Part shown: in pieces, positions 1 through 64,000 of the stretch
Position numbering within the stretch: position 1 is the first letter of the stretch
Layout of the letters: each line of letters opens with the position of its first letter
Origin: Gammaproteobacteria bacterium
GTDB taxonomy: Bacteria; Pseudomonadota; Gammaproteobacteria; Pseudomonadales; Azotimanducaceae
Length of the DNA stretch: 64,000 nucleotides
Assembly (NCBI GenBank): GCA_009846005.1
Contig: VXYL01000070.1
Span: 1 to 64,000, forward strand
Reading direction: 5' to 3'
The notes under the pieces: model-generated
Told to the model about the DNA's origin: nothing
The model's input: the letters and a program-made list of their open reading frames with translations, nothing else
The model's database searches: none
Position numbers and translations under genes: made by a program

Positions 1-1348
1 AAACCACACCGCCGGACGGCCGTATCTCGATGCCGTCTTCGGCGACGTATTCGGTAACCGCCGTCTGCTGGCGCGGGTCGAAGCCGAGTTCCGCAACGAG
101 TTGCTGCGCCGCCAGGTGTCCGGGACGCGCAAGTTGGCGCATCGCATAGCGGAAGTCGAACTGCGCGGCAGCGATCTCCCCCGACTCGACCCGGGCGAGC
201 TGGCTCCTCGTCGAGATCGCTCGGAAGTCGAGTACCGGTGTGTTCTGCAGAATCAGCACGACGAGCACCAGGCATGCCACCGCCACGTTTACGGGGGCCG
301 CGATACGGGGCCACTCGACGCGGTAGCGGATCACGCCCCACACGTAGCCGAGCGAAAGCAGGGCTAGGATCGCTGCAAAGGTGACCGCCCAGCAGCGCGA
401 CACCGTCCACCCGTACTGGCCGACCCGAATCAGGATTCCGACCAGCGCGAGCACCGGCAACACAGGCAGGACGGCGACGACTGCCGTGACCGACAGTTGA
501 ACGGGCCGCGGGTAGCGCAAGTCGGCACCCGGCCGATAGGCAATGCAGACGAGGAGCACGGCGATGGCACCGAGCGCGATCAGGATCCGGCTCCCCAATC
601 CCGTGTCCCAGAGCGCCGCGACGCTGACGAAAGGCAACGTGATCAGGAACACGGCGACAATCATCAGCACCACCGGGAGCAGGTAACGCGCGAGACTCTC
701 CACCAAGCCGACGATCCCGTCGATGAGCCCGTCGCGCCGCCGAAACAGCACTGTTCCGAGGCCGAAGGCGATGCCGGCCGCGGGCAGAATGAACCACGGC
801 TCGGTGAACGTGTCGGCAAGGGCATCGATGCCGAGGATGGAAAACAGCGCCGCCCACAGCGCGAGCAGACCGGCGACACCGCCGAGCAACGCCAACGACA
901 GTCCCGCGACCAACAGGTTGCGCCACGCGTTGACGAACAGCGGGGCGTAGCGGATTGGCTCGCGAACGACGAACTGCTGCATGAACGCAAGCGCGATGAA
1001 TCCAGCCACGAGCATGCTCGCAACATAGACCGGATAGAGCATGTCCACGTCGAACCTGCCCACCGGGGTTGCCTGCCAGCCGACGTAGGCGCCGAGCAGC
1101 ACGGCGACGACCGCGCACCCCGCCGCGAACGCCGCCGTGCGGGGGAAAGCACCGGGTTCCGCCGCGAACAAGACAAGGCTCGGCCAGCCGACTGCCAATG
1201 TGAACATCGGCACAAGGACCTCGGGATTGTCGCTAGGCCAGAGACCGCCTTCCAAGGTGACGCCGAGACCGGCGAGCAGAACGGCCTGTGCGGCGATGAC
1301 ACACGGCATCGGACCGAGCCTGAGGGTGCCCACGATCATCCGGTTCAT
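1..1348 (-). CDS. DUF4153-type multi-pass membrane protein (3' end off window)
   Basis: Reading the minus strand from the ATG at 1348, one frame stays open to the window edge (about 449 codons), so the C-terminus is missing. The translation is strongly hydrophobic with about ten membrane segments, and ends in a soluble stretch. The segment around 'LIRVGQYGWTVSRCWAV' followed by a helix and 'YRVEWPRI' is typical of DUF4153 (COG4872-like) inner-membrane proteins of unknown function. It is divergent from the desaturase at 1517, with 168 bases between them. The family call is from motif memory; no catalytic role can be stated. Confidence 0.72.
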   Translation of the reverse strand, partial: MNRMIVGTLRLGPMPCVIAAQAVLLAGLGVTLEGGLWPSDNPEVLVPMFTLAVGWPSLVLFAAEPGAFPRTAAFAAGCAVVAVLLGAYVGWQATPVGRFDVDMLYPVYVASMLVAGFIALAFMQQFVVREPIRYAPLFVNAWRNLLVAGLSLALLGGVAGLLALWAALFSILGIDALADTFTEPWFILPAAGIAFGLGTVLFRRRDGLIDGIVGLVESLARYLLPVVLMIVAVFLITLPFVSVAALWDTGLGSRILIALGAIAVLLVCIAYRPGADLRYPRPVQLSVTAVVAVLPVLPVLALVGILIRVGQYGWTVSRCWAVTFAAILALLSLGYVWGVIRYRVEWPRIAAPVNVAVACLVLVVLILQNTPVLDFRAISTRSQLARVESGEIAAAQFDFRYAMRQLARPGHLAAQQLVAELGFDPRQQTAVTEYVAEDGIEIRPSGGVV

Positions 1349-1516
1349 GCTTGTCCGGCCGATGGCTTGGCTGAGAATCGACCGTAGGGAAGGGGCCTGT
1401 AGGTGTCAAACGCAGGAATCGTGCAACGGCCGACCCGGATGTGAAATCCGCGTCAATTCCGGCACGCCCTCGGCTCACGTCCTCTTCACGCCGGCACAGG
1501 CACGCTATGCGGCGAA

Positions 1517-2416
1517 ATGTCCCGCGAACCCAAAAGCCCAAGCGCCAAAGCGGTGTACCAACCGACTGGGGACGAGTCCATCGCTTGGCTGCGCGTCGCG
1601 CCGTTTATCGCGCTCCACCTCGGATGCCTCGGCGTGATTTGGGTTGGCGTCAGCGCCCTATCCGTCTGGGTTGCGGTGGCGTCGTACCTGGTGCGCGCGT
1701 TCGCTGTCAGCACGTTCTATCACCGCGCGTTTTCGCATCGCGCGTTCAAGGCGGGACGGGCGACCCAGTTCACTTTCGCGGTACTCGGTGCCGCGGCCAC
1801 GCAGCGCGGGCCGCTGTGGTGGGCAGCCCAGCATCGCTTGCATCATCAGCATGCGGACACCGATGCCGACCCCCACTCGTCGACACGCGGATTCTGGTGG
1901 TCGCACCTTGTCTGGTTCCTCACGCGAGCCGGTTTCCGCACGCCGCTGCACCGGGTTCGCGACCTCGCCCGATTTCCCGAACTACGCTGGCTGAACCGCT
2001 TCGACCTCGCGGCACCCGTTGGCTATGCGATGACGATGTACGGCCTCGGTGCCGTGCTCGAGTCCGTCTACCCGGCGACCAACGCCTGGCAGATGCTGGT
2101 TTGGGGATACGTGGTCCCCACCGTGGCGCTGATGCATGCGACCTTCTTCGTTAATTCGCTGTCCCACCGAGTCGGCCGAAGGCGGTTCGAGACCGCCGAC
2201 AACAGTCGCAACAACGCCCTGTTGGCGCTGGCCACGATGGGCGAAGGCTGGCACAACAACCACCATCGGCACGCGGCGTCGGCCCGCCTCGGCTTCTACT
2301 GGTGGCAGTTGGATCTCGGCTACCTCGGACTCAGGCTGCTAGAAACCGTTGGCTTGGTTCGGGAACTCAAGACTCCTCCCGATGCCGTGCTTCGCGAAGG
2401 CCAGCCATGCGCGTAG
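1517..2416 (+). CDS. Acyl-lipid/acyl-CoA delta-9-type fatty acid desaturase
   Basis: A 299-residue integral-membrane di-iron desaturase that introduces a double bond into acyl chains. The three histidine boxes are visible: HRAFSH at residues 69-74, HRLHH at 106-110 and HNNHH at 246-250, with hydrophobic segments before and between them. The length suits bacterial stearoyl-CoA-type desaturases. It opens a plus-strand operon of lipid-modifying genes; its stop overlaps the ATG of the next gene by 10 bases, implying translational coupling. The unsaturated chains it makes are the natural substrate of the cyclopropane-synthase-type enzymes encoded at 4399 and 5637. The ATG at 1517 has only a weak ribosome-binding site. 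Confidence 0.88.
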   Translation: MSREPKSPSAKAVYQPTGDESIAWLRVAPFIALHLGCLGVIWVGVSALSVWVAVASYLVRAFAVSTFYHRAFSHRAFKAGRATQFTFAVLGAAATQRGPLWWAAQHRLHHQHADTDADPHSSTRGFWWSHLVWFLTRAGFRTPLHRVRDLARFPELRWLNRFDLAAPVGYAMTMYGLGAVLESVYPATNAWQMLVWGYVVPTVALMHATFFVNSLSHRVGRRRFETADNSRNNALLALATMGEGWHNNHHRHAASARLGFYWWQLDLGYLGLRLLETVGLVRELKTPPDAVLREGQPCA

Positions 2417-3657
2417 CCGTCGTCGGGGCAGGCATCTCGGGCATCGCCGCCGCACACTATGCGCAGGAGTTCGCCGACGTCACGCTGTACGAGGCGGACC
2501 GCGTCCTCGGCGGCCATACCGACACCCACAACCTGTTCGCGGACGACCGCAGCTGCGCGGTGGACTCCGGTTTCATCGTATTCAACACGGGCTACTACCC
2601 GTTGTTCTCGCGCTGGCTGGACGAGCTCGGCGTCGCCTCGAAACCGACCGACATGTCCTTCGGCGTCTCGCTCGCCGATGGCGTCGAGTACGGCACCTCC
2701 AATCTGAAGGCGCTGTTTTGTCAACACCGAAACATCCTGCGGCCCGATTTCCTCGCCATGTTGCGGGACATACCGCGCTTCTATCGGCGCGCCGGACAAC
2801 TGGTCGACGATGATCGCACACTGGCCGAACTGTGCGCCGAGGAACGCTACTCCAGTGCCTTCGTCAACGGCCACCTGATGCCCATGTGTGCCGCGCTCTG
2901 GTCGGCGTCACGCAGCCTCGCGAGCGCGATGCCCGTGGCCCACGTCGCTGCCTTCATGGCGAACCACGGTCTGCTGCAACTGCGCCACCGGCCGGCGTGG
3001 CGGGTGGTCGATGGCGGTTCCAACACCTATCTTGCCGCGTTCGAGAGCCGGTTCCGGGGCCAGGTTCGGAAATCCTGCCCTGTGCGCCACGTGCTACGGG
3101 ACGCGGACGGCGTAACGCTGCAAACCGACACGGATGCGCGCGGCTTCGACCAAGTCGTCCTTGCGTGCCACGCCGACGACGCATTGCGCATCGTGGATCC
3201 GACATCCAGGGAGCACTCGGTCTTGGGCGCATTTGGCTACCAGACGAATCGGGCGGTCATTCACTCGGACGCGTCCGTGATGCCCGCCAACCGAGGGGCG
3301 TGGTCGAGTTGGAACGTCCACGCGACCCGCGAGAACGAGTTCGAGTTCACCTATTGGATGAACCGTCTCCAAGGCATTCACTCCACACGGCAGTTCTTCG
3401 TGACCTTGAATCCGGCGAGACCCCTCAACGCCGTCTGGCTTGAACGGGACTACCGGCACCCGGTGTTCGACAGTGCGGCGCGCACCGCCCAGGGACGGCG
3501 CGACGAGGTCAACGCGCAATGCACGCTCTACTGCGGCGCCTATTGGGGCTGGGGTTTCCACGAGGACGGTTTCAGGAGCGGCTACGAGGCCGCGCAACGC
3601 CTCCGCGAGATCTGCCTCGGCGAGCTGTGCTTCGGTTTCGAAACCCGGGCAACGTGA
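2407..3657 (+). CDS. FAD-dependent amine-oxidase-like protein (COG2907 type)
   Basis: A 416-residue flavoprotein. It starts MRVAVVGAGISGIAAAHYA, a Rossmann FAD-binding site with GxGxxG at about residues 7-12, then the second dinucleotide motif around 'YEADRVLGGHTDTH'. This matches the COG2907 group of NAD/FAD-binding proteins that nearly always sits beside a DUF1365 gene and a cyclopropane-fatty-acid synthase, as here. I chose ATG 2407 although the frame is open upstream, because it places the FAD motif at the N-terminus and overlaps the desaturase stop. The substrate is unknown; a role in oxidising or modifying membrane acyl chains is inferred from context. Confidence 0.82.
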   Translation: MRVAVVGAGISGIAAAHYAQEFADVTLYEADRVLGGHTDTHNLFADDRSCAVDSGFIVFNTGYYPLFSRWLDELGVASKPTDMSFGVSLADGVEYGTSNLKALFCQHRNILRPDFLAMLRDIPRFYRRAGQLVDDDRTLAELCAEERYSSAFVNGHLMPMCAALWSASRSLASAMPVAHVAAFMANHGLLQLRHRPAWRVVDGGSNTYLAAFESRFRGQVRKSCPVRHVLRDADGVTLQTDTDARGFDQVVLACHADDALRIVDPTSREHSVLGAFGYQTNRAVIHSDASVMPANRGAWSSWNVHATRENEFEFTYWMNRLQGIHSTRQFFVTLNPARPLNAVWLERDYRHPVFDSAARTAQGRRDEVNAQCTLYCGAYWGWGFHEDGFRSGYEAAQRLREICLGELCFGFETRAT

Positions 3658-3670
3658 GCGGACGCAGGGC

Positions 3671-4402
3671 ATGTGCGCGGACTTCCGAGCAGCACGGTTC
3701 CCGACCGAGGCGAGCTTGTCATGCCGAGGCGAGGTCTGGCACGTCCGCGGCGCGCCGCACCGGCACGTATTCCGATACGCGGTGTGGATGGTGTACGCCG
3801 ACCTCGATCGGATCGCCGACGCGCGAGGTGCCATCCGCACCGTGCGCGCCAAGCACCTGCTGACGACAGAGGCTGTGCGCGAGCGGCTTGCCCGGGCGGG
3901 CATAAAGGCGGACGGGACGCATACCTTCGCACTGACCCAACCCGGGAGCTTTGGCTATTCGTTCAACCCGGTGAATTTCTACTTCTGCAAACGCGGCGAT
4001 TGCTTGCTCGCCGTGCTCGTCGACGTCACCAACACGCCATGGGCCGAACGGCACTGCTACGTCGTCGACGCGCGCGGGCGGGCCGCACTCGGCCGGCACC
4101 GGTTCCAATTCGCGAAGGCTTTGCATGTTTCGCCCTTCCTGTCCATGCGCGGGACCTACCGCATGAACCTGACCCTTGGCGAGGGTCGGATCCGGATTGC
4201 GATGCGCCTTGAGGGCGGTTCCGCGCCGTTCTACGCCGGACTCGCGTTGCGTACCGCACCGCTTACGCGCGCTGCCGCGCTCGCGGCACGCTGCCGACGA
4301 CCCTTTCAGAACTCGCTCACCTTGGCGCGCATCTACTGGCAGGCGGCCCGGCTCCACGCCAGGCGCACGCCATTCTTCCCGCACCCCCGGAAGCTTCGAT
4401 GA
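3671..4402 (+). CDS. DUF1365 domain protein
   Basis: A 243-residue protein with typical DUF1365 (COG3496) features: an early 'VRGAPHRHVFRYAVWMVYADL' region, then 'SFGYSFNPVNFYFC' near residue 100 and 'KALHVSPFLSM' near 155. The family's biochemical role is not established, but it co-occurs with COG2907 flavoproteins and cyclopropane synthases. The ATG at 3671 lies 13 bases after the preceding stop; an upstream extension of the frame overlaps the flavoprotein and is unlikely. Its stop overlaps the next start as ATGA, so the next gene is probably translationally coupled. Confidence 0.82.
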   Translation: MCADFRAARFPTEASLSCRGEVWHVRGAPHRHVFRYAVWMVYADLDRIADARGAIRTVRAKHLLTTEAVRERLARAGIKADGTHTFALTQPGSFGYSFNPVNFYFCKRGDCLLAVLVDVTNTPWAERHCYVVDARGRAALGRHRFQFAKALHVSPFLSMRGTYRMNLTLGEGRIRIAMRLEGGSAPFYAGLALRTAPLTRAAALAARCRRPFQNSLTLARIYWQAARLHARRTPFFPHPRKLR

Positions 4403-5640
4403 ACGACCGATCCGGTTCGCATAAGGGGCGGGAGTCGGTCGCCGCGCGGCTGTGGCGAACGACGGCGGAACGGGCCTTGCGCGGCATCCGCAACGGAACG
4501 GTCGTGATCGCGGCACCCTCCGGCACATCGACCTTCGGCAGCGGCGAAGCCGTCGCCCGGGTGCGCGTCCACGACCCCGCCTGCTTCCTCCGCATGGCTC
4601 TCGGCGGCACAGCGGGCGCGGGGGAGAGCTACATGGCGGGGCTCTGGGACTGCGACGAACTGGTCGATCTCGTCCGGATCATGTTGCGCAACCGGGATGC
4701 TCTGTCGGCCCTTGAGGGCCTCGCGTCGGTTCCGGCCGCGGTTGTCGACGCGCTGTTCCACCGAATGCGCCGCAACAGCCGTGCCGGCAGCCGGCGCAAC
4801 ATCCGCGAGCACTACGATCTCGGCAACGAGTTCTTCCGTCTGTTCCTGGACGAGCGGCTGATGTACTCGGCCGCGGTCTACGAAACGCCCGAAGACAGCC
4901 TCGAGGCGGCCAGCACGGCGAAACTGGACCGGCTATGCCGAAAGCTCCGCTTGACCCGAGGCGAACGGCTGCTCGAGATCGGGACCGGATGGGGCGGCCT
5001 TGCGGTATACGCCGCCGAGAACTACGGCTGCCACGTCACCACCGCGACGATCTCCGAGTCCCAGTACGAATACGCAAAGGCGTTGGTCTCGGCGCGTGGC
5101 CTCAGCGACCAAGTCGACGTGATCCTCGCCGACTACCGCGACCTGCGCGGCAGCTACGACAAGCTCGTATCGGTTGAGATGGTGGAGGCCGTCGGCCACG
5201 CCTTCCTCGACCGCTATTTCGAGACCTGCGCCGGGCTCATCCGGCGTGACGGGATGATGGTCCTGCAGGCCATCGTCATCCGCGACACCCGGTACCGCCG
5301 TGCGCTCCACAAGGCGGACTTCATCAAGAAGCACATTTTCCCGGGCGGCTTCATCCCGAGCATCTCCGCGTTGACCGCCGCGGCGGCCCGTGCCGACCTC
5401 TCGGTCATGAGCCTCGAAGACTTCGCCGACGACTACGCCCTGACGCTACGCGACTGGCGTCGCAACCTCGACAACAACGCGGACGGGGTGCAGGCTCTCG
5501 GCTTCGACGCGAGCTTCCTGCGCAAGTGGCGGTTCTACTTCGCCTACTGCGAGGGCGGTTTCCGCGAACGCGCCATATCCGACGTGCAGGTCGTCTACAC
5601 CAAGTCCGACTACCGGGGGCCGCCGTGGCGCGCGTCATGA
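4399..5640 (+). CDS. cfa: Cyclopropane-fatty-acyl-phospholipid synthase
   Basis: A 413-residue SAM-dependent methyltransferase that adds a methylene (or methyl) group across the double bond of membrane phospholipid acyl chains. Visible motifs are 'NIREHYDLGNEFFRLFLDE' near residue 135, the SAM loop LLEIGTGWGGLAVYAA near 193, 'SVEMVEAVGHAFLDRYF' near 257 and 'KKHIFPGGFIPS' near 310; all are family hallmarks. Length is near the usual 380-420. The start overlaps the DUF1365 stop (ATGA) and its own stop overlaps the start of a second, shorter relative. Regulation by the kinase encoded at the end of the operon is a reasonable inference. Confidence 0.9.
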   Translation: MNDRSGSHKGRESVAARLWRTTAERALRGIRNGTVVIAAPSGTSTFGSGEAVARVRVHDPACFLRMALGGTAGAGESYMAGLWDCDELVDLVRIMLRNRDALSALEGLASVPAAVVDALFHRMRRNSRAGSRRNIREHYDLGNEFFRLFLDERLMYSAAVYETPEDSLEAASTAKLDRLCRKLRLTRGERLLEIGTGWGGLAVYAAENYGCHVTTATISESQYEYAKALVSARGLSDQVDVILADYRDLRGSYDKLVSVEMVEAVGHAFLDRYFETCAGLIRRDGMMVLQAIVIRDTRYRRALHKADFIKKHIFPGGFIPSISALTAAAARADLSVMSLEDFADDYALTLRDWRRNLDNNADGVQALGFDASFLRKWRFYFAYCEGGFRERAISDVQVVYTKSDYRGPPWRAS

Positions 5641-6659
5641 ACTTCGCCGTTGAACTGGCCGAGACGGGTCGCCTACCCGATGCCGTCGTACGCCTCGGCA
5701 TACGACACCTGATAGGACGACGGCTCCGGGAGGAGAACGCCCGCGCCGCCGAGCGCTACGCGGAGCTGCTCGAAGAACTCCGCGCTTCGCCGATCGCCCT
5801 CGCCCCGGACGTCGCCAACGAACAGCACTACGAGGTGCCGCCGGCGTTCTTCCGGCTGACGCTCGGTCCGCGCCTCAAGTACAGTGCCTGCTACTGGGGC
5901 GAGGGCGTGCGGACCCTCGCCGACGCGGAAACCGCGATGCTGGAACTCACATTGACGCGCGCCGGCATAGAGGATGGCATGCGCGTGCTCGATCTAGGCT
6001 GCGGCTGGGGCGCGTTCACGCTGTTCGCCGCCGCGCGTTTGCCGCGTTCGGAGTTCCTCGCCGTGTCGAATTCCCGGACACAGCAGGCGCACATCGCCGA
6101 ACAGGCCCAGGCGCTCGGGCTGGCCAACGTCAAGACGCACAGGGCGGACGTGAACTCCTTGGCGCTCAATGGCGGGTTCGACCGCGTCGTCTGTGTGGAG
6201 ATGTTCGAGCACGTGCGCAACCACGCGGCCCTGCTTGAGCGGATATCCCGATGGCTCGCGCCCGCGGGGCGGTTGTTCGTGCACATTTTCTGCCACCAGC
6301 GACTGATGTACCCGTTCGAAACCAGCGGCGACGGCGACTGGATGGGCCGCAGCTTCTTCACCGGTGGCCTGATGCCGGCCAGGGACACGCTGCACAACTT
6401 CCAGGACCACCTGGCAATCCGGCGAACCTGGCAACTCTCCGGCGCACACTACCGGCGTACGGCGCGGGCATGGCTCGCCAATCTTGATGCCCACCGGCAT
6501 GCGGCGGCAGACGCCCTGGGCGCGGATGGCGACTCGCGCCTGCTCGGACGATGGCGATTGTTCTTCATGGCCTGCGAGGAGCTCTTCGGCTGGAACGGCG
6601 GCCGCGAGTGGCTTGTCTGCCACTACCTGTTCGAACAGCGGAGGCCCCCGCGTGAATAG
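5637..6659 (+). CDS. Second cyclopropane-synthase-family SAM methyltransferase
   Basis: A 340-residue protein related to, but clearly diverged from, the enzyme just upstream. It has 'NEQHYEVPPAFFRLTLG' near residue 62, a SAM loop VLDLGCGWGAFTLFAA near 117, and 'VCVEMFEHVRNHAALLERI' near 185. The N-terminal lipid-binding part is shorter than in classical Cfa. Such proteins are often annotated as cyclopropane-synthase family or as coclaurine-N-methyltransferase-like. It could make a different product (methyl-branched or furan-precursor chains) or methylate another substrate; the sequence alone does not decide. The ATG overlaps the upstream stop as ATGA. Confidence 0.8.
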   Translation: MNFAVELAETGRLPDAVVRLGIRHLIGRRLREENARAAERYAELLEELRASPIALAPDVANEQHYEVPPAFFRLTLGPRLKYSACYWGEGVRTLADAETAMLELTLTRAGIEDGMRVLDLGCGWGAFTLFAAARLPRSEFLAVSNSRTQQAHIAEQAQALGLANVKTHRADVNSLALNGGFDRVVCVEMFEHVRNHAALLERISRWLAPAGRLFVHIFCHQRLMYPFETSGDGDWMGRSFFTGGLMPARDTLHNFQDHLAIRRTWQLSGAHYRRTARAWLANLDAHRHAAADALGADGDSRLLGRWRLFFMACEELFGWNGGREWLVCHYLFEQRRPPRE

Positions 6660-7923
6660 GGGATTGCGGGCACGTCTCGGCCGACTCTTCGCGGTCCAAC
6701 TGGCGGTGATCGGCGCGGCCACGGTGATCGGCATCTACATTACACAGCTCGTGGTGGAGGACCTGCTGACCCGGCAAGCGCTGGACCTCGAGGCCGTGCA
6801 CTTCTGGACAAACTACGACGTCGACCCCAACACGCCGCTCCCGGACACCGCGAACCTGCGTGGCTACCTCGTGCGGCCCGGCGGCCGCGGGCCGACGGGC
6901 CTAGAGCATATGGCGACTGGATTCTCCCGTACCGACTTCGAAGGGCGCAGCCGGGTCGTGCACGTTTCCGAGAACGCCGGCGCACGTCTGGTCTTGGTGT
7001 TCGACAGCGCACAGGTCTCCGATCTCGCGTTCTACTTCGGCATCCTGCCGCTGTCCATCGTGCTGCTCTTGATCTACGCGCTTCTATTCGTGGCCTACCG
7101 TTGGTCGCAGGCAGCCCTCTCGCCCGTCATCCGGCTGGCGCGCCGGCTCGAAGCCGTCGACTTCATGCAGCCCGGCGGGGTCCGACTCGACCTCGCCGAT
7201 CTCGCCCAATCCGGCGACGCGGAAGTGGCGACGATGATCGAGGCCTTGGCCAGCTTCACGTCCCGGCTCGACGCCGCCATCGAGCGGGAACGGGTGTTCA
7301 CCCGGGACGCGGGGCACGAACTGCGCACGCCGGTAGCCGTGTTCAAGGGATCGCTGGACCTTCTCGAACGCGACCGGTCCCGACCGCCGGCCGATCGCGA
7401 TGCCTTGGCGCGAATGCGCCGCACGGTCGCGGAGATGGAGTCGCTGCTCGAGACCCTCTTGCTGCTTGCACGGGTGGAAGCCGAACCCGCCAACGGCGAG
7501 GTTACCTCCCTGAACCAGGTGGCGACCGAGGAGATCGACGCGCTACGGGCATTGGCCGAGGCCCGCGGCAACCGCGTCCAGTTGACGATGGACGCCGACC
7601 GGGACGTAAGCGCACCGAAGCAAATCCTGCGCATCGTGGTCGGGAACGTGCTCCGCAACGGCGTTTCGTTTACCCGCGAAGGCAAGATAGACGTGCGCAT
7701 CCACGCCGACGGCATGACGGTTACGGATACCGGCATAGGCATGTCCAGCGAGGAGCTCGGCAATGCCTTCGAGGCTTTCTACCGCGCCGACGCAGCTAGG
7801 GGCGGCACACCGGGGCATGGTCTGGGGCTGGCTATTGTGAATCGCATCGTCAAGCGCTACGGCTGGACGATCCGGGCGCGCAGTCGGCCCGGCGAAGGCA
7901 CCACGGTGGATCTCGAGTTCTAG
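6652..7923 (+). CDS. Membrane sensor histidine kinase
   Basis: A 423-residue kinase starting at a GTG (6652) that overlaps the preceding stop by 8 bases. Membrane helices lie at about residues 12-34 and 126-149, enclosing a roughly 90-residue periplasmic sensor. A linker or HAMP-like segment follows, then a HisKA domain with the phospho-acceptor His222 in 'RDAGHELRTPVAV', and a catalytic domain with an N-box-like 'NVLRNG', 'DTGIGM' and 'GHGLGLAIVNRI'. It closes the lipid operon. The only response regulator nearby is encoded convergently (7977-8663) as the last gene of the opposing operon, so the two probably form one system sensing envelope or lipid state; that pairing is inference. Confidence 0.88.
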   Translation: MNRGLRARLGRLFAVQLAVIGAATVIGIYITQLVVEDLLTRQALDLEAVHFWTNYDVDPNTPLPDTANLRGYLVRPGGRGPTGLEHMATGFSRTDFEGRSRVVHVSENAGARLVLVFDSAQVSDLAFYFGILPLSIVLLLIYALLFVAYRWSQAALSPVIRLARRLEAVDFMQPGGVRLDLADLAQSGDAEVATMIEALASFTSRLDAAIERERVFTRDAGHELRTPVAVFKGSLDLLERDRSRPPADRDALARMRRTVAEMESLLETLLLLARVEAEPANGEVTSLNQVATEEIDALRALAEARGNRVQLTMDADRDVSAPKQILRIVVGNVLRNGVSFTREGKIDVRIHADGMTVTDTGIGMSSEELGNAFEAFYRADAARGGTPGHGLGLAIVNRIVKRYGWTIRARSRPGEGTTVDLEF

Positions 7924-7954
7924 GTACCGTAGCGCCCAAGGCCCCGTTGCGGTC

Positions 7955-7980
7955 GCGCGGCCACGAGGGTCGCCCCTTAC
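7955..7980. repeat. Degenerate palindromic intergenic repeat (module A type)
   Basis: The 53-base gap between the converging kinase and regulator genes contains 'GGCCACGAGGGTCGCCC' followed by CTTAC, a diverged copy of the GTAGGGGCGACC...GGTCGCCC palindrome seen at 12356, 37003 and 58457. It reaches 4 bases into the regulator's stop codon region. In this position the palindrome could also end transcription from both sides, though no T-run follows. Confidence 0.45.
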
Positions 7981-8663
7981 GCGTGCGGAGGGAACCGAAG
8001 GCAGTACCCCCGCCCCGGAACCGTCGTCACGACTCCATGGCCGAAGGGTCGGTCGAGAGCCTGACGAAGGTTGTAGAGGTGGCTGCGCAGGGCGTCGCTG
8101 TCCGGCGGCTCGCCCTCCCAAAGCTCGCGCTCCATATCGCGCCGGGAAACCACCCTCGGATAGTCGCGCATCAGCACCTTGAGCAGCTTGAACGCGGTCT
8201 TGGACAGAACCACGGGAACGCCGTCTCGGGTGACTTCCCACGTGCCCACATCCATCACGATGCCGCCGACCTCGAAACATCCCGCCTGCCCCCGCCCACG
8301 CCGCGCCATGGCTTCGATCCGTGCGGCAAGTTCCGGCATGGCGAACGGCTTGACGAGGTAGTCGTCCGCGCCGGCTTCGAAGCCGATCAGTTTGTCGTCG
8401 AGCTGGTCCCGCGCCGTCAGCATGATGATCGGGGTGTCCACCTTCGCCTCCTCGCGCAGTCGCCGACACACCGCGAGTCCGTCGACTCCGGGCAGCATGA
8501 TGTCGAGCACCATCACGTCGTAGGACTCGGTCACCGCGAGATGCAGAGCCACGAGTCCGTCGGCGGCGTAGTCCACTGCGTAACCGCACGCTTCGAGGTA
8601 GGCGCCGGTGGTCTCGGCCAACTCGCGATGGTCTTCAACCAGGAGCACGTTGAGCCGGGCCAT
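7977..8663 (-). CDS. OmpR-family response regulator
   Basis: A 228-residue two-domain regulator. The receiver domain begins 'MARLNVLLVEDHRELAE', carries the phospho-acceptor Asp54 in 'VLDIMLPGVDGL' and the conserved Lys in 'DDYLVKPF'. The C-terminal half is a winged helix ending 'VVTTVPGRGYCLRF', the OmpR/PhoB signature. ATG 8663 was chosen because it starts directly at the receiver fold; the longer open frame upstream overlaps the acyltransferase gene. It lies 10 bases after the acyltransferase stop and is probably cotranscribed with DUF1295 and acyltransferase genes, convergent to its likely partner kinase. Confidence 0.9.
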   Translation of the reverse strand: MARLNVLLVEDHRELAETTGAYLEACGYAVDYAADGLVALHLAVTESYDVMVLDIMLPGVDGLAVCRRLREEAKVDTPIIMLTARDQLDDKLIGFEAGADDYLVKPFAMPELAARIEAMARRGRGQAGCFEVGGIVMDVGTWEVTRDGVPVVLSKTAFKLLKVLMRDYPRVVSRRDMERELWEGEPPDSDALRSHLYNLRQALDRPFGHGVVTTVPGRGYCLRFPPHA

Positions 8664-8673
8664 GGGTGCAATC

Positions 8674-9528
8674 CTATGCGGCTTGGTCCGCCTGGGCCAA
8701 AAGTGCATCCAGTTTCGCATCCTTGTCGCGCCAGGTACGTTCCAGCCAAGCGTGAGGCCCTGCTTCCAGAACCTCCCGCATCGTGCACCGCTTGGCGTCG
8801 ATGGCAACGTCGCCGGCTTCGCCGCCCAGAAATCTCCACAAGGTCGTCGGTTGCGGATAGCCGATCGTTAGGTCGACAACCGGCGCATCAAGGGGCCGCA
8901 GCGCCTCCACGATCGCGGCGAAGCCGCCGGTACGTGGCGGCAGCAGGAACCGGTACGAACTCCGTGCGAGCGCGTGCCGACGTTCGGTGAACCGCGTGCC
9001 CTCGGCGAAACTGAGCATGGCCGCAGGGAATCGATGCAATGTCGCGCACGCCTCGCGTACCCGTCGCCGGTCGTCGTCGCGGCGCCGTTGCTCAGACCAG
9101 GATCGACGAGCCCGGCGCCGGAGAACCGGAAAGTCGAAGGCGAGGAAGATCATGCCGAGCACCGGGATGTAGGCAAGTTCCCGCTTGCAGAGGAACTTCA
9201 CGATGGGTCCGCGCCGCGAAATCACGCTCTGCACAAGCAGGATGTCCGCCCAGGAACGGTGGTTGGCCAGAACGATGCAAGCCCGCCCGGGCGGCAGATC
9301 AATACCCGGGTTCTGCCAACGCGCACCCGAAATGCGCTGCATGCACCAGTCGTCAAAGGCGACTGCGGTGCGATAGATGCCGGCGCAAAGGCACGCCGTG
9401 CGGGATCGCCAAGCGGGGACCAAGACGCGGGTAAGGAATAGGACGGCCAAGGGCAGCGACCACGCCAGAAGGTTCAGGGAAATGGCGCCGAGCGAAATCG
9501 CCGCCCTGACGTGACCGCCTGGTGTCAC
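8674..9528 (-). CDS. 1-acyl-glycerol-3-phosphate acyltransferase family protein
   Basis: A 284-residue membrane-associated acyltransferase of the PlsC/LPLAT superfamily. An N-terminal hydrophobic stretch (about residues 8-35) precedes the catalytic 'NHRSWADILL' (NHxxxxD near residue 80) and the acceptor-binding 'FAEGTRFT' (EGTR near 155). This size and the 'Acyltransferase C-like' tail resemble the YihG/LCLAT subgroup. It probably transfers acyl chains to lysophospholipids. The GTG start at 9528 overlaps the stop of the DUF1295 gene as GTGA, so the two are coupled, and the response regulator follows 10 bases downstream. Confidence 0.85.
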   Translation of the reverse strand: MTPGGHVRAAISLGAISLNLLAWSLPLAVLFLTRVLVPAWRSRTACLCAGIYRTAVAFDDWCMQRISGARWQNPGIDLPPGRACIVLANHRSWADILLVQSVISRRGPIVKFLCKRELAYIPVLGMIFLAFDFPVLRRRARRSWSEQRRRDDDRRRVREACATLHRFPAAMLSFAEGTRFTERRHALARSSYRFLLPPRTGGFAAIVEALRPLDAPVVDLTIGYPQPTTLWRFLGGEAGDVAIDAKRCTMREVLEAGPHAWLERTWRDKDAKLDALLAQADQAA

Positions 9529-10397
9529 GGCCGGCGCGGCGGCCTCGGCAGCAGCATCGGGGTGTTTGCGACGTAGTTCGCATACGCGTCGTCGCCCGCC
9601 CAACGCTTCGCCGCGGCACCGTCCAACATACGCACGCCGCTGATGCGGGTCAGCAACAGCCAAACGAACACTGGCGATACCAAGGTCGCGTACTGCCATC
9701 CCCGCAGTGCCGGGAACGCCGCGACGGCAATGCCCAGCCAAAGCACGATCTCGCCGAGGTAGTTGGGGTGCCGGGACCAAGCCCAGAGGCCCGAGTCGAT
9801 GAACCGATGCGTATTTTCGGGTTTGCCGCGAAAACGCCGCTTCTGCTCGTCGGCGACCACTTCGATCACGAAACCCGCCACCCACAGGGCCGCGCCAGCC
9901 AGGAGAAACGCGTCCGCCCCCGCCTCGCCTACAGATGCGATGGCGACGATCCCCGGTCCGAACGACACGCACACCCAGACCGCTTGCAGCGTCCACGTCA
10001 TGAGAAATAGCGCGAAGCTGGGCTTGATGGCATCGAAACGTCGGTCGCCGCCAGCCCTGACGCGCAACGCCAGAAAGACGCCGAGACGAACGGCCCAGAC
10101 GCCCACGAGCAGGGCGATGACGACGCCGCGTACACCGAACTCCCCCGCCCCGACGAGAGCCACGCATGCAACCAATGCAAACGTCGATGCGCCGATCAGA
10201 TCGAAAAACCGTTCCGTTCGCTTGAGATACGCCGGAACGAAAGCCACCCATTGGACGACAAAGGCGAGCGCCACGCATAGCGCGAACGACGGAACGCCGA
10301 AAGCCAGACCGCCGCCGTCACTGCCCGCCAGCGCAAGGAGCACGCCGATGCAAACGGCACCGCCGGTACCGAACCAAGGCAGCCAAACGGCCTTCAT
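9525..10397 (-). CDS. DUF1295 / steroid 5-alpha-reductase-like membrane protein
   Basis: A 290-residue multi-pass membrane protein (six to eight hydrophobic segments) with the C-terminal signature 'GLWAWSRHPNYLGEIVLW' near residue 215, typical of DUF1295 (COG3752) and of the wider isoprenylcysteine methyltransferase/steroid-reductase fold. Its substrate is unknown; the family recurs in the same neighbourhoods as COG2907, DUF1365 and Cfa, which fits this locus. ATG 10397 gives a proper hydrophobic N-terminus ('MKAVWLPWFGTGG'); the frame extends a further 21 codons without a convincing start. It opens the minus-strand operon DUF1295, acyltransferase, response regulator. Confidence 0.82.
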   Translation of the reverse strand: MKAVWLPWFGTGGAVCIGVLLALAGSDGGGLAFGVPSFALCVALAFVVQWVAFVPAYLKRTERFFDLIGASTFALVACVALVGAGEFGVRGVVIALLVGVWAVRLGVFLALRVRAGGDRRFDAIKPSFALFLMTWTLQAVWVCVSFGPGIVAIASVGEAGADAFLLAGAALWVAGFVIEVVADEQKRRFRGKPENTHRFIDSGLWAWSRHPNYLGEIVLWLGIAVAAFPALRGWQYATLVSPVFVWLLLTRISGVRMLDGAAAKRWAGDDAYANYVANTPMLLPRPPRRP

Positions 10398-10568
10398 CGG
10401 CGGCTTAGGTAAAGGCGTAGCAAACTGATGGTTGATACCGACCGCGGCACCGGGCCGCATAGCCTACCCCATCCCTTGCAAAGGCCGGTGTTCAATGACG
10501 GCCCGGCTCGCACGAACCAACGACGGTTACAATGGTTCCTCGAACGCACGGGGAACGTCCGAACAACA

Positions 10569-11783
10569 ATGACCATCGTCATCGTCGGCGGCGGCCACGC
10601 CGCCGGACAAGCCGCTGCGAGCCTGCGCCAGGAGAAGTACGAGGGCGAGATCCTGATCATCGGCGAAGAGCCGCACATCCCGTACCAACGTCCACCCCTG
10701 TCGAAGCAGTACCTCTCGGGCGAGTACGGTCTCGACCGCGTGCACCTGCGTCCGGCACGGTTCTACGAGAGCAAGGACATCGGCGTCCGTAGTGGCGTAC
10801 GCGTGGAGAACATCGACCCTGCCGACCGGACCGTCGCCTGCAGCGACGGCGCCGAGATCAGCTACGACAAGCTGCTGCTTGCCACCGGCGCGCGGCCGCG
10901 CAGGCTCGCCGCAACGGGTGGCGACCTTCCCGGCGTCCACTACCTGCGCACGATCGCCGACGTCGACGCGATCAAGCAGGACTTCGCGGCGGGGCGGCGC
11001 ATGGCGATCATCGGCGGCGGCTACATCGGACTCGAGGTTGCGGCCATCGCAATCGAGGCGGGACTGATCGTCACGGTCCTGGAGATGGAGGACCGAATCC
11101 TGCAACGCGTGACGACGCCGGCGATGTCGGCCTTCTACGAGGACATCCACACCGAGAAAGGCGTCACCATCCGTACCAGAATGCGCGCCGAGTCGTTCGC
11201 CGGCGACGGTCGTCTGACAGGCGTTGTGTGCGCGGGCGGCGAAGCCGTGCCTGCGGACCTCGCCGTGGTCGGAATCGGAATCGAGCCAAACGTCGAGCTT
11301 GCCGAAGCTGCGGCGCTCGATTGCAGCAACGGCATTGTCGTCGACGAATACACGCGCACCAGCGATCCCAACATTTTCGCGGCGGGCGACTGCACCAACC
11401 ACCCGAACCCGGTCCTCGGTCGGCGGCTGCGGCTCGAATCCGTGCCGAATGCCATGGAGCAGTCGCGGGTCGCGGCAGCGAACCTCGCGGACAACCCCAA
11501 GACATACGCGAACGTGCCCTGGTTCTGGTCCGACCAGTACGATCTCAAACTGCAGATGGTGGGCTTCTCCACCGAGGCGGAGCGGCAGGTCGTGCGCGGC
11601 GACCCCGGAACACGGCAGTTTGCGGTCTTTCACCTCAACGGCGAGACGTTGGTCGCGGCCGATGCGGTGAACAGCGCCCGCGAGTTCATGGTGGCCCGTC
11701 AGCTGGTGGGCAAGCGGGTCGATTCCGGGGCACTCGCCGACCCCAACGTGGAGCTCAAATCCATCCTGCAGACGGCGATCTAG
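10569..11783 (+). CDS. FAD/NAD-dependent ferredoxin or rubredoxin reductase
   Basis: A 404-residue flavoprotein. It has an FAD-binding 'MTIVIVGGGHAAGQAAASL' at the N-terminus, a second NAD(P)H Rossmann site 'MAIIGGGYIGLEVAA' near residue 145, and the FAD-contacting 'IFAAGDCTNHPN' near 275, in the order of BphA4/PdR/AlkT-type oxygenase-coupled reductases. It would pass electrons from NADH to a ferredoxin or rubredoxin. No [2Fe-2S] ferredoxin is adjacent; a rubredoxin is encoded at 43347-43514 in the same window and is a possible partner. A small membrane protein follows 23 bases downstream with an AAGGAG site. Confidence 0.88.
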   Translation: MTIVIVGGGHAAGQAAASLRQEKYEGEILIIGEEPHIPYQRPPLSKQYLSGEYGLDRVHLRPARFYESKDIGVRSGVRVENIDPADRTVACSDGAEISYDKLLLATGARPRRLAATGGDLPGVHYLRTIADVDAIKQDFAAGRRMAIIGGGYIGLEVAAIAIEAGLIVTVLEMEDRILQRVTTPAMSAFYEDIHTEKGVTIRTRMRAESFAGDGRLTGVVCAGGEAVPADLAVVGIGIEPNVELAEAAALDCSNGIVVDEYTRTSDPNIFAAGDCTNHPNPVLGRRLRLESVPNAMEQSRVAAANLADNPKTYANVPWFWSDQYDLKLQMVGFSTEAERQVVRGDPGTRQFAVFHLNGETLVAADAVNSAREFMVARQLVGKRVDSGALADPNVELKSILQTAI

Positions 11784-11806
11784 GAACAAGACAAGGAGTG
11801 CTACCC

Positions 11807-12313
11807 ATGAAAGCATCGCTCGGAATCCTCGTGACGGCCGTCGTGCTGTTCGTCTTCGGTTTCCTCTACTGGGCCGCGAATCCGCTGCCGAACGCGGCGT
11901 TGAACGCCGTGGGGGATGCGGACGCGGCAGCGAGAGCCGTGGGCGAACAGTTCCCCGAAACGGGGATGTACAGCTTCATCGGGTCGGGCCTTAGCGCCAC
12001 CGTTATCGTCAATCACGGGGCGACGGAAGATGTCGACCCGCTGGTGATGGTCTACGGGTTCATCCACTACCTCCTCATTGCGGCCATTCTCGCCGTCGTG
12101 CTGCGCAGTGGCGCGCCGCTCTCCGCGCACGTCCGGCGGGCGTTCATCCTGGGCTTGGCCGCAGTGGTCGTGGTGGAGGGCTCCGACATCGTCTGGTGGG
12201 GGTACACCTGGGGCTGGAAGCTGTGGAGTGCCGTCTACCACGTGCTCGTTTTCGTGATCGGCGCGTTGGTGCTGTCGAAGTTCCTGCCGAGAGATCCCGA
12301 CATCGTCGCCTGA
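11807..12313 (+). CDS. Small hydrophobic membrane protein, unknown function
   Basis: A 168-residue protein beginning with a membrane helix (about residues 4-25, 'ILVTAVVLFVFGFLYW'), then a roughly 50-residue extracytoplasmic loop, then three more helices near residues 82-103, 112-128 and 140-158. The ribosome-binding site AAGGAG lies about 10 bases before the ATG. I do not recognise the family. It is probably cotranscribed with the flavin reductase upstream (23-base gap), so a membrane-anchored redox partner or stress protein is possible, but nothing in the residues shows a cofactor site. Confidence 0.6.
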   Translation: MKASLGILVTAVVLFVFGFLYWAANPLPNAALNAVGDADAAARAVGEQFPETGMYSFIGSGLSATVIVNHGATEDVDPLVMVYGFIHYLLIAAILAVVLRSGAPLSAHVRRAFILGLAAVVVVEGSDIVWWGYTWGWKLWSAVYHVLVFVIGALVLSKFLPRDPDIVA

Positions 12314-12355
12314 TACCGCGTACCGGGCCTTCGACGCCGGTACAGCGCACCGCGC

Positions 12356-12421
12356 GGGCGACCGCAAGGGGCGCCCCTACGGGCCACAGACGGCGTAGGG
12401 GACGGGCTTGTCCCGTCCCGT
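12356..12421. repeat. Palindromic repeat pair (modules A and B)
   Basis: Two palindromic modules lie in the 267-base gap before the CULT gene. Module A (12356-12380) reads 'GGGCGACCGCAAGG' then GGCGCCCCTAC. Module B (12395-12421) reads 'GTAGGGGACGGGC', TTGT, then CCCGTCCCGT. They point away from each other, with CCCCTAC of A facing GTAGGGG of B. Module B recurs without mismatch at 20311-20337 and in reverse at 37055-37081; A recurs at 37003 and 58457. Confidence 0.8.
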
Positions 12422-12580
12422 GTTCCGTGAGCTTGCCGCGGCGCCTCGTCAACCGCCAAAGCGCTCGCCCATCGGCACCGCTTCCCATGCTCGCAGCGCG
12501 ATGGAAGTTGTTGGATTGTTTGGGCAAAATCCAACTTGAGTGCTGCGCGGCGTCCTGTCGAGACGGTTCACGGAGGCGGC

Positions 12581-12970
12581 ATGAGCGACGAACAAGACGA
12601 CCTGAACAGTCCGGAATCCCACCTTGGGGTTGCCGAGGTCGTCGACGAACACACGCGCCCGAAAGAGGGCTTCCTGTTCTGCACAGCCTGTTCGCACTTG
12701 GTCGGCCACGTCGACGACCGCATCGAGGTCAACGGTTCGTTCCTCCACACGTGTACGAACCCCTACGGCTACGTCCACCATTTCGGCTGCCACAGCGACG
12801 CCCACGGCTGCGCCATCAGCGGCGGCCACCACGCCGCCGACAGCTGGTTCAAGGGCTTCAGTTGGCGGTTGGCCAACTGCGGCAATTGCGACACCCACCT
12901 GGGGTGGCTCTTTGAACGGCCAGGCGAGCATTTCTACGGCCTCATTCTCGAGCGCGTCCAGGCGGGTTGA
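12581..12970 (+). CDS. Cereblon-like CULT-domain protein
   Basis: A 129-residue protein that is almost entirely one CULT domain, the thalidomide/cyclic-imide-binding domain of eukaryotic cereblon. Zinc ligands are Cys34, Cys37, Cys100 and Cys103. The aromatic cage is Trp89, Trp95 and Trp109, with the same 6- and 14-residue spacing as human Trp380, Trp386 and Trp400; Asn60-Pro61 matches human Asn351-Pro352 and Ser88 matches Ser379, while human His378 is Asp87 here. The closing 'HFYGL' parallels cereblon 'KFWGL'. GGAGG lies 5 bases before the ATG. No signal peptide, so cytoplasmic. It heads a packed gene run (3-base gap to the HAD gene). Bacterial single-domain CULT proteins are known from Magnetospirillum; their role is not established. 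Confidence 0.93.
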   Translation: MSDEQDDLNSPESHLGVAEVVDEHTRPKEGFLFCTACSHLVGHVDDRIEVNGSFLHTCTNPYGYVHHFGCHSDAHGCAISGGHHAADSWFKGFSWRLANCGNCDTHLGWLFERPGEHFYGLILERVQAG

Positions 12971-12973
12971 TCG

Positions 12974-13669
12974 ATGCCGGATCCAAACGCGAGCGACTAC
13001 GATGTCCTCACGTTCGATTGCTATGGCACGCTGATCGATTGGGGCGCCGGCATCGTGGGGCACCTGCAGCCTCTTCTGCTCGAACGCGACGCCCACGTGA
13101 TCGACGACTTCCTGCTCGAGTTCTTCGCCGAGACCGAACCGGAGGTTCAACAGGACGGCGTCGCCTACGTCGACGTGCTGCGCGAAGTCCTGCGCCGGCT
13201 CGGCGACCGCCTGGCCTTTTCGCCCACCGCCGCGATGCTCGACGCGTTTGCCGAGAGCGCGGGCGACTGGGAGCCGTTCCCGGACACCGTCGAAAGCCTC
13301 GTGCGGCTAGGTGGGAGCGTCGACCTGGCGATCGTCTCCAACGTCGACAACGCGATCTTCGCGAAGACCGCCGCCAAGCTCGGCACCGAGTTCAAACACG
13401 TAATCACCGCCGAGAACGTCGGGGCCTACAAGCCCGATCCCAGGATGTTCGACGCAGCACGCCGCGCCGTCGACGGCGCCCGTATTCTGCACGTCGCCCA
13501 AAGCCTCTACCACGACATCGCGCCGGCGTCGTCGCTGGGCCTAGACACGGTCTGGATTCAACGCGGCAACAACGCCGCCCGCCGGGTCAGTGCGAGACCC
13601 ACGTGGATGTTCGAATCCCTCGCGACGTTCGCCGATGCGTTCGTTGGAACCGGGACCGGAGAAAGCTAG
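12974..13669 (+). CDS. HAD-superfamily hydrolase, haloacid-dehalogenase-like
   Basis: A 231-residue HAD hydrolase. The nucleophile loop 'TFDCYGTLIDW' places Asp15 first and Tyr17 where phosphatases have the second Asp, the pattern of the L-2-haloacid dehalogenase branch. 'AIVSNVDNAIF' supplies motif II, 'KPDPRMFDAA' motif III (Lys near 155) and 'HVAQSLYHDIAPASSLGLDTVWI' motif IV. The substrate may be a haloacid, a phospho-compound or another small molecule. It starts 3 bases after the CULT gene and ends flush against the next GTG, so the four genes 12581-14901 look cotranscribed. Confidence 0.85.
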   Translation: MPDPNASDYDVLTFDCYGTLIDWGAGIVGHLQPLLLERDAHVIDDFLLEFFAETEPEVQQDGVAYVDVLREVLRRLGDRLAFSPTAAMLDAFAESAGDWEPFPDTVESLVRLGGSVDLAIVSNVDNAIFAKTAAKLGTEFKHVITAENVGAYKPDPRMFDAARRAVDGARILHVAQSLYHDIAPASSLGLDTVWIQRGNNAARRVSARPTWMFESLATFADAFVGTGTGES

Positions 13670-14209
13670 GTGGCCGCAGGCGAGGAAACACGCCGCGCCT
13701 CGATCGAACTTGCCAAGGAGGACATGCACTTCTCGGCCGCGCACTTCACGATCTTCTCGGCAAACCGGCGCGAGAACCTGCATGGCCACAACTTCTTCGT
13801 CGAGGCGCGGGCCGAGGGACCGATCAATTCCAACGGCCTGTGTTTCGACTACACCCTGCTGAAGGCCCGGCTAAGGGCGCTGTGCGACGTCCTGGACGAA
13901 ACCCTGCTCATCGCCGCGCGGTCGCCGCATCTCGAGATCCAGGAGGAACACGACGAGGTCGTCGTCGCGTTTGCGGATGAAACGCTCCGCTTCCAGCATC
14001 GCGATGTGAAACTCCTGCCGATCCGCAACGTCACCGTCGAGGAACTGGCGCATTGGTTCACCGACACCCTGACCCGCGACGACTGCTTCGGTTCGCTATC
14101 CGTCGAATCGCTCACCGTGCGAGTGTCGTCCGGTCCGGGACAGTGGGCCGAGACAACCTGGCAATCCAATGCCAACGTGCATGCGACCGGCTTGCGAGAT
14201 CCGCTGTGA
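13670..14209 (+). CDS. 6-pyruvoyl-tetrahydropterin synthase family protein (ExxHGH type)
   Basis: A 179-residue T-fold enzyme. Zinc ligands His25 ('FSAAHF'), His38 and His40 ('LHGHNF') are present. The catalytic Cys of QueD/PTPS (CxxxHGH) is missing and Glu35 forms ExxHGH instead, the motif reported for PTPS-III proteins that replace dihydroneopterin aldolase (FolB) in folate synthesis. Glu near 158-161 ('VESLTVRVSSGPGQWAE') closes the pterin pocket. The GTG start is directly after the HAD stop codon. Its partners downstream are a short-chain reductase and a queuosine-precursor-type transporter, so a role in deazapurine rather than folate metabolism remains possible. Confidence 0.82.
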   Translation: MAAGEETRRASIELAKEDMHFSAAHFTIFSANRRENLHGHNFFVEARAEGPINSNGLCFDYTLLKARLRALCDVLDETLLIAARSPHLEIQEEHDEVVVAFADETLRFQHRDVKLLPIRNVTVEELAHWFTDTLTRDDCFGSLSVESLTVRVSSGPGQWAETTWQSNANVHATGLRDPL

Positions 14210-14901
14210 AGCTCGCCATCGTCTCGGGAGCGAGCGCGGGCATCGGCCTCGCAACCGCAGGACGTTTCCTCGACGCCGGCTACCGGGTCGTGAATCTGTC
14301 GAGGCGTGCCTGTCCCCTGCCCGGGATCGTCGATCTGCGTTGCGATCTGTCGGACCCTGATTTCCCGAACACCCTCGGACCCCAACTCACGCCCCACCTC
14401 GAGGCGGCTAGCGAAACCGCGCTAATCCACAACGCCTCGCGTCTCGCCAACGATACCGCCGACAACACGTCGAGCGACGACCTGCGCGCGGTCATCGAGG
14501 TCAACGTGGTGGGGATCAACTCCCTCAACCGGTTGGCGATTCCGCATTTGGGCGACGGTTCGTGCGTCCTTTTTGTCGCGTCCACGTTGGCCGAGAAGGC
14601 GGTGCCCGGCAGCTATTCCTATGTACTCACCAAACACGCCCAGGTCGGCATGATGCGTGCCCTATGCCAAGATCTCGCCGGCACGGGCATACACACCGCG
14701 TGCATCTGTCCCGGCTTCACCGATACCGAGATGCTGCGCGCCCACGTCCCGCCCGAGGCTCTGGATGCGGTGCGCGGCATGTCGGCGTACAACCGACTGA
14801 TCGATCCCGGCGAGATCGCCGGAACCCTGTACTGGGCAGCGACGGCACCCGTCATCAACGGCAGCGTTGTCCACGCGAATCTCGGCCAGATAGAGAGGTA
14901 A
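14206..14901 (+). CDS. Short-chain dehydrogenase/reductase
   Basis: A 231-residue classical SDR. It has the cofactor motif 'SGASAGIG' (residues 7-14), catalytic Ser126, Tyr139 and Lys143 ('YVLTK'), and 'CICPGFTDTEM' after the active site. 'LSRR' after beta-2 favours NADP(H). GTG 14206 overlaps the pterin-synthase stop as GTGA, which implies coupled translation and perhaps a shared pathway, for example reduction of a pterin intermediate as in sepiapterin or dihydromonapterin reductases; this is inference from position. A further 51 open codons upstream overlap the preceding gene and were rejected. Confidence 0.85.
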   Translation: MKLAIVSGASAGIGLATAGRFLDAGYRVVNLSRRACPLPGIVDLRCDLSDPDFPNTLGPQLTPHLEAASETALIHNASRLANDTADNTSSDDLRAVIEVNVVGINSLNRLAIPHLGDGSCVLFVASTLAEKAVPGSYSYVLTKHAQVGMMRALCQDLAGTGIHTACICPGFTDTEMLRAHVPPEALDAVRGMSAYNRLIDPGEIAGTLYWAATAPVINGSVVHANLGQIER

Positions 14902-14992
14902 CGGAACGCCGGCCGTCGAGGCACGGCGACAATCGGCATCGACAGTTGACTCGAATGAGAGCGTTTCGCCACGTTTAGGGAGAGCAGTCATC

Positions 14993-15784
14993 ATGGCGGA
15001 TTACAGAAGGCGGCGGCAGCGGGTGTTCCTGGTACTCGCGGGCGTATTCCTCGGTACGCTCGCGATGCTGAACATCCTGGGCATCAGCCGGTTCATCGAC
15101 CTGTCGTTCAACGTCTTCGGGCTGGAGATACCGATGGTGGTCGCGGTGGGCGTCCTGCCTTACCCCGTCACCTTTATCTGCACCGACCTCATCAGCGAAC
15201 TCTACGGTCGCAAGCGGGCCACGGAGGTCGTCTGGGTCGGCCTGCTGCTCAACGTGTGGGTCGTGTTCCTGCTCTGGATCGGCGGCGCCTTGCCGGGGTT
15301 CGAGCCGGTCGATCCAGCTAGCGGCGAACTGCTACGGGACGAGGCGGGCCGGCTGCCCGTGTTCTTCGAGATCCGCGAGTACGCATTCGCGGCGGTCACG
15401 GCGTCCATGATCGCCTACCTCTTCGCGCAATGGTGCGACGTGCAGATGTTCCACTTCTGGAAGTGGCTTACCGGCGGTCGGCACCTGTGGTTGAGAAACA
15501 ACGGTTCCACACTGGTCAGCCAGCTCGTGGACACCATCGCCGTGATCCTGATCACCCACTTCTGGGCGAGCGGCTTGCCCATCGACGAGGCGGCGGCGCT
15601 GTGGCCCCAGTTGCTGACGTTCATCGCGTCCGGGTACGTCTTCAAGGTCGTCGTGGCGCTGGTCGACACCGGTCCCATCTACGCGCTTGTGGCGTGGCTG
15701 CGACCGTTCCTCGGCATTGCCCGGAACGAGGAGATCGGTCCCGGCGATGATCCGGTGATGGCGGCGAGCGATGCGCGCTACTGA
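14993..15784 (+). CDS. yhhQ: Queuosine precursor transporter (QPTR/YhhQ family)
   Basis: A 263-residue membrane protein of the VUT/DUF165 family with about six helices. Landmarks are 'LAMLNILGISRFIDL', 'VLPYPVTFICTDLISELYGRKRA' near residue 58, 'AQWCDVQMFHFWKWLTGGRHLWLRNNGST' near 145 and 'SQLVDTIAVILITHF' near 176. These match E. coli YhhQ, which imports preQ0/preQ1 for queuosine tRNA modification. It is 91 bases after the SDR gene with no clear terminator between. The pterin-synthase-family gene two positions upstream fits a deazapurine theme, but queC/queE/queF are not in the window. Its 3' end overlaps the convergent luciferase-like gene by 7 bases. Confidence 0.85.
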   Translation: MADYRRRRQRVFLVLAGVFLGTLAMLNILGISRFIDLSFNVFGLEIPMVVAVGVLPYPVTFICTDLISELYGRKRATEVVWVGLLLNVWVVFLLWIGGALPGFEPVDPASGELLRDEAGRLPVFFEIREYAFAAVTASMIAYLFAQWCDVQMFHFWKWLTGGRHLWLRNNGSTLVSQLVDTIAVILITHFWASGLPIDEAAALWPQLLTFIASGYVFKVVVALVDTGPIYALVAWLRPFLGIARNEEIGPGDDPVMAASDARY

Positions 15785-16707
15785 AGCAGCGCGGCGGCAG
15801 TACGGACGGATTGTTCCAACACCGCCGTATCGACGCGGCCGATTCGCAACCTCGTCACGACCAGGTGCGTCATGCCGAGGATTTCCACGTAGGCGGCGAC
15901 CTTGTCAGCGACCGCTGCGGGATCCCCGATGATCGCCCAATCATCCGCTTCAAGTGACACCCCGGGACGTCCGCTTCCCGCCAATTGACGCGCCGCGAGG
16001 CCCAACTGCTCGCGCACTTGGGCGACGAGTCGGCGATCCTCGGACACGAACAAGGTGCGCATGATGGGAACCTCCGGCGGCCGCTCGACGCCTGCCTCGT
16101 CGCATGCCTCGGCGTGGCGACGGTGGTTTTCGCGCAGTCTTCCCAATGGCTCCATCGGCGACGCAAGATAGGGCAGGCCCAATCGCCCCGCCTGGGCGAG
16201 TGCCTTCGGTCCGAACGCCGCAACCCACACCGGCGGGTGCGGCTTTTGGACAGGCAGAGGCGACAGCCGTACTTCCCCGGAGTCGCCGCCCACCGGCTCG
16301 CCCTGCCACGCATGCCGCATGGTGGTCAGACACGACTCGAACAAACGCCGCTTGTCCCTTCTCGACACCTCGAAGGCATCGAACATGGTCGGCTGGTAGC
16401 CGCGTCCGACCCCCAGGATGACCCGGCCGCCCGAGAGCCGGTCGAGGACCGCGACCTGTTCGGCGGCCTGCAGGGGATGACGCAGCGGCAGCAGGTACGA
16501 GGTCGTCGCTAGACGAATCGCGCGCGTCCTCGCAGAGACCGCCGCGAGCAGCATCAACGGATCGGGAATTGCGGCATCGCCCGCGAAGTGGCTCTCCGGC
16601 AGCCAGAAGGACCGGTATCCCCACTGCTCGGCCAACGCCGCCTGGCGGGCCAGCGCATGGGCATCGACTTGGCCCGATATCCGCCAAGGGGTCAGGCCCA
16701 GATGCAT
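15778..16707 (-). CDS. LLM-class flavin-dependent oxidoreductase
   Basis: A 309-residue bacterial-luciferase-like TIM-barrel protein that uses FMN or F420. Typical segments are 'MHLGLTPWRISG' at the start, 'ALAEQWGYRSFWLPESHF' near residue 24, 'IRLATTSYLLPLRHPLQAAEQVAVLDRLSGGRVILGVGRGY' near 65-105, and 'VWVAAFGPKALAQAGRLGLPYL' near 160. ATG 16707 fits the family start; more open codons lie upstream but overlap the next gene. It begins 5 bases after the stop of the secreted phospholipase-like gene. Substrate unknown. Confidence 0.88.
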   Translation of the reverse strand: MHLGLTPWRISGQVDAHALARQAALAEQWGYRSFWLPESHFAGDAAIPDPLMLLAAVSARTRAIRLATTSYLLPLRHPLQAAEQVAVLDRLSGGRVILGVGRGYQPTMFDAFEVSRRDKRRLFESCLTTMRHAWQGEPVGGDSGEVRLSPLPVQKPHPPVWVAAFGPKALAQAGRLGLPYLASPMEPLGRLRENHRRHAEACDEAGVERPPEVPIMRTLFVSEDRRLVAQVREQLGLAARQLAGSGRPGVSLEADDWAIIGDPAAVADKVAAYVEILGMTHLVVTRLRIGRVDTAVLEQSVRTAAALLQ

Positions 16708-16712
16708 CGGCG

Positions 16713-17687
16713 CTACCGCAAGGCGATAGTGCGGATCGAAGGACTCGACGCCGACCGCGTCCCGGCGGACTGTGCCGTGGCGCCGTGGACGCGCTCCTGC
16801 ATCATCGCCATCGCCGTGATCGTCGCCTGTACCGCATCGAGATGGCGGGCCTGGGCGTACTCGCGGTACAGCGGATCGTTTTGCACGAGCACGCAGTTCT
16901 TCCGACGACCATCCTCGGGACGGTCGCAACGGAAACGTGCCTCGCGACCGAAGTTGTTGCCGGCGTCCCCATAGCGACCGAAATCCTCGGGATCCTCGTT
17001 GAGTTCCCAAAACGCCTCCCAACTCACCGGCAGGCCGGGAATCGAATCGGTCACCGAGCTGATCGTGCGTTCCGCAGTGGTGGCGAGGAGATTGTCAAAT
17101 CCCAAGTCGGTACTGCGGATCGCCGAGCAATCCTCGCCGAGCGCCGCGGCCACGCCTTCAGCATCCACCGGGAAGGCGTTGAAACGGTCCGATACGCTGA
17201 ACCGCCACCAGCGTGCCGTGTAGACGGGCACGACGTGTACCGGCGTGGTCGCGTCCTGCACGTAGTTGATGATGCGACCCAGGTTCGTAAAGCGACGACT
17301 TAAGTCACGGGCCTCCTCCAATCGCCGCAACGTGTTCCGATAGTGGTTGTGCATCCGGGTGTCGAGTATCCACAGGAACTTCGCCGACGACTTGCCTCCG
17401 CGGTTGTAGTAGTTCCAGCGGAACATCCGCCGCCACCACGCCGCGTCCGCCTGGTTCGCATTGGCGATGGCGATGTAGCGCACTTCCAGCGGCGTCAGGG
17501 TCGCCAGGTGCGTGTCCTCCGCACACTGGTTGTACTGCCGCGCGGCAATGAAGGTCAGTTCCTGGTGAATATCGCCTTCGTAGGCAATAGGAGAAACTGC
17601 CACCAGGGCCGCAGCGACGAACATAACGCCGAACGTTGGTCTGACTCGCAATATGGGCAACTGATCGATCCGAACGCGGGCAACCAT
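16713..17687 (-). CDS. Secreted phospholipase C / S1-P1 nuclease-like protein
   Basis: A 324-residue protein with a basic N-terminus and signal peptide (about residues 1-32, 'VRPTFGVMFVAAALVAVSPIA'). After it come 'EGDIHQELTFIAARQYNQC' and 'NLGRIINYVQDATTPVHVVPVY' near residue 150. The pattern 'LG..xxYVQDxTTPxH' resembles the D-x3-PxH zinc-binding helix of phospholipase C and P1 nuclease zinc enzymes. The fit is partial and no full ligand set was assigned, so the family is tentative. ATG 17687 was chosen since it directly precedes the signal peptide; an open frame to 17906 lacks one. Divergent from the alcohol dehydrogenase. Confidence 0.55.
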   Translation of the reverse strand: MVARVRIDQLPILRVRPTFGVMFVAAALVAVSPIAYEGDIHQELTFIAARQYNQCAEDTHLATLTPLEVRYIAIANANQADAAWWRRMFRWNYYNRGGKSSAKFLWILDTRMHNHYRNTLRRLEEARDLSRRFTNLGRIINYVQDATTPVHVVPVYTARWWRFSVSDRFNAFPVDAEGVAAALGEDCSAIRSTDLGFDNLLATTAERTISSVTDSIPGLPVSWEAFWELNEDPEDFGRYGDAGNNFGREARFRCDRPEDGRRKNCVLVQNDPLYREYAQARHLDAVQATITAMAMMQERVHGATAQSAGTRSASSPSIRTIALR

Positions 17688-17811
17688 GTCACTCCACGAG
17701 GGCGAACGCAAGGCAAACGGACGGTAGTGGATGCGCCCAAAGGCGATAGTCGGTGCACCTAGCGGGACGGTACACTCAAACGTCCTTGGGGTCGCAACGA
17801 AAGAGGTTTCC

Positions 17812-18894
17812 ATGAAGGCCGCAGTCCTGCGCGAAGTGAACCAGCCGCTGGCTATCGAAAACCTGAGCACGGGCGACCCCGGGCCGCGGGAAGTGCTCGT
17901 GCGCACCGCGGCGGCCGGCGTGTGCCATTCGGACCTGCACTTCCAGAACGGCGCCTATCCCTACCCGCTGCCAGCGGTTCTCGGCCACGAGTCCGCCGGC
18001 GTGGTGGAGGCGGTGGGATCGGACGTTCACTACGTCAAACCGGGCGATCACGTCATCACCTGCCTGTCGGCGTTCTGCGGCCACTGCGAATACTGCCTGA
18101 CGGGCCGCATGGTGCTGTGCAACGAGCCGGAACTGTCACGCGATATCGGCGAACCGCCGCGCCTATCGTCACACGGCGAGACGATCAACCAGTTCCTGCA
18201 CCTGTCGTCGTTCGCCGAGGAGATGCTCGTGCACGAACACGCGCTGGCCAAGATCCGCGACGACATGCCCTTGGATCGCGCCGCGCTGATCGGCTGCGGC
18301 GTCACGACCGGCGTCGGCGCGGTAATTCACACGGCGTCAATCGAGCCAGGTTCCACTGTGGCCGTGATCGGCTGCGGCGGCGTCGGACTGTCGTGCATCA
18401 ACGGCGCGGAAATCGCCGGGGCGGGACGCATCATCGCCATCGACACCGTCGCGTCGAAACTTGAACTCGCTCGAACTTTCGGTGCCACCGACGTCATCAA
18501 TGCCGCCGAAGAGGATCCCATCGGCATGGTGCGCGAGTTAACCGGCGGCGGCGTGCACTATTCGTTCGAAGCGATCGGCTTGAAGACCACCACCGAGCAG
18601 GCGTTCAAGATGATCCGGAACGGCGGCACGGCGACGGTCATCGGCATGATCCCGGTCGGTACGATGGTGGAGATCCACGGCCCCGAGTTCCTGCGCGAAA
18701 AGACCCTGCAGGGATCGAGCATGGGATCCAACCGGTTTCGGGTCGACATGCCCCGGTTCGTGGACTTCTACCTCGCCGGCAAGCTGCACCTCGACGAGAT
18801 GATCTCGGGTCGGATCCGCCTCGAAGACGTCAACGATGCGCTCGACGCCCTAGAAACCGGCGAGGTTGCCCGCAACGTCATCATGTTCGACTGA
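17812..18894 (+). CDS. Zinc-dependent alcohol dehydrogenase
   Basis: A 360-residue medium-chain dehydrogenase. Catalytic zinc ligands are Cys38 ('GVCHSDLH') and His59-Glu60 ('LGHES'). The structural zinc site is Cys89, 92, 95 and 103. The NAD site is 'VAVIGCGGVGLSCINGAEIAG' near residue 185. The 'GCGVTTGVGAVIHTASIEPG' segment puts it with class III-type and NDMA/mycothiol-like dehydrogenases that oxidise alcohols or hydroxymethyl thiols. AAAGAGG lies 5 bases before the ATG. No operon partner; convergent with the protease gene. Confidence 0.9.
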   Translation: MKAAVLREVNQPLAIENLSTGDPGPREVLVRTAAAGVCHSDLHFQNGAYPYPLPAVLGHESAGVVEAVGSDVHYVKPGDHVITCLSAFCGHCEYCLTGRMVLCNEPELSRDIGEPPRLSSHGETINQFLHLSSFAEEMLVHEHALAKIRDDMPLDRAALIGCGVTTGVGAVIHTASIEPGSTVAVIGCGGVGLSCINGAEIAGAGRIIAIDTVASKLELARTFGATDVINAAEEDPIGMVRELTGGGVHYSFEAIGLKTTTEQAFKMIRNGGTATVIGMIPVGTMVEIHGPEFLREKTLQGSSMGSNRFRVDMPRFVDFYLAGKLHLDEMISGRIRLEDVNDALDALETGEVARNVIMFD

Positions 18895-18913
18895 GCGTCG
18901 GGACGAGCGACCG

Positions 18914-18930
18914 CGCGCCCTTCGGGCGCG
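18914..18930. terminator. Terminator-like hairpin
   Basis: In the 62-base gap between the convergent dehydrogenase and protease genes, CGCGCCC, TTC, GGGCGCG forms a perfect 7-base-pair stem with a 3-base loop. There is no T-run on either side, so it would be a weak or Rho-assisted bidirectional terminator. Confidence 0.4.
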
Positions 18931-18956
18931 ATGGGTCGACGCTACGACCGACCAGG

Positions 18957-20300
18957 TCAGAACCTCAGGTCGCCGAAGCGGTCGGCGCGGCGCAGGCGCA
19001 CCACGGCGCGTTGCACGCCCCCGATGCTGCGCGCCAGTTCACCGATATGCCGCGTCGTGACGTTGTTGACGGCCAGTATAGTGTCCCCTGCTCGAAACCC
19101 CGTCTGCCAGGCCGGCGAGTCTCGGTCGATGCTGCTGACGTAGACCCCGACCGGCACGTCTTCAAGGAACGTGTCCGTGAGCACCGTGCCGTCCAAGCGC
19201 TCATGGATACGCGCGCCGGCAACGGACCAGTTCCGCTCGATGGAGACCGCCAGGCGCATCTCTCGACGACCACGGACGATCTCCACCTCGAGTTCGTCCC
19301 CGACCATCGTGATGGCTTCCTGTTGACCGTAGTCGGCTGGCCGGTCCATGGCCCGGCCATCGACGCGGGCAAGGATGTCGCCCGGCTGAATCCCGGCAGT
19401 GTCCGCCGCACTGCCCGGCACGACCTCCGTCACGACGAGGCCTGCCGTCGCAGCCAAGCCGTGCAAGTCCGCCAGCTTCGGGTTCAGCGCCGCCACGGTC
19501 ATGCCGATTCGGCCTCGTTGCACGACCCCGTGTTCGATGAGTTCGCCCATGATGGCGGCGACCAAATCGCTAGGTATCGCGAATCCGATGCCGACGTTGC
19601 CGCCCGACGGGGCGACGATCGCGGTGTTGATGCCGACCAGCCGGCCATTCAAGTCGACCAGCGCGCCTCCGGAATTGCCGGGGTTGATGGAGGCGTCCGT
19701 TTGGATGTAGTTTTCGTAGCCTTCGATGCCGAGCCCGCTTCGGCCCAAGGCGCTGACGATTCCGGAGGTCACGGTCTGCTGCAGCCCGAACGGGTTGCCG
19801 ATGGCGACGACGAAGTCCCCAACGCGCAACTCCTGCGAGTCGGCGAAGGCGAGTTCCGTGAGGTGGTCAGCGCCTATCCTCAGTACCGCCAGGTCCACTG
19901 GCGCGTCGACACCCACTAGCGTTGCAGGATACCCCCGGCCGTCGGACAGCGTAACGTGGATCTCGTGCGCACCGTCTACGAGATGGTGGTTGGTCACGAT
20001 GTAGCCTGCCCTTGCATCGACAACGACGCCCGAGCCGGCGCTCTGGGCCCGGCGCCTTTCCTGGGGCTCGGCAGGGTAGCGGAAGAAGCGGCGGAAGAAC
20101 GGGTCGCGCATCAAGGGGCTGTGGTAGGTGCGCACCCGGGCGAAGGTCGCCACGTTCACCACGCCCGCCGTGGTGCGCTCCAGCATCGGCGCCAGGCTCG
20201 GCAGTTCCTGCCCATCGACGGTTTCCGGTAGCGCGGCATGAGCCGCCCAGGTCAACAGGATTGGCGCAAGGGCTGCTAGCCCTCGCCCACCTGCAAGCAC
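18957..20300 (-). CDS. HtrA/DegP-type periplasmic serine protease
   Basis: A protease with a signal peptide, trypsin-like domain and two PDZ domains (about 447 residues from GTG 20300). The catalytic triad is His106 ('VTNHHLVDGA'), Asp136 ('APVDLAVLRIG') and Ser210 ('NPGNSGGALVDL'). PDZ1 covers 'VVTEVVPGSAADTAGIQPGDIL', PDZ2 ends the protein. It acts in envelope protein quality control. The start is uncertain: the frame is open to an ATG at 20420, but that extension runs through the palindromic repeat at 20311-20337 and puts about 40 non-conserved residues before the signal peptide. GTG 20300 or TTG 20303 is more likely. Confidence 0.85.
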   Translation of the reverse strand: MLAGGRGLAALAPILLTWAAHAALPETVDGQELPSLAPMLERTTAGVVNVATFARVRTYHSPLMRDPFFRRFFRYPAEPQERRRAQSAGSGVVVDARAGYIVTNHHLVDGAHEIHVTLSDGRGYPATLVGVDAPVDLAVLRIGADHLTELAFADSQELRVGDFVVAIGNPFGLQQTVTSGIVSALGRSGLGIEGYENYIQTDASINPGNSGGALVDLNGRLVGINTAIVAPSGGNVGIGFAIPSDLVAAIMGELIEHGVVQRGRIGMTVAALNPKLADLHGLAATAGLVVTEVVPGSAADTAGIQPGDILARVDGRAMDRPADYGQQEAITMVGDELEVEIVRGRREMRLAVSIERNWSVAGARIHERLDGTVLTDTFLEDVPVGVYVSSIDRDSPAWQTGFRAGDTILAVNNVTTRHIGELARSIGGVQRAVVRLRRADRFGDLRF

Positions 20301-20310
20301 CAAAGGCGCT

Positions 20311-20337
20311 GTAGGGGACGGGCTTGTCCCGTCCCGT
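20311..20337. repeat. Palindromic repeat, module B
   Basis: The 27-base module 'GTAGGGGACGGGC', TTGT, CCCGTCCCGT is identical here to 12395-12421. It lies just upstream of the chosen protease start. A decayed module A-like sequence ('GTTAGGGTCGCCCC') follows at about 20391-20404. Read in the protease frame the copy encodes DGTSPSPT, a peptide common where such repeats are translated. Confidence 0.8.
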
Positions 20338-20444
20338 CGCCTAGGTGACCAACTACTCAGGTGCGTGCGATCGCCCGCGCTCACGTGCGCGTTAGGGTCG
20401 CCCCTTCGGTTTCTTGTCATCCTTTTCTAGTCGACAAGTGGTAC

Positions 20445-20519
20445 TGGAGCGGGCGATGGGAGTCGAACCCACGTCTCCAGCTTGGGAAGCTGAGGTAATG
20501 ACCGTTATACGACGCCCGC
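20445..20519 (-). tRNA. tRNA-Gly (anticodon CCC)
   Basis: On the minus strand a full cloverleaf can be folded: acceptor stem GCGGGCG pairs with CGCCCGC, the D-arm contains GTATAACGGTCATTAC, the anticodon loop is TTCCCAA (anticodon CCC, reading GGG), and the T-arm is 'GTGGGTTCGACTCCCAT'. The discriminator base is U as expected for glycine, and CCA is encoded (20445-20447). It is a single tRNA with no integrase or repeated 3' end nearby, so no sign of an integrated element. Confidence 0.93.
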
Positions 20520-20596
20520 GCGCGCCGAATTATGGCACAGTGTCCCGAAACCAACGGTGCCAAGTAGGGGTGCCGTCCGAATACGGGAGGGGAATC

Positions 20597-21541
20597 ATGA
20601 ATCGGCATTCGCTGAACGGCACATTCGTCCGCCAGGCAATTCTGCTGGCCGTTGGGCTCGCGCTATCCATCGGGACCTACGCTGGCGAACGGAACCTCGC
20701 GATCGTCGAACCTAGCGCAGTCGGGATGAACGCCGAGGGCTTGGGCAAACTCGGCGCCGCGATGCAGGGATTCGTCGACCGGGGCGAACTGGCCGGCGTG
20801 GTCACGGTCGTCGCCCGGCACGGCAAGATCGCACACTTCGAGACGTACGGCATGCAGGATGTCGAGACCGGAGTGCCGATGGCCAAGGACACCATATTCC
20901 GCATCTACTCGATGACCAAGCCGATCGCCGGGGTGGCACTGATGACGTTCTACGAGGAGGGCCGGTTCGACCTCGACGATCCGGTCGCGAAATTCATTCC
21001 CGAGTTCGCCGATCTCAAGGTGGCCAAAGAGCCCGGTCCCGACGGACAACCCGTCGTCGAGGATGCGAACCACCCGATGACCATCCGCGAACTGGTGAGC
21101 CACACCGCCGGACTGACCTACGGCTTCTTCTCCCGCTCCCAGGTCGACACCCTTTACGTGCGAGCCAACGTTCTCGACCGCAACTCGACCCTGAAGGACA
21201 TGGTTGGGAAACTGGGCGGGATTCCGCTGCGCCAGCAACCCGGCTCCGCCTGGCACTACAGCGTCGCCGTCGACGTACAGGGCTACCTTGTGGAAGTGCT
21301 CGCCGGCAAGCCGTTTGACGAAGTGCTGAAGGAGCGCATCTTCGACCCGCTCGGCATGATGGACACCGCGTTCTGGATCAAGCCCGAGGACGAACCGCGG
21401 ACCGCCACCATGTACCAGCAACGCCGCGGCGGCGAACTCGCACCCAGCCCATCCCGGGAGTACTTCACCAAGCCGGCGTTGTTCTCCGGCGGCGGCGGGC
21501 TGGTGTCGACGGCGATGGACTACACGCGCTTCGCGGAATGA
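20597..21541 (+). CDS. Beta-lactamase-family serine hydrolase, N-terminal part (frameshifted gene)
   Basis: A 314-residue product holding the signal peptide (about 1-30) and most of a class C beta-lactamase/esterase fold: active-site Ser105 and Lys108 in 'YSMTKPIAG', then 'LVSHTAGLTYGF' and 'WHYSVAVDVQGYLVE' (Tyr motif). It stops abruptly after 'SGGGGLVSTAMDYTRFAE', where relatives continue. The continuation 'MMLNGGQLEGVRIL' is present in another frame from 21538, so one base appears lost in the GAATGATG around 21536-21543. Either the gene is a recent pseudogene, or the assembly has an error, or the two parts are made separately through the ATGA stop/restart. GGGAGGGG lies upstream of the ATG. 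Confidence 0.85.
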   Translation: MNRHSLNGTFVRQAILLAVGLALSIGTYAGERNLAIVEPSAVGMNAEGLGKLGAAMQGFVDRGELAGVVTVVARHGKIAHFETYGMQDVETGVPMAKDTIFRIYSMTKPIAGVALMTFYEEGRFDLDDPVAKFIPEFADLKVAKEPGPDGQPVVEDANHPMTIRELVSHTAGLTYGFFSRSQVDTLYVRANVLDRNSTLKDMVGKLGGIPLRQQPGSAWHYSVAVDVQGYLVEVLAGKPFDEVLKERIFDPLGMMDTAFWIKPEDEPRTATMYQQRRGGELAPSPSREYFTKPALFSGGGGLVSTAMDYTRFAE

Positions 21542-21897
21542 TGCTGAACGGCGGCCAACTCGAGGGCGTGCGGATCTTGAAGCCCGAGACCGTCAAGCTC
21601 ATGCACACCAACCAGCTACCCGACGGCATCGACTTCATCAATCCCATGATCGGCAACCCCGGCAATACCTTCGGGATCGACGTCGCCATCGTGGCAGCCC
21701 CGGACGGCGAGTCGGACCACCCGTTGGCCAAGGGCGAGTACTGGTGGTACGGCGCCGGCGGCACGTGGTTCGGCGTCAACCCGGTGCAGGACCTCATCGT
21801 CGTCGGAATGATCCAGAAGTTCGGCGTGCCGGGCCCCAAGGAAGTCCGCGTCACCAGCAAGCGGTTGGCCTACGAGGCGATCACCGACCCCGGTTGA
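21538..21897 (+). CDS. Beta-lactamase-family serine hydrolase, C-terminal part (frameshifted gene)
   Basis: A 119-residue open frame that continues the hydrolase truncated at 21541. It begins with the expected helix 'MMLNGGQLEGVRILKPETV' and contains 'YWWYGAGGTWFGVNPVQDL', the equivalent of the third active-site motif (KTG/HxG region) of class C-like hydrolases, so neither part alone should form a complete active site. The ATG overlaps the upstream stop as ATGA, which would allow coupled re-initiation. The carboxylesterase ATG follows 2 bases after its stop, so the three frames are probably cotranscribed. Confidence 0.75.
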   Translation: MMLNGGQLEGVRILKPETVKLMHTNQLPDGIDFINPMIGNPGNTFGIDVAIVAAPDGESDHPLAKGEYWWYGAGGTWFGVNPVQDLIVVGMIQKFGVPGPKEVRVTSKRLAYEAITDPG

Positions 21898-21899
21898 AC

Positions 21900-23516
21900 A
21901 TGAGCGGGCGTTGCACCGGCCTCGCCTTCGCTGCAGCAATGGCCGGGGTCTTGGCTTGGAGTGCCGATGATCTGAACTACGTGGGTACGCCGGTGCTCGC
22001 CAGCACCGGCACCGAGGTGCTGCGCTTCAGCGGCATTCGCTTTGCACAGGCACCTGTCGGCGATCGGCGATGGCGGGCACCGCGAGCCGTCGTCGACGCC
22101 ATGCCCGACGTCCACATCGATGCAACGAAGTGGCCCCCGGCCTGCGTGCAGGACGAGGGCAACGTCGAATGGTACCGAGGCGTCGCCGCAGCCTTTGGGC
22201 AGCCTGCCGACGTCGTGCCGTCGCTTCCCGATGTGGCCGAGGACTGTCTGTTCCTGAACGTCTGGACACCCGATGTGGACGGGCAGTTGCCGGTGATGGT
22301 GTGGATTCACGGCGGCGCCAACGTGAACGGCTGGTCTTTCGAGCCGAACTACCGAGGGCGGGAGTTGGCGGCCTTGGGCGCGGTGATGGTGTCGATCCAG
22401 TATCGGCTCGGCGTATTCGGTTTCCTTGCCCACCCGGAGCTCAGCGCCGAGTCGCCCAACGGGTCATCGGGCAACTACGGGATTCTGGACCAGATCGAGG
22501 CCTTGCGCTGGATCCGCGCCAACATCCATCGGTTCGGCGGCGACCCCGGTAACGTCACCGTGTTCGGCGAATCGGCCGGCGCCGGCGACATCGCGTACCT
22601 GCTGCTGTCGCCTCTCTCCCGGCGCCTCTTCCACCGGGCCATCTCCCAAAGCGGCGGCTGGCCCGCCAACCAGCGCCGGACGCTCGCGGAAAACGAAGCC
22701 CTGGGCGTGGACTTTCTAAGGCGCGCGAATGCCGCAGGCATCGACGAACTCCGTCGCCTGCCGGCCCAAGCGCTGCTCGCCGCCGCCAAGGAACACTTCA
22801 AGCGCGACTACGACGATCCGCCAGTGGACGGCTGGCTGCTCCCCGGACCGCCAGCCGATCTTCTCGCCCGCAAGGCGTTCGAACCACGTCCCGTGATGTT
22901 CGGCTTCAATGCCGACGAGTTTTTGATGTACGTCGGCAAGCCAACACCCGAACGCTGGCAGCAGGCGCTCGAGACACTGTCGAACCCGGATCCGGTCGAT
23001 GAGCTTCTAGGCGAACTGCCGATTCCGCAACGACTCGATGAGCTTGAGTCGGCTACGCAATTCACCTGCCCGAGCGTCACGCTTGCCGACGGCTTCGCAG
23101 CAGGCGGCGCTCCTGCATACGTGTACCGCTTCGAGCGGATACGGGCGGGCGATCACGGAATCGGCGCCTACCACGGGGCCGAGATTCCGTACGTGTTCGA
23201 CACCCACGACGCCTGGCTGCCGACCGACATGATCGACCGCGAGCTCACGCGACGCATGATGGGCTATTGGCTCAGCTTTGCCGCCACGGGCGATCCCAAC
23301 CACGACGACGCGCCCGTCTGGCCGCGGTGGAACGACCACGCCCGGGTTCTTTCGTTGGCCGAGGGAATTCGATCAGAGGCATTCGACGGCCGCCTTTGCT
23401 CGCTGATCGCGAGGTCTACGGATTTCGTAGCGCGACCACCCGGCCTGCAAGGCTCCCTTTGCACGCTTCGCAGCCGGGGTCGCCACCAGGCCGCCGGTGG
23501 TCAGACCTCCTTGTAG
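21900..23516 (+). CDS. Type B carboxylesterase
   Basis: A 538-residue alpha/beta hydrolase of the cholinesterase/carboxylesterase B family. Visible are 'FSGIRFAQAPVGDRRW' near residue 43, 'EDCLFLNVWTP' near 114, the oxyanion 'VWIHGGANVNGW' near 133, catalytic Ser in 'VFGESAGAGDIAYLLLSP' near 222, the acidic residue in 'FNADEF' near 339 and the catalytic His in 'AYHGAEIPYVF' near 424. A weak hydrophobic N-terminus may be a signal peptide. The ATG is 2 bases after the hydrolase fragment stop, so two ester/amide hydrolases are paired. Its 3' end overlaps the convergent small-subunit gene by 16 bases. Confidence 0.88.
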   Translation: MSGRCTGLAFAAAMAGVLAWSADDLNYVGTPVLASTGTEVLRFSGIRFAQAPVGDRRWRAPRAVVDAMPDVHIDATKWPPACVQDEGNVEWYRGVAAAFGQPADVVPSLPDVAEDCLFLNVWTPDVDGQLPVMVWIHGGANVNGWSFEPNYRGRELAALGAVMVSIQYRLGVFGFLAHPELSAESPNGSSGNYGILDQIEALRWIRANIHRFGGDPGNVTVFGESAGAGDIAYLLLSPLSRRLFHRAISQSGGWPANQRRTLAENEALGVDFLRRANAAGIDELRRLPAQALLAAAKEHFKRDYDDPPVDGWLLPGPPADLLARKAFEPRPVMFGFNADEFLMYVGKPTPERWQQALETLSNPDPVDELLGELPIPQRLDELESATQFTCPSVTLADGFAAGGAPAYVYRFERIRAGDHGIGAYHGAEIPYVFDTHDAWLPTDMIDRELTRRMMGYWLSFAATGDPNHDDAPVWPRWNDHARVLSLAEGIRSEAFDGRLCSLIARSTDFVARPPGLQGSLCTLRSRGRHQAAGGQTSL

Positions 23517-23971
23517 ATCCTGCCGCGTTGTCTGACGGGTTCGAGCAGCGACCAGTCGCCCCGGGGAACCTCGAACCCGTCCGGGTAGGGCGAGCGGGGC
23601 ACCATGCCGAGCGATCGCATTACGCGGTCGTCGCGGTAGTAACACTGGGCGGTGATCGTGACCAGGGTTCCGACGCCGGCGAATCGGGAACGGCTCAAGT
23701 CGCTGGCGATTGTCGCGCGCGTGGCGGCGTCCAGGTCGGTGTACGCGGCGTCATACCGCGTGGCGGCTGTTGACTCGATCTGACTCAGAGCACTGGCGAC
23801 AGCCGCGTGGTAGGGACGCGCGGTGGCGAGAATGTCGGCAGCGATGGCGGGATCATCCGCCCCCGGCGTCCCGAACTCGGCGCTCGCTGGAATCACGGCA
23901 CCGACCAGGGCGAGAAGCGTGCGCTGCTCGTCGGCCGTGAAAGGGTTGTCGGTGGCAATCGTGGCGGGCAT
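23501..23971 (-). CDS. GMC oxidoreductase small subunit (gluconate 2-dehydrogenase subunit 3-like)
   Basis: A 156-residue protein starting 'NPFTADEQRTLLALVGAVIPAS' and ending 'SPYPDGFEVPRGDWSLLEPVRQRG'. This matches the small gamma-type subunit that accompanies flavin GMC dehydrogenases. In well-studied relatives it carries a Tat signal and exports the complex; no Tat or Sec signal is visible here, so the complex may stay cytoplasmic. It lies 4 bases after the large-subunit stop. Confidence 0.78.
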   Translation of the reverse strand: MPATIATDNPFTADEQRTLLALVGAVIPASAEFGTPGADDPAIAADILATARPYHAAVASALSQIESTAATRYDAAYTDLDAATRATIASDLSRSRFAGVGTLVTITAQCYYRDDRVMRSLGMVPRSPYPDGFEVPRGDWSLLEPVRQRGRIYKEV

Positions 23972-23975
23972 GGAC

Positions 23976-25574
23976 TCAGTCGAACAAATCGGCGAGGCGT
24001 TTCTTCATCGAGTCGGCGATGTAGAGCGCAAGCGCCTGGATGGTGCGGGTGGGGTTCACGCCGGCGGAGGTCACGAAGATGCTGCCGTCGACGATGAACA
24101 GGTTCTTGACGTCGTGCGAGCGGCCCCAGTCGTTGACCACTGAACGTTCCGGATCCGTGCCCATGCGCGCGGTCCCCATGAGATGCCAGCCGCCGACGCC
24201 GATGGGAGCCTCGGTGATCACATCCTTGGCCCCCGCCGCCGTCAGCACCTCCGTCGCCCGGGCGACGGCATGGTCGAGCATGCGCCGGCTGTTCTCGGAT
24301 AGCGTGTAGTCGATCTTCGGGGCCGGGATGCCATGCCCGTCCGTGAGTTCCGGATCCAACGTCACCGTGTTGTGTTCTTCCGGCAGATCCTCGCAGATAC
24401 CCACCATGCCGGCGATGCGGCTGAAGAGTTGCCGGTAGGCCTCGTGGTGGCCCTCGCCGAAGGGAATGCGCCCGCTGAACATGCCCGTGAGCGCCGTCGC
24501 GACGGGGCCTCGGCCCCGGTTGATCTCGTAGGTATAGCCGCGAACGAAACCACGACTTGGGTCGGTTTCGTAGAACTCCTGGCTCCAGATGCACACACCC
24601 GGTCCGCGATAGCCGTCGAGGGGCTCGTCGAAGATTCCCTGGATCGACGCGTAGGGGTGGAACATCAGGTTCTTGCCGACGAGACCGCTCGTGTTGGCGA
24701 TGCCGTCGGGAAACCGTCCCGAGGTCGAGTTCAGCAGCAACCGGGGGGTGCCGACGCCGTTGCAGGCGACGATGACGACCTCCGCAGGTTGAAAGCGCTC
24801 GACGCCGTCGCGATCGAAATACACGACCCCAGAGGCCATGCCGTTGCCGTTGGTGGTGATCTCCCGCACGCGGCAGCGGGTTCGGACCTCGACGCCGGCC
24901 CGCACGGCGTGAGGCCAATAGGTGATGTCGGTGCTGGCCTTCGCGCCCTGGGCGCAGCCGCTGCTGCAGGCCCCGAGGTTGATGCACTTGTCGCGGCCGT
25001 CGTAGGTCTCGGTGGCGATGGCCGTGTCCGAAGGCCACCAATGCCAGCCGAGCTCGTTGAAGCCCTTCGCGATGGCCGTGCCGGCCCTGCCGAGGGGAAC
25101 GGGAGGCATGACCGACGCCTTCGGCGGATACGCCGGATCCCCGGCGAGGCCCGACACGCCCATCATGCGGTCGTTCTCCGCATAGTAGGGTTCGAGCGTG
25201 CGGTAGTCGATGGGCCAGTCGTCGGCGACGCCGTCCAGGGTCCTGACGCGGAAATCGGAGGGGTGGAAGCGCGGGAAATGGCCCGCATAGAGAATCGTGC
25301 TGCCGCCGACGGCGTTGAAGTTGGCGACGGAGATCGGCGAGTTGGCATCGTTGACGGGATAGTCCGTCTCGCGCTTGCGCCGGTTCGGCGAGATGCTCAT
25401 GTCGCTGAACGCTCGCGCTTCCCAGTCCCGGCCCGCGCTCGGATACTCGGTCGGATTCATCCAGTCGCCTTGCTCCAGGCAGACGATGCGCATGCGGGTC
25501 TCGGCAAGGCTCCACGCCACGGCGGCACCGGATGCGCCGGCGCCCACGATCAGGACATCTACCGGATCGGTCAT
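23976..25574 (-). CDS. GMC-family FAD oxidoreductase
   Basis: A 532-residue flavoprotein of the glucose-methanol-choline family. The FAD-binding 'VLIVGAGASGAAVAWSLAE' opens the protein. 'NFNAVGGSTILYAGHFPRF' near residue 88 is the GGS loop, three cysteines lie in 'CINLGACSSGCAQGAKAST' near 196, and 'GGWHLMGTARMG' near 465 and 'DVKNLFIVDGSIFVTSAGVNPTRTI' near 490 are the C-terminal signatures, including the catalytic His region. It probably oxidises a sugar or alcohol group together with the small subunit encoded immediately downstream. The electron acceptor (cytochrome) gene is not adjacent. Confidence 0.9.
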   Translation of the reverse strand: MTDPVDVLIVGAGASGAAVAWSLAETRMRIVCLEQGDWMNPTEYPSAGRDWEARAFSDMSISPNRRKRETDYPVNDANSPISVANFNAVGGSTILYAGHFPRFHPSDFRVRTLDGVADDWPIDYRTLEPYYAENDRMMGVSGLAGDPAYPPKASVMPPVPLGRAGTAIAKGFNELGWHWWPSDTAIATETYDGRDKCINLGACSSGCAQGAKASTDITYWPHAVRAGVEVRTRCRVREITTNGNGMASGVVYFDRDGVERFQPAEVVIVACNGVGTPRLLLNSTSGRFPDGIANTSGLVGKNLMFHPYASIQGIFDEPLDGYRGPGVCIWSQEFYETDPSRGFVRGYTYEINRGRGPVATALTGMFSGRIPFGEGHHEAYRQLFSRIAGMVGICEDLPEEHNTVTLDPELTDGHGIPAPKIDYTLSENSRRMLDHAVARATEVLTAAGAKDVITEAPIGVGGWHLMGTARMGTDPERSVVNDWGRSHDVKNLFIVDGSIFVTSAGVNPTRTIQALALYIADSMKKRLADLFD

Positions 25575-25598
25575 CGGCGCAACGTCCGGCCAACGGAT

Positions 25599-26072
25599 TC
25601 ACCCGTCACGGGAGCGCGTATCCCAATGATCCCGATCGAGGGTGTGTCCTTCGACGGCTTTCAAGCGTGCGTCGAAGCCGGCCATGGCCACTCGAATGGC
25701 CGAAACCTCGACTTCGACGGCGGTTAGGCGTTCCCGGATGGCAGCCACGTCGATTTCCACCGCGCGCAGACGCGTGTCGAGGCCTTTGATCTCGGCCCCC
25801 AGTTCGTCCCTGAGGTTCTTGATGTCTTGGCGCAATTCCTGGCGCAATTGGCCGAATTCCTGGCGCAATTGGCCGAATTCCTGGCGCATTTGGCTGAATT
25901 CCTGGCCCATGCGCGAATAGGTAGTCTGCATCATGGCCCCAAGCGCGAGGGCCACCGTAAGCAGGGTGGTCAAGATTGCGGTGGTCCGGCCGTCCAGCCA
26001 ATTCGGCAGGACACCGTTGGACCGGGTATTGCCGGGCGCATCGGCCGATGGCGCATTCTCTTGTCGGTCCAT
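25599..26072 (-). CDS. Membrane-anchored coiled-coil protein
   Basis: A 157-residue protein with a polar N-terminus, one membrane helix at about residues 30-50 ('TTAILTTLLTVALALGAMM'), then a long coiled coil to about residue 145 built on heptads such as 'MRQEFGQLRQEFGQLRQ'. The heptads come from a 21-base tandem DNA repeat. It resembles DUF1640-type or generic coiled-coil proteins; function unknown. It begins 103 bases after the galU stop and ends 24 bases before the GMC start on the same strand. Confidence 0.65.
   Translation of the reverse strand: MDRQENAPSADAPGNTRSNGVLPNWLDGRTTAILTTLLTVALALGAMMQTTYSRMGQEFSQMRQEFGQLRQEFGQLRQELRQDIKNLRDELGAEIKGLDTRLRAVEIDVAAIRERLTAVEVEVSAIRVAMAGFDARLKAVEGHTLDRDHWDTRSRDG
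25839..25901. repeat. 21-base tandem repeat coding heptads
   Basis: Two identical copies of CTGGCGCAATTGGCCGAATT plus C (25839-25859 and 25860-25880) are followed by a third with two changes (25881-25901); a partial copy precedes them. Each unit encodes one heptad of the coiled coil. Copy number may vary between strains. Confidence 0.85.
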
Positions 26073-26176
26073 TTCGGGTACTTCTGATCGTCGACTCGAA
26101 GCGCTTCACAATGCGCCATTCCGAGCCCGCCGTCTGCGGGACATTACCACTATGCCGTGTGGGAAATCTCTCCATT

Positions 26177-27049
26177 TCACAGGCGCTTGGCGAGCCGCTT
26201 GATGATCCGCGCCAGGTCGTCCCTCAAGTCCTCCCTTTCCAGTCCGTAGTGGAAGAGCGCCTCTAGGTAGTTCACGGGATCGCCGGTGGTAAGCCATCGC
26301 CCTCCCCGGACCGGGCAAGCGTACACGGCCCCGCCTCGGCGCATGTAGGCCTCGATGGCATCCATCAGCCAAAGCTCGCCGCCTTTGCCGGTCGGGATCT
26401 CGCCGAGGACAGCGGGCAGCTCGGGTGGCAGGACATAGCGCCCGAAACCGACCAAGTTTGACGTCACGGCGGCGGGCGCGGGCTTCTCGACGATCTTCGT
26501 GACGCGCATCTCGGCGTCGACTTCGATCATCCCGTAGTTGGGGACCTCGTCACGCGGCACCCGCTGCGCGCCGAGGATCAAGCCGGGGGTCTTGTGGTAC
26601 TGCTCGATGAGTTGCGAAGTGAAGGGCACCTCGGAACTCACGAGGTCGTCGCCGAACGCGTAGACAAACGGTTCCGCTCCGACGAGGGACGCCGCGTTGA
26701 GTGCTGGGGTGCCGTTGCCGTACGGGCCCTTTTGGCGGATGTAGGCGACATTCACCAGTTCGCCGGGTCGGCGGGTTTCCACGAGGTAGCGCTCCTTGCC
26801 GCTGGCCTCCAGGGCGTCCTCGAGGGTGGGGTGCTGATCGAAGTGGTCCTCCAGCACCTTCTTGTCCCAGCGGCTCACAAATACCACGTCCTCGATGCCG
26901 CTCGCGGCAAGCTCCTCCACGAGGTACTGGATGATCGGCCGATCGATCAGCGGGATCATCTCCTTGGGGATCGCCTTGGTGGCGGGCAGAAACCGCGTAC
27001 CACTGCCCGCGGCTGCGATTACCGCCTTCTTGATGGGCGACTCCGACAA
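26177..27049 (-). CDS. galU: UTP-glucose-1-phosphate uridylyltransferase
   Basis: A 290-residue enzyme making UDP-glucose from glucose-1-phosphate and UTP. The nucleotide loop 'AVIAAAGSGTRFLPATKAIPKEMIPLID' starts the protein; 'FVYAFGDDLV' near residue 128 and 'IVEKPAP' near 190 are conserved in GalU. The start is TTG 27049: a perfect GGAGG stands 7 bases before it and the usual GalU N-terminus follows at once, whereas open codons further upstream lack a site. It is divergent from glmU, so UDP-glucose and UDP-GlcNAc synthesis share a control region. Confidence 0.93.
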   Translation of the reverse strand: MSESPIKKAVIAAAGSGTRFLPATKAIPKEMIPLIDRPIIQYLVEELAASGIEDVVFVSRWDKKVLEDHFDQHPTLEDALEASGKERYLVETRRPGELVNVAYIRQKGPYGNGTPALNAASLVGAEPFVYAFGDDLVSSEVPFTSQLIEQYHKTPGLILGAQRVPRDEVPNYGMIEVDAEMRVTKIVEKPAPAAVTSNLVGFGRYVLPPELPAVLGEIPTGKGGELWLMDAIEAYMRRGGAVYACPVRGGRWLTTGDPVNYLEALFHYGLEREDLRDDLARIIKRLAKRL

Positions 27050-27136
27050 GGTCGCGCCTCCATTCGAGTGGACCCGGCGAACACACTGTAGCAAAACGAA
27101 ACCGTAAGCCCATCGGGGCGGGTGTCGGGGCGGGGC

Positions 27137-27142
27137 TATAAT
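27137..27142 (+). promoter_or_regulatory. Likely -10 element for glmU
   Basis: A perfect TATAAT lies 29 bases before the preferred glmU start. The same TATAATCGGC string precedes rph at a similar distance (57051), which supports a real promoter. No good -35 box is visible at 16-18 bases. Confidence 0.5.
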
Positions 27143-27171
27143 CGGCCTCTTGCGATCCGATGGCATCAAGG

Positions 27172-28542
27172 ATGGGCGTAGAGGTAGTGGTACTGGCTGC
27201 AGGCGCGGGGACGCGCATGCACTCCGCGTTGCCCAAGGTTCTACACCCGCTGGGTGGACGCCCGCTGCTCGCGCATGTTCTCGACACCGCGCGCCGTCTC
27301 GAACCGAGCCGGATCCATATCGTTGTCGGCGCTCAGAGCGAACGGGTTAGAGCCTGTTTCGCGGCCCGCCCCGAGCTTTCCTGGGTGATGCAGGCGTCGC
27401 GTCGGGGCACAGGCCATGCGGTTGGAAAGGCGCTGCCGATGGTATCGGACGACTCGACGGTCGTCGTTCTGTTCGGCGACGCGCCGTTCACGACCTCGGA
27501 AACGGTGAAGGGCTGCATCGAGGCGGCTGGCATAGGTGTCGCCCTGGCCTGTGCGGATCTCCCCGATCCGAACGGCTTGGGGCGAGTTCTGCGCGATGGC
27601 GACGGACAGATCACCGGGATCGTCGAGGAGCGCGACGCCACCGACGCTGAGAGAGCCATCACGGAGGTCAACACCGGCATCTTGGCAGCTTCCAAACGGG
27701 TGCTCGAGGACCTCGTCACCTCGCTTCGACCGGACAACGATCAGGGCGAGTACTACTTGACGGATGTCGTCGCCTTGGCCGTAGCAGGGGATCTGCCGGT
27801 GACCGGCGTGCGGGCCAGTGCCGAGGAGTCCCTCGGCGCCAACGATCGCGCCCAGTTGGCGCAGTTGGAGCGCATCCACCAACGCCGTGAGGCGTCCCGG
27901 CTGATGGCCGAGGGCGTGACCCTGATGGATCCCGCGCGCATCGACATCCGGGGTTCGCTTCGGGCCGGGCGCGACTGCGTCATCGACATCAACGTGGTAT
28001 TCGAAGGCACCGTTACGTTAGGAAACGGCGTCCACATCGGACCCGGTTGCGTGATCCGCGACTCAGTGTTGGGCGACGCTGTCAGGGTCGAGTCCATGAG
28101 TTCGATAGACGGTGCTGCCATTGCCCCCGGCTGCCGGATCGGTCCGTTCGCCCGGCTGCGACCGGGCACCGACCTTGCCGAGTCGGTACACATCGGCAAC
28201 TTCGTCGAGACCAAGAAGGCTAGCATCGGGGCCGGTGCCAAGGCAAACCACCTGGCCTACCTCGGCGATGCCTCGGTGGGCGAGGGGAGCAATATCGGGG
28301 CCGGGACGGTCACCTGCAACTACGACGGGGTCGACAAACACCGCACCGAGATCGGGGACGGCGTGTTCGTCGGCACCAACGCGACGCTCGTCGCGCCGCT
28401 CGTTGTGGAGGACGCTGCCTATATCGGCGCGGGGTCAACGATCACCACCAAGGTTGGCCGCGAGGATCTCGCGGTGGGTCGAAGCCGCCAGCGGAATATC
28501 CAAGGGTGGACACCCCCAGCCAAACGCAAGCGTAAGGACTAA
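27172..28542 (+). CDS. glmU: Bifunctional GlmU (GlcNAc-1-P uridyltransferase / GlcN-1-P acetyltransferase)
   Basis: A 456-residue cytoplasmic enzyme making UDP-GlcNAc for peptidoglycan and LPS. The N-terminal pyrophosphorylase has 'VVVLAAGAGTRMHSALPKVLHP', 'FGDAPF' and 'EVNTGILA'. The C-terminal acetyltransferase is a left-handed beta-helix from about residue 245 ('ARIDIRGSLRAGRDCVIDINV') to the end, with 'NFVETKKASIGAGAKANHLAYLGDA' holding the catalytic His. ATG 27160 is also possible; 27172 fits the family N-terminus and the TATAAT distance better. glmS follows 5 bases downstream. Confidence 0.94.
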   Translation: MGVEVVVLAAGAGTRMHSALPKVLHPLGGRPLLAHVLDTARRLEPSRIHIVVGAQSERVRACFAARPELSWVMQASRRGTGHAVGKALPMVSDDSTVVVLFGDAPFTTSETVKGCIEAAGIGVALACADLPDPNGLGRVLRDGDGQITGIVEERDATDAERAITEVNTGILAASKRVLEDLVTSLRPDNDQGEYYLTDVVALAVAGDLPVTGVRASAEESLGANDRAQLAQLERIHQRREASRLMAEGVTLMDPARIDIRGSLRAGRDCVIDINVVFEGTVTLGNGVHIGPGCVIRDSVLGDAVRVESMSSIDGAAIAPGCRIGPFARLRPGTDLAESVHIGNFVETKKASIGAGAKANHLAYLGDASVGEGSNIGAGTVTCNYDGVDKHRTEIGDGVFVGTNATLVAPLVVEDAAYIGAGSTITTKVGREDLAVGRSRQRNIQGWTPPAKRKRKD

Positions 28543-28547
28543 CGGAC

Positions 28548-30404
28548 ATGTGCGGCATCGTTGGCGCGGTAGCCGGCCGGGAAGTGCCGGCCATCCTGCT
28601 TGAAGGTCTGCAACGGTTGGAATACCGGGGCTACGACTCGGCGGGCATCGCCGTGGCGAAGAACGGTGTCGATTTCAAGGCGGCGAATGGTTCGACGATC
28701 GAGCGCCGTCGCACCATCGGCCGTGTCCAAGAACTGGCGGAAAACCTGGAGTTGGACCCCATCTTCGGAACGACAGGCATCGCCCACACCCGTTGGGCCA
28801 CGCACGGTCGGCCCTCGGTGGAGAACGCCCACCCGCACATGTCCCGGGGACGGATCTGCCTAGTCCACAACGGCATCGTCGAGAACTTTGAGGAATTGCG
28901 CGGCGAACTAATGGACGACGGCTATCAGTTCAACTCCGGAACCGATTCCGAGGTAATCGCACATCTGATCGATCGCTGCGCGGACGAAGAGGAAGACCCT
29001 CTGGAGGCCGTACGAAAAGCGGTGAAACGGTTGGACGGCGCCTACGCCTTAGGGGTCATGTTCCGGGACGACCCGGGCCGAATCGTCGGGGTCCGGGTAG
29101 GCAGCCCGTTGGTTGTCGGCGTCGGCATCGGGGAGAACTTCATTGCCTCGGACGCGCTCGCGCTGCGCCCGGTGACCGACCGCTTCATCTACCTGGAGCA
29201 AGGCGATCTCGTCGACTTGACGTCCCGGTCGATCTCGATCTGGAACGTGGACGACCGGGCCGTGGTGCGATCGACCGTCCGCGTCGAGCACAGCGGCGAT
29301 GCGGCGGACAAGGGCGACTACCGCCATCACATGGAAAAGGAGATCCACGAGCAGCCGAGGGCGATCCGGGACACCCTGGAAGGTCGACTGGGCAACGATC
29401 ACGTCCTGGAACCGGCGTTCGGCATCGACGCCGAACGTGTGCTCGACGATACCCGGTCGGTGACCATCGCGGCCTGCGGGACCGCCTACTACGCGGGCTG
29501 CATCGCCCGCTACTGGATCGAGGAACTTGCCGGAATCCCCACCAGCGTGGAGATCGCCTCCGAGTTCCGCTACCGGAAGTTCGTCACCCCTCCCGGCGGG
29601 TTGTTCATGACGATCAGCCAGTCCGGCGAGACCGCCGACACGCTGGCCGCCCACCGCATCGCGAAGGGTTCCGGTTTCGAGCACACGCTGACGGTGTGCA
29701 ACGTCCCGACCAGCACGCAGGTACGGGAATCCGATCTGGCGGTGCTGACCCAGGCGGGTGTCGAGATCTGCGTCGCGTCCACCAAGGCCTTCACCACCCA
29801 GTTGGCGGCGCTGTTCATGGTGGCGATCCTGCTCGCGCGCCGAACGGGCCTAAGCCGGGCCAGGGAACGGGAACTGGTCGATGCGCTGCGCGCCCTGCCG
29901 GAGGTTGTGGAGGAGACGTTGGCACTAGATGAGCGAATCGACGAGTTGGCCGTCGAGTTCATGCACCGTCATCACGCGCTGTTCCTCGGCCGCGGCGCAC
30001 ACTACCCGGTGGCGCTGGAGGGTGCGCTAAAGCTAAAGGAGATTTCCTACATCCACGCCGAAGGCTACCCGGCCGGCGAACTGAAGCACGGTCCGCTCGC
30101 CCTAGTGGACGAGGACATGCCCGTGGTCGCGGTGGCACCGGGGGACGAACTCGTCAAGAAGGTGCGCTCGAACCTGCAGGAGGTGCGCGCCCGGGGCGGC
30201 AGGCTCTACGTATTCGCCGATGCCGACGCGGGCATCGCCGAAGCCGACGGCGTGACGGTGATCGAAGTGCCCAAGGTGCACGAACTGTTAGCGCCGGTCG
30301 TATACACCGTGCCTCTGCAGTTGCTCGCCTACCACACGGCGGTGCTCAAGGGCACGGACGTGGACCAGCCCCGCAATCTCGCCAAGTCGGTGACGGTGGA
30401 ATAG
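28548..30404 (+). CDS. glmS: Glutamine-fructose-6-phosphate aminotransferase
   Basis: A 618-residue enzyme that makes glucosamine-6-phosphate, the first step to UDP-GlcNAc. The N-terminal glutaminase starts MCGIVGAV with catalytic Cys2 exposed after Met removal, followed by 'LEYRGYDSAGIAV' and 'THGRPSVENAHPH'. Two SIS isomerase domains follow, with 'ISQSGETADTLAA' near residue 360 and 'HAEGYPAGELKHGPLALVDE' near 505. The C-terminus 'DVDQPRNLAKSVTVE' is the invariant GlmS tail. Operon with glmU. No glmS ribozyme is present in the 5-base gap. Confidence 0.95.
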   Translation: MCGIVGAVAGREVPAILLEGLQRLEYRGYDSAGIAVAKNGVDFKAANGSTIERRRTIGRVQELAENLELDPIFGTTGIAHTRWATHGRPSVENAHPHMSRGRICLVHNGIVENFEELRGELMDDGYQFNSGTDSEVIAHLIDRCADEEEDPLEAVRKAVKRLDGAYALGVMFRDDPGRIVGVRVGSPLVVGVGIGENFIASDALALRPVTDRFIYLEQGDLVDLTSRSISIWNVDDRAVVRSTVRVEHSGDAADKGDYRHHMEKEIHEQPRAIRDTLEGRLGNDHVLEPAFGIDAERVLDDTRSVTIAACGTAYYAGCIARYWIEELAGIPTSVEIASEFRYRKFVTPPGGLFMTISQSGETADTLAAHRIAKGSGFEHTLTVCNVPTSTQVRESDLAVLTQAGVEICVASTKAFTTQLAALFMVAILLARRTGLSRARERELVDALRALPEVVEETLALDERIDELAVEFMHRHHALFLGRGAHYPVALEGALKLKEISYIHAEGYPAGELKHGPLALVDEDMPVVAVAPGDELVKKVRSNLQEVRARGGRLYVFADADAGIAEADGVTVIEVPKVHELLAPVVYTVPLQLLAYHTAVLKGTDVDQPRNLAKSVTVE

Positions 30405-30450
30405 GCCTCGAACGGGTATACTGTCCACATATCCAGCTTCAGGCTCGGCC

Positions 30451-32667
30451 GTGGACGTAACCCACATACTCGATGGCTTGAACGAGCGCCAGCGTGAAGC
30501 GGTAACGGCACCCGTCGGCAACCTCCTCGTCGTCGCCGGAGCCGGCAGCGGCAAGACCCGCGTCCTGGTGCATCGAATCGCCTATCTGGTGGAGGCGTTG
30601 GGTGCGTCGCCCGGCGGCATTCTCGCGGTCACGTTCACCAACAAGGCCGCGGCCGAAATGCGGGGACGCGTGGAACGCCTGCTCGAGGGACCGGCGCGAG
30701 CCATGTGGGTGGGCACTTTCCACGGCATTGCGCATCGGCTGCTGCGCATGCATTGGCAGGAGGCCGGACTTCCCCAGAACTTCCAGATACTCGATGCGGA
30801 CGACCAGCTACGCCTCGTCAAGCGCGTCATCCGCACGCTCGATGTCGACGAGCAGAAATGGCCCGTGCGCCAGGCGGTTTGGTTCATCAACTCGCACAAG
30901 GACGAGGGCCGGCGCGCCAAGGACGTGGAAGCGGCCGACCACGACGTGTTCGGAACGACTCACCACCGCATCTACGAGGCCTACGAGGCACTCTGCGAGC
31001 AGGGCGGGCTAGTGGATTTCGCGGAACTCCTTCTACGCAGCCATGAACTGCTCTTGAACAACATCGATCTGCGGGGTCACTACCGGCGTCGCTTCCGGCA
31101 CCTTCTTGTCGACGAGTTCCAGGACACCAACACCATCCAGTACGCCTGGCTGCGCGTGCTGGCCGCCGCCGAACCGGGCAGCGCTTTGGGACCGGGTGCC
31201 GTCTGGGCCGTGGGCGACGACGACCAGTCGATCTACGGTTGGCGGGGCGCGAAGATCCAGAACATCCACGATTTCCAAACCGACTTCGCGGATGTCGAGG
31301 TCGTCAGGCTCGAGCAGAACTATCGGTCGACAAGCCGGATTCTGAATGCCGCCAACGCCTTGATCGGCAACAACGCCGAACGCCTCGGCAAGAACCTCTG
31401 GACGGATGCCGGATTGGGCGGGCCGATTCTCGTGTATTCCGGCTACAACGACCTGGACGAAGCCCGGTTCATCGCCGATCGAACCCAACGCTGGATCGAG
31501 GACGGGGGCAGTCCCGACGAGGTCGCCGTGCTGTACCGGTCGAACGCCCAGTCCCGGGTTATCGAGGAAGCCTGCCTTCGGCTTGACATCCCGTACCGCA
31601 TCTACGGTGGGGTGCGTTTCTTCGAGCGCTTGGAGATCAAGAACGCCCTGGCATATATGCGCCTCGTCGGCCAACGCCACGCCGATGTCGCCTTCGAACG
31701 CGTCGTCAACACGCCGCCCCGGGGTATCGGAGGCAAGACCGTTGACGCGATCCGGGTGATCGCGCGCGCCAACGGCACGTCGATGTGGCAGGCGTCCAAG
31801 GACGGCATCGCCAGCGGTGCGCTCAAGGGCCGGGCGGCAACCACCGTCGGCGCGTTCATCAAGCTAATCGACGACATTGCCGGTGCGGTGGAGAACGCAC
31901 CCCTCTACGAGATCACCGAGCACTGCATCGAGACCAGCGGCCTGATGGCGTTCCACTCGAAGGAGGGCGGCGAACGCGGCATGGCGCGCAAGGAGAACCT
32001 GGAGGAACTGGTGACCGCCTGCCGCCAGTTCGGGCGCGACCTGGCGTTTCCCGTCGAGAACACCGGCACGGAGGAGTCGCAGGCGTCCGAACTCGAGGAG
32101 TTCCTCGACCAGGCCGCACTGGAGAGCGGCGACTATCAGAGCGGCGGCCCCGCGCTGCAGATGATGACCATGCACTCCGCCAAGGGCCTGGAGTTCCCGT
32201 TGGTCTTCATGGCGGGGATGGAGGAGGGTCTGTTCCCGAACACCCGGTCGATGCGCGAACCCGGGCGCTTGGAGGAGGAGCGCCGGTTGGCCTACGTCGG
32301 CATCACCCGCGCCATGCGCCAGCTCTATTTCACCTACGCGGAGACGCGGCGCATGAACGGCATGCAGAGTAGCAACTGGCCGTCGCGTTTCCTCGACGAA
32401 GTGCCGGCGGAGTGCCTGGAGGAAGTGCGCATGGGCGGCACGGTGTCGCGACCCTTCCGCGCCCAGGCCGGCAACGGCGCGCAGGACTTGCGCGAGGATC
32501 ACGGCGGTCTGCGGATTGGTCAGTCGGTCAGGCACGCCAAGTTCGGCGACGGCATTGTGCTGCAGGCCGAGGGGGCCGGTGAGCGGACCCGGGTGCAGGT
32601 CAACTTCACGAACGCCGGGTCGAAGTGGCTGATGCTCGCCTACGCGAACCTGGAGATCCTGGGCTAG
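30451..32667 (+). CDS. uvrD: UvrD/Rep-type SF1A DNA helicase
   Basis: A 738-residue 3'-5' DNA helicase starting at GTG 30451. It has the Q motif 'LNERQREAVTAP', Walker A 'GAGSGKT' near residue 32, motif II 'LLVDEFQDTNTIQYAWL' near 220, 'GDDDQSIYGWRGA' near 255, 'LEQNYRST' near 288, 'MTMHSAKGLEF' near 572 and 'RLAYVGITRAM' near 612. The C-terminal 'RIGQSVRHAKFGDGIV..AEGAGERTRVQVNF' domain is the UvrD/PcrA Tudor-like tail that contacts RNA polymerase. Length is close to E. coli UvrD (720). It acts in nucleotide-excision and mismatch repair. Confidence 0.93.
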   Translation: MDVTHILDGLNERQREAVTAPVGNLLVVAGAGSGKTRVLVHRIAYLVEALGASPGGILAVTFTNKAAAEMRGRVERLLEGPARAMWVGTFHGIAHRLLRMHWQEAGLPQNFQILDADDQLRLVKRVIRTLDVDEQKWPVRQAVWFINSHKDEGRRAKDVEAADHDVFGTTHHRIYEAYEALCEQGGLVDFAELLLRSHELLLNNIDLRGHYRRRFRHLLVDEFQDTNTIQYAWLRVLAAAEPGSALGPGAVWAVGDDDQSIYGWRGAKIQNIHDFQTDFADVEVVRLEQNYRSTSRILNAANALIGNNAERLGKNLWTDAGLGGPILVYSGYNDLDEARFIADRTQRWIEDGGSPDEVAVLYRSNAQSRVIEEACLRLDIPYRIYGGVRFFERLEIKNALAYMRLVGQRHADVAFERVVNTPPRGIGGKTVDAIRVIARANGTSMWQASKDGIASGALKGRAATTVGAFIKLIDDIAGAVENAPLYEITEHCIETSGLMAFHSKEGGERGMARKENLEELVTACRQFGRDLAFPVENTGTEESQASELEEFLDQAALESGDYQSGGPALQMMTMHSAKGLEFPLVFMAGMEEGLFPNTRSMREPGRLEEERRLAYVGITRAMRQLYFTYAETRRMNGMQSSNWPSRFLDEVPAECLEEVRMGGTVSRPFRAQAGNGAQDLREDHGGLRIGQSVRHAKFGDGIVLQAEGAGERTRVQVNFTNAGSKWLMLAYANLEILG

Positions 32668-32696
32668 GATCCCGTTGCCTCACTTCGCCGCTTCCA

Positions 32697-34181
32697 ATGT
32701 CCGGTCCACCCAACATCCTCTTCATCATGACGGACGACCACGCGGCCCACGCCATGGGTTGCTACGGCAGCCGCATCAACCGCACGCCGAATCTCGACCG
32801 CATGGCCAGCGAAGGCGCCCGGTTCGACCGCTGCTTCTGCACAAACAACATCTGCGAGCCAAGCCGCGCGGCGATCCTCACCGGCACCTACAACCACGTC
32901 AACGGGGTGACGACTATTGGGGCCCACCTCGACAACCGGCTGCCCAACGTCGCCAAGGAACTGAACGCCGCGGGCTATCAAACCGCCGTGTTCGGCAAGT
33001 GGCACCTTGGCGACGCCGAACCGCATTGGCCGAGCGGTTTCGACGAGTGGAAGGTGCTTCAGGGGCAGGGGCCGTATTTCGACCCCGAGATGAACTGCAA
33101 CGGCGAAATGCGCGCGTTCGAGGGCTACACCACCGACGTCATCACCGATCTCACGCTCGACTACCTGGCCCGTCGCGACAAGGATCGGCCGTTCTTCGTC
33201 AAGTACCACCACAAGGCACCGCATCGACCGTGGGACTCGGACGAAACGCACGCGCGCCTCTACGCGGACGACCACGTCGAGCAACCGGTCACATTCGACG
33301 ACGACTACTCGAACCGGTCGAGGGCCGCGCGGGAGGCGAGAATGCGGATCGCCGACCACATGACCTACCGGGATCTCAAGTTGACGCCGCCGCCGGGTGT
33401 TAAGCGGTGGGCCACGGTGCCCAATCCGCAGGATGTCGCCGGCTTCACGCTGACGCCCGAGGAATCGGGCAGCCCCGTTTCGTTCAAGGATTCCGCCGAT
33501 CTCAAGGACTTCAAGTACCAGCGCTACATCAAGGACTACCTGCGTTGCGTCGCGGCGGTGGACGACAACGTGGGTCGGGTGCTCCGGTATCTCGATACCG
33601 AGGGCATCGCCGACGACACCATCGTCATCTACACGTCCGACCAGGGGTTCTTCCTAGGCGACCACGGCTGGTACGACAAGCGCTTCATGTACGAGGAGTC
33701 ATTGCGCATGCCGTTCCTGGTCCGCTATCCGGCGGAAGTTGAACCAGGCACGGTGGTGGACGAAATCGTTACCAACGTCGACTTTGCGGCGACCTTCTGC
33801 GACTGGGCCGGCATCGCCACGCCGGACTACATGCAGGGCCGTTCTTTCCGTCCGCTCTTGCATGGCGAAGTACCCGAGAACTGGCCCCAATCCATGTACT
33901 ACCGCTATTGGATGCACCTCGCTCATCACTACGTCAGCGCCCACTACGGCGTGCGGACCAAGACCCACAAGCTGATCTACTACTACGGCGAAGCCCTCGG
34001 CCAGCCCGAAACCATCGACGAGTCCAAACCGAAGGAATGGGAACTCTTCGATCTCTTAGCCGACCCCTACGAGTTGAATTCGGTGTACGGCAGGACGGAA
34101 TACGCCAACATCCAGGCATCGCTGGCGGCCGAGCTTGTGCGCCTACAAGACCTCGTGGGGGATGAACCATTCGCCGAATAG
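32697..34181 (+). CDS. Sulfatase (alkaline phosphatase superfamily)
   Basis: A 494-residue type I sulfatase. Metal ligands Asp13-Asp14 lie in 'LFIMTDDHAAHAMGCYG'. The formylglycine site is Cys53 in 'CEPSRAAILTG' (CxPxR), so it needs the sulfatase-maturing enzyme, which is not encoded here. 'GKWHLGD' near residue 100, 'KYHHKAPHRPW' near 168 and 'YTSDQGFFLGDHGWYDKRFMYEESLRMPFL' near 312 complete the active site. No signal peptide is evident. Candidate substrates are sulfated glycans or choline-sulfate-like esters; a sulfotransferase and a glycosyltransferase lie a few kb away. Confidence 0.92.
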   Translation: MSGPPNILFIMTDDHAAHAMGCYGSRINRTPNLDRMASEGARFDRCFCTNNICEPSRAAILTGTYNHVNGVTTIGAHLDNRLPNVAKELNAAGYQTAVFGKWHLGDAEPHWPSGFDEWKVLQGQGPYFDPEMNCNGEMRAFEGYTTDVITDLTLDYLARRDKDRPFFVKYHHKAPHRPWDSDETHARLYADDHVEQPVTFDDDYSNRSRAAREARMRIADHMTYRDLKLTPPPGVKRWATVPNPQDVAGFTLTPEESGSPVSFKDSADLKDFKYQRYIKDYLRCVAAVDDNVGRVLRYLDTEGIADDTIVIYTSDQGFFLGDHGWYDKRFMYEESLRMPFLVRYPAEVEPGTVVDEIVTNVDFAATFCDWAGIATPDYMQGRSFRPLLHGEVPENWPQSMYYRYWMHLAHHYVSAHYGVRTKTHKLIYYYGEALGQPETIDESKPKEWELFDLLADPYELNSVYGRTEYANIQASLAAELVRLQDLVGDEPFAE

Positions 34182-34301
34182 GCGCGCCAGTTTCGGCTTC
34201 CACCCAGCCGTGAGCAGGCCGCAATCAATCCGGCCACGGATTCGACATGGTTGGTGTGAGTGCGTACTGTCCGGGTTCTGTCCATTGTGAGGAATGATGC
34301 G

Positions 34302-35831
34302 ATGAGCGACTCCACCACCGCACTGTGCCGAAGCGCCGCGCTGCCCGCTTTAGGACTCTCGATATTGGCGTACGCCGCCGGCTGCGAGATGGCGAGAGAG
34401 CAAGGGGCCCAGAGTTCCGCTTCCGCTGAGGAGGCGAACTGGAAACTCGTCGAGGCGTACGTCGAATTGGATACGGCATGGCACCGCCGCGACGCCGAGA
34501 TCAATCGGTCGGACGCCACCGCGGACGAGAAGGAACGGCAGCGCAAGGAGGAACTGGGCGAGCATCCCGACATCGTGCTGGCCGTTGTCGCTGCCAAGGC
34601 GATTGTCGAGAGCGAAGGCGAGCGCGCCGTCGACGCGGCGAAGTTCCTTGTGGAACATCCGGCCGGACTTTCGCCGACTGCGGAGCACGACATTGCGTTC
34701 GGGAATGCGGCGCTCGCGCGCTTGATCGGTCCCGACTGGACGGTGGTGGAGGCATACCACGAAGCTCGGCAGGCATGGCAGGACGACAACGAGTCGCGCC
34801 GGGAAGCAGCCAAGGCGGAGGCCGAGGACGCCGCTTCGGGAGACGGTGCGGGACGCACGGCAGTCAGCGCGGGTTTCAGGCTCGTCCCGCCACCGAACGG
34901 ACTGGAGGCCACAGCCGCGGCCCGCGCGATTCTGGACGTCGGCGACCACGAGAAGGCGCGCGGGGCGGCCGAGTTCCTAGTCGAGCACGGTTTGCGATAC
35001 CCGCAGGCCGTGGTCAAGGCGGCGCGCTGGTTGAGCGCCAACGCGTCGGACTTCGACGACTGGCCGGATCTGCTGATGAGGTTGGCCAGCGCGGCAACGG
35101 CAGGCGGATCCCCGGTCTCCGACGACTTCCTCACCGAGATGGCGACCGAAGCCGATGATCCGTTGGTGCGCGCCACGGCGCGCTACTTCGCGGCAACCGC
35201 GCTAGCCGCCGATGTGAACGACCCGACGACGGCGGCGGCGGATCGGGAAGCCTGTCGGCAGCAGGCCCTTGCCCTGGCGAGTGGCATGAGTACAGGCGTC
35301 GAAGGCGAGGATTTCGTGAAGAAGGTGTCGGTCGACGGCGAAATGGTGGCGCCGACCATGGCCCAGGCCGAGGCCGCCCTTGTGCACGGCATTCGCCACA
35401 CGTTGGTCGGCTCGACGGTGGCGGACGAGAGCGGTCCGCGCTTGGACGGCACCGAGGACAACCTGTCCGCCTACGCCGGAAAGGTCGTCCTGATGGACTT
35501 CTGGGCCACGTGGTGCGGGCCGTGCATCGCTGCCCTGCCCAGGATGCGGGATCTGGCGGACGCGCATCCCGACGAGCGCTTCGAGATCCTCGGAATCAGC
35601 GTCGATGCCGACCTGGAGACGGTGACCGACTTCATGGAAGACGAGCCAATGCCCTGGGCCCACTGGCACGTCGGTGTTGGCAGTGAACTCGGACTGTCTT
35701 GGAACATAGCCGGCTACCCGACCTATGTGGTCGTCGACGCCAAAGGGATGATCCGGTCCCGCGGGCACGACCTCGATGCTGCCATCAAGATCATCGAGGA
35801 AACACTCGGCAGCGAGCCGTCACCGACGTAA
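34302..35831 (+). CDS. Lipoprotein with C-terminal TlpA-like thioredoxin domain
   Basis: A 509-residue protein. The N-terminus ends in a lipobox-like 'LAYAAGC' with Cys28, so it is probably a lipoprotein. Residues about 45-370 are a helical region of unknown type. The last roughly 140 residues are a TlpA/ResA-type thioredoxin fold with the redox pair in 'DFWATWCGPCIAALPRM' near residue 400 and a cis-Pro in 'IAGYPTYVVVD'. It likely acts as an envelope thiol-disulfide reductase. GAGGA lies 9 bases before ATG 34302; GTG 34260 is an alternative start that would lengthen the leader. Confidence 0.8.
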   Translation: MSDSTTALCRSAALPALGLSILAYAAGCEMAREQGAQSSASAEEANWKLVEAYVELDTAWHRRDAEINRSDATADEKERQRKEELGEHPDIVLAVVAAKAIVESEGERAVDAAKFLVEHPAGLSPTAEHDIAFGNAALARLIGPDWTVVEAYHEARQAWQDDNESRREAAKAEAEDAASGDGAGRTAVSAGFRLVPPPNGLEATAAARAILDVGDHEKARGAAEFLVEHGLRYPQAVVKAARWLSANASDFDDWPDLLMRLASAATAGGSPVSDDFLTEMATEADDPLVRATARYFAATALAADVNDPTTAAADREACRQQALALASGMSTGVEGEDFVKKVSVDGEMVAPTMAQAEAALVHGIRHTLVGSTVADESGPRLDGTEDNLSAYAGKVVLMDFWATWCGPCIAALPRMRDLADAHPDERFEILGISVDADLETVTDFMEDEPMPWAHWHVGVGSELGLSWNIAGYPTYVVVDAKGMIRSRGHDLDAAIKIIEETLGSEPSPT

Positions 35832-35849
35832 TGCCATAGCCCTCACCAG

Positions 35850-35877
35850 TTGGCGTATTGGCACCGTCTGATACGAT
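35850..35877 (+). promoter_or_regulatory. Possible sigma-70-type promoter before dctP
   Basis: TTGGCG (35850-35855) and TACGAT (35872-35877) are separated by 16 bases and end 28 bases before the TRAP binding-protein ATG, in the 74-base gap after the preceding gene. Confidence 0.35.
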
Positions 35878-35905
35878 GGCGCGTAGTGCAAGCGGAATCC
35901 CATCC

Positions 35906-37006
35906 ATGCGTCACCTAGCCAGCTTGAGCGTGTTGTTGGCCCTCGTGACCGGTTGCTCCGTCGAACCGGAACCGGGCAGTGGAAACGTCGTTCAGGCACC
36001 CCCAGTGGAGTGGAAACTCGTCACCACCTGGCCGAAGAACCTGCCGGCTTTGGGCACGGCGCCGGAACGGCTCGCCGAGATGCTCGATACGATGTCCGCG
36101 GGACGGTTCAAGATCAAGGTCTACGCGGCGGGCGAACTCGTACCTGCATTCGAGGTCTTCGACGCGGTCGCCGGAGGGACGGCCGATATCGGTCATGGCG
36201 CCGCCTACTACTGGCGCGGCAAGATGCCCATCGCCGCGATGTTCACCACGGCGCCGTTCGGCATGAACGCCCAGGAAATGAACGGCTGGCTGCGGTTCGG
36301 CGGGGGCATGGAACTGTGGCGGGAGCTGTACGCACCGTTCGGGGTGCTGCCCATGGCGACGGGCAACTCCGGCGCGCAGATGGCCGGCTGGTTCAACAAG
36401 GAGATCAACTCGCTGGCCGACATCCAAGGCTTGAAGATGCGCATTCCGGGACTTGGCGGCGCCGTCTTCGCGCGAGCGGGAGGCGTGGCCGAAACCATGC
36501 CCGGCAGCGAGATCTTCACGGCATTGCAAACCGGCGTCATCGATGCCACCGAGTGGATCGGCCCCTACAACGACCTCGCCTTCGGTCTGCAGGAGATCGC
36601 GCGCTACTACTACTACCCGGGTTGGCACGAGCCCAGTGCGACGTTGGAGGCAATCGTCAACATCGAGGCGTGGGAGGCGCTGCCGACAGACCTCCAAGCG
36701 ATGCTCGAGGTCGCCTGCACGGCGGTCAACCAAGAGGTGCTGGACGAATTCACGGCGCGCAACGCCACGGCCCTAAAGGTCCTCGTGGAGGAACACGGCA
36801 TCGAGATCCGTCCCTTGCCGGACGACGTGTTGAAGCGCTTCGCCGAGCTTTCGAACGAAGTCCTTGACGAGGAGGCGCAGGGCAACGAACTGGCCCAGCG
36901 AGTGCTCGATTCGTACCGATCCTTCCTTGCCGATATGCGCGAATACCACGCCATCTCGGAGCAGGCCTACATCAACGCACGCAGCGAAGTGGGAGCAGCC
37001 CTGTAG
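35906..37006 (+). CDS. dctP: TRAP transporter substrate-binding protein (DctP family), lipoprotein
   Basis: A 366-residue binding protein. The leader 'LSVLLALVTGC' gives a lipidation site at Cys17 followed by Ser, which favours outer-membrane sorting. The fold begins 'WKLVTTWPKNLPALGTAPERLAEML' and has 'YAAGELVPAFEVFDAVAGGTADIGH', 'FNKEINSLADIQGLKMRIPGLGG' (conserved Arg) and 'ALQTGVIDATEWIGPYNDLAFGL', typical of the 2-oxo acid/TakP-like group. Its stop TAG comes from the palindromic repeat at 37003. The small and large permease genes are on the other strand at 39176-41024, so the transporter may be split. ATG 35906 was chosen for the signal sequence. Confidence 0.9.
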   Translation: MRHLASLSVLLALVTGCSVEPEPGSGNVVQAPPVEWKLVTTWPKNLPALGTAPERLAEMLDTMSAGRFKIKVYAAGELVPAFEVFDAVAGGTADIGHGAAYYWRGKMPIAAMFTTAPFGMNAQEMNGWLRFGGGMELWRELYAPFGVLPMATGNSGAQMAGWFNKEINSLADIQGLKMRIPGLGGAVFARAGGVAETMPGSEIFTALQTGVIDATEWIGPYNDLAFGLQEIARYYYYPGWHEPSATLEAIVNIEAWEALPTDLQAMLEVACTAVNQEVLDEFTARNATALKVLVEEHGIEIRPLPDDVLKRFAELSNEVLDEEAQGNELAQRVLDSYRSFLADMREYHAISEQAYINARSEVGAAL

Positions 37007-37081
37007 GGGCGACCCTTGTGGTCGCCCGTGCCAGATATCCCGGTTGCCTCGGCACCGGGACGGGACAAGCCCGTCCCCTAC
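37003..37081. repeat. Composite palindromic repeat (module A + reversed module B)
   Basis: Module A 'GTAGGGGCGACCC', TTGT, GGTCGCCCGT (37003-37029) and, after a 25-base spacer, module B reversed ('GGGACGGGACAAGC' then CCGTCCCCTAC, ending 37081). The element begins with GTAGGGG and ends with CCCCTAC, so it has inverted ends. It supplies the stop codon of the gene on the left and runs to the third codon position before the conserved glycosyltransferase sequence on the right. Confidence 0.82.
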
Positions 37082-38319
37082 GCATCCTCTTACTAACGCA
37101 GAACTTCCCGCCGGAGATCGGTGCCAAAGCGGCACGGCTCCATGAACTGGCCACGCGTCTGGCGGCACGCGGCCACGACGTCCGAGTGATCACTGCCCTG
37201 CCGAACTACCCGACCGGGATGGTGTTCGAGGGTTTCCGGGGCAGGCTGCGCGTCGAGGAACAGCTTGAGGGCGTCCGGGTGATCCGTACCTGGCTCAAAC
37301 CGTCCAACTCCGCTCAGCCGTTTCCGCGGCTTGTGAGCTATCTCACGTTTGTCGCATCGAGCCTGCTGCTGGGTGTTCGTGGGACGGGGCGGCGGGACAT
37401 CGTCTTCATCGAAAGCCCACCGCTGTTCCTCGTCCTCGCCGGACTGCTGATGGGTCGCATGGCCAAGGCATGCATTGTGATGAACGTATCCGACATCTGG
37501 CCGGAGACCGCGGTGCGGGCCGGCCTCGAGATGCGAGGAGTCCCGCTTAGGCTGCTGGAACGACTCGAACGCCTGGGCTACGAGAAATCGGATCTCGTGA
37601 CGGCGACGACCCAGAAGGCGAGCGACTCGATCGCGAGCCGGTTCCCGAAAGTGGCGACGGCGGTGATACCGGGCGGGACCGACCTCGAGCTGTTCCGACC
37701 CGAGCGGCGTAGCGAAGACCTGCGTCGGTCGTTGGGCATCGGCGAGGCGGACCACCTGGTGGGGTACTGTGGATTGCACGGACTCTTCCAGGGATTGGAG
37801 ACCGTGATCGGCGCGGCAGAAAAGCTCCGCAACGATCCCCGCATCAAGTTCGTGCTTGCCGGGGACGGGCCGACCAAGCGAACCCTCGTCGAAGTCGCGA
37901 CGGCGGCGCGGCTGGACAATGTCGTCTTCATGGATCCCATGCCGAGGGAGCAGGTCGGCGAGTTGGTCGCGTCGTTCGATGTGGCCCTGGCGCCGTTGGC
38001 TGCCGAGCTGCCCGGAACAATGCCCTCGAAGGTGTACGAGACCCTGGCGTGCGGGGTTCCGCTGGTCGTAACCGAGGGCTCTGAAGCGGCGCGGCTGGTG
38101 ACCGATCATGCGCTCGGCCGCGTGGTTGGGCCGTTGGACGTCGACGCGCTTGCCGGGGCGATTGCGGACCTCCTCGACGAGCCGGCGGAGGTCAACCGAA
38201 TACGGCGGGACGCCCGTCGAATGGCGCAGCGCTACGATCTCGATGAAGTCGCCCGGGGAGCGGAGGCGACGTTCCTTGAGCTAGTTGGAGACACTGTCGG
38301 CGCGCCGCGTACCTACTAA
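37018..38319 (+). CDS. Glycosyltransferase family 4 (WbuB-like), N-terminus inside a repeat
   Basis: A 433-residue GT-B enzyme, probably for exopolysaccharide or LPS. Conserved parts are 'LRILLLTQNFPPEIGAKAARLHELATRLAARGHDV', 'ALPNYPTGMVFEGFRGRL', 'MNVSDIWPETAVRAGL', 'IPGGTDLELFRP' and 'AELPGTMPSKVYETLACGVPLVV' (donor-binding loop). The family normally starts at 'MRILLL'. Here the codon at that place is CTA, the last bases of the palindromic repeat, and the only in-frame start is GTG 37018 within the repeat. About 21 extra N-terminal residues are therefore repeat-encoded. Translation efficiency is uncertain. Its stop overlaps the convergent sulfotransferase stop. Confidence 0.85.
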   Translation: MVARARYPGCLGTGTGQARPLRILLLTQNFPPEIGAKAARLHELATRLAARGHDVRVITALPNYPTGMVFEGFRGRLRVEEQLEGVRVIRTWLKPSNSAQPFPRLVSYLTFVASSLLLGVRGTGRRDIVFIESPPLFLVLAGLLMGRMAKACIVMNVSDIWPETAVRAGLEMRGVPLRLLERLERLGYEKSDLVTATTQKASDSIASRFPKVATAVIPGGTDLELFRPERRSEDLRRSLGIGEADHLVGYCGLHGLFQGLETVIGAAEKLRNDPRIKFVLAGDGPTKRTLVEVATAARLDNVVFMDPMPREQVGELVASFDVALAPLAAELPGTMPSKVYETLACGVPLVVTEGSEAARLVTDHALGRVVGPLDVDALAGAIADLLDEPAEVNRIRRDARRMAQRYDLDEVARGAEATFLELVGDTVGAPRTY

Positions 38320-39170
38320 GCGGTGTCGGCCGGCCCGGGATCCTGGCCGGACGTCGATTCCCGCCGAAGGAACAAGCCCTCGTGTTCCTTCGTCGAAACG
38401 CGCATGACGACCGACCAGCATTCGCGGTGTGCGTCGTCGAGAGTGCTCGCGGAAGTCTCGGAGAGACGAATCTCCTGCCCGCCGGGTGCAGGCGGCTTGA
38501 AGAACACCCGACCGATCGCGGGCGAGTCCTTGATTCGCTGCAGCATCCGGGTCAGTCCCAATCTTCGAAGCGCCACCGCGCTGAGCCAACCGAGTGTTGA
38601 CAGCCACACGAATCGCGCCTGGGTCGATGCGTTCACCGGGTCGGTGGCCACCGTGTCGAATGGGCCGGTGTCGCAGAGCGATGCGAGCTTGGCAAGGACG
38701 CTCGCGGTGTCTTCAACGAGGGTCGTGAAGTCGACCGTGAGGACATCGACCCTGAGCCCGAAGATGTCCTCGAGCATCCCGGGAGTCAGCCGGTCCTGGA
38801 CCACGGCATCCTCGAGGTGCCGAGCACCCCGAAGCGCCGACGGTCGTCCGCGGCTCTTGCGGAATCGCATGGCCGACAGTGCCCGGTCGCGGTGATTCCT
38901 GAGCAGAACCATCATCAGGATCGAAACGCCTTGGTGCTGCAATGCCTGCACACCGGACGTCAGCTTGGGGTCGTGGTAGGCATCGTTCGCGATGTCGCAG
39001 AGTATCCCGCCCGCGACCTTGGCCTGCGCGCGCTCGTAGGCGCGTACCGATCGGTAGTAGGCACCTTCCTTGATATCGGGGAAGGCGTAGTCCGGGTGGG
39101 CGCGCAGGATGCGGTACAGGAAGTCGCTCCCGGATCGACCGGGTCCCACCACGAGCAGGTAGTCGTACAC
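38316..39170 (-). CDS. Sulfotransferase family protein
   Basis: About 284 residues from GTG 39170. 'YLLVVGPGRSGSDFLYRILRAHP' at the N-terminus is the PAPS 5'-phosphosulfate loop, and 'MMVLLRNHRDRALSAMRFRKSRG' near residue 90 is the 3'-phosphate-binding segment (Arg..Ser). It would sulfate a glycan or small molecule in the cytoplasm. The GTG is 5 bases after the dctM stop; ATG 39200 inside dctM is an alternative that adds 10 residues. Next to a convergent glycosyltransferase, it may modify the same surface polymer, an inference. Confidence 0.8.
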   Translation of the reverse strand: MYDYLLVVGPGRSGSDFLYRILRAHPDYAFPDIKEGAYYRSVRAYERAQAKVAGGILCDIANDAYHDPKLTSGVQALQHQGVSILMMVLLRNHRDRALSAMRFRKSRGRPSALRGARHLEDAVVQDRLTPGMLEDIFGLRVDVLTVDFTTLVEDTASVLAKLASLCDTGPFDTVATDPVNASTQARFVWLSTLGWLSAVALRRLGLTRMLQRIKDSPAIGRVFFKPPAPGGQEIRLSETSASTLDDAHRECWSVVMRVSTKEHEGLFLRRESTSGQDPGPADTA

Positions 39171-39175
39171 GACGA

Positions 39176-40546
39176 TCAGTAGAGAACGCCCGGGAGCCAA
39201 GTCGCCAGCTCGGGAACGGCGACCAGCACCAGCATGAGCGCGAGTTGCAGAACGATGAATGGGACGACGCCGCGGTAGATGTCCAGTGTCGTGACCTCCG
39301 CGGGCGCAACGCCGCGCAGGTAGAAGAGCGCGAAGCCGAACGGCGGCGTCAGGAACGATGTCTGCAGGTTGACGGCGATCAATACGCCGAGCCAGACCGG
39401 GTCGAGCCCCATGGCGAGCAGTACCGGCGCCACGATGGGAACGACCACGTAGGTGATCTCGATGAAGTCGAGAATGAAGCCGAGCAGGAAGATGGTCAGC
39501 ATGACGATGATCGTGGCACCCCAGACGCCGCCCGGCATCTCCGCGAACAATCCCTGCACCAGCTCATCGCCGCCGTAGCCTCGGAACACCAGCGAGAATA
39601 CCGACGCCCCGATCAGGATGAAGAAGACCATCGACGTCGTCTTCACGGTTGAGATGCAGATTTCCTTCAAAACCGGGACATTGAGTGACCGGTATGCGGC
39701 GGCCAGAACCAACGCACCCATCGCACCCACGCCCGCGGCTTCCGTCGGCGTGGCAAGCCCGCCGAGTATCGAGCCAAGGACCGAGACAATGAGAATCAGG
39801 GGCGGCAGGAGGCCCCGGAGCAGCAGCCGTAGCGATTTCTGGCCGCCCGTCTCCGCTGCTCTCCCCGGAGCGCGTTTCGGCGCGACTAGCGCGGTGATGG
39901 CGAGATACCCCACATACAACCCCACCAGGACCAGTCCCGGCAGCAGCGCCCCGGCGAACAGGTCGCCGACGGAAACGGTTTTCGGCGAGAAGGCGCCTTG
40001 GCTCAGTTGGGCCTGCTGGTACGCGCCCGAGAGAACATCGCCGAGCAGCACGAGCGCGATGGACGGAGGAATGATCTGTCCCAAGGTGCCCGTTGCGCAG
40101 ATCGTCCCGGTGGCAAGCCTGGGATCGTAGCCATGGCGCAGCATGGTCGGGAGCGCCAGCAAGCCCATGGTTACCACCGTGGCGCCCACGATGCCCGTGC
40201 TGGCGGCCATGAGCATGCCGACGAGGGTGACGGCAATGCCCAGGCCGCCTCGAATGCCACCCATGACGGACGACAGGCTCTCGAGCAGCGTCTCGGCAAT
40301 GCGCGTGCGCTCGAGGGTGACCCCCATGAGCACGAACAGGGGTACGGCGATCAGCGTGTGGTTGGTGACGATTCCGTAGAGCCGGCTGGGCAGGAAACCC
40401 AAATCCCGGAGATCGAAGATGCCGAAGGCGGCGCCCGCGAGAGCGAACAGCAACGCCACGCCGGCGAGCGTCGCCGCCACCGAGTAGCCCGCAAGCAGTG
40501 CCACGAACACCGCGGCGAACAGGATGAGGGGCAGGAACTCAACCAC
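39176..40546 (-). CDS. dctM: TRAP transporter large permease (DctM)
   Basis: A 456-residue inner-membrane protein with about 12 helices. Hallmarks are 'HTLIAVPLFVLMGVTLERTRIAE', 'GATVVTMGLLALPTMLRHGYDPRLATGTICATGTLGQIIPPSI', 'GLATPTEAAGVGAMGALV' and 'NLQTSFLTPPFGFALFYLRGV'. It carries the sodium-driven transport step for a carboxylate-type substrate. The GTG start overlaps the dctQ stop by 8 bases. The matching binding protein is probably the lipoprotein at 35906. Confidence 0.93.
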   Translation of the reverse strand: MVEFLPLILFAAVFVALLAGYSVAATLAGVALLFALAGAAFGIFDLRDLGFLPSRLYGIVTNHTLIAVPLFVLMGVTLERTRIAETLLESLSSVMGGIRGGLGIAVTLVGMLMAASTGIVGATVVTMGLLALPTMLRHGYDPRLATGTICATGTLGQIIPPSIALVLLGDVLSGAYQQAQLSQGAFSPKTVSVGDLFAGALLPGLVLVGLYVGYLAITALVAPKRAPGRAAETGGQKSLRLLLRGLLPPLILIVSVLGSILGGLATPTEAAGVGAMGALVLAAAYRSLNVPVLKEICISTVKTTSMVFFILIGASVFSLVFRGYGGDELVQGLFAEMPGGVWGATIIVMLTIFLLGFILDFIEITYVVVPIVAPVLLAMGLDPVWLGVLIAVNLQTSFLTPPFGFALFYLRGVAPAEVTTLDIYRGVVPFIVLQLALMLVLVAVPELATWLPGVLY

Positions 40547-41024
40547 GGAGTGAACGCAACTCCCGCCACCCGAGGGCGCCCGCCTGCAGGAACAGGAGCA
40601 ACGCCGAGACGGGGATCAGGGTCTTCAGCAGGAACACGGCGGGTACGCCCGCCACCTCCGACGATCCCTCCAAGACGACCCAGGCGCTGATCGTGTAGTC
40701 CCAGCTGAACAACACGATCGCGATGCAAAGCGGCATCAAGAGCAGGATGTGACCGACCCCGTTGACCAGGGCTTGGGTTTGCCGGGAGACCCGCGAGTAG
40801 ATGATGTCGACGCGCACATGGGCATCGTGCTGCAGCGCGTAGGACAAGCCGAGGAGGAATGCCGTGCCATGGAGGTAGACGACGCTTTCCTGTAGAAGGA
40901 TCGTGCCGATTTCGAAGGCGTAGCGAAGCGTCACCACCACGCAGGTGATGCCGACCATGCCGAGGTTGAGCCACGCGACAGTGCGCCCGACGGCGTCGAC
41001 GATCCTGTCGATCCGATCGATCAT
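40539..41024 (-). CDS. dctQ: TRAP transporter small permease (DctQ)
   Basis: A 161-residue protein with four membrane helices. 'MVGITCVVVTLRYAF', 'LQESVVYLHGTAFLLGLSYALQHDAHVRVDIIY' (the DctQ signature with 'DAHVRVD') and 'LKTLIPVSALLLFLQA' are visible. ATG 41024 overlaps the ubiA stop as ATGA, which ties TRAP permease translation to a ubiquinone gene. dctM follows with an overlap. Confidence 0.9.
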   Translation of the reverse strand: MIDRIDRIVDAVGRTVAWLNLGMVGITCVVVTLRYAFEIGTILLQESVVYLHGTAFLLGLSYALQHDAHVRVDIIYSRVSRQTQALVNGVGHILLLMPLCIAIVLFSWDYTISAWVVLEGSSEVAGVPAVFLLKTLIPVSALLLFLQAGALGWRELRSLRG

Positions 41025-41905
41025 CCGTGGCCGGATCCAACCGTGCCGAACTCGGCCACGACGCCCGCGAACACGGCGAATCCCACCCAGACGTTGTTGC
41101 GGAAGGCCCGGAAGCAGGCGTCGCGGTGACGGTTCTTGATCAGACGTTGTTGGAACACGAACAAACCGAGCGCCACGGCCACGCCGAAGTACCAACCGTC
41201 TGCGAAGCCGGCGACTACGCCGACGCCGACCAGCACGCCAACGGTCGCCAACTGCAGTACGCCGATCACCGCACGGTCGGCGCGGCCGAACAGGACGGCC
41301 GTGGACTTGATCCCGACGATGAGGTCGTCGTCGCGGTCCACCATGGCGTACAGCGTGTCGTAGGCGATGATCCACAGAAAGCTCGCCCCGAACAGCAGCC
41401 AGGCGATGACGTTGGTCTCGCCGTTGACCGCGGCGAATGCCATCGGGATTCCCCAGCTGAACGCCACGCCCAACGCGGCCTGAGGCCAATGCGTCCATCG
41501 TTTCAGGAACGGGTAGCCGGCGGCAATGCCCGCGCCGGCCAGGGCGAGCCACCGGGTGGCAATATTGAGGGTCAGTACAACGACCAGGCACAGCGCGGCG
41601 AGGATCGTCAGCAGCGCCAGCGCTTCGCCGAGGGACACCTCGCCCTTCGGAAGTGGACGGTCACGCGTTCGCTCGATATGCCCGTCCACGTTCCGATCAG
41701 CGATATCGTTGACTACGCAGCCGGCGGATCGCGCCAGGAACGTCCCGGCAACGAACGCGGCCAGGATGCCGATCGGCGGCAGACCTTCGGCGGCGATCCA
41801 GAGCGCCGCGAGGGTGGGCCACAGCAAGAGGAGCGTGCCCACCGGCCGATCCACGCGCATCAATCGTGCGATCGCATGGATCTTGCCGGCGGCGCTCACT
41901 CCCAT
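41021..41905 (-). CDS. ubiA: 4-hydroxybenzoate polyprenyltransferase
   Basis: A 294-residue membrane prenyltransferase for ubiquinone synthesis. 'LMRVDRPVGTLLLLWPTLAALW' opens the family fold; the first Asp-rich motif is 'NDIADRNVDGHIERTRDRPLPKG' near residue 68 and the second 'DTLYAMVDRDDDLIVGIKST' near 190. ATG 41905 or GTG 41899 may start it. The usual partner ubiC (chorismate lyase) is absent; instead a symporter gene precedes and TRAP permease genes follow, overlapping by ATGA. Confidence 0.93.
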   Translation of the reverse strand: MGVSAAGKIHAIARLMRVDRPVGTLLLLWPTLAALWIAAEGLPPIGILAAFVAGTFLARSAGCVVNDIADRNVDGHIERTRDRPLPKGEVSLGEALALLTILAALCLVVVLTLNIATRWLALAGAGIAAGYPFLKRWTHWPQAALGVAFSWGIPMAFAAVNGETNVIAWLLFGASFLWIIAYDTLYAMVDRDDDLIVGIKSTAVLFGRADRAVIGVLQLATVGVLVGVGVVAGFADGWYFGVAVALGLFVFQQRLIKNRHRDACFRAFRNNVWVGFAVFAGVVAEFGTVGSGHG

Positions 41906-41934
41906 TGGCGAATGGACGAACGCCTTGAGCGGGC

Positions 41935-43260
41935 TTAGGCCGCCGCTTCTTCGCGCGGTTCGTCGGCACGCACGTCGGGCAGTTCCTCGCCCTCGGTGCG
42001 AGCCACGAGGGCGGTAACCGTCAGGTCGCCGGTGACGTTGACGGACGTTCGGCACATGTCGAGGATCCGATCCACCGCGATGTAAAGACCGATGGCTTCG
42101 AGAGGCAGGCCCAGCACCGACAGGATCAGTGTGATGGCCACCAAACTCGCCGCCGGAATTCCCGCCACGCCGATGGACGTCAAGAGCGCGAGCAGCACGA
42201 CGAGGAATTGGTCGACCACCGTCAGGTCCGCGCCGAACGCCTGGGCGATGAAGATCACGACCACGCACTCGAAAAGCGCCGTGCCGTCCATGTTCACCGT
42301 TGCGCCGAGCGGCAACACGAAGCTCGTGGTGCCCTCCGAAATGCCAGCCCGGTTGGCGCTGCGGAGCGTCACCGGCAGGGTGGCCGAAGACGATGCCGTG
42401 GAGAAGGCCATCAACTGGGCCGGCATGATGCGCCCGTAGTAGGCGTAGGGCCGTAGCCTCCCCACGAACCGCAAGAGCAGCGGAAACGTCACGAAGAAAT
42501 GCGTTCCCAGCGCCAACAGGACGGTGAGCGTGAACCAGGCGAGCGCCTCTACGAGCGTTGCTAGCGGCACCGTCAGCAACGCCTTGCCGACCAGCGCGAA
42601 CACGCCGTACGGCGCGAACTTGAGGATCCACGTCGTGATCATGATCATCACGTTGTGGATGGCAGTCCAGAAGTTCGTCAGCGTCTCGCTGGCCGCCCCT
42701 TTGAGCCGCGCCATGAAGTAGCCGAACACGACGCTGAAGAAGATCAGCGCGAGCAGCTCCATGTTCGCGGCGGCTGCGAAGACGTTGTCGGGAATGGCGC
42801 GGGAAATCACCTCCACGAGGTCGCCGGCATCGCGCCCCTCGACCCGCTCCAGCTGGGCCGAGACGTCGGGCATGTTCTCGCTCAACGCCTTGACCGCCTC
42901 GCCGCCGCCGGGATTGATCACGTTGACGAAGACCAGGCCCGTTACGACCGCCAGCAAACCGGTGGCGACGTAGAAGCCGACGGTCTTGCCGCCGACCCGG
43001 CCGAAGTTCTCGCGCCCCGCCATGTTGCGAACGCCCATGATGATCGATGCCACGATCAACGGTACGACGATCATCTTCAGGGCGTTGATGAACAGTCCGC
43101 CGAAGAAGCCGAGTATCTCGGTGAGCGGAGCGCCGAAGATCGTCGTGGACTCGTTCGCCACGAGACCGACGATGACGGCAAGTACCAGCGCGATGAGAAT
43201 CTGCCAGTGCAGGGCGATCCTGCCCGACGGACTGCTTGGTGTGGTGTCTTGGTCGCTCAT
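41935..43260 (-). CDS. Dicarboxylate/amino acid:cation symporter (DAACS family)
   Basis: A 441-residue sodium or proton-coupled symporter (GltP/DctA fold). 'LFINALKMIVVPLIVASIIMGV' (TM2), 'ALGTHFFVTFPLL', 'MAFSTASSSATLPVTLRSAN' (serine-rich reentrant loop HP1), 'SFVLPLGATVNMDGTALFECVVVIFIAQAFG' (NMDGT motif) and 'GIPAASLVAITLILSVLGLPLEAIGL' (HP2) are all present. Substrates are likely glutamate, aspartate or C4-dicarboxylates. It is first in a minus-strand run symporter, ubiA, dctQ, dctM, sulfotransferase. Confidence 0.93.
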   Translation of the reverse strand: MSDQDTTPSSPSGRIALHWQILIALVLAVIVGLVANESTTIFGAPLTEILGFFGGLFINALKMIVVPLIVASIIMGVRNMAGRENFGRVGGKTVGFYVATGLLAVVTGLVFVNVINPGGGEAVKALSENMPDVSAQLERVEGRDAGDLVEVISRAIPDNVFAAAANMELLALIFFSVVFGYFMARLKGAASETLTNFWTAIHNVMIMITTWILKFAPYGVFALVGKALLTVPLATLVEALAWFTLTVLLALGTHFFVTFPLLLRFVGRLRPYAYYGRIMPAQLMAFSTASSSATLPVTLRSANRAGISEGTTSFVLPLGATVNMDGTALFECVVVIFIAQAFGADLTVVDQFLVVLLALLTSIGVAGIPAASLVAITLILSVLGLPLEAIGLYIAVDRILDMCRTSVNVTGDLTVTALVARTEGEELPDVRADEPREEAAA

Positions 43261-43346
43261 GTGGTCATTTCCCCCTTTGGATGACGTGACCGGGTCGTTT
43301 GTCGACCCGACCTGGTGCGACTACATCGCTGGCCCGTTCGAAAACC

Positions 43347-43514
43347 TCAACCGATTTCGATCATCTCGAAGTCTTCCTTGCCGACGCCGCACTCCGGGCA
43401 GATGAAATCCTCGGGAATCTCCTCCCAGGGTGTGCCGGGGGGGATGCCGTCCTCGTCAAACCCCTCGGCCTCATCGTAGATCCATCCGCAGACGATGCAC
43501 TGCCACTTCCTCAT
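43347..43514 (-). CDS. rubA: Rubredoxin
   Basis: A 55-residue one-iron electron carrier. It reads MRKWQCIVCGWIYDEAEG and ends ICPECGVGKEDFEMIEIG. The four iron ligands are Cys6, Cys9, Cys39 and Cys42 (CxxCGW and CPECG). It passes electrons from a reductase to oxygenases or peroxide-reducing enzymes. The flavoprotein at 10569 is a plausible reductase. In Pseudomonas rubredoxin genes lie near ubiA, as here with one symporter gene between. It sits 86 bases upstream of the symporter ATG on the same strand. Confidence 0.95.
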   Translation of the reverse strand: MRKWQCIVCGWIYDEAEGFDEDGIPPGTPWEEIPEDFICPECGVGKEDFEMIEIG

Positions 43515-43617
43515 TCGGTCCTCTCACGGGTGCGCGCGCCAGCTCGGCCAGCGTCGGTGAAGCCTAACAGACTGCCGATTTCCTACACGCACGCTTCGAT
43601 CCGCCCGACATGGTGGT

Positions 43618-44739
43618 ATGTTCCGGGCCACTGGCAAAAGCAACCGATGGACCGCCGAGATCGACACGTTGAAGTGCGCCGACCGTCAACGCCTGGCTCC
43701 GGAGACGTTCCGTTTGCCCGTCGAGGAGATGCGTGCCGGCACCTACGCCGACAAGTATTTTGTGCGGACACGCCACGTCCTGCGGGCGGATCGACACTCG
43801 CCGAACGTCCTGATGCAGGTCTTCTGCAAGGCATCCGGGATTCTTTGCGGCGTCGACGAAGCTATCGCAATACTCAAGCTCGCAAGCGACGACTGGTCGG
43901 CGCTTACCGTCTGCGCCCTCTACGACGGCGACTGCGTCGAGGCGTTCGAGACGGTGATGACCATCGAAGGCCCGTACGATGTCTTCGCCCATCTCGAGAC
44001 GCTCTATCTCGGTGTCCTCGCCCGGCGCACCCGCATCGCTACCCAGACCCGGCGCGTCGTGGACGCGGCTGCGCCCAAGGAGGTGTTCTACTTCCCGGCC
44101 CGGCATGACCACTATGCCGTTCAGGCCGGTGACGGCTACGCCGCCCGCATCGCCGGTGTCGCGGCGGTGTCGACCGATGTGCAGGGCGCATGGTGGGGCG
44201 GCGAGGGCATCGGCACGGTCCCCCATGCGGCGATCGCGGCCTACGGTGGTGACACGGCGCTGGCCGGGCGCAAGTTCGCGGAACACTTGCCGGACTCGGT
44301 GCAGTTGGTCGTGCTGGTGGACTTCGAGAACGACAGCGTGAAGACCGCCCTTGAAGTCGCCCGGGCGCTGGGGCCGCGCCTGTACGGCGTTCGCTTGGAC
44401 ACCTCCGGCACCCTGGTTGACAAGAGCGTCATCCCGGCACTGGGTCAGTTCGACCCGCGCGGCGTCAATCGTGAGCTCGTGGTCAACGTCCGCAAGGCAC
44501 TCGACGACGCTGGCTTCGAATCCGTGCGGATCATCGCCTCCGGCGGGTTCGGAGTGGACAAGATCCGTGCCTTCGAAGCAGTCGGTGTGCCGGTGGACGC
44601 CTACGGCGTTGGTTCGTCGCTGGTCGCGAACCACGGCGACTTCGACTTCACGGCGGACATCGTCCTGACCGACGGCAAACCCAGTGCCAAGGTCGGACGG
44701 ATCCACAAGCCAAATCCACGCCTTGAGGAAGTGCCATGA
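43618..44739 (+). CDS. Nicotinate phosphoribosyltransferase family protein
   Basis: A 373-residue NAPRTase-family enzyme that would make nicotinate mononucleotide. Landmarks are 'AGTYADKYFVRTRHVL' near residue 40, 'EVFYFPARHDHYAVQAGDGYAA' near 155, 'QLVVLVDFENDSVKTALEVARALG' near 226, 'GVRLDTSGTLVDKSVIP' near 258 and 'IIASGGFGVDKIRAFEAVGVPVDAYGVGSSL' near 305. The gene after it encodes a nicotinamidase, overlapping by ATGA, so the pair converts nicotinamide to nicotinate mononucleotide for NAD salvage. Confidence 0.88.
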   Translation: MFRATGKSNRWTAEIDTLKCADRQRLAPETFRLPVEEMRAGTYADKYFVRTRHVLRADRHSPNVLMQVFCKASGILCGVDEAIAILKLASDDWSALTVCALYDGDCVEAFETVMTIEGPYDVFAHLETLYLGVLARRTRIATQTRRVVDAAAPKEVFYFPARHDHYAVQAGDGYAARIAGVAAVSTDVQGAWWGGEGIGTVPHAAIAAYGGDTALAGRKFAEHLPDSVQLVVLVDFENDSVKTALEVARALGPRLYGVRLDTSGTLVDKSVIPALGQFDPRGVNRELVVNVRKALDDAGFESVRIIASGGFGVDKIRAFEAVGVPVDAYGVGSSLVANHGDFDFTADIVLTDGKPSAKVGRIHKPNPRLEEVP

Positions 44740-45365
44740 CGAGAGTGTTCTGGGACGTCGATACCCAGGTCGACTTCATGCGGCCCGACGGCAAGCTCTA
44801 CGTCGATGGTGCCGAGACGGTTGTTGCGAATCTCGCCACGTTGACCGGATTTGCCCACGGCAACGGGATCCGCATCGTCGCCAGCTCGGACAACCACGAC
44901 CCCGGTGACGACGAACTATCCGGGACGCCGGACTTCGTGGACACGTTTCCCCCGCATTGCCTGCGGGATACTGAGGGACAGGCGCGCATCCCCGAGACGG
45001 CTCTCCATGACGCCCTTGTCGTGGAGCCGGAGGACGCGGCGGCGGACGTCGTCCGGCGCGTGGCGAACCATGCCGGCGACATCCTGTTCCACAAGCGCTA
45101 CTTCGACGTGTTTACCAATCCGAGTGTCTCTGCGGTGGTCGAAGCCCTTGGCGTCGACGAAGTCGTGCTCTACGGCGTTGCGCTCGATGTGTGCAACCGG
45201 TACGCGGTCGAAGGTCTGCTAACCCGGCATCCCGGGGTGGCGATCACGGTGGTCACCGATGCTGTCCGTGCCATCGACGAGGGCGCCCGGGATGCGCTGC
45301 TCGGCGGGTGGCGCCGCCGTGGCGTGGGGCTTGCCGTAACGGCGGATATCGTCGAGCGCCTATGA
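44736..45365 (+). CDS. pncA: Nicotinamidase / cysteine hydrolase
   Basis: A 209-residue isochorismatase-fold enzyme. The catalytic triad is Asp9 ('DVDTQVDF'), Lys120 ('FHKRYFDVF') and Cys153 ('ALDVCNRYA'). The metal site is 'SSDNHDP' near residues 51-56, as in nicotinamidases. It hydrolyses nicotinamide to nicotinate, feeding the phosphoribosyltransferase upstream (ATGA overlap). Confidence 0.87.
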   Translation: MTRVFWDVDTQVDFMRPDGKLYVDGAETVVANLATLTGFAHGNGIRIVASSDNHDPGDDELSGTPDFVDTFPPHCLRDTEGQARIPETALHDALVVEPEDAAADVVRRVANHAGDILFHKRYFDVFTNPSVSAVVEALGVDEVVLYGVALDVCNRYAVEGLLTRHPGVAITVVTDAVRAIDEGARDALLGGWRRRGVGLAVTADIVERL

Positions 45366-45536
45366 GCGTCCCTCGGCGCTAGTCTCCTGTGTCACAAATG
45401 CGTTGAAGCTTCCGAAGGGGCTTGGTCTGGGAAAAGCGTCGATGAAGCGAGGATGTGCCGCCCCAATGCCCCCCGAGGCATGTTTCTCGCACGAGATTGA
45501 CCTCCCCAAACATCAACCTGATTCTGACGCGGCACA

Positions 45537-46460
45537 CTAGCGCCGGTTCCAGGCGTCGACGGAGTCCGCCGAGAGGTTGGTCACATGCCCGGTCGGCGTG
45601 GCCATTAGGTTGACGATGACGAGTTCGCCGGAATCGAGCAGACCGCGGGCACGAACGAGCAGCTGCCACTTGCCGAGGCCCGGACCAAGGCTGCCCACCG
45701 GCACGGTTTCGCCGTCGTCATTCGTCGCGGGGCTGAGCTTCAGCTCGAGACCGGCCCCCGTTTCGAGTTCCTCGGCCGAGAGCTCCTGAACCGTTGCAGC
45801 CGCGAGCATTCCCGACACCTGCCGTGCTTGGCCGTCTTCGTCGACATTCTGCGAACCGTCCCCGCGGAATCCGGTGACGACGACGGCCACCTCGTCGGGA
45901 CTGTTGTTGATCAGCCGCAGACGGCTCGCCTGGTTCAGGTTGGAGGCCGGATTGAAGATGGGAACGCGCCATTCGGCGCAAAGCTCCTCGCTGCAATCCC
46001 ACCTTCCCGCGTAGGCGACGGACGGCGTCATGTCCGTCAGGAAGCCGTCGCTGGTGCGGATGTAGGCCGTGGGTTCGACGGCATGCGAGCCCGGCGGGAA
46101 ACACAGCCACCAGTGGCCCGTCACAGGCGCCGCGCCCGTACCGGTCAGTTCGCCTTTGTCGGGGTTGCCGTCCTGAAGGTCGGCGCTGTTGAAATGCAGC
46201 GTCTCGCGGGGGCCGAGCCGGACCCGCAGGTCGTACCCGTTGCCCGCGTCGTCGTACGCCGTGAACGGCACGGCGGCACCCTGGTCGCGCGGATTCACCA
46301 AACGCACGAATCCTTGGTGACCGTTCGGCCAACCGGCCGCCGGCACGAAAGGAAGCAGTTCGGCGCCGAACCCGCAGGTCTGCGCGCTCGCGGCCATGGC
46401 CTGCGCTAGACAGGCGCAGGCAAACACCAGTAGCCGTACCAGGGTCGGCCTTCGGTGCAC
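45537..46460 (-). CDS. Secreted protein with two similar halves, unknown function
   Basis: About 307 residues from GTG 46460. The leader 'LLVFACACLAQAMAASAQ' is a signal peptide (cleavage near residue 26). The mature part shows an internal duplication: 'QGFVRLVNPRDQGAAVPFTAYDDAGN' and 'SRLRLINNSPDEVAVVVTGFRGDGS' look like two copies of one beta-rich unit. I recognise the style from surface proteins of gammaproteobacterial genomes but cannot name a family. It begins 26 bases after the stop of the large FG-GAP gene on the same strand and is likely cotranscribed and functionally linked. Confidence 0.7.
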   Translation of the reverse strand: MHRRPTLVRLLVFACACLAQAMAASAQTCGFGAELLPFVPAAGWPNGHQGFVRLVNPRDQGAAVPFTAYDDAGNGYDLRVRLGPRETLHFNSADLQDGNPDKGELTGTGAAPVTGHWWLCFPPGSHAVEPTAYIRTSDGFLTDMTPSVAYAGRWDCSEELCAEWRVPIFNPASNLNQASRLRLINNSPDEVAVVVTGFRGDGSQNVDEDGQARQVSGMLAAATVQELSAEELETGAGLELKLSPATNDDGETVPVGSLGPGLGKWQLLVRARGLLDSGELVIVNLMATPTGHVTNLSADSVDAWNRR

Positions 46461-46485
46461 GCGAGCAGTGCTCCTGGGTCCGTGC

Positions 46486-49400
46486 CTAGTCACCCTCCAC
46501 GTCGAAGTGGACAATCTCGACGAAATTGTGCGGCTCACTGTTCCCGGCGCGGTCCACGAGAACGACCTCCGCGAGACCCCACGTGCCCGGCATCGAGCCG
46601 GGCGGCAGAATCACGACACGTTCAATGACCTGCCACTCGGTCGGGTCGCCACTCGGGTAGAGCGCTGATCGATCATCCGGATAGATGTAGTAGAAGTGCG
46701 TTCCGCCTTGCGGGTCGCGCAGTCTTAATTTCGAGACGGAGAGTCCCGAGATGTTGTCGCGGTGGACCAGGCCTATGGTCACCTCGGTCTCGCCGTTCGG
46801 CGCCTCGGGATTCACGGGTTCGGCGCTGACTTCGATTCGATTGACATCGAGTTCCGGTGGTTCGGTGTCGGGGTTGGTCGTCGTGAGTGAGATGGTCGCC
46901 GGGGATTCGTCTCCGTCGGCGCCAGTAAACTTTGCCGAGCCGTAGTTCCTAGCGACATCCTGCATCGAGATGTAGTTCACCGAATACTCGGATGAAGGCA
47001 TGTAGTTCGGCATCAGGAACTCCACGGTGCACGCGTCGCCCGCATCGCTCGCGTTGCCGTGCTCGGCGTGGGAATACGTGTCCTGAATCGCGGCGTTGAT
47101 GGCCGCGTAGCAGGCGTTGGAACTCCTCATCCCGGTGTCCTCGTCGACGAACCAATCGACACGGATCACCTGAACGGTATCGTCCTCGTCCCAGACGGAC
47201 TTGGCCATTGAAACGGTCCCTGCCACGTAGGCCGGGCGCGTGTAGTCCTCGAGATAGTTGTCCACGTACATCCGCCAGCCGAAGTCGCTGGTGCGCTGAT
47301 ACCGCTCGTTGCCGGCAAGGTCGCGGAGTTGGACCTGTTCGGGTAGCCAATAGCCCGCCTTCAGGTACTTGCCAAGGAGGAACTCGCCCCGTAGCCGGGT
47401 CCCCAACGCGCCGGATGGCAGACTGTCGCCGTACTCGTCGACCGGGTAGAGCCAAAGGTCGAAAAACGTGCCGATGTCGCTCTTGATGCGAGCCAAACCC
47501 CGCTCTGCGCCTTCCGCCTCGGTGTCGAGCGCATGCAGCTCGACATCCACCGTGAGCTGCTTGTCGTCTCTCGGTCCACCCGCGACGGTGATGTCGACCT
47601 GCCTGATTTTTCCGGGATAGACGTAGTCCGGGAACAGGTTGTAGACCTCGAACGTCAAATCCTCGCGAATGGCGGCCACGTAGATGTCGCCCTGCATGAT
47701 TCTGTCGCGCACGAACGCGTACTTGTCGGCGGACCGGGCGCGGAGCCGGTCCGGGTTGATGATGAAGAACGAGATCGTCTCCGCCATGTCCTCGTTCGGG
47801 TTCTTGGCATGGGCGTAGGCCGATACGAACTCGGTGGTTTTCGAGGTCGACCAGCCGCTCTCGGCATCGGGATCTTCGTACCAGCCACCGAGTTCGATCC
47901 AATCCGCCTTGAGCTGGTCGTCGAACAGGTGGGCCCAGAGGAAATGCGCCTTCTCGTGGATGATGAGGCGGTGCATGTAGTCCTCGGATTTTTGCCTGAA
48001 CGCCGTCTCCATGAACTCGACGTACTCCGATTGCGGCCATGCCACCGCGGGCGCCGTGGGGTATAGGGGGTGGGGCAACCCGTTCAGACGGCGGACGAGA
48101 TAGCGCATGCCGGCCAGCTTGTGCATGCCGGTGGGCATCTCCTCGAGCATGTTGATCAGCAGCAGGATCTCGCTCGCATGGAACTCCTGGAAGTTGGCCT
48201 CGGACTCGGGTCCGGTGGTGGAACGGGTCAGCGCGGCGTAGTCGTCGATCCGGGTCGTGACGCCGTACCGCTCTTCGAAAATCCGCTCGTAGGCGCGCTC
48301 GTCGCGACCGTGGTCGGTTACGAAACGAACGGCGGCGTGATGAAGGCGTCGTGAGAACCACACGCCGCGCTTGCCGTCCACCGTGGCGATCTTGGGCGTT
48401 GCGTTGACGAAGGCAGCGGACGAGATGGTCACCTCGCGGGTCCCGTCGTCGGCTGCGATGATCGTGACGTCGTCGTCGATGAAATCGTCCGTCAGCCGCC
48501 ACGTGCTCGCCGGCAGAAAGCGGTCGTTGGCGGGACTCTGCTCGTCCTGCGGAATCGATTCCATGGTCTCGAGCAGCCGGAAGGCGTGTTCCTGCGACCA
48601 GCCCTCGCCCGTGAGCAGCATGTTGTACTTCTGTCGGAGACTGTCGGCGGCTGCGGTGTCCGCCACATCCACGGCGGTGCCGTGGAACTCCACGACCCGC
48701 GGTTCGACGATGTACGACGAATATTCGGCGCCGGCGGTGGTCTGATCCTCCTCCCAGTGGTAGACGAACGGATCGGTCGGCAGCCCCTGAAGCAGATGGG
48801 GTTCGTCGTCGTAGACGTGACGGAACGGGAACTTCACGACGCGCGCCGCCGTGGTGGAATGGCCCCGCGCGTTGATCTTGATCGCGTACTCGCCGTCGGC
48901 TACGCCGCGGAACGCGAAACAACCCGTACCGTCCGGATGGGCGACCTGCAGCGAGCCGTCGCTTGTAAGCATCACCTCGACATCGTCGGGATTGCCCGCG
49001 AAACCGGCGATGTAGCCGACGTACGAGGGCGATCCGCCCGACTCGCCGCACACGGTCACAGCGCCGGTGCGCGGCAGATCGGCCTCTCCGCTGTATGCCG
49101 CCACGGACGCGCGTCCGTCCATGGCGTAGTAGTGCCAGGATCCGTTGGCGTTCTGCAGCAGCACGTCGTCGGCGCCGTCGCCGTTCAGGTCGCCGACGCC
49201 CACGATCCGCCAGCTCGGCCCGCTCGTTATATCGGCCCGCCCGCTCCCTTCGAGCGAGGCATCGGGTCCGTCCATCGCGTAGTAGAACCACGACCCGCCC
49301 GAGTTGCGCAGCAGCACATCGTCGGTACCATCGGCGTTCAGGTCGCCGATACCGGCCAGGCGCCCGTCGAAGTCATCCGGCAGGTCGGCTAGGCCGCTCT

Positions 49401-50064
49401 CGGCCGGTAGCACCCTGCCGTCACGGATGGCATGGTAGAACCAACGGCCGTCGGCGTGCCGCAGCAGCACGTCGTCCGTGCCGTCGCCGTTCAGATCGCC
49501 GATACCTGCGAATCGCCATTCGAGCCCGGTGGGCAAGGCGATGCGGCGACCCCCCGCTTCGCGGAAGCGACCGTCCGTCTGGAAATACAGCCAGCGTCCG
49601 CCCTCGTGGCGCAGCAGCACGTCGTCCGTGCCGTCGCCGTTGAGGTCCCCGACGCCGGCGAGTCCCCACGCCAGGCTCTGCGGCAAGGCGGTGGTGCCGC
49701 TCTCGTTCGCGATGCCGTGCCGACCGTCCATGGCGTGGTAGACCCAGGCACCCTCGTCGTGGCGAAACAGCACGTCGTCGGTGCCGTCGCCGTTGAGGTC
49801 CCCGACGCCGGCCACTTGCCAGTGCTCGTCGCGGGGCAGGTCAGGCGCTTCGGTCTCGCCGTCCGCCACCGCCGAGCCGTCCATCTCGAAGACGTGCCAA
49901 GCGTCCCGGTCCCACAGCAGAACGTCGTCCTTGCCGTCGCCGTCGAAATCCGCGATGTGTGCTCCGAGGACCGGCAGGGCGGCGAGGGCGGTCGCGCCCA
50001 GCGCCCCACCTGCCCACCGACGCAGGAACTCGGAACACGCCGTCGGGGCGGTTCGTCTTGCCAT
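46486..50064 (-). CDS. Large secreted FG-GAP/VCBS repeat protein with HExxH zinc-protease motif
   Basis: A 1192-residue protein. The N-terminus 'FLRRWAGGALGATALAALPVLGA' (about residues 13-35) resembles a Tat-type export signal. Six FG-GAP repeats follow (about residues 37-340), each with a calcium loop such as 'DLNGDGTDDVLLRHA' and a Trp-Tyr close. The middle contains 'IIHEKAHFLWAHLF' with the zincin motif at His703 and a downstream acidic 'MAETISFFI' about 70 residues later, so a secreted zinc metalloprotease is plausible. The C-terminal 250 residues are beta-rich, ending with a bacterial Ig-like part. ATG 50064 was chosen for the signal; a start at 50094 is possible. Confidence 0.78.
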   Translation of the reverse strand: MARRTAPTACSEFLRRWAGGALGATALAALPVLGAHIADFDGDGKDDVLLWDRDAWHVFEMDGSAVADGETEAPDLPRDEHWQVAGVGDLNGDGTDDVLFRHDEGAWVYHAMDGRHGIANESGTTALPQSLAWGLAGVGDLNGDGTDDVLLRHEGGRWLYFQTDGRFREAGGRRIALPTGLEWRFAGIGDLNGDGTDDVLLRHADGRWFYHAIRDGRVLPAESGLADLPDDFDGRLAGIGDLNADGTDDVLLRNSGGSWFYYAMDGPDASLEGSGRADITSGPSWRIVGVGDLNGDGADDVLLQNANGSWHYYAMDGRASVAAYSGEADLPRTGAVTVCGESGGSPSYVGYIAGFAGNPDDVEVMLTSDGSLQVAHPDGTGCFAFRGVADGEYAIKINARGHSTTAARVVKFPFRHVYDDEPHLLQGLPTDPFVYHWEEDQTTAGAEYSSYIVEPRVVEFHGTAVDVADTAAADSLRQKYNMLLTGEGWSQEHAFRLLETMESIPQDEQSPANDRFLPASTWRLTDDFIDDDVTIIAADDGTREVTISSAAFVNATPKIATVDGKRGVWFSRRLHHAAVRFVTDHGRDERAYERIFEERYGVTTRIDDYAALTRSTTGPESEANFQEFHASEILLLINMLEEMPTGMHKLAGMRYLVRRLNGLPHPLYPTAPAVAWPQSEYVEFMETAFRQKSEDYMHRLIIHEKAHFLWAHLFDDQLKADWIELGGWYEDPDAESGWSTSKTTEFVSAYAHAKNPNEDMAETISFFIINPDRLRARSADKYAFVRDRIMQGDIYVAAIREDLTFEVYNLFPDYVYPGKIRQVDITVAGGPRDDKQLTVDVELHALDTEAEGAERGLARIKSDIGTFFDLWLYPVDEYGDSLPSGALGTRLRGEFLLGKYLKAGYWLPEQVQLRDLAGNERYQRTSDFGWRMYVDNYLEDYTRPAYVAGTVSMAKSVWDEDDTVQVIRVDWFVDEDTGMRSSNACYAAINAAIQDTYSHAEHGNASDAGDACTVEFLMPNYMPSSEYSVNYISMQDVARNYGSAKFTGADGDESPATISLTTTNPDTEPPELDVNRIEVSAEPVNPEAPNGETEVTIGLVHRDNISGLSVSKLRLRDPQGGTHFYYIYPDDRSALYPSGDPTEWQVIERVVILPPGSMPGTWGLAEVVLVDRAGNSEPHNFVEIVHFDVEGD

Positions 50065-50206
50065 GGCCCAACGAGAAGTACATCGTCCGTACATCGGATA
50101 AGCCTCCCTACAACCTGCCCGAAGGCGCATTCACCGCGCGTGCCTTGCCGGCCCGACCCCATGGATTCGTGATCGAAACGTGCGTCGGGGCAGGCAACAA
50201 CTCGTC

Positions 50207-50234
50207 TAATGCACTATAACGTACCGCTGCATTA
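50207..50234. promoter_or_regulatory. Operator-like inverted repeat TAATGCA-N14-TGCATTA
   Basis: Two perfect 7-base arms, TAATGCA (50207-50213) and TGCATTA (50228-50234), have centres 21 bases apart, two DNA turns, as in dimeric regulator sites. It lies about 145 bases before the FG-GAP gene start. Confidence 0.4.
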
Positions 50235-50285
50235 AGTGTTCCTTCGGAATTTGGCGAGGCGCGTTAGTTTTACGTTTGTTTCGGT

Positions 50286-50322
50286 GGTTCGGACGGGCCG
50301 ACGCGGTCGACCGTGCCGAACC
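50286..50322. terminator. Hairpin downstream of recG
   Basis: GGTTCGG-ACGG (50286-50296) pairs with CCGT-GCCGAACC (50311-50322) with one bulge, about 76 bases past the recG stop. No T-run follows on the minus strand, so termination would not be classical intrinsic. Confidence 0.35.
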
Positions 50323-50397
50323 GCGCCACTCGTCACGGCACCCTTCGGGGTAGTCTGACGATGTATCAACCCCCGCCGAAGCCATGAAGACTCGGGC

Positions 50398-52440
50398 CTA
50401 CACCGCGGCGTACTCCGCGTCGCGCCGGCCCCAGGTGTCGATGATGGTCTGCGCAGTGGCTTCGTCCTCGGCGAGCAGGCGGTTGCCCAACGCCACCGCA
50501 CGCGGTAACAGGTGGCGGTCGATGCCGAGGTCCGCGAGCCTGAAGGTCTCTTCTCCGGTTTGCCGGGTGCCGAGGATGTCGCCGGGACCGCGCAGTTCCA
50601 GGTCCTTTTCGGCGATCTTGAAACCGTCATTGGTGTCCCGCATGACCGCCAGGCGTTCGCGAGCGACGGCGCTGAGCGGCGTTTCATAGAGCAGGATGCA
50701 GGTGGCTTGGATCGAACCCCGTCCCACCCGGCCCCGAAGCTGGTGGAGCTGGGCGAGGCCGAGCCGCTCGGCATTGTCGATCACCATCACGGACGCGTTG
50801 GGGACATCGACCCCGACCTCGATCACCGTTGTGGCAACGAGGATGTGGATTTCCCCCGCCTTGAAGCCCGCCATCACCGCGTTCTTCTCGGCTTGCGGCA
50901 GGCGGCCGTGGATGAGGCCGAAGTGTAGGCCGGGCATTGCGCCGGACAGTTCCGCGTACACGGACTCGGCGGCGTTCAGCTCGGTCTCCTCGTCCTCTTC
51001 GATGGTCGTGCAGACCCAGTACCCTTGGCGTCCCATCGCGCACCAGTTGCGCACGCGGTCGATCACTTCGCCGCGCCGCGACATCGCTGCGCCGTGCGTC
51101 CGCACCGGCAACCGTCCCGGTGGCAGTTCGTCGATGGTGGACACGTCCATGTCCGCATACAGGGCCATCGTCAGCGTGCGCGGAATCGGTGTCGCCGTCA
51201 TCACCAGTTGGTGCGGCAGGCGGCCCTTGTCACGCAACTGCATCCGTTGGTGCACGCCGAAGCGGTGCTGTTCGTCGATGATCGCCAATGCCAGCCGGTG
51301 AAACTCAACGCCGGTTTGGAACAGCGCGTGGGTGCCAACCGCGACGAGGTCGCCACCGTCGCGGATGGCCGTGAGCCGCGCCCGCCGTTCCGGGACGCCT
51401 TGTCGGCCGGTGAGCAAGCCCACTCCGATGCCGAGCGGCACCAACCAGCCGCTCAGCGTCTCGAAGTGCTGCTCCGCGAGAATCTCGGTGGGCGCCATGA
51501 TCGCAGTCTGACAGCCGCGTTCGGCGGCACGGATTGCGGCGAAGGCGGCAACCACCGTCTTCCCCGAGCCGACATCGCCCTGCAGCAGGCGGATCATGGG
51601 CCGCTCCTTCGCCAGATCCTCAAGCACTTCCCCCGTTGCCTTGGCCTGGGCCCGCGTCAGCCGGAAACCCAGTTGCCGAAGCAGCCGCCGCCCGAGTTTC
51701 GGTCCGGAGGGCAGTGCAATGGTGGATTGCCGTTTGAGGAGCGCCTGGCGTCGCCTCATGACCAGGTAGTGTCCGGTGAGTTCGTCGAGGACAACGCGTT
51801 CGCGAGCCGCGTCGATGCGGCCGGTGTCATTGCTCGGGGCGTGTAGGAACCGTATGGCCTCCATGAGGTCGGCGAAGGGCATGTCGGCAAGGGAGCTCGC
51901 GACGACGTAGTGGCAGCGCTCGAGCGCGACGGCCACCCATGTTCTGATCCGCGCCGACGTCAAGCCCAGCGTGGCTGGGTACACCGGCGTTAGCTCGGAC
52001 GGCGCGGGCGGCGGTTCGTCCCGGTGCAGGCGATATTCGGGATGCACCATCTCCGGCCCGGTGGGACCGATGCGCACGTCCCCGAAACAGCGCATCCAGC
52101 TACCCGGTTGCATCGATCGTTCCTGGCTGCGTGAGAAGTGGAACATCCGGATGGTCAGCGTGCCGAGTCCGTCGCCGAGCCGGATGAGCAATGATCGACG
52201 TCGGCCGAAGGTGACGTTCGATGCCATGATCCGGCCAGTGACGAGACACGATTTTCCCGGTTCCAGTTCATTGAACGGTACGGACCGCGTCCGGTCCTGG
52301 TAGCGGAAGGGCAGGTGCAGTATCAGATCGCCCAGCGTCTCGATGCCGAGCCGATCGAGCTTGGCCGCCGTGCCCGGGCCTACACCCGGCAGGTCGGTCA
52401 CGGGGGCGCCGATGGGTCGTTCGTCGGCGCGGGTGGCCAT
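50398..52440 (-). CDS. recG: ATP-dependent DNA helicase RecG
   Basis: A 680-residue branch-migrating helicase (E. coli RecG has 693). The wedge domain starts 'TDLPGVGPGTAAKLDRLGIETLGDLILHLPFRYQDRT'. Helicase motifs are Walker A 'LLQGDVGSGKTVVA' near residue 290, 'IMAPTEILAEQHFE', 'AIIDEQHRFGVHQR' near 395, 'VMTATPIPRTL', 'LIHGRLPQAEKNAVM' and 'QLRGRVGRGSIQATCILLY'. The ATG overlaps the ridA stop by one base (TGATG). It is the last gene of the minus-strand block yicC, gmk, rpoZ, spoT, ridA, recG. Confidence 0.95.
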   Translation of the reverse strand: MATRADERPIGAPVTDLPGVGPGTAAKLDRLGIETLGDLILHLPFRYQDRTRSVPFNELEPGKSCLVTGRIMASNVTFGRRRSLLIRLGDGLGTLTIRMFHFSRSQERSMQPGSWMRCFGDVRIGPTGPEMVHPEYRLHRDEPPPAPSELTPVYPATLGLTSARIRTWVAVALERCHYVVASSLADMPFADLMEAIRFLHAPSNDTGRIDAARERVVLDELTGHYLVMRRRQALLKRQSTIALPSGPKLGRRLLRQLGFRLTRAQAKATGEVLEDLAKERPMIRLLQGDVGSGKTVVAAFAAIRAAERGCQTAIMAPTEILAEQHFETLSGWLVPLGIGVGLLTGRQGVPERRARLTAIRDGGDLVAVGTHALFQTGVEFHRLALAIIDEQHRFGVHQRMQLRDKGRLPHQLVMTATPIPRTLTMALYADMDVSTIDELPPGRLPVRTHGAAMSRRGEVIDRVRNWCAMGRQGYWVCTTIEEDEETELNAAESVYAELSGAMPGLHFGLIHGRLPQAEKNAVMAGFKAGEIHILVATTVIEVGVDVPNASVMVIDNAERLGLAQLHQLRGRVGRGSIQATCILLYETPLSAVARERLAVMRDTNDGFKIAEKDLELRGPGDILGTRQTGEETFRLADLGIDRHLLPRAVALGNRLLAEDEATAQTIIDTWGRRDAEYAAV

Positions 52441-52826
52441 CAGCCGGGCAGAACAAGCACCGCGTCGATTTCCACTCGGGCACCCCGCGGCAGCGCCGCG
52501 ACTTCGACGGCGGCGCGCGCGGGATAAGGTTCGCTGAACTCGCGCGCCATGACCTGGTTCACGGCCTCGAAGTCTTTCAAGTCCGTCAGGTAGACGGTCA
52601 GCTTGACGATGTCCCCCAAGCCGCCGCCCGCGGCGCTCGCCACCGCATGGAGATTGTCGAGAACCTGCTGGACTTGGCGATGGAACCCGCCCGCGACGAG
52701 CTCCATGGATTCGGGATCGAGGGGGATCTGGCCGGACAGGTACACCGTGCGATCGACGGCCAAGGCTTGCGAGTAGGTGCCGATCGCCTGAGGCGCGGCA
52801 TCGGTGTGCACGGCTCGTCGAGACAC
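52440..52826 (-). CDS. ridA: RidA family enamine/imine deaminase
   Basis: A 128-residue protein that hydrolyses reactive enamine/imine intermediates. 'DAAPQAIGTYSQALAVDRTVYLSGQIPLDP' and the C-terminal 'YPARAAVEVAALPRGARVEIDAVL' with the catalytic Arg are the family signature. GTG 52826 is the start, 9 bases after the spoT stop. The spoT-ridA-recG neighbourhood is conserved in Pseudomonas-like genomes. Confidence 0.92.
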   Translation of the reverse strand: MSRRAVHTDAAPQAIGTYSQALAVDRTVYLSGQIPLDPESMELVAGGFHRQVQQVLDNLHAVASAAGGGLGDIVKLTVYLTDLKDFEAVNQVMAREFSEPYPARAAVEVAALPRGARVEIDAVLVLPG

Positions 52827-52835
52827 GGTTTTCCT

Positions 52836-55178
52836 TCAGTCGTCCTCGACGACACGTTCCGCCGCTACCGGCCGATCCACGGACTGCACCGGTGCCACGG
52901 TCAACAGTCGCTGGCGAACGCGTTCGAGATGCTCTTTGTCGCGCACCGAGACTTCGAGGCGGAGCCTCGAAAGCTCCGCGGTACGCTCGTCCACGGTGAT
53001 GTTGTTGATTCCTGCGTCGGCGGCGTTCACCGCTGTGGCAAGTTCGGCGACAACGCCCTTGCGACGATTCACGCCGATGTCGAGGGTCGTTTCGAACTCG
53101 CCCTGGGTCGGCGACGACCACCGGGACGGAATGATCTCCCGCTGGTTTCGGCGGCGAAGTTCGGCAATGTTGTTGCAGGTCTCGATGTGCAACACCAATC
53201 CCTTGCCTGGCGTCATGTGCCCGACGACGTGGTCGCCGGGAACCGGCCCGCAGCAGCGCGCGTAGGTGATGACCAGTCCCTCGCCGCCGCGAATCGCCAC
53301 CGGTCCGCCGCGTTCGACATCCACGGCCTCGTAGTCCGGGTTGTCGGCGGCCATCAGCCGTTGCGCCACCGCATACGCCATCAGGTTCCCAATGCCGATC
53401 TCTGCGAGCAGGTCGTCGAGCTTGCGCACGCCGAAGTCTCGGAACACGGAGCGCAGACGACGGAAATCCAGTGCCTTGATCGAGGTGTTGGCATGGCCCA
53501 AGGAGCGGTCCAGCAGCGAACGGCCCAGGCGCACGGACTCGGAGCGCTGCTGGACCTTGAGTGCCTGGCGAATCGCGGCGCGGGCACGGCTCGATACCGT
53601 GAACGTCAGCCAGTCGGGACTGGGCCGGGCCTCCTCGGCCGTGATGATCTCGACAGTCTGGCCCGACTCCAGGGGTGCGGAAAGCGGGGCCAGGCTGCGG
53701 TCGATCCGGCAGGCGACGCAATGATTGCCGATGTCGGTATGGATCGAATACGCGAAGTCGATGGGACAGGCGCCGCGGGGGAGTTCGAGTATCTCTCCCT
53801 TGGGTGTGAACACGTAGACCTCATCCGGGAACAGGTCGATCTTCAAGCTCTCGATGAACTCGAGCGAGTTTCCGGCGCGCTGCTGGAGGTCGAGCAGTCC
53901 CGCCACCCATTGCCGGGCACGCACATGACTGCCTTCTGCCGCGGTGTCGTCCTTGTACAGCCAATGGCCGGCGATGCCGTTCTCGGCCAGCGTGTCCATT
54001 TGCCGCGTCCGGATCTGGACCTCGATGGGTACGCCGTGCATGCCGACGAGCGCGGTGTGCAGCGACTGGTAGCCGTTGGCCTTGGGGATCGCGATGTAGT
54101 CCTTGAAGCGGCTCAGCACTGGCTTGTAGAGATTGTGGACCACGCCCAGGGCGCGGTAGCAGGTGTCCACGCGGTCGGCGATGATCCGGAACCCGAACAC
54201 ATCCATGATGTCGCCGAACGACTTGTGCTGGGTTTTCATCTTCCGGTAGATCGAGTAGAGGTGTTTTTGGCGACCGATGACCTCGGCGTCGATACCTTCG
54301 CGTCGAAGACTGGCCTGGATGGATCGCTTCAGCTGCTCCATCATGCCCTTGCGGCGGCCGTGCGCCGACTCGACGGCTCGGCGGATGCGGTCGGCGCGCA
54401 GCGGATAGAGTGCTTGGAACGCCAGCTCCTCAAATTCCACGCGGATGGTGTTCATTCCCAGTCGATTGGCGATCGGGGCATAGAAGTCGAGAGTCTCGCG
54501 CGCCGTTCGCTTGCGCTTGTCCGGGGGCATGACGCCGATGGTGCGCATGTTGTGCAGGCGGTCCGCGAGCTTCACCAGGATCACGCGCAGGTCGCGCGCC
54601 GTCGCCATCGCCATCTTCTGGAAGTTCTCGGCCTGGGCTTCGGCGCGGGAGTTGAAGATGGTCGAGAGTTTGGACACGCCGTCGACGATCTCCGCCACCT
54701 CGGCGCCGAATGACTCGGCAAGGGCGGCCTTGGAGACGCCGGTATCCTCGAGCACGTCGTGCATGACCGCCGCGATGATCGATTGGTGGTCCATCCGCAT
54801 GCCGGCTAGGATGTCGGCGACGGCCAGGGGATGGGTAATGTACTGGTGGCCGGTGCGGCGGTACTGCCCCGCGTGGGCGTTTTCGGCGAACTGGTAGGCC
54901 CGCCGCACTTCAGCGACACCCTTCTTGGGCAGGTAGGCGAGCAGCGTCTTCAGCAACTCCTCGATGTCAACCGGAACGGCGACCTCGGGTGCCGTTGCCT
55001 GAGCGCGGAGTTGGTTCTGAAAATAGGAGCCGGTCTTGGCTTTGGGACGAGCCGGGCGCTTGCCGACTTCTGCAGCTACGGAAACGGGTTCGGCCGACGC
55101 AAGGGTCGGGCCGCCGGTTGGGGATGGGCCATCACCAGCGAACCGCTGACGAAGCTCAGAAATCGTCTGCTCGGTCAT
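52836..55178 (-). CDS. spoT: Bifunctional (p)ppGpp synthetase/hydrolase SpoT
   Basis: A 780-residue stringent-response enzyme, longer than E. coli SpoT (702) through an N-terminal extension of about 70 polar residues. The HD hydrolase is intact (His116, His140-Asp141 and Glu144-Asp145 in 'MHDVLEDTG'). The synthetase has '[31 protein letters not shown]' and '[10 protein letters not shown]'. TGS, a zinc-finger/CC region with '[11 protein letters not shown]', and a C-terminal ACT domain follow. So both activities look functional. The ATG lies within the 3' end of rpoZ (23-base overlap); TTG 55193 is an alternative. Confidence 0.95.
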
Positions 55179-55431
55179 CTCCCAGGCCGCCAAAGGGATG
55201 CTGGAGTTCTTCCTCGTCCTCGATGGGGATCTCGGCGGCGTCCAATACCTCGTCGGAAATCAGGCCTTCGGCGATTTCGCGCAATGCGATGACCGTCGGT
55301 TTGTCGTTTTCGTCTTCAACGAGGGGTACGACGCCTTGATGCACCTGCCGCGCACGCCGCGTGGCACGCATTACGAGTTCGAAGCGGTTGTCGACATGTT
55401 CAAGGCAGTCTTCAACGGTAACGCGGGCCAT
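55156..55431 (-). CDS. rpoZ: RNA polymerase omega subunit
   Basis: A 91-residue subunit starting '[29 protein letters not shown]', the invariant omega fold that embraces the beta-prime C-terminus; '[15 protein letters not shown]' completes it. AGGAG lies 6 bases before the ATG. spoT overlaps its 3' end, so the ppGpp enzyme and the ppGpp-binding polymerase subunit are coupled. Confidence 0.95.
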
Positions 55432-55464
55432 GAGGTCTCCTAGAAACGGCGTTCGTACTGACAG

Positions 55465-55489
55465 TTACACAATGTTACAGTCATTTACA
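55465..55489. promoter_or_regulatory. Three helically phased TTACA boxes upstream of rpoZ
   Basis: TTACA occurs at 55465, 55475 and 55485, exactly 10 bases apart, 34-58 bases before the rpoZ start codon. On the minus strand these read TGTAA. Same-face spacing suggests a protein-binding array or an AT-rich promoter region. Confidence 0.35.
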
Positions 55490-55516
55490 CGCGCTGTGTG
55501 GCTGATCGTCAGGCCT

Positions 55517-55543
55517 TTCCACGCCTTCCACGCCTTCCACACG
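55517..55543. repeat. 9-base tandem repeat TTCCACGCC x3
   Basis: TTCCACGCC is repeated twice exactly and a third time with two changes (TTCCACACG) in the 127-base gap between gmk and rpoZ. Confidence 0.7.
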
Positions 55544-55558
55544 TTCCCCGTTTAGAGG

Positions 55559-56197
55559 CTAGGTACGCAAGAGTTCGTCCAACAGCGCCGAGCGGTCTTC
55601 GTCTTCGAGGCGCGCGCCAGCGCGAGTGGCCTGAACGATCCGCGCAAGGCTTAGGACAGCGTCATCGAAGTCGTCGTTCACCACGACATGGTCGAAATCT
55701 TCGTGATGGGACATGTCGTCGACTGCCTGTTGGAGGCGTTTCGCGATGACCTCCGGGTGGTCTTGGCCCCGCGCGTTGAGCCGTTCGATGAGGGCTGACC
55801 TGGACGGCGGCAGGACGAATATGGACACAGCGTCCGGGTGCCGTTCGCGGACCTGCGCGGCACCCTGCCAGTCGATCTCCAAAATCACGTCACGTCCCGC
55901 GGCGAGTTGCTTGACCACGGCGCCCCGCGATGTGCCATAGGCGTGGTCGAACACCGAAGCCCACTCGAGGAACTCACCGGCGTCGCGGAGCGCGGCGAAC
56001 GTGGCCTCGTCGACGAAGTGGTAGTGCTCGCCGTCGGTTTCCGAGGCCCGCCTTGGACGCGTGGTGTGCGATACCGACACCACCAGCGACGGTTCTCTTT
56101 CCATGAGCTTCTTGATCAGCGTTGTCTTGCCCGCGCCGGAGGGTGCCGCCACCACGAAAAGGTGGCCGCCGCGGGCAGCGGGACAGGGACTGCTCAC
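55559..56197 (-). CDS. gmk: Guanylate kinase
   Basis: A 212-residue GMP kinase. 'LFVVAAPSGAGKTTLIKKLME' is the P-loop; 'VSVSHTTRPRRASETDGEHYHFVD' binds GMP; 'GTSRGAVVKQLAAGRDVILEIDWQGAAQVRE' follows. The GTG start overlaps the yicC stop as GTGA. It sits upstream of rpoZ and spoT, linking GMP/GDP supply with (p)ppGpp synthesis. Confidence 0.94.
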   Translation of the reverse strand: MSSPCPAARGGHLFVVAAPSGAGKTTLIKKLMEREPSLVVSVSHTTRPRRASETDGEHYHFVDEATFAALRDAGEFLEWASVFDHAYGTSRGAVVKQLAAGRDVILEIDWQGAAQVRERHPDAVSIFVLPPSRSALIERLNARGQDHPEVIAKRLQQAVDDMSHHEDFDHVVVNDDFDDAVLSLARIVQATRAGARLEDEDRSALLDELLRT

Positions 56198-57042
56198 TCG
56201 ACGTTCTGCGCCTGCTCGCGCATCTGCTCGATGGTGACCTTGAGATCGACCGCGACATGCGCGGCATGCGGTAGTACGGACTTGGCGGCCAGGGTATTGG
56301 CTTCGCGGTTCATTTCCTGCAACAGGAAGTCGAGCCGCCTCCCGCAGGGTCCATCCGCGTCCAGACTGGCGCGCGTTTCTGCGGCATGGATGTCCAGGCG
56401 GTCAAGCTCCTCCGTGACGTCGGCCTTTTGGACCAGCAGGGCGACTTCCTGTTCCAGGCGGTGTTCATCAAGCTGTTCGATGAGTTCGTGGGCACGCCGC
56501 CGCAGCCGCTCGCGGAGCATGCTCCCTTGACCGGCGCTGAATTCGCGGATGGAAGTCGCCGCCTGTTCGAGCAGGGCCAATCGCTCACGCAACAGACCGG
56601 CGAGCTTGGCGCCCTCGGTGTTGCGGTGGTCGAGCAGATTCTCGACCGCCGTCCCGAAACTCCTTCGCGCCGCCGTCTTGAAGTGGGCCAGGTTGTCTTC
56701 GTCGTCCTGGACCACGCCCGGAAACCGCAGCACTTGCATGGGATCGACGGCACCTACGGACGCACCGCGGCGGCGGATATCCTCGACCACCGCGAGCAGT
56801 CCGTCGAGCGCCCCTTGATTCAGGCGCGGCAAGATGCTGGCCTGGCCCGCGAAGCGCAATGTGGCGTCGATCTTGCCGCGCTGGACGCGGCTCGCGACGA
56901 GTTCACGCAACTCCGGTTCCAAATCCCGGAACGGCTCGGGCATGCGGAAGGAAATCTCAAGATAGCGGTGGTTGACGGACCGGACCTCCCAATCGACCAA
57001 GTCGCCCTCTGCGCGTCCGAATGCGGTCATGCTGGCCACCAT
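56194..57042 (-). CDS. yicC: YicC family endoribonuclease-type protein
   Basis: A 282-residue protein. '[45 protein letters not shown]' is the YicC N-terminal domain and '[22 protein letters not shown]' the DUF1738-like C-terminal signature. E. coli YicC has been linked to small-RNA decay. ATG 57042 or ATG 57030 starts it. It is divergent from rph, its usual neighbour. Confidence 0.92.
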
Positions 57043-57048
57043 CGACCC

Positions 57049-57056
57049 ATTATAAT
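57049..57056. promoter_or_regulatory. Symmetric -10 element ATTATAAT between yicC and rph
   Basis: ATTATAAT reads as TATAAT on both strands. For rph the TATAAT at 57051-57056 is 31 bases before the ATG. For yicC the opposite reading lies only a few bases before ATG 57042 and 18 before ATG 57030. No clear -35 boxes are visible. Confidence 0.4.
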
Positions 57057-57087
57057 CGGCCCAAGGCACCCAGGACGCGCCAACACC

Positions 57088-57795
57088 ATGGATGTAGACC
57101 GCCCGAGTGGTCGTTCGGCGAACGAGCTCCGACCTGTGGTTCTCTGCAGGGATTTCACGAAGCATGCCGCGGGCTCGGTCCTTGTCGAGTTCGGCGACAC
57201 GAAGGTGGTTTGCACCGCGAGTGTCGAATCCGGGGTTCCGCCGTTCCTGCGCGGGCGGGGCCGGGGTTGGGTGACCGCGGAATACGGCATGCTTCCCGCA
57301 TCCACCCACACGCGCTCGGACCGTGAAGCAACGCGCGGCAAACAAGGCGGCCGAAGCGTTGAGATCCAGCGATTGATTGGTCGTTCGCTCCGGGCCGCCG
57401 TCGACACCAAGCGTCTCGGCGAACGCACCGTGAAGATCGACTGCGATGTCCTGCAGGCCGATGGCGGCACCCGCACCGCGTCCGTCACAGGTGCCTGCGT
57501 CGCGCTCGCCGACGCCTTGGCGAAGGTCGCGCCAGCCGCCTTCGTCGGACTCGTGGCGTCGGTATCCGTGGGCATCTACCGTGGATGCTGCGTCCTTGAT
57601 CTCGACTACGCAGAGGACTCGCGTGCGGAGACGGACATGAACGTGGTCATGATGGACGGACGCGGCTTCATCGAGGTTCAGGGCACGGCTGAGAACGGCG
57701 CGTTCGAACGGAGACAACTCGACGAGCTGCTCGGACTGGCCGAACATGGGATCGGCGCCCTGTTCGACGCTCAACGCCAGGCGCTCGGCCAATGA
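57088..57795 (+). CDS. rph: Ribonuclease PH
   Basis: A 235-residue phosphorolytic exoribonuclease for tRNA 3' maturation. '[43 protein letters not shown]' opens it. '[44 protein letters not shown]' holds the phosphate-binding Arg/Thr residues, and '[17 protein letters not shown]' the metal-binding Asp residues. Overlaps pyrE by ATGA. Confidence 0.95.
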
Positions 57796-58484
57796 CGGAT
57801 GCCCGGGCCGGGGTGAACGACTTCATCCGGGCCATGCTCGAGCGCGAGGCGTTGCTGTTCGGCGACTTCGTTCTCAAGTCGGGCCGCAAGAGCCCCTATT
57901 TCTTCAACCTGGGGGCCGTTGCGGACGGTGCCGGGCACGACGCGGTGGGCAGGGCGTACGCGAAAGAGGTCATGGGCCTGCCGGTCCGACCCGACGTCCT
58001 GTTCGGTCCGGCCTACAAGGGCATCCCGCTAGCGGTGGCGACCGCTGTGGCGCTCGAGGCGAACTACGGCATCAATATCGGTGCAGCTTTCAACCGCAAG
58101 GAGGCGAAAGCGCACGGCGAGGGGGGCACGCTGGTCGGTGCGTCGATGCAAGGACGCAAGGTGGCGATCGTGGATGACGTGGTTACCGACGGGGCGGCCA
58201 AGCGAGAAGCCCACGAGATCATTACCGCCGCCGGCGGCACAGTCGTCGGCATCGTGCTCGCCCTAGATCGCCAGGAGCCGTCTACGGATCGTGGCGAAAC
58301 GGCTGTCTCAGCGCTGCACAGAGACCTTGATGTGCCGGTTCGATGCGTTGCGAACCTCGATGACGTGATCGCGTTCCTAGCCTCCGATGGGGGTTTCGAG
58401 AACGAGCGGAGGCGCCTTTTGGCGCACCGGACTCGCAACCGAATTCGAGGGGTCCGTGGCGGCGACCCTTGCGGTCGCCCGTGA
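57792..58484 (+). CDS. pyrE: Orotate phosphoribosyltransferase (C-terminus from a repeat)
   Basis: A 230-residue enzyme making OMP from orotate and PRPP. '[22 protein letters not shown]', '[19 protein letters not shown]' and the PRPP loop '[17 protein letters not shown]' are intact. The usual C-terminal helix is followed by an odd basic tail, and the last residues 'GGDPCGRP' plus the stop codon are encoded by a copy of the palindromic repeat (58457-58483). The protein is about 17 residues longer than E. coli PyrE. Since the catalytic core is complete, activity is probably retained. Confidence 0.93.
58457..58483. repeat. Palindromic repeat, module A, inside the 3' end of pyrE
   Basis: 'GGCGGCGACCCTTGCGGTCG' followed by CCCGT is module A with its left GTAGGGG partly eroded (GTGGCGG). 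It supplies the final codons and the TGA of pyrE. Confidence 0.7.
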
Positions 58485-58557
58485 CGACTTGGAGCGTCAG
58501 CTCGATCATCACGGAACCAAGTGTGTCCCTACGCGTCTGCGCGGCACGTCGGCAACG

Positions 58558-59148
58558 TTAGAACAGACCCCGCGCCAGCACCTGCCACTGGCTTGTCCAG
58601 CCATCCATGGGACGGGCCTTGAACTCGCTCCGCACGAACTGGCTGATCCGTCCTTCCGCGGTTGCCAGGAGCAGGTTGGCGGCCCCCGCCGCGGACAGCG
58701 GCGGCGCGGTTGGGCGGGTGGCGTAGGCTTCTCGGATAACCTGGCGGAGTTGCGTCTCGATGCGGTCGTAGAACTGGCGCATGCGTTCGCGCAACCGATC
58801 GGTTTCGCCTTGCAGGGCGTCGCCCGCGAAGAGTCGGGCGAATCCCGGGTTCCGTTCGCAGAACGCGAGAAGGAGGGTGACGACGGCCTCGCATCGGGGC
58901 TCGGGATCCCGGTGTTCGTCGACGATCTGGCCGACACGGTCGAACACCGTGGCTTCCGCGAACGTGATCAGCCCGTCGATCATCTTCGCTTTGCTCGGGA
59001 AGTGCCGGTAGAGAGCGGCTTCCGAGACGCCGACGTGCGCCGCCAGCGCGGCGGTGGTGATCCGCGATCCGGGATGGGTCTCAAGCATGGCCGCGAACGC
59101 CTGGAGGATCTGCTCGCGTCTGTTTGGCCGGGTCGGCCGGTCAGCCAT
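58558..59148 (-). CDS. slmA: Nucleoid occlusion factor SlmA (TetR family)
   Basis: A 196-residue TetR-fold DNA-binding protein that blocks FtsZ ring assembly over the nucleoid. 'RREQILQAFAAMLETHPGSRITTAALAAHVGVSEAALYRHFPSKAKMIDGLI' is the helix-turn-helix and 'ERNPGFARLFAGDAL..ETDRLRERMRQFYDRIETQLRQVIRE' and 'RISQFVRSEFKARPMDGW' match E. coli SlmA closely. It is last of the minus-strand operon coaBC, algC, argB, slmA, 3 bases after argB, and convergent with pyrE. Confidence 0.94.
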   Translation of the reverse strand: MADRPTRPNRREQILQAFAAMLETHPGSRITTAALAAHVGVSEAALYRHFPSKAKMIDGLITFAEATVFDRVGQIVDEHRDPEPRCEAVVTLLLAFCERNPGFARLFAGDALQGETDRLRERMRQFYDRIETQLRQVIREAYATRPTAPPLSAAGAANLLLATAEGRISQFVRSEFKARPMDGWTSQWQVLARGLF

Positions 59149-59151
59149 CCG

Positions 59152-61505
<2,354 letters not shown>

Positions 61506-61510
61506 TCTGG

Positions 61511-62734
61511 TCAGCCGCGACCTGCGGATGCGTAGAGCGCGGCGATCTCGTCAACCAGGCGACGCGCGATGGCGCCCTTGCGCATCTTTGGCAGCCCCAC
61601 CTCGCCGCCGGCGTGGATTAGCGTGACGGCGTTGTCGCTGCTGTCGAAGCCGATGGCGGGGTCCGACACGTCGTTGACCACGATGGCGTCCATGCACTTG
61701 CGGCGACGTTTTTCGCGCGCGTGTTCCAAGGGGCTCTCGGTCTCGGCCGCAAAGCCCACAACGAAGGGGCGCGGCTTGACACCGGCAATGGATCCGACGA
61801 TGTCCTCGTTCTCCTTCAAGGCGACGCGGAAGTCGGTCGACCGCTGTTGCGATTTCTTGAGCTTCTGCCCGTGGACCGTGTGCGGACGGTAGTCGGCCAC
61901 CGCAGCTACGGATACGAAGATGTCGGCATGGGGTGCTCGACAGGTAACCGCATCCTTCATCTGTTTGGCGCTGACGACGTCGATACGCTCGATACCGGTT
62001 GGGGTGGGGAGGTGTACCGGTCCGGCCACCAAGGTGACTTGCGCCCCGGCATTGTGCGCGGCTTCGGCGAGTGCGAATCCCTGCCGACCGGAACTGCGGT
62101 TGCTGATGAACCGTACCGGGTCGAGGAACTCGCGTGTTGGTCCGGCCGTAATGAGCACCCTGGTCCCGTCGAGAACCCTAGGCGTGCCGATCGCCGCTGT
62201 CACCTTTTCGGCGATCTCGTCCGGCTCGATCATTCGTCCCGGTCCGAACTCGCCGCAGGCCTGGGCGCCGTCGGCCGGGCCGAGCACCGTAACGCCGTCG
62301 TCGCGCAGACGTTCGAGGTTGCGCCCGGTCGCGGCGTGCTCCCACATCTTGACGTTCATCGCCGGTGCGACGAAGACCGGTGCGGTGGTCGCCAGATACA
62401 GCGTGGTCAACAGATCGTCGGCAATGCCGTTGGCCAGCCGGGCAATGACGTTCGCGGTGGCCGGAGCGATGATCAGGGCGTCCGCCCAACGGGCCAACTC
62501 GATGTGCCCCATCGCCGCCTCCGCGTCGGCGTCCCATAGATCCGTACGGGGACGGTTGTCGGCCACGGCCTGCAGGGCCGTCTCGGTGACAAATCGGGTC
62601 GCGTTCTGCGTCAAGACAGGGACAACGTCTGCACCCATCTTGCGCAGATTTCTTACGAGCATCGGGGCTTTGTACGCAGCGATGCCGCCGCTGATGCCCA
62701 GTAGGATACGTTTGGCGTGGTTGTCGGTTTGCAT
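61511..62734 (-). CDS. coaBC: Bifunctional phosphopantothenoylcysteine decarboxylase/synthetase
   Basis: A 407-residue flavoprotein for coenzyme A synthesis. The N-terminal CoaC half has 'ILLGISGGIAAYKAPMLVRNL', catalytic His in 'MGHIELARWADALIIAPATANVIARLANG', 'FVAPAMNVKMWEH' and the Cys of 'QACGEFGPGRM' near residue 158. The CoaB half begins 'GTRVLITAGPTREFLDPVRFISNRSSGRQG'. It is divergent from radC, the common arrangement, and heads the operon coaBC, algC, argB, slmA. Confidence 0.95.
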   Translation of the reverse strand: MQTDNHAKRILLGISGGIAAYKAPMLVRNLRKMGADVVPVLTQNATRFVTETALQAVADNRPRTDLWDADAEAAMGHIELARWADALIIAPATANVIARLANGIADDLLTTLYLATTAPVFVAPAMNVKMWEHAATGRNLERLRDDGVTVLGPADGAQACGEFGPGRMIEPDEIAEKVTAAIGTPRVLDGTRVLITAGPTREFLDPVRFISNRSSGRQGFALAEAAHNAGAQVTLVAGPVHLPTPTGIERIDVVSAKQMKDAVTCRAPHADIFVSVAAVADYRPHTVHGQKLKKSQQRSTDFRVALKENEDIVGSIAGVKPRPFVVGFAAETESPLEHAREKRRRKCMDAIVVNDVSDPAIGFDSSDNAVTLIHAGGEVGLPKMRKGAIARRLVDEIAALYASAGRG

Positions 62735-62853
62735 GGTCCTGGCGCGACCGCAACGCGACGCCCGTCGCGCCGTCGCCGCACGGCGTGGTGACTATGCGCC
62801 TACGATACCACGCGCGGTCTCTGAGGTTCGATTCAAGAGGGTGCGCAGGACAC

Positions 62854-63540
62854 GTGGCAGAAGCGGCACGTATCGTCGAATTGGCCGTCGATCGACGGCC
62901 CCGCGAGCGTTTGCTGATGGCAGGGCCAACCTGCCTAACCGATGCGGAACTCCTTGCGCTCGTGCTGCGCACCGGCAACGGTACGGCGGACGCGGTGAAC
63001 CTGGCCCACACGCTACTCGACCGCTTCGGCGGGGTGCTCGGCGTGCTGTCGAGCACGGCGGAATCGCTGCTCGCGGTTCGGGGTCTGGGCGATGCGAAGG
63101 TCGCTGCGCTGCTCGCGATTCGGGAACTGCTCGAACGCGCCGAGATCGAAAAGATGAAGAGGGCGCCCGTGGTGTCGAGTTCGGATGAAGTTCGGCGCTA
63201 CCTGGGCATACACCTTGCCGGCAAGGAGCGGGAGGTCTTCGGCGCTTTGCTGCTCGATACCCGGCATCGACTGCTAGGCGTGGAGGACATCTTTCTCGGT
63301 TCCATCGATCGGACGATGGTCTACCCGCGCGAGGTCGCCAAGTGCTGCCTGCGCTACAACGCCGCGGCGGTCGTGTTGTTCCACAACCACCCGTCGGGGA
63401 GTGCCGAGCCAAGTTCGAGCGACCGTGAACTCACCGAACGTCTCAACAGCGTGCTGCAGGAGATCGACGTCCGGCTGCTCGACCACGTCGTCGTCGCCGG
63501 CCTGCGCAAGGTGTCCATGGCGGAACGGGGAATGCTGTGA
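62854..63540 (+). CDS. radC: RadC family JAB/MPN-domain protein
   Basis: A 228-residue protein. An N-terminal helix-hairpin-helix-like part ('RPRERLLMAGPTCLTDAELLALVLRTG') is followed by a JAMM metal site: 'LFHNHPSGSAEPSSSD' gives HxHPSGx7D. The role is uncertain despite the name. GTG 62854 is the chosen start, with AGGA 5 bases upstream and the usual family N-terminus; the frame is open to 62785. Confidence 0.92.
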   Translation: MAEAARIVELAVDRRPRERLLMAGPTCLTDAELLALVLRTGNGTADAVNLAHTLLDRFGGVLGVLSSTAESLLAVRGLGDAKVAALLAIRELLERAEIEKMKRAPVVSSSDEVRRYLGIHLAGKEREVFGALLLDTRHRLLGVEDIFLGSIDRTMVYPREVAKCCLRYNAAAVVLFHNHPSGSAEPSSSDRELTERLNSVLQEIDVRLLDHVVVAGLRKVSMAERGML

Positions 63541-63597
63541 CGACTTCCTGCGCGATTGTGTAAGGTAGGTTCACCGCGTCGACATGAGGAGGTTGAT

Positions 63598-64000
63598 GTG
63601 CACCGGAATGGAATCCGCCACGTGCTGGCCGGGGTTGCGCTTGTCGCGTTGATCGCGCCAACGGCGCTGGCCGACGATGGCGTGTATCTCGGTGTCACCG
63701 TCGTCGGCGCTCTCTACGACGCCACCTACGACAAGACCGTCGACAACACCCTGGCCCACAATGCGTCCATGCTCTTCGCCGGCCAGCGGCTGCATTCGGA
63801 GGACTCGGCGGACCGCATGACCTACGAGGGCGGCGTCCTGGTCGGCTACCGGGGTTCGACCGGCGTCCTGTTCTACGGCGTCGAAGCCGACTGGATGACG
63901 CATCAGGGGACGGTCACTGGACACTTGCAAGGGGTAGGGACGACGCCGTTGCGCAACCAGGTCGGCGAGAACTGGCCGGAGGACTGGAAACTCGCCAAGG
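63598..64000 (+). CDS. Probable outer-membrane beta-barrel protein (3' end off window)
   Basis: A partial gene of 134 codons. GAGGAGG stands 5 bases before GTG 63598. The leader 'GIRHVLAGVALVALIAPTALA' is a clear signal peptide (cleavage near residue 25). The mature start 'DDGVYLGVTVVGALYDATYDKT' and 'EGGVLVGYRGSTGVLFYGVEADW' show the alternating pattern of barrel strands found in outer-membrane proteins of the OmpA/OmpW beta-barrel type. In many gammaproteobacteria rpmB follows radC; it is not here within 460 bases. Confidence 0.72.
   Translation, partial: MHRNGIRHVLAGVALVALIAPTALADDGVYLGVTVVGALYDATYDKTVDNTLAHNASMLFAGQRLHSEDSADRMTYEGGVLVGYRGSTGVLFYGVEADWMTHQGTVTGHLQGVGTTPLRNQVGENWPEDWKLAK

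What the first reader, a model, noticed from the sequence alone, without database searches (positions are those of the whole stretch)
12581..15784. Cereblon-type CULT domain protein in a packed operon with HAD, pterin-synthase and reductase genes
Seen: Cys34/37/100/103 and Trp89/95/109 reproduce the zinc site and aromatic cage of cereblon with the same Trp spacing (6 and 14) and Cys-to-Trp distance (9); Asn-Pro and Ser-Trp-Phe of the pocket are kept, while the human His378 position is Asp. Gaps to the next genes are 3, 0 and -4 bases. Known: the cereblon CULT domain binds cyclic imides and a small bacterial CULT protein is known from Magnetospirillum, without an established function. Inference: the operon may sense or process a cyclic imide or pyrimidine-like small molecule, with the HAD hydrolase, ExxHGH pterin-fold enzyme and SDR acting on related compounds, or may deal with cyclised protein C-termini.
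Basis: partly seen in the sequence, partly recalled or inferred. Interest (0 to 1): 0.78.

Follow-up and report, generated by a model that had tools for sequence, protein, structure and literature searches.

The report
Bacterial cereblon domain paired with ring-opening hydrolase
A bacterium carries a small free-standing version of the pocket by which thalidomide binds human cereblon, and across its family this gene travels with a hydrolase of a kind known to open a nitrogen-containing ring and usually sits next to a vitamin (folate) gene, which gives a testable clue to what this pocket does in bacteria.

Summary
Window 12581-12970 encodes a 129-residue CULT-only protein (best PDB hit M. gryphiswaldense MsCI4, E 3e-19; its predicted fold matches MsCI4) with zinc cysteines, three-Trp cage and Asp at the human His378 position. 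The packed order CULT-HAD-PTPS-SDR is real; a Vut_1/queuosine-precursor-type transporter follows. It is conserved: of 150 sampled family genomes 74 have CULT; PTPS lies co-directionally 3' of CULT in 55 of 68 informative loci (19 of 24 genera); this HAD occurs in 46 genomes, 45 of them CULT-positive. The HAD is closest to L-azetidine-2-carboxylate hydrolase, a ring-opening enzyme. The PTPS carries the folate PTPS-III motif and FolB was found in none of 11 genus genomes, so PTPS-SDR is probably housekeeping. In one lineage CULT-HAD instead sits behind an Anbu proteasome homologue (7 of 10 loci). Outside this family CULT has other neighbours. Best reading: CULT and HAD are a binder plus ring-opening-hydrolase pair acting on a cyclic nitrogen compound, lodged beside a folate unit. 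The pairing is well supported; ligand and mechanism are inferred. The paper searches listed none on a bacterial CULT operon.

The parts
10566..11783 (+). RED: ferredoxin--NAD reductase-type flavoprotein, upstream neighbour, same strand in relatives
   Evidence: Pfam Pyr_redox_2 and Reductase_C; in 46 of 65 family loci by clustering. Probably not part of the CULT unit
11807..12313 (+). UPmem: small hydrophobic protein, no Pfam family at E 0.01; 9 of the 11 loci L001-L011, and weak matches in 2 of the 60 loci L128-L187
   Evidence: 0 families
12400..12418 (+). perfect 19-base repeat with inverted symmetry between UPmem and CULT, repeated elsewhere in the window
12581..12970 (+). CULT-only protein (129 aa): zinc site C34/C37/C100/C103, aromatic cage W89/W95/W109, N60-P61-x-G63, D87 at the human His378 position
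12974..13669 (+). HAD hydrolase closest to L-azetidine-2-carboxylate hydrolase; nucleophile D15, K153; Tyr, not Asp, at D+2
13670..14209 (+). PTPS-fold protein with PTPS-III (folate) signature E35-N-L-H-G-H40; only Pfam PTPS match of the genome
14206..14901 (+). short-chain dehydrogenase/reductase, paired with this PTPS in many Pseudomonadales, with and without CULT
14993..15784 (+). Vut_1 / queuosine precursor transporter family membrane protein
   Evidence: NCBIfam TIGR00697 121 bits, cut-off 51; Pfam Vut_1

Best explanation
CULT and the HAD next to it are one functional pair: the CULT protein holds a small cyclic amide or imide (lactam-type N-H/C=O face) in its three-Trp cage, and the HAD uses Asp15, helped by Lys153, to attack a ring carbon of a nitrogen heterocycle and open the ring by hydrolysis. 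The pair senses, traps or clears such a compound (or a ring formed at the end of a damaged peptide). It is expressed together with PTPS-III and an SDR, a folate-branch unit that needs neither of them. Shown: identity and conserved pocket of CULT; HAD kinship and catalytic residues; conserved adjacency and co-occurrence. Inferred: that CULT binds such ligands in these bacteria, that HAD opens a ring, and that the two act on one compound.
For: HAD (E <= 1e-50) occurs in 46 of 150 family genomes, one match each, and 45 of the 46 have CULT (CULT 74 of 150; Fisher p 2.5e-17, not corrected for kinship); by genus all 10 HAD genera have CULT, which 24 of 37 genera have (p 0.006). HAD begins within 150 bases of CULT in 42 of 74 loci, including loci with no PTPS beside them: 10 of 10 of genus g4 have HAD and none a PTPS in view; for two of these genomes, G105 and G157, the PTPS-SDR-VUT unit was seen on another contig. 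HAD presence changes at least 10 times on the poorly resolved CULT tree, yet HAD was found without CULT once. HAD: nearest solved relative is L-azetidine-2-carboxylate hydrolase 3smv (phmmer 1.7e-46; profile 9e-60 against 1.5e-16 for L-2-haloacid dehalogenase; Foldseek ranks 1, 3, 4 at 41% identity); D15 and K153 align with D12 and K152 of 3smv, the numbers mutated in 8yvw, 8hp6 and 8hp7. MsCI4 structures hold thalidomide, deoxyuridine and valerolactam, a humanised one a dihydrouracil compound (PDB titles).
Against: 29 of 74 CULT-positive genomes lack the HAD at E <= 1e-50, two of them with a HAD in broken pieces, so CULT works without it. One genome (G353) has HAD at the same place and no CULT match. 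None of the 39 CULT loci of other Pseudomonadales families has a HAD match over 90 bits, nor any of the 20 loci (about 3.3 kb each at most) of the rest of the phylum. Kinship inflates the co-occurrence. Distance correlations do not single out the pair: CULT-HAD 0.89, but HAD-PTPS 0.89, HAD-RED 0.84, CULT-PTPS 0.81, CULT-RED 0.76. No compound shared by the CULT ligand set and azetidine-type substrates is known to me. The region as a whole keeps its order (RED, flavin monooxygenase, HPPK), so part of the adjacency is plain synteny.
Confidence: 0.36

Rival explanations
1. CULT serves the folate branch: it binds a (dihydro)pterin or related pyrimidinone and protects, delivers or reports it for PTPS-III and the SDR; Asp87 would pair with the ring N-H and amino group.
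For: PTPS follows CULT on the same strand within 4 kb in 55 of 68 informative loci, 19 of 24 genera, directly (<300 bases) in 15; the PTPS is the only PTPS match and FolB was not found (11 of 11 each); HPPK lies nearby in 11 of the 60 loci L128-L187; Asp87 in 68 of 73.
Against: The PTPS-SDR pair is usual without CULT (16 of 18), and all 10 family genomes of the order sample have the PTPS although 5 of them lack CULT. In g4 CULT-HAD has no PTPS beside it, and 7 of 10 keep Asp87. In two one-contig genomes (G276, G314) CULT-HAD-SDR-VUT stands without any PTPS match in between. Outside the family CULT and PTPS do not co-occur beyond chance (11 of 39, p 0.11). Cytidine and thymidine do not bind MsCI4 (PMC4449219, passages).
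Confidence: 0.17
2. CULT is a reader of damaged proteins with C-terminal cyclic imides, as proposed for human cereblon, and hands them to a partner: a ring-opening hydrolase (HAD) or a proteasome-like protease (Anbu).
For: Anbu lies directly 5' of CULT-HAD, same strand, in 7 of the 10 g4 loci (L178, L180-L185); one of them, L184, was compared with PDB and matches solved Anbu proteins at 9e-52 to 2e-69. Cereblon's C-terminal cyclic imide role is in the starts of the abstracts of PMC11974815 and PMC12117711 (listing).
Against: The Anbu link arose once on the tree and in one of the 7 (L182, G374) Anbu is split between two frames. CULT and Anbu do not co-occur in the family (42 of 74 against 36 of 76, p 0.26). 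The other 3 g4 loci have a TauD-like gene there (Pfam on one). A free 129-residue CULT has no evident protease- or ligase-binding part.
Confidence: 0.12
3. No functional link: CULT has a general role of its own (for instance on uridine-type ligands or RNA modification), and the neighbours are kept by regional synteny.
For: CULT occurs in many settings: in 39 loci of other Pseudomonadales families a pseudouridine synthase gene is near in 14, a RimO-like gene in 12, a divergent methyltransferase in 11; 7 deltaproteobacterial loci have none of the window's neighbours. Flanking genes RED, LLM and HPPK are kept too, and HAD distances follow PTPS and RED as well as CULT.
Against: The near-exclusive co-occurrence of HAD with CULT (45 of 46) and CULT-HAD together without PTPS in g4 are not expected from synteny alone.
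Confidence: 0.27

Closest known systems
MsCI4 (MGR_0879), CULT protein of Magnetospirillum gryphiswaldense (PMC4287342, PMC4449219: passages read)
   Same: CULT-only bacterial protein, same zinc site, cage and NPxG motif; 31-36% identity in the structural alignments listed
   Different: Asp instead of Phe at the human His378 position; the HAD-PTPS-SDR neighbourhood was seen here only in the window's family
Human cereblon (CRBN), thalidomide-binding domain
   Same: aromatic cage and zinc site with the same spacings (human numbers recalled)
   Different: no LON domain or DDB1-binding part, so no E3 role as such
L-azetidine-2-carboxylate hydrolase of Pseudomonas sp. A2C and AzhA of Aspergillus nidulans (PMC8016842: passages read)
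   Same: HAD fold, DCYGTLIDW motif, catalytic Asp and Lys; 41% identity to the solved L-azetidine-2-carboxylate hydrolase (3smv) in the structural alignment
   Different: CULT-linked; substrate unknown; an export signal was not looked for
PTPS-III (folate FolB-bypass enzyme; PMC5041015: passages read)
   Same: ExxHGH motif, no QueD-type CxxxHGH, FolB not found, HPPK nearby in some relatives
   Different: the His after the conserved Asp is Glu77; paired with an SDR
Anbu, proteasome homologue (PMC5666114: passages read)
   Same: the protein beside CULT-HAD in 7 g4 loci
   Different: no ATP-grasp, Alpha-E or transglutaminase gene was recognised beside it there by eye; not searched with profiles

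Membership tests
CULT domain | two CxxC motifs for zinc | tested here: met
   C34/37, C100/103; 73 of 73 readable rows of 74
[quoted passage not shown]
   W89, W95, W109; 73 of 73 readable rows of 74
CULT domain | NPxG hairpin motif | tested here: met
   N60-P61-Y62-G63; in the 74 rows N 73, P 74, G 69
CULT domain | beta-tent fold | tested here: met
   predicted model only
CULT domain | binds thalidomide/uridine-type ligands | not testable with these tools
   needs purified protein
Cereblon (E3 substrate receptor) | LON domain and DDB1-binding segment | tested here: not met
   129 aa, CULT only
L-azetidine-2-carboxylate hydrolase | closer to it than to L-2-haloacid dehalogenases | tested here: met
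   profile E 9e-60 for 3smv against 1.5e-16 for 1zrm; Foldseek ranks 1, 3, 4, ranks 2, 5, 6 being 8hp5-7, filed as (S)-2-haloacid dehalogenase but trapped with 4-amino-2-hydroxybutanoic acid in 8hp7
L-azetidine-2-carboxylate hydrolase | catalytic Asp12 and Lys152 | tested here: met
   D15, K153, invariant in 13 of 13
L-azetidine-2-carboxylate hydrolase | hydrolyses azetidine-2-carboxylate | not testable with these tools
   assay needed
Haloacid dehalogenase type II (NCBIfam TIGR01428) | reaches the curated cut-off | tested here: not met
   125.1 of 125.4 bits, just short
PTPS-III | ExxHGH without QueD Cys | tested here: met
   E35, H38, G39, H40 in 12 of 12
PTPS-III | stands in for a missing FolB | tested here: met
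   FolB 0 of 11, control 10 of 14; PTPS 11 of 11; complementation not tested
PTPS-III | His after the conserved Asp | tested here: not met
   Asp76-Glu77 in 12 of 12; Plasmodium PTPS has Asp-His. That this His is catalytic is recalled
FolM-type dihydrofolate reductase (SDR) | needed because FolA is missing | tested here: not met
   DHFR_1 in 11 of 11
Queuosine precursor transporter (VUT) | over curated cut-off | tested here: met
   121 against 51 bits

The most novel reading that the evidence does not exclude
The free bacterial CULT protein and its azetidine-hydrolase-type HAD are a bind-and-open system for cyclic nitrogen lesions or toxins, in one lineage coupled to the proteasome homologue Anbu. 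This would be a bacterial counterpart of what cereblon does for cyclic imides in animals, and would reveal the ancestral job of the thalidomide pocket.
Probability: 0.17. Interest if true: 0.88.

Novelty: new variant of a known kind. Interest (0 to 1): 0.6.

Why it matters
The natural function of the cereblon pocket, the target of thalidomide and of many protein-degrader drugs, is settled only in part, and I found no function in print for bacterial CULT proteins. A conserved partner enzyme with a known type of chemistry narrows the search for the native ligand to cyclic nitrogen compounds and gives clean genetics: two adjacent genes, the second almost never present without the first.

Tried and rejected
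Pfam family Yippee-Mis18 (PF03226) as a probe for CULT found nothing even in the window's genome or in 14 controls, so it says nothing on absence; own alignments were used. SDR as the only dihydrofolate reductase: rejected, FolA present in 11 of 11. PTPS as QueD: no CxxxHGH. HAD as phosphatase: Tyr at D+2, and nearer to azetidine-carboxylate hydrolase. Anbu as a general CULT partner: rejected at family level. Distance correlation as proof of a CULT-HAD pair: rejected, since HAD correlates as well with PTPS; my confidence in the best explanation went from 0.38 to 0.36, and in the no-link rival from 0.25 to 0.27, on rereading this. Promoter and terminator scan of 12280-15100: none found, no evidence against transcription in G+C-rich DNA. 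The order sample is 244 genomes, the family sample 150, the phylum sample 398, each drawn from a larger group. Docking was not possible.

Weak points of method: gene calls in relatives are profile matches on stop-to-stop frames, not annotated genes; 9 loci of the window's genus reach only about 1.5 kb beyond CULT; some of L001-L011 may be the same species as G-handles, so they were not added to the family counts; two HAD matches (L134, L139) are broken in pieces and were counted as HAD but not; G366 has its HAD on another contig than its CULT; of the 53 PTPS-positive order genomes only 30 loci were returned and scanned. In one search the states of L172, L177 and L187 were left out as their contigs end near CULT, and 25 of 58 branches are open. 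Names such as RimO for clustered neighbours are recalled from Pfam content.
Full report
What is there. The protein at 12581-12970 is a bona fide CULT-only protein. phmmer finds the Magnetospirillum protein MsCI4 at 3.3e-19 and animal cereblons at about 4e-9. The predicted structure (mean pLDDT 82.6; under 50 only at residues 1-19; block 81-90, with part of the pocket, at 78) is matched best by MsCI4 structures. Of 74 family rows 73 can be read at the pocket (L157 is a fragment): the four cysteines and three tryptophans are unchanged in 73 of 73, while the position of human His378 is Asp in 68 and His in 5.

Distribution. CULT was found in 44 of 244 sampled genomes of the order, 74 of 150 of the window's family and 21 of 398 of the phylum. 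A direct scan of named genomes gave 18 loci: 11 gammaproteobacterial and 7 deltaproteobacterial, mostly Desulfobacterales. In all 11 gammaproteobacterial loci the order is CULT-HAD-PTPS-SDR-VUT, RED being seen in 10 and UPmem in 9. None of the 7 others has tblastn matches to these neighbours.

Conservation of the neighbourhood in the family. For all 74 CULT-positive genomes the DNA around CULT was scanned with profiles. Of 68 loci with at least 2.5 kb downstream or a PTPS in view, 55 have the PTPS on the same strand within 4 kb; these are 19 of 24 genera. In 32 the HAD stands between; in 15 PTPS follows CULT within 300 bases. Of the 13 others, 9 are of genus g4, where CULT-HAD stands without PTPS (in all 10 g4 loci; for G105 and G157 the PTPS-SDR-VUT unit was seen on another contig), two are L149 and L151, one-contig genomes with CULT-HAD-SDR-VUT and no PTPS match, and two are L175 and L179, with neither HAD nor PTPS. 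Median CULT identity among 65 loci is 47%, minimum 27%, so the association is old. Part of it is regional synteny: of 65 loci RED is seen in 46, a luciferase-type monooxygenase in 31, and a methyladenine-glycosylase gene on the other strand in 33.

CULT and HAD. The HAD subfamily (E <= 1e-50) is in 46 of 150 family genomes, one match each. 45 of these have CULT; 1 of the 76 CULT-negative genomes has it (p 2.5e-17, uncorrected). By genus it is 10 of 10 (p 0.006). The exception, G353, has HAD between RED and PTPS and no CULT match. In the order sample only two genomes outside the family have a match at E <= 1e-30 (4.5e-50 and 6e-35), and their loci show no CULT. On the CULT tree HAD presence changes at least 10 times, PTPS adjacency 4, Anbu once; three rows were left out of the first two counts and the tree is poorly resolved. 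So CULT can do without HAD, but CULT is nearly always there when HAD is. Against a special tie: distances of HAD correlate with PTPS (0.89) and RED (0.84) about as well as with CULT (0.89).

What the HAD is. By sequence and fold its nearest solved relatives are L-azetidine-2-carboxylate hydrolase (3smv, 8ywo, 8yvw) and 8hp5-7, filed as (S)-2-haloacid dehalogenase, of which 8hp7 holds 4-amino-2-hydroxybutanoic acid. Asp12 and Lys152, named in the titles of mutant structures, correspond to D15 and K153 here, invariant in 13 of 13. Passages of PMC8016842 describe hydrolysis of azetidine-2-carboxylate to 2-hydroxy-4-aminobutyrate by the Pseudomonas enzyme. A ring-opening hydrolysis is the natural expectation; the substrate is not known.

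What PTPS, SDR and VUT are. The PTPS has ExxHGH, the published signature of PTPS-III, which bypasses FolB in folate synthesis (PMC5041015, passages). FolB was found in 0 of 11 genus genomes (control 10 of 14), PTPS once in each of 11, TGT in 9 of 11, DHFR in 11 of 11. HPPK (folK) lies a few genes away in 11 of the 60 loci L128-L187; it was not matched in the window. Of 30 PTPS loci scanned (of 53 PTPS-positive order genomes), 18 lie in genomes without CULT, and 16 of these have the SDR near. PTPS and SDR are therefore best seen as a core folate-branch unit, and VUT as a queuosine-precursor-type transporter. One unusual point: the residue after Asp76 is Glu, not His.

Anbu. In 7 of 10 g4 loci a proteasome homologue of the Anbu family (L184 against PDB: E down to 2e-69) is the gene directly before CULT on the same strand; in one of these (L182) it is split between two frames. 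In the 3 others a TauD-like gene precedes. Anbu occurs in 78 of 150 family genomes, in the window's genome on another contig than CULT, and independently of CULT (42 of 74 against 36 of 76). This is a hint, no more, for a link to protein turnover.

Other settings. In 39 CULT loci of other Pseudomonadales families no HAD, PTPS, SDR, VUT, RED or Anbu match above 90 bits was found. Instead a pseudouridine synthase gene lies on the same strand in 14, a RimO-like gene in 12, a divergent methyltransferase gene in 11, DUF2244 in 9, and rhodanese and some other genes in 8. CULT therefore does not need the present partners, and its general role may be broader.

Literature. Searches for CULT domain or cereblon with Magnetospirillum, bacterial, operon, cyclic imide, MsCI4, haloacid dehalogenase, pyruvoyl tetrahydropterin and azetidine terms listed no paper whose title or abstract start concerns a bacterial CULT operon or partner; the listings were cut at 20 and 12 papers, and the library holds open-licence PMC papers only.

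Verdict. The finding is real and better supported than its author could know. The strongest new result is the CULT-HAD pair with an azetidine-hydrolase-type HAD; the folate identity of PTPS makes the idea that all enzymes act on CULT's ligand less likely. Mechanism remains inferred.

Noticed in passing
window 12400-12418, 20316-20334, 37058-37076: A 19-base element with inverted symmetry, GGACGGGCTTGTCCCGTCC, occurs three times without mismatch (0.04 expected); a REP-like intergenic element.
   Followed up: no
window 13670-14209, 14993-15784: The genus has TGT (9 of 11) and a queuosine-precursor-type transporter, while its only PTPS match lacks the QueD cysteine: queuosine precursors are probably taken up, not made. 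QueC, QueE and QueF were not searched.
   Followed up: partly
window 13895-13900 (Asp76-Glu77 of the PTPS): The Asp-His pair seen in Plasmodium PTPS is Asp-Glu in 12 of 12 aligned rows, besides the Cys-to-Glu change; active-site chemistry may be unusual.
   Followed up: no
L178, L180-L185: Anbu proteasome homologue directly before CULT-HAD; its usual ATP-grasp, Alpha-E and transglutaminase neighbours were not recognised there by eye; in L182 it is split between two frames.
   Followed up: partly
L149 and L151 (G276, G314): CULT-HAD-SDR-VUT without any PTPS match in between, in one-contig genomes; where their folate PTPS step comes from was not searched.
   Followed up: no
L053-L068, L267-L289: In other Pseudomonadales families CULT lies near rRNA/protein modification genes: pseudouridine synthase 14, RimO-like 12, methyltransferase 11 of 39 loci; suggestive because MsCI4 binds uridine.
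   Followed up: partly
L264 (G353:C4): The single sampled family genome with the HAD but no CULT match: HAD sits directly behind RED, and TauD-like, VanY-like and CoA-transferase-like genes (names by eye) lie between HAD and PTPS.
   Followed up: partly
L012 and L018: Two of seven deltaproteobacterial CULT genes follow a similar small gene of 136-145 residues.
   Followed up: no
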